This document shows positions 1 through 34,630 of a stretch of 34,630 bases of DNA, one piece after another. A program made the position numbers and the translations under genes. Source of the stretch: Treponema sp. (GTDB taxonomy: Bacteria > Spirochaetota > Spirochaetia > Treponematales > Treponemataceae); contig JAEETM010000039.1 in NCBI GenBank assembly GCA_016290335.1, forward strand, positions 1 to 34,630. The letters run 5' to 3'. Position 1 is the first letter of the stretch. Each line of letters opens with the position of its first letter. Below the pieces are notes generated by a model that was given only the letters and a program-made list of their open reading frames with translations, searched no databases and was not told where the DNA came from.

Positions 1-105
1 GTAATCGCCATAAATTAATTTATCGTTATCATCTAATATTGCTATTTTAACTGTAGTGGAGCCTACATCAATTCCTATTCGGATAGGGAGAAGGTTATTT
101 TTCAT
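1..105 (-). CDS. Acyl-CoA dehydratase activase-type ATPase, N-terminus only (BadF/BadG/HgdC family)
   Basis: The 35 visible residues run off the left edge of the window. They contain IGIDVGSTTVKIAILDD, the phosphate-1 motif of the ASKHA ATPase fold as seen in activators of 2-hydroxyacyl-CoA dehydratases and in the large DUF2229-containing CoA-enzyme activases. In that family an iron-sulfur ATPase donates electrons to a dehydratase; the cysteines that would show this lie outside the window. The ATG at 105 is preceded by a weak GAG. A 65-bp gap separates it from the coiled-coil gene upstream on the same strand. A sugar kinase or other ASKHA member cannot be excluded from so short a piece. Confidence 0.7.
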   Translation of the reverse strand, partial: MKNNLLPIRIGIDVGSTTVKIAILDDNDKLIYGDY

Positions 106-170
106 AGCTCTAATTTAATAATTTACCAACTTTTATTCAAGGAAAATTACAAAAATTGATATTTTGTCAG

Positions 171-1934
171 TTATTTTTTCACCGTCAGCTTAACTATTAA
201 ACCAGGGGTAACGGTTGCCAAATCAAAGTCAATAGCAGCTCCGTTTTTGTCTTTGGCAGGAGTAAACTTAAAGTATTCGCCGTCGGCCTTAATTGAACCT
301 TTTACAGCTTTTGCGGCTTTAATTTCGGCAGGGACTTCGGCAGCACCAATAAGCTTTTTGATTTCAGGAGTTACGTATACCTGAATATCTGATTTTGAAC
401 TTGCAGAAATTACGGCTGCCATTGCCTTTGAACTTGTGATTACGCCGGAAACAACGCTTTCGTAGAATTGTTTCTGTTTGTCGCTTTCCTTTGAAAAATC
501 GTTAAGCATTTCAGTTTTGAGGTGTTCTTTTTCGGTTTCGCTCTTCTGCAGGAGTTCCTGTTTTTCAGCTTCAAATTGAACCTTCATCTGCTTTTTTTCG
601 CCTTCATACGAATCACTCAACTCATCATACTCGTCAACAAGCTCGTTATATTCATCAATTAAATCATCAAAATCCTTTGTTAAGCCTTTTACTTCGGTAG
701 AAAGATTGTTTACCTGCCTTGAAAGGGTTTTCTTTTCGTTTTCCAAAGCAACTGTAGTTTCGGTAAAGGTTTCGCCCATTGAGTTTACGTAAGCTCTGGA
801 AGCAGCCACATAAGAAGGAATTGAGTTTTTCTGAGGAAGGGCAGCCACAGCATTTACAAGATAATTGTAGTTATCATATTCATCCTGGAACTTCTTTAAA
901 CCATTTACAGCTGTCTCACCTGAAATACCGGAAGCTTCTCTTGAGCTGTCAAAATTACCAGGATTGCTCAAACGGGCTTCTGCAATTAAATCTTCTGCCT
1001 TAATGTCGTGAAGTTTAGGGTCAAGTCCGTTTATTTCTGCCTGATATTTTGAAGAAAGAGTTGTAACGGAACGGTAAACATCTTCTGAACTTGAAGAACG
1101 GAGCAGTTCGATTGTCTGTTCAAGTTCCGCAATTCTGTCTTCATACTGCTGGGCAAGTTTTCTGCGTTCAAGCTCCTGTACACGACGTTCACTGTTTATA
1201 AGGCGTTCCTGTTCCTGTGCGGCCTGGATTTTTGAAGCATCATATTCTTTAAGCTGATTTTCATAGCCTTCGATTTCTGTTTCAAGAGCTTTAATTTTAG
1301 GGTTATATTTATCATTTATGCTTTTTACAGATTCATCATAAGTATTTTTTGTTTCTGCAAGCCTGTTTTTCTCTTCAGAAGCAGAAAGCTTAAGAGATTT
1401 AATCAAATATGTATCCTGGCTAAACTTAGTTTCGGCATTACGAAGTTCAACTTCCCTGTCGTTTATTAAATCTGAACGGTTTTTTACGGCTGTATCATAG
1501 TTATCCTGGATTTTAGAAACGGTGTCCAGAAGATTTTTCAGGTTCAAATCATCAAAAACACTCATTTCTACAGAGATACCTTTATCCTTCTGGTCAATTA
1601 CCAGAGACATAACAACTACCGTAGAAAGAACAACAAGGAAACAGATTCCAAGAAGAATCATTGCAAGCGGAGATTTATGCTTTGCAGTTTCGGAAAACTC
1701 TTTTTCAAGATTATAAGCCTGAACATCTGCACGAGATTTATGGAGAACTTCAAGCTCCTCGTCCAGGAACATTCGAACTTCTTTGTGAATCTCTTTCTGA
1801 GGAATAAAATCCTTTGCAGTCAATTCCTTTGAAAAATCATCTTCTCTATTTAATCTGGCAAGTTCTTTTGAGTCTTGAGAGTTTTGAGTACCGTCGTCGA
1901 TTATTTCGTCTTTTACTTTGTCGTCATTGTCCAT
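171..1934 (-). CDS. Single-pass membrane protein with long coiled coils (unknown function)
   Basis: A protein of about 587 residues that I do not recognise by name. It has a charged cytoplasmic-type N-terminus (about 1-85), one hydrophobic segment (about 88-113, containing LLGICFLVVLSTVVVMSLVI), then long Lys/Glu/Gln-rich coiled-coil stretches (about 130-290 and 390-475) and a compact C-terminal piece rich in Ala, Lys and Val. The start is taken at the ATG at 1934, which has GGAG six bases upstream. An in-frame TTG at 1946 is possible but lacks such a site. The gene begins inside the 3' end of the cyclase gene (22-bp overlap), so the two are probably translationally coupled. A structural or scaffolding role beside a membrane cyclase is only an inference. 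Confidence 0.8.
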   Translation of the reverse strand: MDNDDKVKDEIIDDGTQNSQDSKELARLNREDDFSKELTAKDFIPQKEIHKEVRMFLDEELEVLHKSRADVQAYNLEKEFSETAKHKSPLAMILLGICFLVVLSTVVVMSLVIDQKDKGISVEMSVFDDLNLKNLLDTVSKIQDNYDTAVKNRSDLINDREVELRNAETKFSQDTYLIKSLKLSASEEKNRLAETKNTYDESVKSINDKYNPKIKALETEIEGYENQLKEYDASKIQAAQEQERLINSERRVQELERRKLAQQYEDRIAELEQTIELLRSSSSEDVYRSVTTLSSKYQAEINGLDPKLHDIKAEDLIAEARLSNPGNFDSSREASGISGETAVNGLKKFQDEYDNYNYLVNAVAALPQKNSIPSYVAASRAYVNSMGETFTETTVALENEKKTLSRQVNNLSTEVKGLTKDFDDLIDEYNELVDEYDELSDSYEGEKKQMKVQFEAEKQELLQKSETEKEHLKTEMLNDFSKESDKQKQFYESVVSGVITSSKAMAAVISASSKSDIQVYVTPEIKKLIGAAEVPAEIKAAKAVKGSIKADGEYFKFTPAKDKNGAAIDFDLATVTPGLIVKLTVKK

Positions 1935-3625
1935 ATACCACTCCAATCTGACGGTGCATTCTCATTTCCTATTCTTTCAAGGAAAACCTGTGCTACATCA
2001 AGTCCACATTCTCGTAAATTGAACCTTGCAGCATCCCAATCGCCTTCATAATAAGCCTGCAGTGCCATTTCAAAAGTCTTGAACTTCATAATTACAAGCG
2101 GATCAGAGGCAGCGGAATCAAGAGGGAAGAAAATCTTTTTTCCTTCTGTTTTGCCTTTTACAAGGACTGTATCTATTTCAAAGAACTTATATCTGTTTGT
2201 TTCATTTTCAACTTCATTTTTTACATATTCCGAAACTATAACTGGAAGATGATAAATGCGTGTTAAACCTTCAAGGCGAGAAGCAGAGTTTACTGTGTCA
2301 CCAATTACGGTGTTTGTCATGTGAGCATCCTTTGGATTTGCACTGTCATCTCGACCAATTGTTCCATAGAATACTTCACCGCCATCAATACCAACACCAA
2401 CATCAAGAAGAACTGCTTCGAAAACCTTGAGCTCTGATTCGGTAAGCTCACGTTTCTTTTCAATTTCTACCTTTCGGTCGTTCATAAGACGTCTGAGTTC
2501 TGCTGTTGAACGGGTTATATCCCAGGCGGCTTCTACTGAATTAAGTGATTTTGACTGAGCTGTTTTTGAGGTTCCGAAAACTGCAAGAATTGCATCGCCG
2601 ATGATTGAGCCTACAACACCTTCATTAGAGTGAACATTCTGAATTACTTTGTTATAGTGAACATTCAAAACATCCATTATATCGTTACCAAGGGTTTCTG
2701 TTCTGAAAGTAAAGCTCTTAATATCGGAGAAGAGCATTGTAAGCTCCTGCTGACGGCCTTCAAGTCCAACTTCCTGTCCTGAATAAGCCTTTGCAACAAT
2801 ATCCTTTGAAACGAACTTCTGGAAGGTTGTAAGAAGGCTGTTTACTGCTACAGAAAGAGAGTTAAAGGAAGCGGCAAAATAGGTAATATCATCATTTGGA
2901 GCCTTGGAAAGGTCAATTACGCCGAGCGATTTGTTGTTCTGCATTTCAAGAAGGGCTTCTGTAAACTGATGGAGTGGGCGGAACTGCTTTTCAAGGATAA
3001 GGTAGCCCATAATAATGAAGAAAACAGTAAGGATAATAATAATGATTGAAATTATTATAAATACCCTGTTCACCGATTTATTCATGTCGCGGCGCAGCTC
3101 AGCACGAATGAGAAAATAATCCCAATCTTCCTGATACTTGTATACGCCGAAATATTCGCCTTCGTAACCCTTAAATGAAACAGAACCTTCCATTTTACCA
3201 TCGCTCAAATCATCAAGAAGAAGATTGAGAGCTTCCTCATCTATAAAGCGGGTCCAGACTGTTGAAGAATTATTACATGCTACAAAATCAAGCTTACCGT
3301 CGCGTTTAAGTGCAAGAGCAAGGCTGTTTTCATTTTCAAAGCCTGCTTTTGCAACCTTTATAAGGGCTTCTACTGTATTTTCCTTGCTTTTTGAATAGCT
3401 GTAGATTTCGTACTGATTAACTGAATTGTTATAGAGTTCCTTAAGCTGTTCAATCATGATTGTATTGTTTAAGGTAATTACTTCGCGTTTAGACAGCTGT
3501 AAAGAGATGTAATTAGTGGCAAAATTGGAAAAAAGTATCAGGCACACAAAGATGGCTAGAATTTTCAACCCTAAAGGCAGAATTCTTGTGTGACCAACCT
3601 TTGTAAAAAACGTTTTTTCACCCAT
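1913..3625 (-). CDS. Membrane class III adenylate/guanylate cyclase with HAMP-like linker
   Basis: 570 residues. TM1 is at about 20-40, followed by an extracytoplasmic sensor region (about 45-185), TM2 (about 188-211), a HAMP-like linker (about 211-265) and a class III cyclase domain (about 293-500). Metal-binding aspartates are seen in LFSDIK (D301) and IIGDAI (D344). The transition-state Asn and Arg lie in IGDTVNSASRLE. The enzyme should make a cyclic nucleotide from NTP in response to an external signal. The lysine normally found three residues before the GD motif (KFIGD in many bacterial adenylate cyclases) is serine here (SIIGD), so substrate choice is uncertain. The ATG at 3625 has AGGG about 10 bases upstream. 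It is the first gene of a leftward unit and overlaps the coiled-coil gene. Confidence 0.9.
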   Translation of the reverse strand: MGEKTFFTKVGHTRILPLGLKILAIFVCLILFSNFATNYISLQLSKREVITLNNTIMIEQLKELYNNSVNQYEIYSYSKSKENTVEALIKVAKAGFENENSLALALKRDGKLDFVACNNSSTVWTRFIDEEALNLLLDDLSDGKMEGSVSFKGYEGEYFGVYKYQEDWDYFLIRAELRRDMNKSVNRVFIIISIIIIILTVFFIIMGYLILEKQFRPLHQFTEALLEMQNNKSLGVIDLSKAPNDDITYFAASFNSLSVAVNSLLTTFQKFVSKDIVAKAYSGQEVGLEGRQQELTMLFSDIKSFTFRTETLGNDIMDVLNVHYNKVIQNVHSNEGVVGSIIGDAILAVFGTSKTAQSKSLNSVEAAWDITRSTAELRRLMNDRKVEIEKKRELTESELKVFEAVLLDVGVGIDGGEVFYGTIGRDDSANPKDAHMTNTVIGDTVNSASRLEGLTRIYHLPVIVSEYVKNEVENETNRYKFFEIDTVLVKGKTEGKKIFFPLDSAASDPLVIMKFKTFEMALQAYYEGDWDAARFNLRECGLDVAQVFLERIGNENAPSDWSGIWTMTTK

Positions 3626-3648
3626 TAACAGAAACCCTAGATTTATTA

Positions 3649-3677
3649 ATTATAAATCAATTGATAAAATTCCGCAA
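3649..3677 (-). promoter_or_regulatory. Candidate promoter for the cyclase gene
   Basis: On the minus strand a perfect TATAAT (3649-3654) lies 17 bp from TTGCGG (3672-3677), a weak -35. It would give a leader of about 18 nt carrying the AGGG site. It overlaps the rightward murJ promoter, so the two divergent genes may compete for polymerase. Confidence 0.45.
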
Positions 3678-3689
3678 CTTAGATATTCT
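3661..3689 (+). promoter_or_regulatory. Candidate promoter for murJ
   Basis: TTGATA (3661-3666), a 17-bp spacer and TATTCT (3684-3689). The predicted start of transcription is near 3696, two bases before the murJ ATG. No Shine-Dalgarno sequence is present, so a nearly leaderless message is predicted. Confidence 0.5.
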
Positions 3690-3697
3690 TTATTACA

Positions 3698-5392
3698 ATG
3701 AAAAAACAAAAATCTTTAGTACGTTCAGGCATAATTCTTTCGCTCATGACCTTTGCTTCCCGCATTATGGGGCTTGTACGAGAAATGACAAAGGCTTCTT
3801 TCTTAGGAACAGGACTTTTTGCCGACTGTTTTTCGGTTGCCTTCCAGATTCCTAACCTTTTACGCCGCCTTTTCGCCGAAAACGCAATATCAGTAGCCTT
3901 TATCCCCACCTTTAAGGAGTATCTTGAAAAAGGCGACAGTGAACAGAACAAAAAAGAAACTCAGGAGTTCATTTCCTCCACATTAACGCTGGTAACCTTT
4001 CTTACAGCCTGTATTGTAGTGCTTGGCATTTTCATCGCCCCCTGGATAACCCCAATTTTCTGCAAAAAGCCCGCACAGGAAATAACCCAGCTTTTACCAA
4101 ACTTCCCAAGCTTTATTCCACTTTTTGGTAAAGTAAACCTGAATATAGAACAAAATGAATATTTGCAGCAGGTTCAGTACTGGATGCAGCAGAAAAACGA
4201 GATTACGGTACTCACAAGGATAATGTTTCCTTACCTTTTCCTTATTTCTATTGCCGCTTTTTTCCAGGGAGTGCTGAACGGCTGTAATATTTTTGCTCCA
4301 TCTGGCTTTACACCCGTTCTTTTTAATTCCATTGTAATTATTGCTACCTACATTCTTTCTCCTCATACTTCAAACCCGGCAAGAGCAATGGCTATTGGTG
4401 TAGTTACAGGCGGAAGCATTCAGGCAATTTTCCAGTGGCCCTTTGTACGTAAAACCGGTTGGAAAATGCGCCTTACCTCACTCAGAAAAACCTTCCAGAA
4501 CCCGGGCACCAGAAAGGTTATATCACTCATAATTCCTACAATCATTGGAATTGCCGCTTACCAGCTGAACGACTTAGTTTCTACCTCAATGGCAACCCGC
4601 GCCGGAGAAGGAATTGCTTCGAGCCTCCAGTACAGTCTGCGCCTTCAGGAGCTTATTCTCGGTATTTTTGCCGTTTCAATCGGAACAGTAATTCTTCCGG
4701 ATATGAGCGGACTTGCCAACGAAAAAAACTGGGAAGGCTTTAATACAATTTTAATTCAGGCAATAAAGATAATGACGGTGATTTCCATTCCGGTAACCGC
4801 CTACTCCCTTGTAACCGGCAAGGAACTTATTTCCCTGCTATACAAAAACAAAATGTTCGATGATGCTTCGGTTGCCCTTACACTCGGTGAGTTCCGCTAC
4901 CACATTGCGGGGCTACTTTTCATTGCGCTGAATAGAATCATCTCTCCGGCCTTTTACGCCCAGGGAAACACAAAACTACCAACAACCGCCGGAATCATAA
5001 GCTTTGTTTCCAACATTATCCTTGTTTTTATTCTGATTCGACCAATGGGCGGACGCGGAATTGCCCTTGCCCTAAGTCTGGCAAGCTTTATTAATACCGT
5101 CTTCCTCATCATCTTTATGCGCAGAATGCAATCAATTCAAATCAAAAAACTGCTTAAAGATACCTGTCTATATATATTGAAGATTACAGTTTTTGCAGTG
5201 ATTGCCGCTGTACCGTGTTATTTCCTGCGCCCGGTTCTTGTTGAAGCCTTCAGCAGTTACGGACGACTGGTTGCTTATGGTCTGCCGGTTATAATTCTTG
5301 CGGTGATTTATTTTGCAATCGGTGTACTGGAGCTTGTAATCACAAAGGATGATATTGTTAAAGCAATTTTGAAAAAAATCAGGAAAAGATAA
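3698..5392 (+). CDS. murJ: Lipid II flippase MurJ (MviN family)
   Basis: 564 residues, very hydrophobic, with the length and about 14 membrane segments expected of MurJ. The N-terminal signature LMTFASRIMGLVREM and the following NLLRRLFAENAISVAF region are typical of the family. MurJ moves lipid-linked peptidoglycan precursor across the inner membrane. An extra hydrophilic stretch at about residues 128-165, between early membrane segments, is longer than in proteobacterial MurJ. No ribosome binding site precedes the ATG. The M24 peptidase follows 14 bp downstream, probably in the same transcript. A related MOP-family polysaccharide flippase is the only realistic alternative. Confidence 0.93.
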   Translation: MKKQKSLVRSGIILSLMTFASRIMGLVREMTKASFLGTGLFADCFSVAFQIPNLLRRLFAENAISVAFIPTFKEYLEKGDSEQNKKETQEFISSTLTLVTFLTACIVVLGIFIAPWITPIFCKKPAQEITQLLPNFPSFIPLFGKVNLNIEQNEYLQQVQYWMQQKNEITVLTRIMFPYLFLISIAAFFQGVLNGCNIFAPSGFTPVLFNSIVIIATYILSPHTSNPARAMAIGVVTGGSIQAIFQWPFVRKTGWKMRLTSLRKTFQNPGTRKVISLIIPTIIGIAAYQLNDLVSTSMATRAGEGIASSLQYSLRLQELILGIFAVSIGTVILPDMSGLANEKNWEGFNTILIQAIKIMTVISIPVTAYSLVTGKELISLLYKNKMFDDASVALTLGEFRYHIAGLLFIALNRIISPAFYAQGNTKLPTTAGIISFVSNIILVFILIRPMGGRGIALALSLASFINTVFLIIFMRRMQSIQIKKLLKDTCLYILKITVFAVIAAVPCYFLRPVLVEAFSSYGRLVAYGLPVIILAVIYFAIGVLELVITKDDIVKAILKKIRKR

Positions 5393-5406
5393 AAGAAGGT
5401 GAAAAA

Positions 5407-6555
5407 ATGAAAGAATACACAAAACCCGAACTTGAACAGATTTATAAAACAAGACGCGAAGCCCTGCGTGAATATCTTGAAGAAACAGGAACCGGAGCTG
5501 CCGTTTTTATTGACAGCGAAGAACACCGTGACCCGTCCATTGCTTACTACACCGGTCACGCAAACGATGCAGTTCTTTTTATTTTCAGTGACGGCTACAC
5601 CATTCTTGTTCCGTGGGATGAGATTCTGGCACGTAAAAACGGATTTTATGACAAGCTTATTCCATATACCCGCTACAAAAATAAAGAAATTGATGCCGTA
5701 AAAGCAGTTTTGAATCTTACCGCTTCTCACAGGAAAAGCCAGAAGATTGAGCTGCCACCTTATATTACATATCCACAGTATCTGCGTTTTCTGGATGCTT
5801 TAAGTAATTATGATTGCAGCTGTAAGGAAGATGGTGCCCACAAGTTTACGGTAAACAAACGTCTTATAAAGGATGAATATGAGATTGAGTGTACCAGGGA
5901 AGCAGCCAGAATTGGTGATTTGATTATTGATAAGATTGAGCAGCAGATAAAATCGGGCGAAATAAAAACAGAAACTGATGTTGCACTTTTGATTGAACGC
6001 GAATGCAGGCTGCACGGCTGCGACCGAACAGGCTTTGATACCCTTGCTGCCGGTCCTTCAAGAAGCTTTGCAATCCACGCCTTCCCGAACTACACTGCAG
6101 CAGAATGGCCTGGAAAAGGTCTTTCCATTCTTGATTTTGGCGTAGTTTACAGGGGCTACACAAGCGACACAACAATTACAATTGCAAAAGGCAAGCTTTC
6201 CGAAGCACAGGAAAAACAGTTGTCACTCGTTCAAAAAGCCTACAATGAATGTCTAAAGCTTTACACCAAAGAACACACAATCCCGGAAGCTGCAAAAAAA
6301 GCCGATGCAGTCTTTGCAACCGGAAAAATGAAAATGCCTCACACACTTGGTCACGGAATCGGTCTGGAAATCCACGAGTTCCCGCGCGTAAGTACTAAAA
6401 CTTCCCCGGACCTCTACTTTACTCCAGGAATGATTCTCACTCTTGAACCAGGCCTCTACGACGAACAAACCGGTGGCTGCCGTCTGGAAAATGATATCCT
6501 CATCACAGAGAACGGTAACGAAGTGTTAACGAGGGCTAAAATAATAAGAGTGTAA
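5407..6555 (+). CDS. M24 family metallopeptidase (aminopeptidase P / Xaa-Pro peptidase type)
   Basis: 382 residues. An N-terminal creatinase-like domain (about 1-150) precedes a pita-bread catalytic domain (about 155-382). All five metal ligands are visible: D243 in ILDFG, D254 in TSDTT, H316 in HTLGHGIGLEIHE, E347 in LEPGLY and E361 in RLEND. It should be a cytoplasmic dinuclear-metal peptidase removing the residue in front of proline, probably recycling peptides. The ATG has GAAGGTG upstream and sits 14 bp after murJ, suggesting cotranscription. The exact specificity (PepP, PepQ or YpdF-like) cannot be read from sequence. Confidence 0.9.
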   Translation: MKEYTKPELEQIYKTRREALREYLEETGTGAAVFIDSEEHRDPSIAYYTGHANDAVLFIFSDGYTILVPWDEILARKNGFYDKLIPYTRYKNKEIDAVKAVLNLTASHRKSQKIELPPYITYPQYLRFLDALSNYDCSCKEDGAHKFTVNKRLIKDEYEIECTREAARIGDLIIDKIEQQIKSGEIKTETDVALLIERECRLHGCDRTGFDTLAAGPSRSFAIHAFPNYTAAEWPGKGLSILDFGVVYRGYTSDTTITIAKGKLSEAQEKQLSLVQKAYNECLKLYTKEHTIPEAAKKADAVFATGKMKMPHTLGHGIGLEIHEFPRVSTKTSPDLYFTPGMILTLEPGLYDEQTGGCRLENDILITENGNEVLTRAKIIRV

Positions 6556-6622
6556 ATATAAACTCTTGTTATGTGGACGCCCGCACTGGGGCACTTGTGG
6601 GTAAAGGAAATCAAAAAACATA

Positions 6623-6684
6623 TTGTTCTATTGACATTACAACTAATCTGCTGTATATTCTTGGTTGTAAGTTGTATAGAACAA
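6623..6684. promoter_or_regulatory. Promoter embedded in a 62-bp symmetric palindrome (candidate operator)
   Basis: A near-consensus promoter, TTGACA (6631-6636), 17-bp spacer, TATATT (6654-6659), lies inside nested inverted repeats. The outer arms are TTGTTCTA (6623-6630) and TAGAACAA (6677-6684). The inner arms are TTACAAC (6637-6643) and GTTGTAA (6664-6670). Both gaps between outer and inner arms are exactly 6 bp, so the structure is symmetric about 6653/6654, at the -10 box. Transcription should start near 6666. The arrangement suits a dimeric repressor; the Rrf2 protein encoded at 9586 is the obvious candidate, by inference. Confidence 0.65.
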
Positions 6685-6729
6685 CAGCTTGCATAAATCA
6701 ATTTGGCGATATGCCACAAGGAGTTACAT

Positions 6730-7359
6730 ATGAAAGTAGCAGTAATTTGTTCAAACGGAAAGGTTGGGAAACTGGTTGTAAAAGAAGCTTTGGCAGCTGG
6801 TTTTGAAGTTACGGGATTCGCACGAGGCGAAAACAAGAGCGAAGCAAAGAACTTTGTTCAGAAAGATATTTTTTCAGTCACAAAAGAAGACCTCGCATGC
6901 TTCGATGCTGTTGTTGACGCTTTCGGTGCATGGACTGAGCCTGAGCTTCCTAATCATGGAAAATCACTTGCCCATCTCTGCAACCTTCTTTCTGGTAAAA
7001 AAACACGCCTTGTAATTGTTGGTGGAGCCGGAAGCCTTTATGTGAACAAGGAACATACAGTCCGTGTTATGGATACACCAGATTTTCCAGATATATTCAA
7101 GCCTCTTGCAAATGCAATGGGCACAGCTCTTGAAGACTTAAGAAAGCGTAATGATGTTCAATGGACATACATCAGTCCCGCAGGAGACTTCCAGGCAGAC
7201 GCTCCAAAAACAGGCAAGTGGATTTGGGGTGGCGAAGAGCTCACACTCAATTCAAAAGGCGAAAGCATCATCAGTTATGCAGATTATGCGGCGGCATTGG
7301 TTGAGGAAATCAAAAACGGTAAGAATTTTCAGAAAAGAATTTCTCTAGTAAGAGAATAA
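6730..7359 (+). CDS. NAD(P)-binding oxidoreductase-like protein (atypical SDR, YwnB/NmrA-like)
   Basis: 209 residues with a Rossmann N-terminus (MKVAVICSNGKVGKLVVKEA), a second glycine motif (VIVGGAGSLYVN) and a C-terminal substrate-pocket region (TYISPAGDF), as in the small NAD(P)H-binding proteins of the YwnB/NmrA-like group. The Met at 6730 is chosen because AAGGAG lies six bases upstream; an in-frame ATG at 6703 has none. It is the first gene after the palindromic promoter. In Bacillus a similar protein (YwnB) is encoded beside an Rrf2 regulator (YwnA), which matches the Rrf2 gene in this block. The substrate is unknown; a redox-stress role is inferred. Confidence 0.8.
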   Translation: MKVAVICSNGKVGKLVVKEALAAGFEVTGFARGENKSEAKNFVQKDIFSVTKEDLACFDAVVDAFGAWTEPELPNHGKSLAHLCNLLSGKKTRLVIVGGAGSLYVNKEHTVRVMDTPDFPDIFKPLANAMGTALEDLRKRNDVQWTYISPAGDFQADAPKTGKWIWGGEELTLNSKGESIISYADYAAALVEEIKNGKNFQKRISLVRE

Positions 7360-7366
7360 AATTTAG

Positions 7367-7388
7367 GGGCGGTTTAATCCGCCCTTTT
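7367..7388 (+). terminator. Rho-independent terminator after the reductase-like gene
   Basis: GGGCGG (7367-7372), six-base loop, CCGCCC (7379-7384), then four T. It sits between the reductase-like gene and the flavoprotein gene and should attenuate or end the first transcript. Confidence 0.75.
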
Positions 7389-7417
7389 CTATGGTTGATG
7401 CTATAAAGGAGTTGGTT

Positions 7418-7900
7418 ATGAAAAATAAACTGTCAATAAAAGACATAGCTGCATACTTAGAGGATCTTGGACTACAATATCTTGCATCAATTGGATTGGA
7501 CGGAAAACCAAAGATTCGCCCTGTTCAGTATATGGTTCTTCATGATGAAAAACTCTGGTTCTGCACGAACAGTGAAAAAGCGATGTATGCGGAATTGCAG
7601 AAAAATCCTTTTATTGAGCTTTGCGGAAGCCAGCTTCAAGAAGATGAAATTACTACCGCATGGATTCGTTTTAGTGCTGAGGTCATTTTTCCTGATGAGA
7701 GTGAAGAAACTTTCAGAATAAAAGAAGCAATTATGCAGAAGAGTAAGATAGTTAAAGAACTATATAAGAACAATCCTCAAAATCTGATTTTTAAAGTGTT
7801 TTATCTTAAAAATATTCGAGGCTCACTTACAAATCTGGGCCATGTGAAAGGTTTAGAAGAAAGAAAAGATTTTTCGCCAGTTATAGTTTTTGAATTTTAA
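7418..7900 (+). CDS. Pyridoxamine 5'-phosphate oxidase-family split-barrel flavoprotein
   Basis: 160 residues. The pattern LASIGLDGKPKIRPVQYM, then LWFCTNSEKAMYAEL and IELCGS, is that of the FMN-binding split-barrel (PNPOx-like) fold, whose members bind FMN, F420 or haem. The start at 7418 has AAAGGAG six bases upstream; an in-frame ATG at 7391 lacks a site. It follows a terminator, so it is either read-through from the first gene or has its own unseen promoter. The macrodomain gene starts 15 bp downstream. A flavin-dependent reductase role beside the ADP-ribosylation pair is plausible but unproven. Confidence 0.8.
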   Translation: MKNKLSIKDIAAYLEDLGLQYLASIGLDGKPKIRPVQYMVLHDEKLWFCTNSEKAMYAELQKNPFIELCGSQLQEDEITTAWIRFSAEVIFPDESEETFRIKEAIMQKSKIVKELYKNNPQNLIFKVFYLKNIRGSLTNLGHVKGLEERKDFSPVIVFEF

Positions 7901-7915
7901 TTCAAGGAGGCACCT

Positions 7916-8734
7916 GTGACCCAAGCCGAACGAAGGAAATATTTAATCAAATATCTTCTGAATGAAAACCCAAAGTATAAGGGTATTGAAATTCCGCAAA
8001 CTGACGAAGAGCAGAAATATCTTTTCCGTTCACTTGTCAATGTTCGTCCTCCACTCCCTGCAGGCGATGACTTTTTGCATATTCAGAATGCTTATTTACA
8101 GGAAGAAAACAAATCACGAGGAATCACGGATATTTCAGATTTGAATCCTGTTGCCAACAAAGATGGTTTCGGCAAGCTCAACTACCACGAAGATTTGTAT
8201 CTTTGGTGTGGCGACATCACGACTCTTAAAGTGGATGCAATCGTAAATGCGGCGAACAGCGGAATGACTGGTTGCTGGCATCCGAATCATGCTTGCATTG
8301 ACAATTGCATTCACACATTCGCAGGAATCCAGCTTCGTGCGGTATGTTCGGACATCATGAAAAAGCAGGGTCACGAAGAACCGATAGGAACAGCAAAAAT
8401 TACGCCAGCATTTAATCTTCCTTGCAAGTTTGTTCTTCACACCGTCGGCCCACTAATCAGCGGAAAACTCACTGAATGTGATTGTGCTTTGCTTGCTTCG
8501 TGCTACAAATCATGCCTGGATTTAGCAGTAAAGAATGGCTGTGAATCAATTGCGTTCTGTTGTATTTCTACAGGTGTCTTCCAGTTCCCACAAAATAAAG
8601 CGGCGGAGATAGCAATTGAAACGGTTCGTAAATGGAAAGAGCAGACAGAAAGCAAATTGAAAGTCGTGTTCAATGTGTTCAGCGAGAAAGACGAAGCGAT
8701 TTATAGGGAGCTTTTATATGAAAGAGAAAATTAA
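7916..8734 (+). CDS. Zinc-type macrodomain ADP-ribosyl hydrolase (SirTM-linked class)
   Basis: 272 residues, starting at GTG with AGGAGG upstream. A helical N-terminal extension (about 1-90) precedes the macrodomain: GDIT at 99-102, NAANSGM at 111-117, GCWHPNHACID at 119-129, and the diphosphate loop CISTGVFQFP at 216-225. The Cys/His-rich insert after NAANS is the hallmark of the zinc macrodomains that sit beside SirTM sirtuins and remove ADP-ribose from the modified protein. Its end overlaps the sirtuin start by 17 bp, so the writer and eraser are translationally coupled. Confidence 0.9.
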   Translation: MTQAERRKYLIKYLLNENPKYKGIEIPQTDEEQKYLFRSLVNVRPPLPAGDDFLHIQNAYLQEENKSRGITDISDLNPVANKDGFGKLNYHEDLYLWCGDITTLKVDAIVNAANSGMTGCWHPNHACIDNCIHTFAGIQLRAVCSDIMKKQGHEEPIGTAKITPAFNLPCKFVLHTVGPLISGKLTECDCALLASCYKSCLDLAVKNGCESIAFCCISTGVFQFPQNKAAEIAIETVRKWKEQTESKLKVVFNVFSEKDEAIYRELLYEREN

Positions 8735-9578
8735 CAAGCTTAAAAAAGCATTAAATGAAGCAGATACAATTATCATCGGAGCTGGAGCGGGCTTATCTAC
8801 TTCGGCGGGTTTCATGTATACAGGCGAACGCTTCAACAGATATTTTTCTGACTTTTCCAAAAAATACGGTTTTCGCGATATGTATTCGGGTGGCTTTACG
8901 CCTTTTAAGTCTCTTGAAGAGCATTGGGCGTACTGGTCACGCTATATTATGATAAACCGTTATATGGATCCCCCTAAGTCAGTATACAAAGATTTGTTTT
9001 CTCTTGTGAACGGCAAAGATTATTTTATAATTACGACGAATGTAGACCACTGCTTTCAGAAAACTGGCTTCGATAAAAAAAGGCTTTATTACACGCAGGG
9101 CGATTACGGTTTGTTCCAATGCTCAGAACCTTGCCACCAGAAGACGTACGACAACGAAGCGCAAATCCGTGTAATGTGGGAAAGTCAGCTCGATGAAAAT
9201 GGAAATCCTATAAAAATGATAGTTCCTACGGAATTGGTTCCACATTGTCCTGTATGCGGAAAACCTATGAGTATGAATCTTCGTGCTGACAATACATTTG
9301 TTCAAGACGATGGCTGGTACAAGGCGGCAGAACGGTATGAAAATTTTTTATGCACAAGGCGGGTGGCAGACGGTGGAAACCTCTTGTTCCTGGAGCTTGG
9401 TGTCGGTGCGAACACGCCCGGAATCATCAAATATCCGTTCTGGCAAATGACGGCAATAAATCCACATGCAACCTATGCTTGCGTGAATTACGGAGAAGCA
9501 GTTGCCCCACAAGAAATTGCAAACCGTTCAATCTGTATAAATGATGACATTGGCGAAGTCTTAAAGAAAATGATATAA
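8718..9578 (+). CDS. SirTM-class protein ADP-ribosylating sirtuin
   Basis: 286 residues. The NAD-binding motif GAGAGLSTSAG is at 21-31. TTNVDHCFQ supplies the sirtuin Asn/Asp. A zinc ribbon is formed by the CSEPC and CPVCG cysteines, and GVGANTPGIIKYPFW lies near the C-terminus. At the place of the usual catalytic HG, this protein reads YTQGDYG. Replacement of that histidine by glutamine marks the SirTM class, which transfers ADP-ribose rather than deacylating. The ATG at 8718 has AGGGAG seven bases upstream. In known SirTM operons the target is a lipoylated GcvH-like carrier with its own ligase; neither is encoded nearby here, so the substrate is open. Confidence 0.88.
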   Translation: MKEKINKLKKALNEADTIIIGAGAGLSTSAGFMYTGERFNRYFSDFSKKYGFRDMYSGGFTPFKSLEEHWAYWSRYIMINRYMDPPKSVYKDLFSLVNGKDYFIITTNVDHCFQKTGFDKKRLYYTQGDYGLFQCSEPCHQKTYDNEAQIRVMWESQLDENGNPIKMIVPTELVPHCPVCGKPMSMNLRADNTFVQDDGWYKAAERYENFLCTRRVADGGNLLFLELGVGANTPGIIKYPFWQMTAINPHATYACVNYGEAVAPQEIANRSICINDDIGEVLKKMI

Positions 9579-9579
9579 T
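9550..9579 (+). promoter_or_regulatory. Internal extended -10 promoter for the Rrf2 gene
   Basis: TGATATAAT (9571-9579) is a perfect extended -10 that overlaps the sirtuin stop codon. The only -35-like sequence, TTGGCG at 9550-9555, is weak and 18 bp away. Predicted transcription start 9586 coincides with the Rrf2 ATG, giving a leaderless message. Confidence 0.5.
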
Positions 9580-9585
9580 AAAACT

Positions 9586-10014
9586 ATGAAAATCAGTGTT
9601 CGTTTTACCGCGGCAGTACACACGCTTTTGTGCATCGAATATTTTGAAAAAGACATGCGTGTTACTTCAGATTTTATTTCTGCAAGTACTGGTGTGAATG
9701 CCGTTATCATAAGAAAGATTCTCCTTCAGCTGCAAAAAGCCGGTCTTGTAGAAACTGCTGCTGGTGTTGGAGGATCTCATCTTGCACGGACTACGGACAA
9801 AATTACACTGCTCGATATTTACAACGCAATCAATGAAGGCGTAGAAGAACGGGACGTTTTTAATTTCCATCCTAATCCAAATAGCAAATGTCCTGTAGGA
9901 AGAAATATTCATAAAGTTTTAGACCCTGTTTTGGATGCTACCCAGAAAGCGATGGAAAACGAAATGAATAGAACAACTCTGGCTGATTTACTAAATGGAA
10001 TTAAAGATAATTAG
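9586..10014 (+). CDS. Rrf2-family transcriptional regulator (YwnA-like)
   Basis: 142 residues with a winged-helix DNA-binding domain. The recognition region reads ISASTGVNAVIIRKILLQL and the wing GVGGSHLAR, typical of Rrf2 proteins. A C-terminal dimerisation helix follows, with one cysteine in the KCPVGRN loop. The three-cysteine cluster of IscR-type iron-sulfur sensors is absent, so a single thiol or a small ligand is more likely to be sensed. It starts 8 bp after the sirtuin stop with no ribosome binding site. It probably controls the block through the palindrome at 6623-6684 (inference). Confidence 0.9.
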   Translation: MKISVRFTAAVHTLLCIEYFEKDMRVTSDFISASTGVNAVIIRKILLQLQKAGLVETAAGVGGSHLARTTDKITLLDIYNAINEGVEERDVFNFHPNPNSKCPVGRNIHKVLDPVLDATQKAMENEMNRTTLADLLNGIKDN

Positions 10015-10029
10015 AACAATCAATTGTTC
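10012..10029. repeat. Short palindrome across two convergent stop codons
   Basis: TAGAACAA, four bases, TTGTTC. It contains the stop codons of both the Rrf2 and the MFS genes. The first half repeats exactly the right outer arm of the palindrome at 6677-6684. It could be a weak bidirectional terminator (no T-run) or an extra regulator site. Confidence 0.35.
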
Positions 10030-11210
10030 CGAGCCATTACGGGAATCAGCAGAATCATCAAAATCAAAACAACAGGAAAAATGCTTCCCGCAAGTAATCC
10101 AGCCTTAAGGTTGTTGCCAAAGATTTGAGAAATATTTCCCACAAGAGCAGGACCGGCAGCGCCACCTAAATCTCCAGACATGGCCAGCATTGCAAAAAGT
10201 GCAGTCCCGCCTTTGGGGATTCTTGGAGAACAGATGCTGATTGTTCCCGGCCACATGATTCCGACTGAAAATCCGCAGATAATGCAGCCCAAAAGTCCCA
10301 GTATCGGAAGAGCAGAAAGAGACGCCAGAAGATAACTTGCAAGGCACAAAAGCCCTGAAAAAATCATAAAACGCATAAGACTTATTTTTGGACCAAACTT
10401 GCCAAAGAAGGCTCTGCTGAGCCCCATCGTAACTGCAAACATACAAGGGCCCGCAAGATCTCCAATATTTTTGGAAAATCCCAGCGCAGATTCTGTAAAA
10501 GCCGAAGCCCATTGCGCCATAGAAAGCTCAGAAGCCCCTGCACAAATCATAAGGATTATAGCAATCCAGAAAAGTGGCTGTCTGAACAAAGCCAAAAGTC
10601 CCATTCCCTTTTCGCCGTTATTTGGCTGTTCAATCGGACAGGTCGCAAAATTATAGATATTAAAAAGAGGCACCACAGCCCAAATGCAGGCAAGAATCTT
10701 CCAGTTGCCCATGCCAAAAAACTTAAAGAAGATAGTAGAAATAACAATAACTCCCACAGAGCCCCAGCAATAAAAAGAATGCAAAAGACTCATTACCGCT
10801 TCTTTATGTTCAAATGGACATGCCTCTACTATCGGGCTTCCAAGGACTTCAACAAGACCGCTTCCAATTGCATAAACAACAACACTTATGATAATTCCAA
10901 CATATGGATCTGAAAAAAGCTCGGGCAAGAAGGCAAGCAGAATAAGACCCGCCGCAGAACAAAGACAGGAAGTCACAATACATTTTCTGTATCCAATTTT
11001 ATCCACGGCTCTGACACAAATAATATCTACAATCAATTGGGTTATAAAAAATACCGCAGGAATAAGCGCAATTTTTCCCAGCGAGACCCCATAATTTTTG
11101 TTAAACATCAAAAATAAAAGCGGTGTAAAATTTGCAGCAATCGCCTGAGTTATAAATCCAAGGTAACACGCAATCAGTGTCCTGTTGTATTTCTTTATGC
11201 TATTTTCCAT
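10020..11210 (-). CDS. Major facilitator superfamily transporter
   Basis: 396 residues with about 12 hydrophobic segments. The loop between segments 2 and 3 has VRAVDKIGYRKC, a form of the MFS RxxDxxGxR motif, and the pattern is repeated in the second half at FFGKFGPKISLMRF. It resembles sugar or drug MFS permeases of the fucose-permease/bacillus type; the substrate cannot be read. The ATG has AAGGAG seven bases upstream. It is divergent from the AraC-type regulator, which probably controls it, and ends against the Rrf2 gene. Confidence 0.9.
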   Translation of the reverse strand: MENSIKKYNRTLIACYLGFITQAIAANFTPLLFLMFNKNYGVSLGKIALIPAVFFITQLIVDIICVRAVDKIGYRKCIVTSCLCSAAGLILLAFLPELFSDPYVGIIISVVVYAIGSGLVEVLGSPIVEACPFEHKEAVMSLLHSFYCWGSVGVIVISTIFFKFFGMGNWKILACIWAVVPLFNIYNFATCPIEQPNNGEKGMGLLALFRQPLFWIAIILMICAGASELSMAQWASAFTESALGFSKNIGDLAGPCMFAVTMGLSRAFFGKFGPKISLMRFMIFSGLLCLASYLLASLSALPILGLLGCIICGFSVGIMWPGTISICSPRIPKGGTALFAMLAMSGDLGGAAGPALVGNISQIFGNNLKAGLLAGSIFPVVLILMILLIPVMARNN

Positions 11211-11236
11211 GAAAATCTCCTTAATAATTATAAAAT

Positions 11237-11297
11237 ATCACAATTAAACCTGCAAAATAATATATAAAATCAATTATTTATTGTAGAAAATCACAAT
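11237..11297. promoter_or_regulatory. Direct repeats in the MFS/AraC divergent region (candidate operator)
   Basis: ATCACAAT occurs at 11237-11244 and again at 11290-11297, 53 bp apart (about five helical turns), each within an A-rich context. The spacing and direct orientation suit an AraC-family dimer. A TATAAT at 11336-11341 would start AraC transcription near 11348, four bases before its ATG. Confidence 0.4.
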
Positions 11298-11351
11298 AAT
11301 CAAAGAAATTAAATGCTTTTTTCTAAAAATTCTTATATAATTTCATAAGAA

Positions 11352-12284
11352 ATGAAATATAATGATGGATATTCCAAAATAATAACAGACGAAACTCGCC
11401 GGGAACTTGCCGCTCATGGAAATGCGGAATATCCTTTTAAGTATTATCTTGAAGACATCTGGGATTTTGACCTGCATTGTATAGACTGGCACTGGCATTC
11501 AGAGCTGGAGTTTGTCCTTGTGGAAAAGGGCCTTGCAGAATGTTTTATCGGAAGTGAAAAATATGAGCTTTCCGCCGGTATGGGGATATTCATCAACTCA
11601 AAAGTAATCCACCGCTTTGAAGCCAAACAGAACACAATAATTCCGAATATAGTTTTTTCTCCAGACCTGCTCGCAGAAAAAGAGTCTTTGATTTATAAAA
11701 AATACATTCTTCCGGTTTTAGATTCCGATATTGAGTGTGTTATTCTGAATCCCCAAAACCTGATGCACAATGAAGTGCTTTGTATGTTGAAAGAAATCTT
11801 CATTGCTCAGGACAGTCAGAGTGAAGCTGTTACAAATGAATGTAAGTGCACAGAGCTTCTTACAGTGCAAAAGCTTTTGAAACTATGGGGTATTCTTTTT
11901 GAAATATTCAGTGACTTATCCCGGAATAATAAAATGCACCTTGCTGTCGGAAATAAGAAATCCGTCAGGACAAAGTTCCAGCTTCAGATGATGATGCAGT
12001 TCATTCATCAAAACTATACCAATCAAATTTCTTTGGAAGATATTGCCACCTCCGGAGGAATGAGCCGGAACAACGCGCTTTTAGTTTTTAAAAATAATCT
12101 TCACACCAGCCCTATACAATATCTGAATAATTACCGTCTCTGTCGTGCAGCAAAATTGCTCAGCGAAACCGAAAAGAAAATCGCCGCAATCGCTTTTGAC
12201 ACAGGCTTTGAAAGTCCCGCATATTTTTGCCGCCAGTTCAAAAATCTTTTCCAGATGACTCCAAAAGAATATAGGGATAGATAA
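11352..12284 (+). CDS. AraC-family transcriptional regulator with N-terminal cupin
   Basis: 310 residues. The N-terminal sensor domain has a cupin-like HWHSELEFVLVEKG motif (about residues 47-60). The C-terminal domain has two helix-turn-helix units: ISLEDIATSGGMSRNNALLVF and the strongly conserved IAAIAFDTGFESPAYFCRQF with MTPKEYR at the end. Such regulators sense a small molecule, often a sugar. Being divergent from the MFS gene suggests control of its transport. No clear ribosome binding site precedes the ATG. The ABC exporter genes lie downstream in the same direction but beyond the attC-like site and another promoter. Confidence 0.93.
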   Translation: MKYNDGYSKIITDETRRELAAHGNAEYPFKYYLEDIWDFDLHCIDWHWHSELEFVLVEKGLAECFIGSEKYELSAGMGIFINSKVIHRFEAKQNTIIPNIVFSPDLLAEKESLIYKKYILPVLDSDIECVILNPQNLMHNEVLCMLKEIFIAQDSQSEAVTNECKCTELLTVQKLLKLWGILFEIFSDLSRNNKMHLAVGNKKSVRTKFQLQMMMQFIHQNYTNQISLEDIATSGGMSRNNALLVFKNNLHTSPIQYLNNYRLCRAAKLLSETEKKIAAIAFDTGFESPAYFCRQFKNLFQMTPKEYRDR

Positions 12285-12367
12285 TTACGCGGTTTTAAAT
12301 TTACAAATAATTATATTGAAAGTAAAATTACAAGAGTAGTAAGAATCTTGTCTGGAGAAAAATAAAA

Positions 12368-12430
12368 CACAAACAAAGGTTCGTAGCCGACAGTGGGTCG
12401 GGCCCGCTGCGGTACAACCAGTTGTTATCC
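12368..12430 (+). other. Solitary integron attC-like recombination site
   Basis: The bases fold into one imperfect hairpin with attC layout. AAC (12372-12374) pairs with GTT (12424-12426) as outer R boxes, followed by a short unpaired spacer. GGTT-GTA (12378-12385) pairs with TAC-AACC (12413-12419) as L boxes. CCG (12387-12389) pairs with CGG (12410-12412), and CAGTGGG (12391-12397) with CCCGCTG (12403-12409), closing a five-base loop. The three extra bases (C82, G86, A90 of 123xx) are all on the left arm, as expected for the extrahelical bases of attC. R' reads GTTATCC, a little off the usual consensus. No integrase or second attC is seen in the window. Confidence 0.6.
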
Positions 12431-12433
12431 CGT

Positions 12434-12462
12434 TTTACAGTAGAGTTTTATACAATTATTCT
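12434..12462 (+). promoter_or_regulatory. Candidate promoter for the ABC exporter operon
   Basis: TTTACA (12434-12439), 17-bp spacer, TATTCT (12457-12462), immediately after the attC-like site. It gives a leader of about 70 nt ending in GGAGG before the first ABC gene. The -10 matches the one proposed for murJ. Confidence 0.45.
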
Positions 12463-12539
12463 AATCAATCCTTATACTCACTGCACGCGAACAGGTGTTA
12501 AAGTTGTATTACTGTTCTTATTGTTCTTGGAGGGCAATT

Positions 12540-14267
12540 ATGAAGAAAAACACAGCTTTTTCGTGGGTATGGTCTTATGTGCGCCGTTATCGTTTTTTAA
12601 TGATGACAGGCTTGTTTTTAAGTGTTTGCGTAGCTGCACTGAATATGATAAACCCTCTTGTTACCGGCAACATTGTAGATAAAGTTATCCGCGGCGGAAA
12701 ACATGAGCTGCTCATAAAGTTTATTCTTATTATGGTAGGAACAACCTTAGGAAAATCAATTATCCGCTACACTTATCAGGTAATTTTTGAACACTGTTCT
12801 CAAAATGTAATCTTAAAAATGCGAGAGGATTTGTACGACCACATCCAGAAGCTTGACTTTTCCTGGTATGATAACGCACAAACCGGCAATGTTATGACTC
12901 TCCTTACTTCAGACCTGGACAAGGTTCGTCATTTTGTAGCGTGGGTTCTTTATCAGATTCTGGAAAACTCGCTGATTTACATTTTTTCCATCATCACCCT
13001 TTCTACAATAAACTGGAAGCTTACCGTTGCCTTTATGGTAATTGCACCACCTGTACTATTTCTTGTACAAAAGTTCAAAATCCATATCCGCCCGGCACAC
13101 CTTGCTGTCCGAGACCAGTTTGCTGTTTTGAATACCCGCGTTGGCGAAAACATTGAAGGTAACCGTGTTGTAAAGGCTTTTGTTCGCGAAGGCTACGAAA
13201 TAAACCAGTTTGATACAGAAAACGACAAGTTCCGCGATGTTGCCGTAAAAAATGCTGATGTCCGCGTAAAATACACTCCTTGGATTGAAGCCTTGTGCGG
13301 AATCCTTCCAGTTATTCTGATTCTTTTTGGCGGCTATCTTGTAATGACCGAAGAAATGACAATAGGACAACTTGTAACATTCAACGGCCTTATGTGGGCT
13401 TTTACTCAGCCAATCAATATGTTTGGAATGCTTGTAGACAACATGCAGAACTTTGGTGCTTCTCAGGACAGACTTTACGAATTGTGGTGCGCAAAACCAA
13501 AAATCAACAATGATGAAGCTGCAATTAAACGAGATGTACCGATTATTGGCGAAGTTGAATTTAAGCATGTAAGCTTTGCCTATAACGAAACACCAGTTTT
13601 GCAGGATGTAAACTTTGTAATTCCGGCTGGAAAAACGGTAGGCATACTTGGACCAACCGGGTCTGGAAAATCAACAATCGCAAATCTTCTTTGCCGCTAT
13701 TATGATGCTGTAGATGGAGAAGTTCTGATTGACGGAATAAACGTAAAGGATTACGACCTGCAATACTTACGCAAAAATGTTGGAATCACCATGCAGGAAG
13801 CTTTCCTCTTTAGCGATACAGTTGAAGGAAACATAGCTTTTGGCAATATAGATGCTCCATTCGAGGATGTTGAAAAAGCCGCAGAACTCGCACGCGTAAA
13901 AGAGTTCATCGGAGATTTAACAGAAGGATACGACACAATTGTTGGTGAACGCGGTGTTGGTTTAAGTGGCGGACAGAAGCAGCGAATTGCCCTTGCAAGA
14001 CTTTTCCTTGCTGACCCTAAAATTATGATTCTTGATGATACAACAAGTGCAGTTGATAACGATACCGAAAAGAAAATCCGTGAATCAATTGCAAAAAAGA
14101 GTGGCGGACACACAATGTTCATAATCAGCCACAGAGTTTCTTCCTTTGAAAACGCAGATATAATTCTTGTAATTCAAAACGGAAAAATCACTCAGAGCGG
14201 AACTCACGAAGAGCTTATGGCTCAGACTGACGGTTATTACAGACAGGTTTGGGAAGAACAGAACTAG
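12540..14267 (+). CDS. ABC exporter half-transporter, degenerate-site subunit
   Basis: 575 residues: a six-helix exporter membrane domain (about 1-300) fused to an ATPase domain. Walker A GPTGSGKST is at 371-379, the signature LSGGQ at 475-479, Walker B ILDDTTS with Asp500 where the catalytic Glu is expected, and the switch His in FIISHRVS. The Glu-to-Asp change marks the non-hydrolysing site of heterodimeric exporters such as TM287/288 or LmrCD. The ATG at 12540 is chosen for the GGAGG five to six bases upstream. The partner gene follows after 22 bp. Drug, lipid or peptide export is possible; the substrate is unknown. Confidence 0.93.
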   Translation: MKKNTAFSWVWSYVRRYRFLMMTGLFLSVCVAALNMINPLVTGNIVDKVIRGGKHELLIKFILIMVGTTLGKSIIRYTYQVIFEHCSQNVILKMREDLYDHIQKLDFSWYDNAQTGNVMTLLTSDLDKVRHFVAWVLYQILENSLIYIFSIITLSTINWKLTVAFMVIAPPVLFLVQKFKIHIRPAHLAVRDQFAVLNTRVGENIEGNRVVKAFVREGYEINQFDTENDKFRDVAVKNADVRVKYTPWIEALCGILPVILILFGGYLVMTEEMTIGQLVTFNGLMWAFTQPINMFGMLVDNMQNFGASQDRLYELWCAKPKINNDEAAIKRDVPIIGEVEFKHVSFAYNETPVLQDVNFVIPAGKTVGILGPTGSGKSTIANLLCRYYDAVDGEVLIDGINVKDYDLQYLRKNVGITMQEAFLFSDTVEGNIAFGNIDAPFEDVEKAAELARVKEFIGDLTEGYDTIVGERGVGLSGGQKQRIALARLFLADPKIMILDDTTSAVDNDTEKKIRESIAKKSGGHTMFIISHRVSSFENADIILVIQNGKITQSGTHEELMAQTDGYYRQVWEEQN

Positions 14268-14289
14268 ATTTACAAAGGGAGAAATAATT

Positions 14290-16065
14290 ATGGCACGAAA
14301 TAAGTTTGATGCAGATGAAGAAATAGAACGCAAGTTTAATGCGCACATAATAATGAGACTTTTCAAATGGATTAAGCCCTACAGCGGATGGATGGCATTT
14401 TCCTGCCTTTTGATGCTGCTGTCTTCGGCAATTTCGCTTACAAGCCCTTACCTTATCCGTATGGCAATTGACCAGGCAATGCCGGCTAAAAACTTCCGCA
14501 TGCTTGTTATTCTTTCAGTGATTCTGCTTGTTTCTACACTTTTAGTACGTATTCTTCTTGCAGAAAAGCTTAAGATTATGACAAGGGTTGCCCAGAAAAT
14601 CATCGTTAATATTCGAAAGGATGTTTTTACAAAGCTTCAGAGTCTTCCGTTTACATACTTTGACAGCCGTCCGCACGGAAAAATCCTTATTCGCGTTGTA
14701 AACTATGTAAACTCACTTTCAGACCTGCTTTCCAACGGAATTATCCAGCTGATTTCAGACCTTTTTACGCTTGTGGTAATCATTGGCTTTATGCTTGCAA
14801 TTGATGTAAAGCTAACTTTTGTCTGTATGGCTGTTCTTCCGGTACTTTTCATCATCCTTTTTTCCATGAAGAAAAAGCAGCACGAAGCCTGGAAGCAGGA
14901 AAGCTACAAACGTTCAAATCTTACGGCTTACATTTCCGAAAGTCTCAATGGTATGAAAATTACTCAGAGTTTTGCGCGCGAAAACGTAAATCAGGGGATT
15001 TTTAACGACTTGTGCCAGAAGTGTAAAACTGTCTGGATTCGTGCGGTAAACATTAACAATATTATCTGGCCGGTTGTAGACAATCTTTCTACACTTGGTG
15101 TTGCACTTGTTTATATGGCTGGTATTGCCTGGCTGGGTGATGGAATGGGCGGTACAGTTACAGTTGGAACACTCGTTGCCTTTGCGGGTTATATCTGGCG
15201 ATTCTGGTTCCCAATTCAAAACCTTGGTAACTTCTATAATTCAATGGTAACAACCGGCGCCTACGTTGAACGCATTTTTGAGCTTCTTGATGAACCTGAG
15301 GATATTACAGATAAAACAGGTGCAACTGAGCTTCCACCAATCCGCGGCCATGTAGCTTTTGACCATGTTACCTTCTCTTATGAACCAGGAAATCCGGTTT
15401 TGAAGGATGTTAATTTTACAATCACTCCGGGTATGACTGTTGCAATTGTAGGACCAACAGGGGCTGGTAAAACAACAATCGTAAATCTTCTTACACGCTT
15501 CTACAATCCGGATGAAGGTAAAATTATGATTGACGGTCTTGATCTGCAGGATTTACAGATTAAGTCAATACGTAAGCAGGTAGGCGTAATGCTGCAGGAC
15601 AGCTTTCTGTTCAGCGGTACAATTATGGAAAATATCCGCTATGGTCGTCTTGATGCAACTGATGAAGAATGTATTGCCGCTGCAAAAACTGTTCAAGCTC
15701 ACGACTTTATTTCTGCTTTCCCTGATGGCTACAACACAAAGCTTTCTGCAAATGGTGGTGGTCTTTCGCAGGGACAAAAACAGCTTATAAGCTTTGCGCG
15801 GGTTCTTTTGAGTGATCCTAGAATCCTTATTCTTGATGAAGCAACTTCTTCTGTTGATACACATACAGAAAAAGCTCTCCAGCGTGGTTTGGGAGAGCTT
15901 TTAAAAGGTCGTACAAGCTTTATTATTGCGCACCGTCTTTCTACAATCCGTAATGCCGATGTAATTTTCTACGTTGACCACGGAGAAATTGCAGAAAGCG
16001 GAAACCATGACGAACTTGTAAAACTAGGTGGAAAATACGCCGCTATGGTAAACATCCGAAGATAA
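14290..16065 (+). CDS. ABC exporter half-transporter, catalytic subunit
   Basis: 591 residues: membrane domain (about 20-320) and ATPase domain. Walker A GPTGAGKTT is at 388-396, Walker B LILDEATSS keeps the catalytic Glu517, and the switch His lies in FIIAHRLST. The signature is LSQGQ (492-496) rather than LSGGQ. Because each ATP site pairs the Walker motifs of one subunit with the signature of the other, this altered signature faces the Asp-containing Walker B of the partner. One degenerate and one active site result. AAGGGAG precedes the ATG. The gene ends 1 bp before the convergent TPR gene. Confidence 0.93.
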   Translation: MARNKFDADEEIERKFNAHIIMRLFKWIKPYSGWMAFSCLLMLLSSAISLTSPYLIRMAIDQAMPAKNFRMLVILSVILLVSTLLVRILLAEKLKIMTRVAQKIIVNIRKDVFTKLQSLPFTYFDSRPHGKILIRVVNYVNSLSDLLSNGIIQLISDLFTLVVIIGFMLAIDVKLTFVCMAVLPVLFIILFSMKKKQHEAWKQESYKRSNLTAYISESLNGMKITQSFARENVNQGIFNDLCQKCKTVWIRAVNINNIIWPVVDNLSTLGVALVYMAGIAWLGDGMGGTVTVGTLVAFAGYIWRFWFPIQNLGNFYNSMVTTGAYVERIFELLDEPEDITDKTGATELPPIRGHVAFDHVTFSYEPGNPVLKDVNFTITPGMTVAIVGPTGAGKTTIVNLLTRFYNPDEGKIMIDGLDLQDLQIKSIRKQVGVMLQDSFLFSGTIMENIRYGRLDATDEECIAAAKTVQAHDFISAFPDGYNTKLSANGGGLSQGQKQLISFARVLLSDPRILILDEATSSVDTHTEKALQRGLGELLKGRTSFIIAHRLSTIRNADVIFYVDHGEIAESGNHDELVKLGGKYAAMVNIRR

Positions 16066-16066
16066 A

Positions 16067-19000
16067 TCAGTCTACAAAAATCTGCGCCTTTTTATCTTCA
16101 AGTTCAATTTTTTCAAGAACGTTATCCGCACTGCTGCACAAAGCTTTTGCCAGATTCTTATCATCAAGACTGGCAGAAAGCTTTTTCATTATTCCAATAA
16201 CATCCTTTATTTCCTGATTGCTTACATTTCCGCTTTCGCCTGTTCTGAGATTATCAGCAACTTCTCCCAGAACTCCTGCTTTTCGCAGAGACTGACTTGT
16301 CTTGAGCAATCCCGGTTTTCCGGACATTTTGGAAATAAGATACTCCATCTGCATTCGCTGCTTTCCAGTGCGGAACTTTTCTTTTTCATCATCAGGCAGA
16401 TATTCGCTTAAAGAAAGAAGCTTTCTGAACATATCAATCTGTGGTGCATTCTCAATTGCTTCTTCATCATCTTCAATAACCTTTTCTATAGTCGGTAGTA
16501 ATTCTTTTGCAGAAGACAAGAGGCTGTTGGCATCGGATTCATCTTCTTCAACTGCTTCAACAGATTCAGTTTCGACTGTATCAGCTTCAACAGGTTCTGC
16601 TTCTTCAACCGCTTCATCTTCGATTGCATCAAAATCAATATCCGCAACATCATCAACTTCCGGAATTAAATCTTCCGCTTCCTGAGAAAGCTCTTTAAGC
16701 ATTTCATCTACAGTCGGGAACTGAATCTCTTCCTGGCTTTCTTCAAGCAGAACTTCGGCTTCATTATCTGTTCCAATAAGAGATTCGGTTTCATCATCGG
16801 TGAGCATTTCGTTGCCGACAAAAGTACCGGTGTCTGGTTCTTCAAGGTCGAGCTCTGTATCTTCATCGATTGCTTCATCGGTAACCGGTTCTTCAGCAAT
16901 TACTTCATCCGCAACTGGTTCATCAACCATTGGTGCAGCTTCAACAACAGGTTCTTCTTCTGCTACAGGCTCTTCTTCTATTACAGGTTCACTCGGCTTA
17001 TTATAAAAACCAGATTCCTGCTTTTCTTCCATATCGTTCAGGCGGTTCTTGAGCACTTCCTGTTCATCTGCAATCTGACGTGCAAGCTTCTGCGCCTCCA
17101 TAGCCGTATCCATTGCAAAACGTGAAGACTGCATCATTGCATCCTGCATTCGTTTCTGCATTTCTTCTACATAAGGGTCTGGCTGATACTGCGGCTGGTA
17201 TGGTGGTTCCCTGTACGGTGGTTCAAGTGGTTCATTCTGGTTATTAAACGGCGATTGAGGCTGCGGTTCTGGTTCAGGGGCGGCAGGCTCTTCTGTCTGT
17301 GTACCATAAGGGTTGTCCCCATTACCATAAGGGTCATCATCAAAGAAATCATCCCTGTCTTCAGGTTTTACATTACCCTTTTCATCAAACTGACCAAAAT
17401 CAAATGCATCAGGATCTTCTTCATCATCTAACAAATCAGAGGCAAGGTTGTCCCCGTTTGCAGCAGGAGAAGAGTTGTCCCCACCTGCACCATTTGCATC
17501 ATTTGATATATTTGCAGCAGGGCTGTCCCCATTTTCACCAGCTCCAGCAACAGGTACACCGGCAGCTTCCCCGTCATCCGCCGCAGGACCGACCGCTTGA
17601 ACCGCAACTGGTTCAGGTTCTGGTTCTTCTGACTCAGGCTCTTCTTCGCCCATCATTTCATCAATGTTTTCATCAAGATTATCAAAGAACTCTTCTTCTT
17701 CCTCTACAAGAGCTTCCTGCATAGGAACATTTCCGCCAAGCTGACTGAAATCAAAATCATCTTCCTGTGGAGCTTCAGCTTCTTTGTTTTCAACTACAGC
17801 TGGAGTTTCTTCAACCGGCAGACTTTCAACAGGTTCTTCTTCAACCGGTTCCGGCTCAGGAGGAACTTCTCTGTGCATCATTTCTGAAAGCTTTTTTATC
17901 TGCTTGTCTGCCAGAATATTCGGCTTTCTAAGATTGCGGCTCTTATCATAAGAATCCATTGCATTTTCCAAATCTCCAGTATTCGTGTAGATTCTTCCAA
18001 GCATGTTGTAGCCGGCAGGATTCCTGATTTCGCGGGCAACAAACTCCTTGGCTTTTTTCTCTGCCATTTCATTGTTACCAATCTGGGCATAACGGCCTGC
18101 TGCTTCAATAATATGATTTTTATAATGCTTGTTCAGTTTATTAATCCGGTCTGAATATTCTTTTGCCTTCTGTTCATCATTAACACAAATGCTGTACTGC
18201 TCGCCTAAATCAAGAACCTGCAAATCCTTAGCACTATCAGGCTCGCTTTCCAGCTCCTGCAGATTAATTCCAGCCGATTCGTATTCTTCTGCAGAAAGAA
18301 GCGTGTGAACATACTGCTTTTTCAAATCCTTGTTATCCGGTTCAAGTTCCATTGCCTTTATAACCGAATCAAGTGCTTCCTGCGGCTTTTCACCTTTTTC
18401 AAGAGCATCTGCCAGCCCCGAAAGAATACGGATATCGTTTTCTGCAAATATGGCAGCTTTTTTGTAAGTTTTTATTGCAGAATCATAATCAAACTGACTT
18501 ATATAAATGCGTCCCAAAAGACACAAAAGTTGAGAATCATTAGGATAAAGCTCTATTGAACGGTGAACAAGATCAGAAGCTTCCTTTGTTCTCTGGCAGG
18601 TTATAAGAAGATTACTGAAATCTCTGATTGCGTCTACCCAACCTGGTTTAGCTTTTAATGCAGCTTCATAACAACGGATTGCTTCTGTATACATTTTTGC
18701 TTCATCATAACAAACTGCAAGGTTGTAATTCAAAATAGGGTGATTCTGATCAACCTGCAAGCCTTTTTTATAAGACGAAATTGCCTTGGCGTAATCCTTT
18801 TTTTCATAATAGATTTTTCCAAGATGATTGTATGCCAGTACATCAGAAGGGTTTTCGTTAATTACAATTTCAAACGCTTCTATGGCATCATCATAATTGC
18901 CCATTTCCTTGTAGGTAAAACCAAGATTGTAGTTTACGCTGCCGGTCTGTCTGTCTTCATCCAGAGCTTTCTGCAGAATATTGATTGAATCTTCATATCT

Positions 19001-19279
19001 CTTCAAACGTCGGTATATTGCACCCAGACTGTTCATTGCCTCAACATAATGAGGATAAAAGGTGATAATCTGCTCGTAATAAGGAATTGCCTTTGCATCT
19101 TCTCCGTTTTTTACGTAGATTGAGCCAAGTTCCTTAAGATAATCAACATTGGAAGGATCATTTTTTAACAGCTGCTTATACAAACGTGCTGCCGTTGCAA
19201 AATCCCGGGACAAAACTGCCGATTTAGCTCTTGTCAGAATCAGGTTTTTTTCATTTAATGTATTTTTTATTTTATTCAT
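16067..19279 (-). CDS. Large TPR protein with acidic, low-complexity middle region
   Basis: 1070 residues. The first 450 or so are tandem tetratricopeptide repeats (for example NYNLGFTYKEMGNYDDAIEAF and YNHLGKIYYEKKDYAKAISSY are consecutive 34-residue units). Residues about 470-930 are rich in Glu, Asp, Pro and Ala with many EEPV-type repeats, a Pro/Gln/Tyr-rich stretch and a short coiled coil. A helical C-terminal domain follows (about 930-1070). There is no signal peptide, so it is probably a cytoplasmic scaffold. I do not recognise it as a named protein. Its start is 23 bp after the LamG/FN3 gene, suggesting one transcript. Confidence 0.85.
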   Translation of the reverse strand: MNKIKNTLNEKNLILTRAKSAVLSRDFATAARLYKQLLKNDPSNVDYLKELGSIYVKNGEDAKAIPYYEQIITFYPHYVEAMNSLGAIYRRLKRYEDSINILQKALDEDRQTGSVNYNLGFTYKEMGNYDDAIEAFEIVINENPSDVLAYNHLGKIYYEKKDYAKAISSYKKGLQVDQNHPILNYNLAVCYDEAKMYTEAIRCYEAALKAKPGWVDAIRDFSNLLITCQRTKEASDLVHRSIELYPNDSQLLCLLGRIYISQFDYDSAIKTYKKAAIFAENDIRILSGLADALEKGEKPQEALDSVIKAMELEPDNKDLKKQYVHTLLSAEEYESAGINLQELESEPDSAKDLQVLDLGEQYSICVNDEQKAKEYSDRINKLNKHYKNHIIEAAGRYAQIGNNEMAEKKAKEFVAREIRNPAGYNMLGRIYTNTGDLENAMDSYDKSRNLRKPNILADKQIKKLSEMMHREVPPEPEPVEEEPVESLPVEETPAVVENKEAEAPQEDDFDFSQLGGNVPMQEALVEEEEEFFDNLDENIDEMMGEEEPESEEPEPEPVAVQAVGPAADDGEAAGVPVAGAGENGDSPAANISNDANGAGGDNSSPAANGDNLASDLLDDEEDPDAFDFGQFDEKGNVKPEDRDDFFDDDPYGNGDNPYGTQTEEPAAPEPEPQPQSPFNNQNEPLEPPYREPPYQPQYQPDPYVEEMQKRMQDAMMQSSRFAMDTAMEAQKLARQIADEQEVLKNRLNDMEEKQESGFYNKPSEPVIEEEPVAEEEPVVEAAPMVDEPVADEVIAEEPVTDEAIDEDTELDLEEPDTGTFVGNEMLTDDETESLIGTDNEAEVLLEESQEEIQFPTVDEMLKELSQEAEDLIPEVDDVADIDFDAIEDEAVEEAEPVEADTVETESVEAVEEDESDANSLLSSAKELLPTIEKVIEDDEEAIENAPQIDMFRKLLSLSEYLPDDEKEKFRTGKQRMQMEYLISKMSGKPGLLKTSQSLRKAGVLGEVADNLRTGESGNVSNQEIKDVIGIMKKLSASLDDKNLAKALCSSADNVLEKIELEDKKAQIFVD

Positions 19280-19302
19280 TTTTCTTCCTTAAATTACCTT
19301 AA

Positions 19303-20844
19303 TTATTTCTTCAATCTGTCCAATGGTCTGGCAAAAACTTCCTTTGACATAGGTCCTGTTATTCTGTCATCAAGCCTTGACCAGGCCGCAATTGCAAAAT
19401 AATAGATTTTCCCATTTTCCAATCCTGTCACCTTAAACGATGTCTGATTTCCAACTTTTATTGGGGATGCTCCTTCAACTGCAATTCTTCCCAAGTATTC
19501 TCCAGGACGACTGCCATAGTAGATATAATAACCACCGGCAGTATCATCAACTGAATATTTCCATTTTAAAAGCACACAACCATTTCCTGCTTCGGCCTTT
19601 ACTGTAAAAGGCGGCAGCGGTAAAGGAAGTTCTGTAAAATCCAGCTCAATGGTAGTTACAGAAGGAGTTTTTTCTCCATCCCCATCCGGATAAAGATTAC
19701 AGGCAACCTGGAAATACAGGCCTGTTATACCGTCAAGGGTGTCCCCATTTTCAACTGGCTTCCATTCAGGATAAGTGTCTGTCCAGTTATAAAAATTGTC
19801 TCCTGAACGCACAAAATAGCATACATCAGTCTGAGGAGGAATACTGTCAACAGCCGTAAGCGAATTAAGCTTTGCACCGGTAGAAACCTTAATCGGTTTA
19901 GTTTCAAAACGTCCGCCTGTTGGTGCATAAATCAGCCGTCTCAGGGTTCCTGCATATTCTGCAGACTGGTATTCCGGTGGAGAATATGGCCGTCTTAAAA
20001 TACGGATATCATCAATTTTTCCTGTATATTCAGTACAGAATTGAAGTTCAGATGGAGTTCCAAGAACAATAAACTCAATTTCGCCATTTGCATCGCCGGT
20101 AGAAGTTACGTACAGCAAATCCTCTGTAACTCCATTTACAAGGTACTCAAGTATTCCGGTTTCACAGTCATAAGAAAGAACGTGACAGCTCCATTTATCA
20201 GGAATAATGTTTGAAGTTCCTTTCAGATTTATTTCATTATTTCCGTATTCGTTTTTGTAATTATCAAAAAAGTTAGATAAAGTCCAGCTGAGGTGACCTC
20301 CGTCAAAAATACAGTTCATAAGCTGGTAGATGAGTCTGCCCCGTACATTTTTGGAAGATTCCCATTTGATTATTACTTCACCATTTTCTGCAATCGACGG
20401 ACAAAGCCAGAACTCTATGGAAAAAGACCCCAAAAGTCCTTCCGTACCGAAAAATGCTCCAGGTTTACCAAGAACACTCAATCCTCCAATATTTCTGGAC
20501 AAACCGGCACCCTTTTCCATTATTGCATCAGTAGAAATCCGAAGATTATTCGTCAAAATATCATAAGCACCCGTAGAAACAGGCATTGCAGGATTTTCAA
20601 AATCAATCAGTAAGTCGGTAACCTCATCCGAAGCAAAGGAATTAGTTGCAAGCTCAATACAATCATAACCATAGCGTCCTGTTCCCGTAGTTACACCATT
20701 TGAATAACTGAATGCAGACCATCCTTCCTTTCCGCCAAGGACAATCTGAGTATTCTCTGCGTATACATAATGAGAAAAAAGGAATAAAATGCAGAGCAGG
20801 AAACTTACCTTGCAGGACACTTTATTAATCTGTTTTTTTAACAT
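19303..20844 (-). CDS. Secreted LamG-like / fibronectin type III protein
   Basis: About 513 residues. A basic, hydrophobic signal peptide (KVSFLLCILFLFSHYVYA) is followed by a concanavalin/LamG-like region (about 60-300, with FSIEFWLCPS and IDDIRILRRPYSPPEYQ) and a C-terminal FN3 domain (about 415-505, ending LENGKIYYFAIAAWS). It is likely exported to the periplasm or cell surface; carbohydrate or protein binding is inferred from the folds. The ATG at 20844 is chosen because AGGTG lies six to seven bases upstream; an in-frame GTG at 20853 is the alternative. It is probably cotranscribed with the TPR gene. Confidence 0.8.
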   Translation of the reverse strand: MLKKQINKVSCKVSFLLCILFLFSHYVYAENTQIVLGGKEGWSAFSYSNGVTTGTGRYGYDCIELATNSFASDEVTDLLIDFENPAMPVSTGAYDILTNNLRISTDAIMEKGAGLSRNIGGLSVLGKPGAFFGTEGLLGSFSIEFWLCPSIAENGEVIIKWESSKNVRGRLIYQLMNCIFDGGHLSWTLSNFFDNYKNEYGNNEINLKGTSNIIPDKWSCHVLSYDCETGILEYLVNGVTEDLLYVTSTGDANGEIEFIVLGTPSELQFCTEYTGKIDDIRILRRPYSPPEYQSAEYAGTLRRLIYAPTGGRFETKPIKVSTGAKLNSLTAVDSIPPQTDVCYFVRSGDNFYNWTDTYPEWKPVENGDTLDGITGLYFQVACNLYPDGDGEKTPSVTTIELDFTELPLPLPPFTVKAEAGNGCVLLKWKYSVDDTAGGYYIYYGSRPGEYLGRIAVEGASPIKVGNQTSFKVTGLENGKIYYFAIAAWSRLDDRITGPMSKEVFARPLDRLKK

Positions 20845-20918
20845 ATAGTTCACCTAAATAGTCTATCGGCATAAATTTAAAAAAGATTAATCAAAACTGC
20901 GGTTACACGGTGGCAGAA

Positions 20919-22946
20919 ATGGCAAAAAACACTACCTGGGATACTTTACACGAAACAGCTCTGAAAGCACCTCAATCAAGCGGGGTTTACCTGTGGCGTA
21001 ATTCCGAAAACACCGTAATTTACGTAGGAAAAGCTAAAAACTTAAAAAACAGGCTCTGCTCGTATTTTTCGGGGCAAAAAAACATAAAAACAAAAATGCT
21101 CATTGCCCATGCAGTCCTTATTGAATACATCACTACAACAAACGAGTACGAAGCCCTTCTTCTTGAAAATAATCTGATTAAAAAATACAACCCACGCTAC
21201 AACATCAATCTTAAGGACGGTAAATCTTACCCTGTTCTGCGCATTACTAATGAAGATTTCCCGCGCATTTTCCGCACAAGAAGGATTTTGCAGGATGGTT
21301 CACAATATTACGGCCCGTTTCCCAATGTTGATGCGGTAGACACTTTTCTTGATACAATTTACAAGCTTTTTCCAGTCCGTCACTGCAAGGTTCTGCGCAA
21401 AAGGGACACTCCCTGCCTGTATTATCACATGAAGCAGTGTAAGGCTCCCTGCTGCAATAAGATTTCAAAGGAAGATTATGGCGAATATATTGAAGAAATT
21501 GGCCGTCTTTTAGAGCAGAAGGATGATGATGCAGCCAAACGGATGACCGAAGAAATGAAGGCGGCAGCGGCAGAGCTTAATTTTGAAAAGGCAGCACGGC
21601 TTCGCGACGGAATAAAGGCTTTACTTGTGCTCCAGAACCAGAACATTGTGGAAGCTTTTGATTCCGAAGACAAAGATTATATTGCATACTGGCGCGAAGG
21701 CGAACTTGTAAGCTTTACCGTACTGAAAATCCGTCACGGAAAGCTTCTGGGACGCGAAAATTACCGTGTTGAAAGCTTAAATGAAGATGATGAGCTTACC
21801 GGCGAGTTTATTTCCGCCTATTACGAGGATGAAAAGCAGATTCCTCCAGCAATTTACGTTACTACAACCACCGAGTACGAAATTATTTCCAAATGGCTAA
21901 ACGATGAAAAGCATGGAGAAACAAAGGTTTTCACTGTTTCCACCGGCGGGGTTTCAACTACAGACACTTCATCTGAGGGCACCGCATCATCATCACCGCA
22001 AACCTCATCATCACCGAACACATCTTCTTCTCCACACGATATTGCCGCAATCAATATGGCACTTCAAAATGCCCGTGAAGATATTATCCGCCGCCTGCGT
22101 GAACGAGGGGACACTCCTGCTCTTGAAGAACTCAAAACCCTGCTTAATCTGGATACGCTTCCAGTTCGAATTGAAGGCTTTGATATTGCACATATCGGCG
22201 GAAAGTTCCCGGTTGCTTCCCTCATCAGCTTTTACAACGGCAACCCGGACAAAAAGAATTACCGCTATTTCCGGCTTAAAACAACGGACGGTATAATAGA
22301 CGATTTTGCTTCCATGCGGGAGGCAACCACCCGGCGGTATACAAGGCTGCTCAATGAACAGGCAGAGCTTCCAGATTTAATTATGATAGACGGTGGCCTG
22401 GGACAGGTAAATGCCGTAGAAGGTGTCCTGCAGGCACTTAATCTTGATATTCCGATTGTCGGTCTTGCTAAAAGGGATGAAGAGCTTTATCTTCCGGGAA
22501 ACAGCACCCCGATTTGTGTTCCACGCCGCAGTGATGCACTAAGACTTCTGCAGCGTGTGCGAGATGAAACTCACCGCTTTGCAACAAGCAGAAACCAGAA
22601 GCTCCGCACTAAAGAAAATACAGACAGTCTGTTCCTTGAGCTGCCGGGTGTTGGTGAAAAACGGGCCTTAAAGCTGCAAAAAACTTTCCTCACTCTGGAA
22701 AACCTTGCTGAACAGGAAGAATCCGCAATTGCTCAGGCTCTAAATATAAAAAATGCTGATGAAGCTGCCACTATTCTTTTTGCGGCAAAGGAACTTTTGA
22801 AAAAGCGCAACGAAAAGAAAGAGGCGCAGAAATCATCACTTGGAATTGCAGGCACTACAAAAGAAAAGGCTGCGGAAGCCAAATATATTGATGATCTGGC
22901 CGAACTTGCATTGTCAGCAGCAGAAGACACACCAGATTATGGTTGA
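20919..22946 (+). CDS. uvrC: Excinuclease ABC subunit C
   Basis: About 675 residues. A GIY-YIG nuclease domain is at the N-terminus (SGVYLWRN then VIYVGKAKNLKNRL). A UVR motif for UvrB contact (LNFEKAARLRDGIKAL) is central. The RNase H-like nuclease has EGFDIAHIGGKFPVASLISF and MIDGGLGQVNA, and a helix-hairpin-helix pair ends the protein (LPGVGEKRALKLQ). It makes the two incisions in nucleotide excision repair. A Ser/Thr-rich insertion at about residues 345-370, encoded by short tandem repeats, sits between UVR and RNase H domains. GGTGG five bases before the ATG at 20919 supports this start; GTG at 20910 is also possible. Confidence 0.95.
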   Translation: MAKNTTWDTLHETALKAPQSSGVYLWRNSENTVIYVGKAKNLKNRLCSYFSGQKNIKTKMLIAHAVLIEYITTTNEYEALLLENNLIKKYNPRYNINLKDGKSYPVLRITNEDFPRIFRTRRILQDGSQYYGPFPNVDAVDTFLDTIYKLFPVRHCKVLRKRDTPCLYYHMKQCKAPCCNKISKEDYGEYIEEIGRLLEQKDDDAAKRMTEEMKAAAAELNFEKAARLRDGIKALLVLQNQNIVEAFDSEDKDYIAYWREGELVSFTVLKIRHGKLLGRENYRVESLNEDDELTGEFISAYYEDEKQIPPAIYVTTTTEYEIISKWLNDEKHGETKVFTVSTGGVSTTDTSSEGTASSSPQTSSSPNTSSSPHDIAAINMALQNAREDIIRRLRERGDTPALEELKTLLNLDTLPVRIEGFDIAHIGGKFPVASLISFYNGNPDKKNYRYFRLKTTDGIIDDFASMREATTRRYTRLLNEQAELPDLIMIDGGLGQVNAVEGVLQALNLDIPIVGLAKRDEELYLPGNSTPICVPRRSDALRLLQRVRDETHRFATSRNQKLRTKENTDSLFLELPGVGEKRALKLQKTFLTLENLAEQEESAIAQALNIKNADEAATILFAAKELLKKRNEKKEAQKSSLGIAGTTKEKAAEAKYIDDLAELALSAAEDTPDYG

Positions 22947-22962
22947 TTTCCATGACTAAGCT

Positions 22963-24834
22963 TTACCGCAATATAGAAATTAAATCTTTGCGGCCAAGCT
23001 TTTCCAATGCTTCGTGGACTAAGGCTCGGTTTGCGGGATTTTTGAACTGTATTAAGGCACGCTGCAGGCGGCGTTCGCGGGCTCCTTTTGGAACATAGAT
23101 GCGAGCAAAGGTGCCGTCTTTATTGCGGGTATATGGATCAAGCTCGGTGTAGTACTGGCATGTGGAAAGGCTGCCGGGAGTCGGATAAAAGTCCTGGATC
23201 TGGTCGGGGACAAAGCCTGTTTTTTTAAGGTACATGGCAGTGTCCAGGGCTTCTTTTAAGCCGCAGCCGGGGTGGGCAACAATATAATATGGAACAATGT
23301 ACTGTTTTAGATTGAGTTTTTTGTTCATCTGCGCATATTCTTTTTCGAACTGAACATAGGTGCTGTGATTGCTTTTTCGCATTAAGGCAAGAACCTTGTC
23401 GTTTGTATTTTCCGGGGCAACCTTAAGCTGACCTGAAATATGATAGCGGCACAAATCTTCAAGAAAATGCTTGTCTTTATCCATAATCAGATAATCAAAA
23501 CGAATGCCGGAACGAATAAAAACCTTTTTTACACCAGGGACAGCCCTGAGTTTTCTTAAGAGCTCAATATAATCTTCATGCGAAACTTCAAGATTCGGGC
23601 AGGGCTCGGTACCAAGACACTGCCTGTTTTTACAAACGCCCGCTTTAAGCTGCTTCTGGCATGCAGGCTGACGGAAATTAGCTGTAGGCCCGCCGACATC
23701 GTGAATATAGCCTTTAAACTGCGGATGATGAGTAAGGGCTTCTGCTTCCTTTACAAGAGATTCGTGACTGCGTGCCTGAATGCGCCTGCCCTGATGAAAG
23801 GTGATTGCACAGAAAGAACAGGCTCCGTAACAGCCCCGCACCGAAGTAAGGGAAAAAAGCACCTCCGCCAGAGCAGGGATTCCTGTTTTTCCGTTTGCAG
23901 CGGGTTTGTCGTAAATTGGATGCCACCTTCTTGTATACGGCAGCTCCATCACGTCATCAAATTCCTTAGTTGTAAGTGGCAGCGCAGGAGGATTCTGCAC
24001 TACAAAGCGCGTGTCTGCTTTTTCTACAAGGTAATCTGCATTTAGGGCATCGGTATTCTGCTCCTGAATCAAAAAGCTTTCGGCAAACTTCTGCTTTGAC
24101 AGAGGGTTGTCCCCATTAATTTCTTCAAAGGAAGGCAGAATAATTACTTTTGCATTCGGATTTATTGCTGCAGCATTGATTTTTTCCAGCTTTACCTTTT
24201 CGGCAGGGTCGCCACTCCCCCACCAGCAGGTGCCCCGCACATCGTGAATCTGACGAGCGGGGATTCCATCTGCAAGCTTTTGGGCAATTTCAAGCATTGA
24301 ATGTTCGCCCATTCCGTACATAAGTAAATCGGCTTTACAGTCCAGAAGGATTGATTTTCGCACTTTATTTGACCAGTAATCGTAATGGGTAAAACGGCGC
24401 AGGCTTGCTTCTATACCGCCCACAAGAACATCCACACCTTTATAAGCTTCGCGGATTTTGGAAACATAAGTTATAAGGGCACGGTCGGGGCGATGTCCGG
24501 CTTCTCCACCATGAGCATAGGAATCCTGGGAACGGGGTTTGTTATTTGCGGTGTAGTTGCTCACCATTGAATCCATGGCACCTGCACTTACCAGAAAAGC
24601 AAGGCGCGGACGACCAAGCACCTTAAAGGCTTCTACATTTTTGTAATCGGGCTGGGCAATTATTCCAACCTTGTAGCCGTGGGCTTCCAGCAAACGACCA
24701 AGGAGGGCGGCGGCAAAGGAGGGGTGATCCACATAAGCATCGCCACTAACAAAAACAAAGTCGCACTGATCCCAGCCACGTTTTTTCATATCATCTTGAG
24801 AAATCGGAAGAAAAGAACTGGCAGAATCATCCAT
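22963..24834 (-). CDS. ygiQ: YgiQ-family radical SAM protein
   Basis: 623 residues, the usual length. The N-terminal part has DFVFVSGDAYVDHPSF and a B12-domain-like fold. The radical SAM cluster motif GCYGACSFCAI lies near residue 335, followed by the family-typical GYIHDVGGPTANFR and YIVAHPGCGLKEA. YgiQ proteins bind a 4Fe-4S cluster and S-adenosylmethionine; the physiological reaction is not established. GAGGTG precedes the ATG, which overlaps the end of the upstream methyltransferase gene by 8 bp, indicating coupled translation. Confidence 0.93.
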   Translation of the reverse strand: MDDSASSFLPISQDDMKKRGWDQCDFVFVSGDAYVDHPSFAAALLGRLLEAHGYKVGIIAQPDYKNVEAFKVLGRPRLAFLVSAGAMDSMVSNYTANNKPRSQDSYAHGGEAGHRPDRALITYVSKIREAYKGVDVLVGGIEASLRRFTHYDYWSNKVRKSILLDCKADLLMYGMGEHSMLEIAQKLADGIPARQIHDVRGTCWWGSGDPAEKVKLEKINAAAINPNAKVIILPSFEEINGDNPLSKQKFAESFLIQEQNTDALNADYLVEKADTRFVVQNPPALPLTTKEFDDVMELPYTRRWHPIYDKPAANGKTGIPALAEVLFSLTSVRGCYGACSFCAITFHQGRRIQARSHESLVKEAEALTHHPQFKGYIHDVGGPTANFRQPACQKQLKAGVCKNRQCLGTEPCPNLEVSHEDYIELLRKLRAVPGVKKVFIRSGIRFDYLIMDKDKHFLEDLCRYHISGQLKVAPENTNDKVLALMRKSNHSTYVQFEKEYAQMNKKLNLKQYIVPYYIVAHPGCGLKEALDTAMYLKKTGFVPDQIQDFYPTPGSLSTCQYYTELDPYTRNKDGTFARIYVPKGARERRLQRALIQFKNPANRALVHEALEKLGRKDLISILR

Positions 24835-25684
24835 TCTTCACCTCATAAGCTGCGGAATTGGTCAAAGGTTTACAGCCAGGTTTATTGTCTGAGTTTTTTT
24901 TCTCTCCTGCTTTTTGATTTAAGCCCGCAATTTTGGTGAAGATTCTTTCCAGATACTGGGCTTCGCTTTCGGAAAGGCTTGCTCTTGAAAGAAGGCTGCG
25001 CCAGAAGTTTTCCATATCTTCGCGGCCGGGCATTTTGAAAAAACCGATTTTCTGCATGTTATCTGTGATTATTTGTACTGATTTGTCTATTCTCTGCAAA
25101 GAAAGAGGTGTGTAACCCGCAAGCCGTTTATTATTCTGGCGCAAGCTTTCCCTAAAAAGATGGTAGCAGATTATCTGTACTGCATGGCTCAAATTAAGTG
25201 AACCAAAATTATCTGAAGAAGGAATTGTTACGCCAAGGGTGCACTGATCAAGCTGCTCGTCGGTAAGTCCTGTGCGTTCGTTCCCAAAAACTACAGCAAC
25301 CTTTCCGCCAGAAACAACTGCATCATCATCACTAACACTATCTGCCGGGCTTCCAGTGATATTTCCAGTGATTTTTCCTGCCATTTCTGCAAACTCTTCG
25401 GGTAAAAGCAGCTTTCCGCGTTTTTTTCCTGCACGTCTTGTTGTTCCTGCACAAATAGCACAATCGGCAGTGGCTTCTTTAATTGACTTGTAAAAGCTGG
25501 CTTTATCAAAAATGGGGACGGCGTGTATGGCTAGAGTGTGGATATGTTCAATATCATAATCTTCTTTTTTACCAACAATTCGTAATTCGCTGATGTCGTT
25601 GTTTGCCATTGCACGACAGGCAGCTCCAATATTGCGGCTTTCATCGGGGTGGTCAAGTATGATTATGATTTTATTAAGATTCAT
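24827..25684 (-). CDS. trmJ: SPOUT RNA 2'-O-methyltransferase, TrmJ-like
   Basis: 285 residues. All three SPOUT knot motifs are visible: HPDESRNIGAACRAM near the start, VVFGNERTGLT in the middle, and IPSSDNFGSLNLSHAVQI. These are typical of the TrmH-family group that contains TrmJ, which methylates the ribose of residue 32 in some tRNAs using S-adenosylmethionine. A Ser/Asp/Gly-rich insertion (about residues 107-126) interrupts the middle and is not usual. A C-terminal helical tail resembles TrmJ. Another rRNA-directed family member remains possible. It is followed by ygiQ with overlapping ends. Confidence 0.85.
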   Translation of the reverse strand: MNLNKIIIILDHPDESRNIGAACRAMANNDISELRIVGKKEDYDIEHIHTLAIHAVPIFDKASFYKSIKEATADCAICAGTTRRAGKKRGKLLLPEEFAEMAGKITGNITGSPADSVSDDDAVVSGGKVAVVFGNERTGLTDEQLDQCTLGVTIPSSDNFGSLNLSHAVQIICYHLFRESLRQNNKRLAGYTPLSLQRIDKSVQIITDNMQKIGFFKMPGREDMENFWRSLLSRASLSESEAQYLERIFTKIAGLNQKAGEKKNSDNKPGCKPLTNSAAYEVKNG

Positions 25685-25697
25685 GATTCCTCAAAAG

Positions 25698-25720
25698 ATT
25701 GCCGGATCAAGTCCGGCAAT
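25698..25720 (-). terminator. REP-like hairpin acting as terminator of the DUF456 gene
   Basis: ATTGCCGGA (25698-25706), five-base loop, TCCGGCAAT (25712-25720): a perfect 9-bp stem. Read leftward it is followed by CTTTT, so it can terminate transcription coming from the DUF456 gene. The same palindrome, flanked by TGTCA on one side, is a common extragenic repeat in many bacterial genomes. Confidence 0.7.
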
Positions 25721-25727
25721 GACATTG

Positions 25728-26213
25728 TTACCAGTAGAAAGACTTTACGTAGAGCCAGATAAAAAAGGCTACGGCTATCATCTTCATTCCAACACCAAGC
25801 AGAAAGCCTAAAAAAGCTCCCCAGGCAGATTTGAAAGAAGGTCCAAAAGCTCCCTTTGTATTTATAAGCTCAAAAATCAGGGCGCCTAAAAAAGGACCAA
25901 GAATAATTCCTGCCGGTCCTGCAAAAAAGCCGATTATGAGTCCAAAGGTTGCTCCTCTTGTTGCGGCCTTACTTCCACCTGTTTTGTTAGTCATATATAC
26001 CGGCAAAATGTTATCCAGAATGGAAACTAAAACTGCAATAACAGCTGTTACAATCAGCCAGACAAGAGAAAGCCCATTATAAGAAGAAAAATAACAGAGC
26101 AAGAGCCCTACCCAAGCAAGCGGGGCTCCAGGAAGAACCGGAATAAAAGTTCCAAGAAAACCTATGGCAAGAATCACTCCTGCCAGAATAGACAGCAACA
26201 GACTTACATTCAT
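25728..26213 (-). CDS. DUF456 membrane protein
   Basis: 161 residues with four or five hydrophobic segments. The opening GFLGTFIPVLPGAPLAWVG and the glycine-rich RGATFGLIIGFFAGPAGIILG are characteristic of the DUF456 family of small integral membrane proteins, whose function is not known. It is separated from the downstream methyltransferase gene by a terminator hairpin, and from the upstream gene by 18 bp. Confidence 0.85.
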   Translation of the reverse strand: MNVSLLLSILAGVILAIGFLGTFIPVLPGAPLAWVGLLLCYFSSYNGLSLVWLIVTAVIAVLVSILDNILPVYMTNKTGGSKAATRGATFGLIIGFFAGPAGIILGPFLGALIFELINTKGAFGPSFKSAWGAFLGFLLGVGMKMIAVAFFIWLYVKSFYW

Positions 26214-26231
26214 AACTCTATTGTACTTGTT

Positions 26232-27545
26232 TTACTGATTTTTTAATACTCCCAAACGCAGATATGTCCTAATTTCTTCTGCAAACTTATGTGCGGCTTC
26301 CTGATTTGTCTGGAAAACTGCATCACCAAGAGCAGGAAGTGGACCATCTTTACAGGAAGCGGCAAGGAAACGCACATCATCGGCCTGGCGGTCGTAAGCC
26401 TGAGAGCGGGAAGAAACCGGGCCAAGCTTGCTGAGCATTGACAAATCCTTTTGAGAAGTATCTGTTACCAAATCCTTTAAGATTTCATCAAAATAAGGAT
26501 ACTTTGTAAGCTTCATTGCTACATATGATGGGGCTATAAGTCCGTGGTCAATTCGTGTGCTGAATACAGGAACCCGGTCTGCATCAAACTTTTTAACAGA
26601 ATTATATGGAATTGTTCTGTGAACCGAAAGCGAAGTGAACATTACGCCAACCTGATTATCTTCCATAAAAGCTGTAAGGTCGCCGTGTTTACCTGCGTAC
26701 CAGTTAGGATGAACTAAACCATCGTTTTGCCAGCCCCGCAGCATATCTAGAATTGCACGAAGAGTAAACTTATCACTTGAATTTTTGGAAACCGAAAGCT
26801 CTTCATCAATATTCTGTGCAAGTGAAGGCTTTTTCAATAATAAAGAAACAGCTTTGTTATAGCTTGCAGTTCCACCAAAGCCTTCTACCATAGCTCCAAC
26901 AAAGGCCAGCAATACTTCATCTTCACCACCCGCGCAGAAGAAAGGAGAAAAAACATAACCTTTCATTGTTTTAAGATAATCCTGAAGCTCTGGAATGCTC
27001 ATTGGAAAATCAAGGCCTGCTTTTTCTCTGCCATCCTTATAGTAAGCCATTTCGTAATGGTCCAGAGCAAAAGGAAGAACCTTTCCGGCAGAACGTCTTA
27101 ACGATGTTGGCATTCCAGCATACCATTCAAGAGGTAAATCTTCTGCATATTTTTCAAGGCGAGCTGTTGCTTCTCCATTTTTAGTAAATATAAGCTCGTA
27201 TTTTTTTCCAATATCCTTTTCGTTGAACTCTACATCAGAAATATCTGTAAAGGTTATTGCTCCATCATAAAGGGAGGTTACGCGCTTTTGTATTTCGTCA
27301 ACCAGATTTTTTGGCATTTGATAAAAAGCTACATCAAGATTTTTTGCACTATTTGCTTTATAATATTCTACAAGGCTGATTATTTCAAAAAGCCCTAGAA
27401 TAAAACTTAGAACAAGAATTAAGATTTCTTTCCAATACTTCTTTAGTTTATCTTTAAATAAAAGTAAAAATTCCTGAAATTTGTTTGCTTTTTTTCCAGA
27501 GTTTTTCTTTTTTCCAGTTTTTTTGTTTTTTGAAGTCTTAGCCAT
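26232..27545 (-). CDS. Membrane-anchored extracellular solute-binding-like protein
   Basis: 437 residues. A very Lys/Asn-rich cytoplasmic start (1-38) precedes one membrane segment (about 40-62) and a long extracytoplasmic domain. The latter resembles the type 1 solute-binding fold of sugar ABC systems: EWYAGMPTSLRRS, SIPELQDYLKTM, a Gly-rich CAGGEDEVLLAFVGAMVEGFGG and MLRGWQNDGLVHPNWY. The usual lipoprotein or cleavable signal is replaced by a permanent anchor. No ABC permease or ATPase gene is next to it, so a sensory or accessory role is as likely as transport. The family assignment is by overall pattern only. Confidence 0.65.
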   Translation of the reverse strand: MAKTSKNKKTGKKKNSGKKANKFQEFLLLFKDKLKKYWKEILILVLSFILGLFEIISLVEYYKANSAKNLDVAFYQMPKNLVDEIQKRVTSLYDGAITFTDISDVEFNEKDIGKKYELIFTKNGEATARLEKYAEDLPLEWYAGMPTSLRRSAGKVLPFALDHYEMAYYKDGREKAGLDFPMSIPELQDYLKTMKGYVFSPFFCAGGEDEVLLAFVGAMVEGFGGTASYNKAVSLLLKKPSLAQNIDEELSVSKNSSDKFTLRAILDMLRGWQNDGLVHPNWYAGKHGDLTAFMEDNQVGVMFTSLSVHRTIPYNSVKKFDADRVPVFSTRIDHGLIAPSYVAMKLTKYPYFDEILKDLVTDTSQKDLSMLSKLGPVSSRSQAYDRQADDVRFLAASCKDGPLPALGDAVFQTNQEAAHKFAEEIRTYLRLGVLKNQ

Positions 27546-27574
27546 ATCTTTATTATCGCCTATAAAAAGAAAAA

Positions 27575-28714
27575 TTAAAAGACTATATTGTCTTCATCAA
27601 TTATATTTCCGTTTGAAAAATAAATTGCACGTTCAATACACTGTTCAAGCTGCCTCACATTTCCCGGCCAGTTATATTCTTCCAGCTTTTTTAGGGCTCT
27701 TTCTTCTATGATTTTGCCCTTTTGTTTAGCAATTTCATTTGCAATTTCTATAATATCGCAACGACGTTCCCGTAAAGGAGGAATCTTTATAACATTTGCC
27801 GAAATTCTGTAATACAAATCTTTTCGGAATAAACCTTCTGCTATTTTTACTTCAAGTCTTTCATTTGTTGCAAAAATTGTACGCACATTCACCTTTATTT
27901 TTGAATGCGACCCAACCTTATAAATCTCACCGGAATCTAAAACCGTGAGCAGCTTTGACTGAAATTCAAGCGATGTAGAAGAAATTTCGTCAAAAAAGAG
28001 TGTGCCTCCGTCTGCATCCTGAAAAAAGCCCTGCTGACCCTTACTGTCTGTATAGGCACCTTCTACAGCCCCAAAAAGTGCTGCATCTGCCAGGCTATTG
28101 GAAATTACCGAAGAATTTATTCCAACAAAATTTCCGTTTTTGCGCGGAGACAACTGGTGTATGAGGCGAGCAATAGTTGATTTACCCGTTCCGCTTTCGC
28201 CGCATAGAAGAAGAGGTGTATCAAACTTTGCGTAATTCATTATCTCTTTTTTTAATATGCACATTGCTTCAGAGCTGCCAAAAAGAGAATTGACTACATT
28301 GTTATAAACTGCCGACGCTGCCACTTTTTTAATTGAATTGTAGGTGACCTCCTGCATATTTTCTGAAAGAAAGTTCTTTATATAATTTGTAAGAAACTGT
28401 TTTTTACACGGATAAGGCAAAGCAAACTTTGAGATTTCAAAGATTCCGCTTTTTATTTCAGGAAGAGTTTCAATAGGTACAATAAAGATGATTTTTGAAA
28501 GCCTTTCCTTGGAAAAATTAACTGTTAGATTTTCAAAATCACTAAGTATGGCATAGGAACAATCATACAAAATCAGGGAAAGAAAATAGTCGTTGACCGG
28601 TTTAAGTTCTGTTACAATACTTACAGGCATAATTTCGCTTAAATAAGTTTTGGTAAAATATGAAATATCCTTCCGCTTTGAAACGATTATTATATTTGTG
28701 TAATTTACAAACAT
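27575..28714 (-). CDS. AAA+ enhancer-binding-protein-like regulator lacking a DNA-binding domain
   Basis: 379 residues. Residues 1-125 look like a degenerate receiver domain. The AAA+ domain follows: Walker A GESGTGKST (172-180), Walker B GGTLFFDEI (236-244), arginines in GLFRKDLYYR, and WPGNVRQLEQ (349-358). The loop that contacts sigma-54 reads GAYTDS (219-224) instead of GAFTGA or GAFTDA. The protein stops just after the AAA+ lid, so the usual Fis-type helix-turn-helix is missing. It may act from solution on sigma-54 polymerase or regulate another protein. The ribosome binding site is poor (AAGG, 14 bases away). Confidence 0.85.
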   Translation of the reverse strand: MFVNYTNIIIVSKRKDISYFTKTYLSEIMPVSIVTELKPVNDYFLSLILYDCSYAILSDFENLTVNFSKERLSKIIFIVPIETLPEIKSGIFEISKFALPYPCKKQFLTNYIKNFLSENMQEVTYNSIKKVAASAVYNNVVNSLFGSSEAMCILKKEIMNYAKFDTPLLLCGESGTGKSTIARLIHQLSPRKNGNFVGINSSVISNSLADAALFGAVEGAYTDSKGQQGFFQDADGGTLFFDEISSTSLEFQSKLLTVLDSGEIYKVGSHSKIKVNVRTIFATNERLEVKIAEGLFRKDLYYRISANVIKIPPLRERRCDIIEIANEIAKQKGKIIEERALKKLEEYNWPGNVRQLEQCIERAIYFSNGNIIDEDNIVF

Positions 28715-28755
28715 CTAAATAAAATAACCTTCTTTTTCTCTCTGAGTTTTTGTAA

Positions 28756-29493
28756 CTATTTTTTAAATAATTTTGTCCAAAGTAGAATAAAAAGATATGA
28801 GATGTATGGGAAAATTAAGAAGATTTTAAAAGGATTATGAAGGATTTCTACAAAAATCTCATTTCCTTTATCAAAGGTCTTTTCCCTGATTCTTTTTATT
28901 CGTTCTGAGAAAATACCAAAGGTGTCTGTGTAATACAAAAAGATGCTTGATGAAAACTGATTGCGTCTGCGGTATGGCCAGCAGTTTTTTTCTTTGATTC
29001 CGTCGCTCAATAAAACAAGCGATGGCTGTGCCTTAAAAATTGCCTGTACAATATCAGGTTCAACCTGTTTTGAATAATAACCAACGTATCTTCCAACAAC
29101 CCTGAGTCCCGGGAAGGTTGCACGAACATTTGCTTCGGCTTTTTGCAGTGTTGTTTTGTTGGAACCAAGCATATACAGGGATTTATAATGGCTGTCGAGG
29201 ATTGAAAGAATCTGGATTATTGCCTTGAACTGATTGTATCTCACAGGAATGTCTTTTTTTAAGAACTTTGCTCCCTTAAGAATGCTTTTTGAAACAGGGA
29301 GAATTAAATCTGCATTTTTAACACAGTCTGCAAAATCTCCACGGCGGCGTGCCTTTAACAAATCCCAGATAGAAAGAAAAATAATCTGCTTTGTTCCGGG
29401 TTTTGCAAGCAGTTCCAGAATCTCGTTTTCCATTTCTTCCGGTCTGCAAATATCAACAGGAACACCAATCAAATTAATTCTTTGAATACTCAT
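28756..29493 (-). CDS. Divergent WecG/TagA/CpsF-family protein, possibly inactive
   Basis: 245 residues. The family framework is visible: VDICRPEEMENEIL, NADLILP, GLRVVGRYVGYY, and a C-terminal IREKTFDKGNEIFVEIL region before a hydrophobic tail (about 222-240). Active GT26 enzymes use polar motifs near TxN, PDG, ERV and PKQE. Here the corresponding segments read SIWDL, PVSKS, VRYNQ and IKEKN, so the expected catalytic Asp and neighbouring residues are missing. Its ATG overlaps the rsmE stop (ATGA). It may be a membrane-associated non-catalytic relative. Confidence 0.75.
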   Translation of the reverse strand: MSIQRINLIGVPVDICRPEEMENEILELLAKPGTKQIIFLSIWDLLKARRRGDFADCVKNADLILPVSKSILKGAKFLKKDIPVRYNQFKAIIQILSILDSHYKSLYMLGSNKTTLQKAEANVRATFPGLRVVGRYVGYYSKQVEPDIVQAIFKAQPSLVLLSDGIKEKNCWPYRRRNQFSSSIFLYYTDTFGIFSERIKRIREKTFDKGNEIFVEILHNPFKIFLIFPYISYLFILLWTKLFKK

Positions 29494-30401
29494 ACTTTAT
29501 CCTCTTCATTGGCACAGCTTTGAATAGCTGCAATACCATACAATGCGGCCGTTTCGCACCTTAATATATTTACGGAAAAATGAAGGGGATAAAATAGACC
29601 TTTTTTTACTAAAAAATCAACTTCCTGCGGGCTAATTCCGCCTTCGCTGCCACAAGCTATGCCTATTCTTGCAATTTTACCTTTCAATTCCTCTTTTTGC
29701 AGGATTTTCCGAATGTTTCCGTCGCCATCATTTCTTTCGGAAAGGACAAAAGCAAGAGAAGTGGCAGTTTGTGCTTGTTCCACATTTTCTTCCGGCTGAC
29801 CACCCTTGTTCTCTTCCAGCCTTCCACCTTGTTCCAACCAAAGCTCAAGGGCCGCCTCCAAAGAAAGAGGCTCTTCCACAAGTGTATTTACCGGCGAACC
29901 GCTCTGCTGCCTTGCTTCCTTTATAATGCGTTCAATCCGTTCTTTTTTTGCACCCTGCCCCTGCAAGGCACTTATACTGCTTTTTTCCGAATATTCGCCA
30001 ATAATGGGGACAATCCTCTTTATTCCACACTCAGTTGCCTGCCGTACAATCTGTTCAAACTTTTGAGGCTTTGGAATAAATTGGAAAAGCCAGTATTCAA
30101 TATTGTTTTGGACCGTCTGCTGGATTTCTTCTGCCTGCACTCCGCGGGTTAGTGATGATGAAGTACCTGCTCCGCCAGCTGCAAAACCAAAGGTGTCTGC
30201 GCAAAGCTGAAGTGTTACAATCCGCTGATTTTCATCAACCTTTGCTACGGTAGAGTTTTTTAAACTTCCGTCGGGGAGTCTGACACTAACCATGTCGCCA
30301 GTTTTTACCCTTAGCACCTGCCGTAAATAACGGTAGTCTTTTCCGCTCAGGCTGATGATTCCTTTTTTGTCGGGATTTTTTTCTAATACAAACTGGCGCA
30401 T
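29490..30401 (-). CDS. rsmE: 16S rRNA m3U1498 methyltransferase
   Basis: 303 residues. The N-terminal PUA-like domain (LSGKDYRYLRQVLRVKTGD, VRLPDGS) and the SPOUT knot (GIACGSEGGISPQEVDF, then LRCETAALYGIAAIQ) identify RsmE. It methylates N3 of U1498 in 16S rRNA. The protein is about 60 residues longer than usual because of two low-complexity insertions (about residues 70-90 and 185-220, Glu/Gln/Gly-rich). The stop overlaps the next gene's start by four bases, and the protease gene ends 9 bp upstream. Confidence 0.93.
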   Translation of the reverse strand: MRQFVLEKNPDKKGIISLSGKDYRYLRQVLRVKTGDMVSVRLPDGSLKNSTVAKVDENQRIVTLQLCADTFGFAAGGAGTSSSLTRGVQAEEIQQTVQNNIEYWLFQFIPKPQKFEQIVRQATECGIKRIVPIIGEYSEKSSISALQGQGAKKERIERIIKEARQQSGSPVNTLVEEPLSLEAALELWLEQGGRLEENKGGQPEENVEQAQTATSLAFVLSERNDGDGNIRKILQKEELKGKIARIGIACGSEGGISPQEVDFLVKKGLFYPLHFSVNILRCETAALYGIAAIQSCANEEDKV

Positions 30402-30410
30402 TTATGACTG

Positions 30411-31907
30411 TTACTGTTCCTGTGGCTGAGTTTTCTTTTCTTCCAGCGCAACTTCATCCTGAAGCTCTTTGAGAGTTTTGGTAGAAGACATAAGAGCTGT
30501 ATATTCTCCGCTCTGTACAATACGAAGAGCTTCGTTCAACTGTAAATCGTAATCCAGATCATAAAGAGGAGAACCCTTTGAACGCAAAACCTGATTGCGG
30601 ATAAGTCTTCTTATTATACGCTGATCAATAGGATACTGAGCATACAAGTCGGCAGCGGCCTTTGCAATTGCTTCTTCATCCATTTCCGGGTTATTTTCTA
30701 CAGTCTGGGTGATTATGTCTGATTTTACAAGCTCAACATAAGTTTTTTCTTCTTCATCTGTGAACTTTTCAAGATTTTTGATTTCTAAATCAGGCGGAAT
30801 ACCAATTTTATCAATATTAACATCGCTTGGAGTGTAATAGCGTGCCATTGTAATCTTCATTCCATCAACATTGCTCAAGGGAATTACCTGCTGTACAGAA
30901 CCTTTTCCGTAAGTTCTTTCGCCAACAAGATAAGCAAGGTGATAATCCTTTAATGCACCCGAAAGAATCTCGGAAGCACTGGCGGAACCTCTGTTAATTA
31001 AAACTACAATCGGCAGCTTTTTTCGTACAGTTGTATTGTTTCTGCTTGCCTTAAACTCCTGGTTTTCAAAAGCAAGGCGGCTTTTTGTAGAAACAATTAT
31101 TCCTTCATCAATAAACTTGTCCGCAACATCGGAAACACTGTTAATAAGTCCACCAGGATTATCGCGCAGGTCAAGAATCATTCCTGTGTAATTGTTCTGA
31201 TCAAAGAAATCAAGAGCGTTCTGGAGTCTTTTTGGAGTTTCCGGTGTAAACTCAATCAGGCGAACGTAACCAATGCTTGTTCCTTCTATCATACCAAACT
31301 TTGCGGTTGGAACTTCAATGAGCGCACGAACCAGCTTAACATCGAAACGCATATTAGTTCCGCGCAGGATAGAAACGGTTACCGGAGTGCCAACTTCACC
31401 ACGCAAATGTGAAAGAACATCATCCATTGTCATATCGGCGGTAGGTAAACCGTCAACGGCAACAATATAATCACCGGACTGAATGCCTGCTTTTGCACCC
31501 GGTGTATCTTCAATTGGGGAAGAAACCTCTACATAAGCGGGTTTTTCAGGTGTTGATTCAAGCGGTTTTGTAATGGAAAGTCCTACTCCGCCAAAATTAC
31601 CAACGGTTGTATCATTCAAAGAACGCATTGCGTTTGCATCAAGATAAAGTGTGTACGGATCGCCGATTGCATCAAGCATTCCCTTGATTGCGCCTTCGTA
31701 CAATATTTTAGGATCTATTTCTTCTACATAATTCTGCTGAACAAAATCAAAAACCTGATTTATTTTCTTCATGTACTGGAAGCCGGAAGCTTTATCTTCC
31801 TTTTGAGAAGCCGAAAAACATGAAGAGTTTAAGCATATGGAAATTATTACTGCTGCTACAAAAAGTTTTTTGCCTGAATGATTAAAATGTGTTTTCATAC
31901 TGCTCAT
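30411..31907 (-). CDS. ctpA: C-terminal processing peptidase, S41 family
   Basis: 498 residues. An N-terminal hydrophobic signal ends in LNSSC, a possible relaxed spirochaetal lipobox, or a simple signal peptide. A PDZ domain (about 105-195) and the S41 protease domain follow. Catalytic Ser310 in GSASASEI and Lys335 with Gln339 in TYGKGSVQ keep the 25-residue spacing known in CtpB and Prc. It should cleave C-terminal ends of periplasmic proteins. The start could be the ATG at 31907 or the one at 31898; neither has a strong ribosome binding site. It leads a leftward unit with rsmE. Confidence 0.92.
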   Translation of the reverse strand: MSSMKTHFNHSGKKLFVAAVIISICLNSSCFSASQKEDKASGFQYMKKINQVFDFVQQNYVEEIDPKILYEGAIKGMLDAIGDPYTLYLDANAMRSLNDTTVGNFGGVGLSITKPLESTPEKPAYVEVSSPIEDTPGAKAGIQSGDYIVAVDGLPTADMTMDDVLSHLRGEVGTPVTVSILRGTNMRFDVKLVRALIEVPTAKFGMIEGTSIGYVRLIEFTPETPKRLQNALDFFDQNNYTGMILDLRDNPGGLINSVSDVADKFIDEGIIVSTKSRLAFENQEFKASRNNTTVRKKLPIVVLINRGSASASEILSGALKDYHLAYLVGERTYGKGSVQQVIPLSNVDGMKITMARYYTPSDVNIDKIGIPPDLEIKNLEKFTDEEEKTYVELVKSDIITQTVENNPEMDEEAIAKAAADLYAQYPIDQRIIRRLIRNQVLRSKGSPLYDLDYDLQLNEALRIVQSGEYTALMSSTKTLKELQDEVALEEKKTQPQEQ

Positions 31908-31936
31908 TTTACTTTACTGAACTCAAAAAATCTACT

Positions 31937-32032
31937 ACGAAAGCTGCTGCTAAATGGCTGCCAAACACTTTTTCTGCTTTCGTTGTCAGTTTAGCAAAGC
32001 AAAACTGACATTTCCTTGAATGACAAAAAGTG
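31937..32032. repeat. Nested palindromic element between ctpA and the MinD-like gene
   Basis: Three overlapping perfect inverted repeats: ACGAAAGC/GCTTTCGT (31937-31944 and 31976-31983), CACTTTTT/AAAAAGTG (31966-31973 and 32025-32032), and TGTCAGTTT/AAACTGACA (31984-31992 and 32002-32010). It looks like a small non-coding repeat element. The -35 box of the MinD-like gene lies in its right part. Confidence 0.55.
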
Positions 32033-32048
32033 ATTTCCATTGTATAAT
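32020..32048 (+). promoter_or_regulatory. Promoter of the MinD/ParA-like gene
   Basis: ATGACA (32020-32025), 17-bp spacer, perfect TATAAT (32043-32048). The expected transcription start, seven bases past the -10, is 32055, the A of the ATG. There is no ribosome binding site, so the message is predicted to be leaderless. Confidence 0.65.
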
Positions 32049-32054
32049 TACAGT

Positions 32055-33203
32055 ATGGCACAGATTATTCCAGTAGCGAGCGGTAAAGGAGGAGTTGGAA
32101 AAAGCCTTCTTTCTGCCAATTTAGCAATTGCTTTGGGACAGCAGGGCAAACGTGTTGTTTTAGTAGATTTGGACTTGGGAGCTTCTAACCTTCATCTGGT
32201 TATAGGACAACACCCGGGCGTGGCAAGCCTTGGTTCCTGGTTTACAGAAAAATCTCAGTTTAAGGATATTATTCAGCCGACTGATTACCAGAATGTAAGC
32301 TTTATTGCAGGCGACAGCCAGATTCCAGACCTTACCTCCTTAAAGCACGCCCAGAAAATCAAACTTATACGAAATCTTAAAAATATTGATACAGATTACC
32401 TGATTCTGGACTTGGGTGCGGGGACTCATCAGTTTATTCTTGATATGTTCCTGCTTTCGCCACAGGGAATAATTGTTTCGGCTCCGGCTGTTACTGCCAC
32501 TTTAAACGGTTATCTGTTCCTTAAAAACGCAGTTTTCCGCCTTTTGTACACAACTTACAAGAAAAATACTCCAGGCCGCGAGCTTCTTGATAATCTTAAG
32601 AAAAACTCAACTTCCATGCAGAAGCTTTATATTCCTCAGCTTGTTCAGGCTCTTGGCCGTGTTGACCCTGACACTACGCAGCTTTTTGTAAGCCGCATGC
32701 AGCAGTTCCGTCCGCGGCTTGTTATGAATATGATTGAAAACCCGGCTGACGCAAGTAAAGCACAGAGAATTAAGACTTCCTGCAACCAGTATCTTGGACT
32801 TGAAATTGATTTTCTTGGCATTATGTACCGCGATATGCTTCAGGATAAGGCACTTGCTTCTCAGTTGCCGCTTGTTGTTTATAAGCCGCAGTCTGTTCTT
32901 GGTCAGGCAATTTACCGCATTTCCGATAAAGTGATTGAATCTGTACCGCGCACTTTTGATGCTGACTTTAACCCTGAAACGTTCAATACTGATACATTTA
33001 TCAGTGCCGAAGAAGAAGCCAATTCCGATTACGACTTTAAGCTTTCCGGCATTGATGACCTTGTTGCCGGTGGCGAACTTACAATAGGCGAGCTTGCCGA
33101 AATGATAAAAACCCAGCAGTACGAGCTGATTCAGCTGAAAAAAGAAAACCAGTTGCTTAAATCTAAGCTGATTAAGGCTGCAGCAATGGGATTTAAGGTT
33201 TAA
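32055..33203 (+). CDS. MinD/ParA-family P-loop ATPase
   Basis: 382 residues. The deviant Walker A SGKGGVGKS is near residues 9-17, the second motif VLVDLDLGASNLH follows, and YLILDLGAG is the Walker B region. This is the MinD/ParA/FlhG group. An insertion in the middle (about 165-215) and a C-terminal tail with a coiled coil (about 340-375) go beyond classical MinD. It could place flagella, chemoreceptors, chromosomes or the division site; no partner gene is adjacent, so the cargo is not known. The ATG at 32055 is chosen because the -10 box lies just upstream; an in-frame start at 32040 would lie inside the promoter. Confidence 0.88.
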   Translation: MAQIIPVASGKGGVGKSLLSANLAIALGQQGKRVVLVDLDLGASNLHLVIGQHPGVASLGSWFTEKSQFKDIIQPTDYQNVSFIAGDSQIPDLTSLKHAQKIKLIRNLKNIDTDYLILDLGAGTHQFILDMFLLSPQGIIVSAPAVTATLNGYLFLKNAVFRLLYTTYKKNTPGRELLDNLKKNSTSMQKLYIPQLVQALGRVDPDTTQLFVSRMQQFRPRLVMNMIENPADASKAQRIKTSCNQYLGLEIDFLGIMYRDMLQDKALASQLPLVVYKPQSVLGQAIYRISDKVIESVPRTFDADFNPETFNTDTFISAEEEANSDYDFKLSGIDDLVAGGELTIGELAEMIKTQQYELIQLKKENQLLKSKLIKAAAMGFKV

Positions 33204-33214
33204 CACACTTTAAT

Positions 33215-33233
33215 TGCCGTGTTAGACACGGCA
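33215..33233 (+). terminator. Hairpin between the MinD-like gene and lgt
   Basis: TGCCGTGT, three-base loop TAG, ACACGGCA: a perfect 8-bp stem 12 bp after the MinD-like stop, followed by CTCTTTA. The T-run is poor, so it may only attenuate read-through into lgt. Confidence 0.55.
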
Positions 33234-33258
33234 CTCTTTATATAAAAAAGGATTTACT

Positions 33259-34236
33259 ATGTTTTTGTACATTAATTTTCCGTCGTGGATTCATCCGCAG
33301 ATTTTTCCGGGAGTAAAGTTTCTTGGACTTTTGCGCTGGTATGGCTTGATGTATGTTTTTGCCTTTACCACCGCATATTTTATTTTAAAGAAAGTTGCAA
33401 AGGAAGGTGCTTTAGATACTCCATCCTATAAAATTACCGAAGATGATTTGTTCAGCTTTATTGCAACAGGCATAATTTTCCTTTTACTTGGGGCAAGAAT
33501 TGCTTCTACACTTATTTACAGTCCGGGTGCCGGTTACTGGAAACATCCCTGGCTGATTTTCTGGCCATTCTACAATGGACATTTTGTTGGTTTTGCAGGA
33601 ATGTCGTACCACGGTGGATTTGTGGGCGGGCTTCTTGGAATGATTATCTGGTGCAAAAAGCACAAGCAGCCGGTTGCAAAATGGGTTGATGCGATGGTTT
33701 GTGCAATTCCTCTTGGCTACACCTTTGGCCGAATCGGCAACTTTATGAACGGCGAGCTTTTTGGCCGCATAACAACTATGCCTTGGGGGATGGTTTTCCC
33801 TGCTGCAGAAACTTTTTCTTCTTCTCTGCAATGGGTTCAGGATTTTGCCGCAAAAATTGGAATGGACATTTCAACTGTTCGCCTGGTAAATCTTCCACGC
33901 CACCCAAGTCAGCTTTATGAAGCCTTTTTTGAAGGCATTGTTTTATGGTCTATAATCTGGTTTACCCGCAAGCACAAAAAGTTTGACGGCATGCTTTCCT
34001 GCATTTACACCGGCGGTTACGGCTTGTTCAGGTTCTTTATTGAATATTTCCGCGAGCCGGATGCAGATTTAGGCTTTAGAATTGGTGATAAATCGGCAAA
34101 TATTTACGAAAACACTTCGCTTACTAATTTTTCTACAGGACAGATCCTGTGCTTTTTGATGATTGCAGGCTCAATAATAGTGGGACTTCTACTCTGGCGC
34201 AAAGAAAAAAAACAGTCTGCTAGCGTGGCAAAGTAA
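33259..34236 (+). CDS. lgt: Prolipoprotein diacylglyceryl transferase
   Basis: 325 residues with about seven membrane segments. Family signatures are present: YHGGFVGGLLG with the essential His, GRIGNFMNGELFGR, and RHPSQLYEAFFEGI. Lgt attaches diacylglycerol from phosphatidylglycerol to the lipobox cysteine of prolipoproteins in the inner membrane, an abundant class in spirochaetes. AAAGGA precedes the ATG by a normal distance. Its 3' end abuts the 95-bp repeat array. Confidence 0.96.
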   Translation: MFLYINFPSWIHPQIFPGVKFLGLLRWYGLMYVFAFTTAYFILKKVAKEGALDTPSYKITEDDLFSFIATGIIFLLLGARIASTLIYSPGAGYWKHPWLIFWPFYNGHFVGFAGMSYHGGFVGGLLGMIIWCKKHKQPVAKWVDAMVCAIPLGYTFGRIGNFMNGELFGRITTMPWGMVFPAAETFSSSLQWVQDFAAKIGMDISTVRLVNLPRHPSQLYEAFFEGIVLWSIIWFTRKHKKFDGMLSCIYTGGYGLFRFFIEYFREPDADLGFRIGDKSANIYENTSLTNFSTGQILCFLMIAGSIIVGLLLWRKEKKQSASVAK

Positions 34237-34249
34237 AACATCGACTAAA

Positions 34250-34600
34250 AAGTCCGTAATTACCGGTTGTTGATGAGTCAATAACACCTAGAATTGACTG
34301 TGAAAGTGCATTCACTACGGACAAAATGATTAAAATTATAAAAAAAGTCCGTAGAAATTGGCGGCTGAGGAAAATATAACAATAAGAATTAGCTGTGAAA
34401 TCGCTTTTACTACGTACCAAAAGACTAATTTGCTGAAAAAAATACGTAAAACTGTCAGTTGATGAAGAATTTCCCACCAAGAATTGACTGTGAAACTGCA
34501 TTCACTACGTACCAAAAGACCAATTTGCTGAAAAAAATACGTAAAACTGTCAGTTGATGAAGAAATACCCCCAAGAATTGCCTGTAAGGTAAGTAAATAA
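34250..34600. repeat. Tandem array of 95-bp structured repeats (three full copies and a truncated one)
   Basis: Copies begin at 34252, 34347, 34442 and 34537, exactly 95 bp apart; the last decays after about 34585. Each contains a GAATTGACTGTGAAA-like core (34291, 34386, 34481, 34575). Predicted stems are GTGAA/TTCAC, CTACGGAC/GTCCGTAG and GTCAGTT/AATTGAC, and changes in one arm tend to be matched in the other between copies. The period is not a multiple of three, so it is not a protein repeat. Copies 2-3 are nearly identical, copy 1 is diverged. Beyond 34600 I see only a G-rich tail. Confidence 0.8.
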
Positions 34601-34630
34601 GTTTTTAAGAAGGGGTGGGACGTTGCGGGG

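Follow-up and report, generated by a model that had tools for sequence, protein, structure and literature searches.

The window, by which we mean the entire 34,630-nucleotide stretch of Treponema sp. DNA that was analyzed, ends shortly downstream of lgt, a gene encoding prolipoprotein diacylglyceryl transferase. This gene is preceded by one for a ParA/MinD-type ATPase, as identified by Pfam. In the genome collection, the nearest Lgt proteins come from Treponema, most of them from gut or rumen judging by record titles, and the top match, at 83% identity, belongs to a Treponema from horse faeces. Among the best 80 related lgt loci, none was near-identical to the locus described here. Between the end of lgt and the end of the window, 394 bases remain, and within them a tandem array with a 95-bp period begins about 10 bases after the lgt stop codon. 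The gene, the array, and its copies are as follows.

33259..34236, plus strand: lgt, prolipoprotein diacylglyceryl transferase, 325 aa (open reading frame; Pfam PF01790 [LGT], E 9.4e-60)
34247..34587, no strand: 95-bp tandem array of about 3.5 units (TRF, shift identity, and alignment)
34247..34314, no strand: copy 0, partial; the 5' arm of stem A would fall in the end of lgt and is unrecognisable
34315..34409, no strand: copy 1, the sole copy with an unusual fold (z -3.83 on the plus strand)
34410..34504, no strand: copy 2 (repeat spacing and alignment)
34505..34587, no strand: copy 3, with its 3' end lost; matching stops near 34587

TRF reported the repeat at 34281-34579, with a period of 95, 3.2 copies, and a score of 295. 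At a shift of 95, the sequence matched itself at 178/266 positions, and no other shift between 85 and 105 gave more than 100/267. The array is real, with the unit repeated head to tail beyond what chance would give; its outer limits were set by eye from the alignment and from local identity at shift 95, and similarity fades at both ends. The initial annotation had described four copies with an exact 95-bp period. The period, the place, and the recurrence of the unit all held, but "exact" was only nearly right, as the copies are spaced by 95, 95, and 94 bases in one repeat family (95 and 95 in the other) and differ by one-base indels in the alignment. Nor are there four full units: copies 0 and 3 are incomplete, which leaves about 3.5.

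The copies have diverged to different degrees. Ungapped identity, which is depressed by the one-base indels, was 67/81 between copies 2 and 3, 60/95 between copies 1 and 2, 43/65 between copies 0 and 1, 40/65 between copies 0 and 2, and 39/81 between copies 1 and 3; the value of 16/51 for copies 0 and 3 is out of register through indels. Furthermore, the differences form a mosaic. GTCCGTA is common to copies 0 and 1, where copies 2 and 3 have ATACGTA; the TTGACTGTGAAA-TGCATTCA end is common to copies 0 and 2 and absent from copy 1. These mosaic differences fit repeated duplication and exchange inside the array. No further unit was found in the rest of the 34.6-kb window, where the next-best matches were 14 and 21 bases long. 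The array is non-coding: 95 is not a multiple of 3; no plus-strand open reading frame of at least 80 aa crosses the array 3' of lgt; and neither of two minus-strand frames across it had a Pfam match above the cutoff (best, DUF4282, with 16.4 bits versus 27).

RNAalifold gave a consensus of two stems for the aligned copies, here called stem A and the second stem. Two weak stems are a fair description of the layout of the unit, and their members are listed below.

34315..34354, plus strand: stem A of copy 1, 34315-34322 with 34347-34354, CTACGGAC/GTCCGTAG, 8 pairs, loop of 24
34411..34448, plus strand: stem A of copy 2, TACGTA with TACGTA, 6 pairs
34506..34543, plus strand: stem A of copy 3, TACGTA with TACGTA, 6 pairs
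34361..34396, plus strand: second stem of copy 1, GCGGCTGA with TTAGCTGT, including three G-T pairs
34456..34490, plus strand: homologous second stem of copy 2, CAGTTGAT with ATTGACTG, including two G-T pairs

The perfect 8-pair stem A is found in copy 1 only, and 6 pairs are kept in copies 2 and 3. It had been proposed that a paired change in this stem preserves pairing. Both forms of the stem are indeed present, and from copy 1 to copy 2 one pair underwent a double change, G-C to T-A, but two flanking pairs were lost. The arms of copies 1 and 2 differ by one and three substitutions, for which the probability of at least one compensating change is 0.13; for retaining at least 6 pairs at that same substitution count, it is 0.26. 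Moreover, TACGTA reads the same on both strands, so pairing arises automatically wherever it occurs twice in direct orientation. In two tests, an 8-pair stem was matched in 29/500 and 6/200 shuffles of copy 1, and 14 of the 360 tiles of 95 bases from the rest of the window contained an inverted repeat with at least 8 pairs.

For the second stem, the initial annotation had GTCAGTT/AATTGAC changing to GGCTGA/TTAGCT with pairing kept. The former occupies alignment columns 46-52/74-80 and the latter columns 49-54/76-81; these are separate diagonals, and the two helices are not homologous. In the register of columns 46-52/74-80, 3/7 pairs are broken in copy 1. The homologous diagonal joins columns 48-55 with 75-82, which was also RNAalifold's choice, and the stem there shows a single double change along with several G-T wobbles. 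Over its best run of 7 pairs (columns 48-54 with 76-82), 26/28 cells were paired, a value reached in 3/400 column shuffles; for copies 1 to 3 alone, the number of paired cells was matched in 8/400. When pairing was combined with the covariation score, 82/400 column shuffles matched the four copies and 57/400 matched copies 1 to 3 alone. Between copies 1 and 2, the probability that pairing was kept by chance was 0.02 to 0.07, varying with the base copy and the helix length, and in other copy comparisons it was 0.07 to 1.0; these values precede any correction for helix choice, and the better register was picked after inspection. The second stem thus pairs better in the homologous register than in the one first proposed, a difference that is not decisive.

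Covariation was tested first in the register of the initial annotation and next in the homologous one, for which support was somewhat higher; all of these tests rest on four related copies of one array. In the first register, the observed count of double changes was reached by 457/500 shuffles. In the better register, with both stems included, 104/500 shuffles reached the double-change count, 20/500 the covariation score, and 56/500 the share of paired cells; two measures were borderline, at 20/500 shuffles each, as was the number of paired cells in the second stem (3/400 column shuffles). Over the four copies, 2/17 pairs changed on both sides and stayed paired, and the figure for the RNAalifold consensus set was 2/14. 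The consensus energy was -5.18 kcal/mol, to which covariation contributed an unfavourable +0.25. The two-stem layout paired 79.4% of cells, against 25.0 to 42.4% when the partners were slid, an excess expected for any structure derived from its own sequences. That covariation argues for a selected RNA or single-strand DNA structure had been proposed for this locus. Its two-stem layout is the consensus, but the covariation is mostly within chance; we regard it as within or near chance overall, suggestive at best, and no proof of selection.

Folding of individual units was compared with that of shuffled sequences. With the array divided at the unit borders, copy 1 folded better on the plus strand than all but 1/200 of its shuffles, and its minus strand gave a z of -2.41; copies 0, 2, and 3 gave plus-strand z values of -0.85, -0.41, and -0.34. 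The frame at 34275-34369, which contains stem A of copy 1, had a z of -2.76. For the whole array, the plus strand gave a z of -2.43 (1/100 shuffles as good) and the minus strand a z of -1.38 (7/100), with shuffles that destroy the tandem structure. Under selection for the fold, the young copies 2 and 3 would be expected to fold well, and they do not. Rfam covariance models run over 33900-34630 returned no match at an E of 1.

The initial annotation had suggested a search for the same unit in related Treponema; genome searches by DNA and by covariance model yielded only short or doubtful matches. DNA search of the 274 family genomes at an E of 0.001 gave 3 matches in 2 genomes, with at most two candidates scored in each genome listed, and none was a convincing homologue among the best few candidates scored per genome. 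The 46 Treponema genomes that carry 46 of the 80 related loci gave 5 matches of 20 to 32 bases in 5 genomes at an E of 0.01 (at most 15 candidates in each genome listed), and 392 phylum genomes gave none at 1e-5 (at most two candidates in each genome listed); the sets of 46, 274, and 392 partly overlap. No match was found in phage records or in Escherichia coli genomes, and two plasmid records each had a 26-base match with an E of 0.3. In viral sequences, a 15-mer pattern occurred in 26 contigs, among which the only similarity to the array at an E of 0.01 was 19 nt long, in L102; for two longer patterns there was no match. Covariance models were built with the second stem as in the initial annotation (R1) and in the better register (R2) and run on genomes with strict filters. 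R1 matched 1/146 genomes, at an E of 0.006 and within a 313-aa frame, and its best E over the 80 related loci was 0.3. R2 matched none of the 274 genomes at an E of 0.01 or less, with 15 candidates scored per genome listed and no positive control, and over the 80 related loci it found at an E of 1 or less only the window's own four copies. Likewise, similarity search at an E of 0.01 found no sequence like the array in those 80 loci. The genome searches were run without a positive control and with few candidates per genome, so copies as diverged as copies 1 and 2 are from each other might escape them.

Several of the short matches were inspected individually. Positions 34248-34270 of the window match 23 nt exactly, on the reverse strand, at 1501-1523 of L113, from a Treponema-family genome; the match is antisense in a carboxylesterase gene (Pfam COesterase, E 1.6e-110), in a stretch coding TTGNYGL. 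The L112 match is an A-rich stretch partly between two frames. These two were taken as chance matches. The L107 match, with 28/32 bases and lying wholly between two frames, was also taken as chance, without proof. The L113 and L116 matches lie inside genes or long frames.

Tandem arrays of other sequence turned up occasionally in these loci. The 80 related loci span 862,048 bases, 39,604 of them free of any frame of at least 120 codons. In 11 of the loci, 11 sequence-unrelated tandem arrays outside long frames were found, five of them with periods of 44 to 187 bp, when arrays were required to have a TRF score of 50 or more, a period of 10 or more, and over 60% of their length outside long frames. 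Degenerate intergenic arrays are thus part of the ordinary make-up of the group. In L017, a degenerate 19-bp array, CTTACACACGAGTAAAACT, lies at 7018-7111, about 15 bases behind lgt, with 4.9 copies and 69% matches, and in L009 an array of 2.2 copies overlaps the end of lgt. An intergenic TTACAC/GTGTAA palindrome array at 1233-1346 of L067 contains a 15-pair inverted repeat (0/200 shuffles); its motif resembles the L017 array, and the strict pattern occurs once in L067, once in L006, and in no other of 116 loci. L014 has an intergenic array at 9355-9832 with a 187-bp period, 2.6 copies, and 72% matches, and each of the two units examined holds a 10-pair hairpin (palindromes reached by 3/200 and 1/200 shuffles). 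The arrays of L050, L053, L074, and L017 showed no palindromes above shuffles. In the closest relative, L001, short units of ACCAAYGCA type at 12455-12721 lie in open frames of uncertain coding status. In the literature available, a search found no paper that links Treponema with intergenic palindromic tandem repeats or with intergenic tandem repeats and the rumen, the nearest one being on rrn spacers.

Altogether, the observed array, its divergence, and its mosaic pattern probably represent an ordinary lineage-specific intergenic minisatellite. We favor this reading because of the copy identities, the mosaic, the fact that only copy 1 folds well, and covariation not clearly beyond chance, and because there is no other copy in the window and no convincing relative, while unrelated arrays occur in 11/80 loci. 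We infer a route by duplication and no selected function. Some 95 bp of sequence downstream of lgt would have been duplicated in tandem more than once, presumably by replication slippage or unequal exchange. Copies 2 and 3, nearly alike, would be young, and the diverged copies 0 and 1 old; the copies would have drifted and swapped pieces, and the stems would be the remains of inverted repeats that the founding unit carried, least altered in copy 1 and eroding in copies 2 and 3. As a minisatellite, the array would matter little beyond strain typing. It also carries a caution, as a palindromic core together with a chance double change can mimic covariation in a few related tandem copies.

Some observations count against the minisatellite, namely, second-stem pairing above random column order (26/28 cells; 3/400), G-T wobbles that pair on the plus strand only, as in RNA, the pairing probability of about 0.02 to 0.07 between copies 1 and 2, the covariation score (20/500), the 8-pair stem of copy 1 (29/500 and 6/200), and the z values of the 34275-34369 frame and the plus-strand array (-2.76 and -2.43). 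A structured RNA on the plus strand is one rival reading: the array would belong to the 3' untranslated region of the lgt mRNA, with two hairpins per unit that could stabilise the message, bind a protein, or yield repeated small RNAs. The same two stems given by RNAalifold, the second-stem pairing, the covariation score, the strand-specific G-T pairs, and the fold of copy 1 agree with it. We nevertheless consider it unlikely, as most covariation measures are within chance, the consensus energy reaches only -5.18 kcal/mol and its covariation term is unfavourable, copies 2 and 3 fold like shuffles, Rfam gives no match, and R2 finds nothing at an E of 0.01 or less in 274 genomes under strict filters and with no positive control. 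Slightly more doubtful still is the specific proposal that each 95-nt unit is a two-hairpin RNA in the 3' end of the lgt transcript, forming a new lineage-specific family; the array may in that case give the message a tail in which sites for binding, or small RNAs, recur. Were a plus-strand RNA present, a lipoprotein-modification gene would be followed by a repeated RNA element, in a group that is known for many lipoproteins.

That the array offers DNA sites to a protein, with units centered on a near-palindrome (CTTTTACTACGTACCAAAAG in copy 2), appears quite improbable. With about 10.5 bp a turn of the DNA helix, the 95-bp period comes to about nine turns, and an overlapping palindrome at 34404-34423 has 13-nt arms that are 85% complementary. 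TTTTNNTACGTANNAAAA, a pattern derived from copy 2, matched three places in the window when up to 2 mismatches were allowed: one each in copies 2 and 3, and one at 20252. Shuffles averaged 0.53 matches and 0/100 reached three; yet the two array matches are copies of each other, one weak site lies elsewhere in 34.6 kb, and copy 2 alone has a perfect palindrome, with 2 mismatches in copy 3 and more in copy 1. Repeated transcription terminators on one or both strands are highly improbable. Such sites would suit an array that starts just after lgt ends, and the minus-strand T7 run in the units had been read as able to end transcripts of that strand in each unit; that reading did not survive, since the run sits in a loop with no stem before it and a scan of both strands found no terminator-like site inside the array, its one match (34134-34151, plus strand) lying within lgt. 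The sole promoter-like site, on the minus strand, was at chance level. Finally, integron attC sites or the remnant of a cassette array are barely conceivable here. The boxes of attC are R'' RYYYAAC and R' GTTRRRY, and neither GTTRRRY nor RYYYAAC was found as a strict motif on either strand of 34240-34630; the unit has two side-by-side hairpins rather than one nested R/L hairpin, and 95 bp leave no room for cassette genes. In favor of attC, the available text of PMC3607928 describes chromosomal integrons in Treponema with attC sites of 63-132 bp, and according to the same text only the AAC and GTT triplets are well conserved, so the strict box test is not final.

The preferred minisatellite reading has counterparts among known repeats. 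MIRU form a family dispersed through its genome, whereas the 95-bp array has no second locus within the 34.6-kb window. Like MIRU/VNTR loci, it consists of tandem units, from tens to roughly a hundred bp long, that lie between genes in few, diverged, and mosaic copies; the MIRU of Mycobacterium are named in the available part of PMC2267715. The same part describes stem-loop containing bacterial repeat families of 9 to 164 elements each, which share with the array short non-coding repeats able to form stem-loops, whereas the array is, as far as seen, a single local one with weak stems. With the Treponema attC arrays, as described in the available text of PMC3607928, it shares the genus and repeated sites able to form single-strand hairpins, but it is without strict R boxes, the nested hairpin, and cassettes. 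The arrays of L014, L050, L053, L067, L074, and L017 differ in having no sequence similarity to the 95-bp unit, but they are likewise degenerate and situated between genes, some are palindromic, and that of L017 also lies behind lgt.
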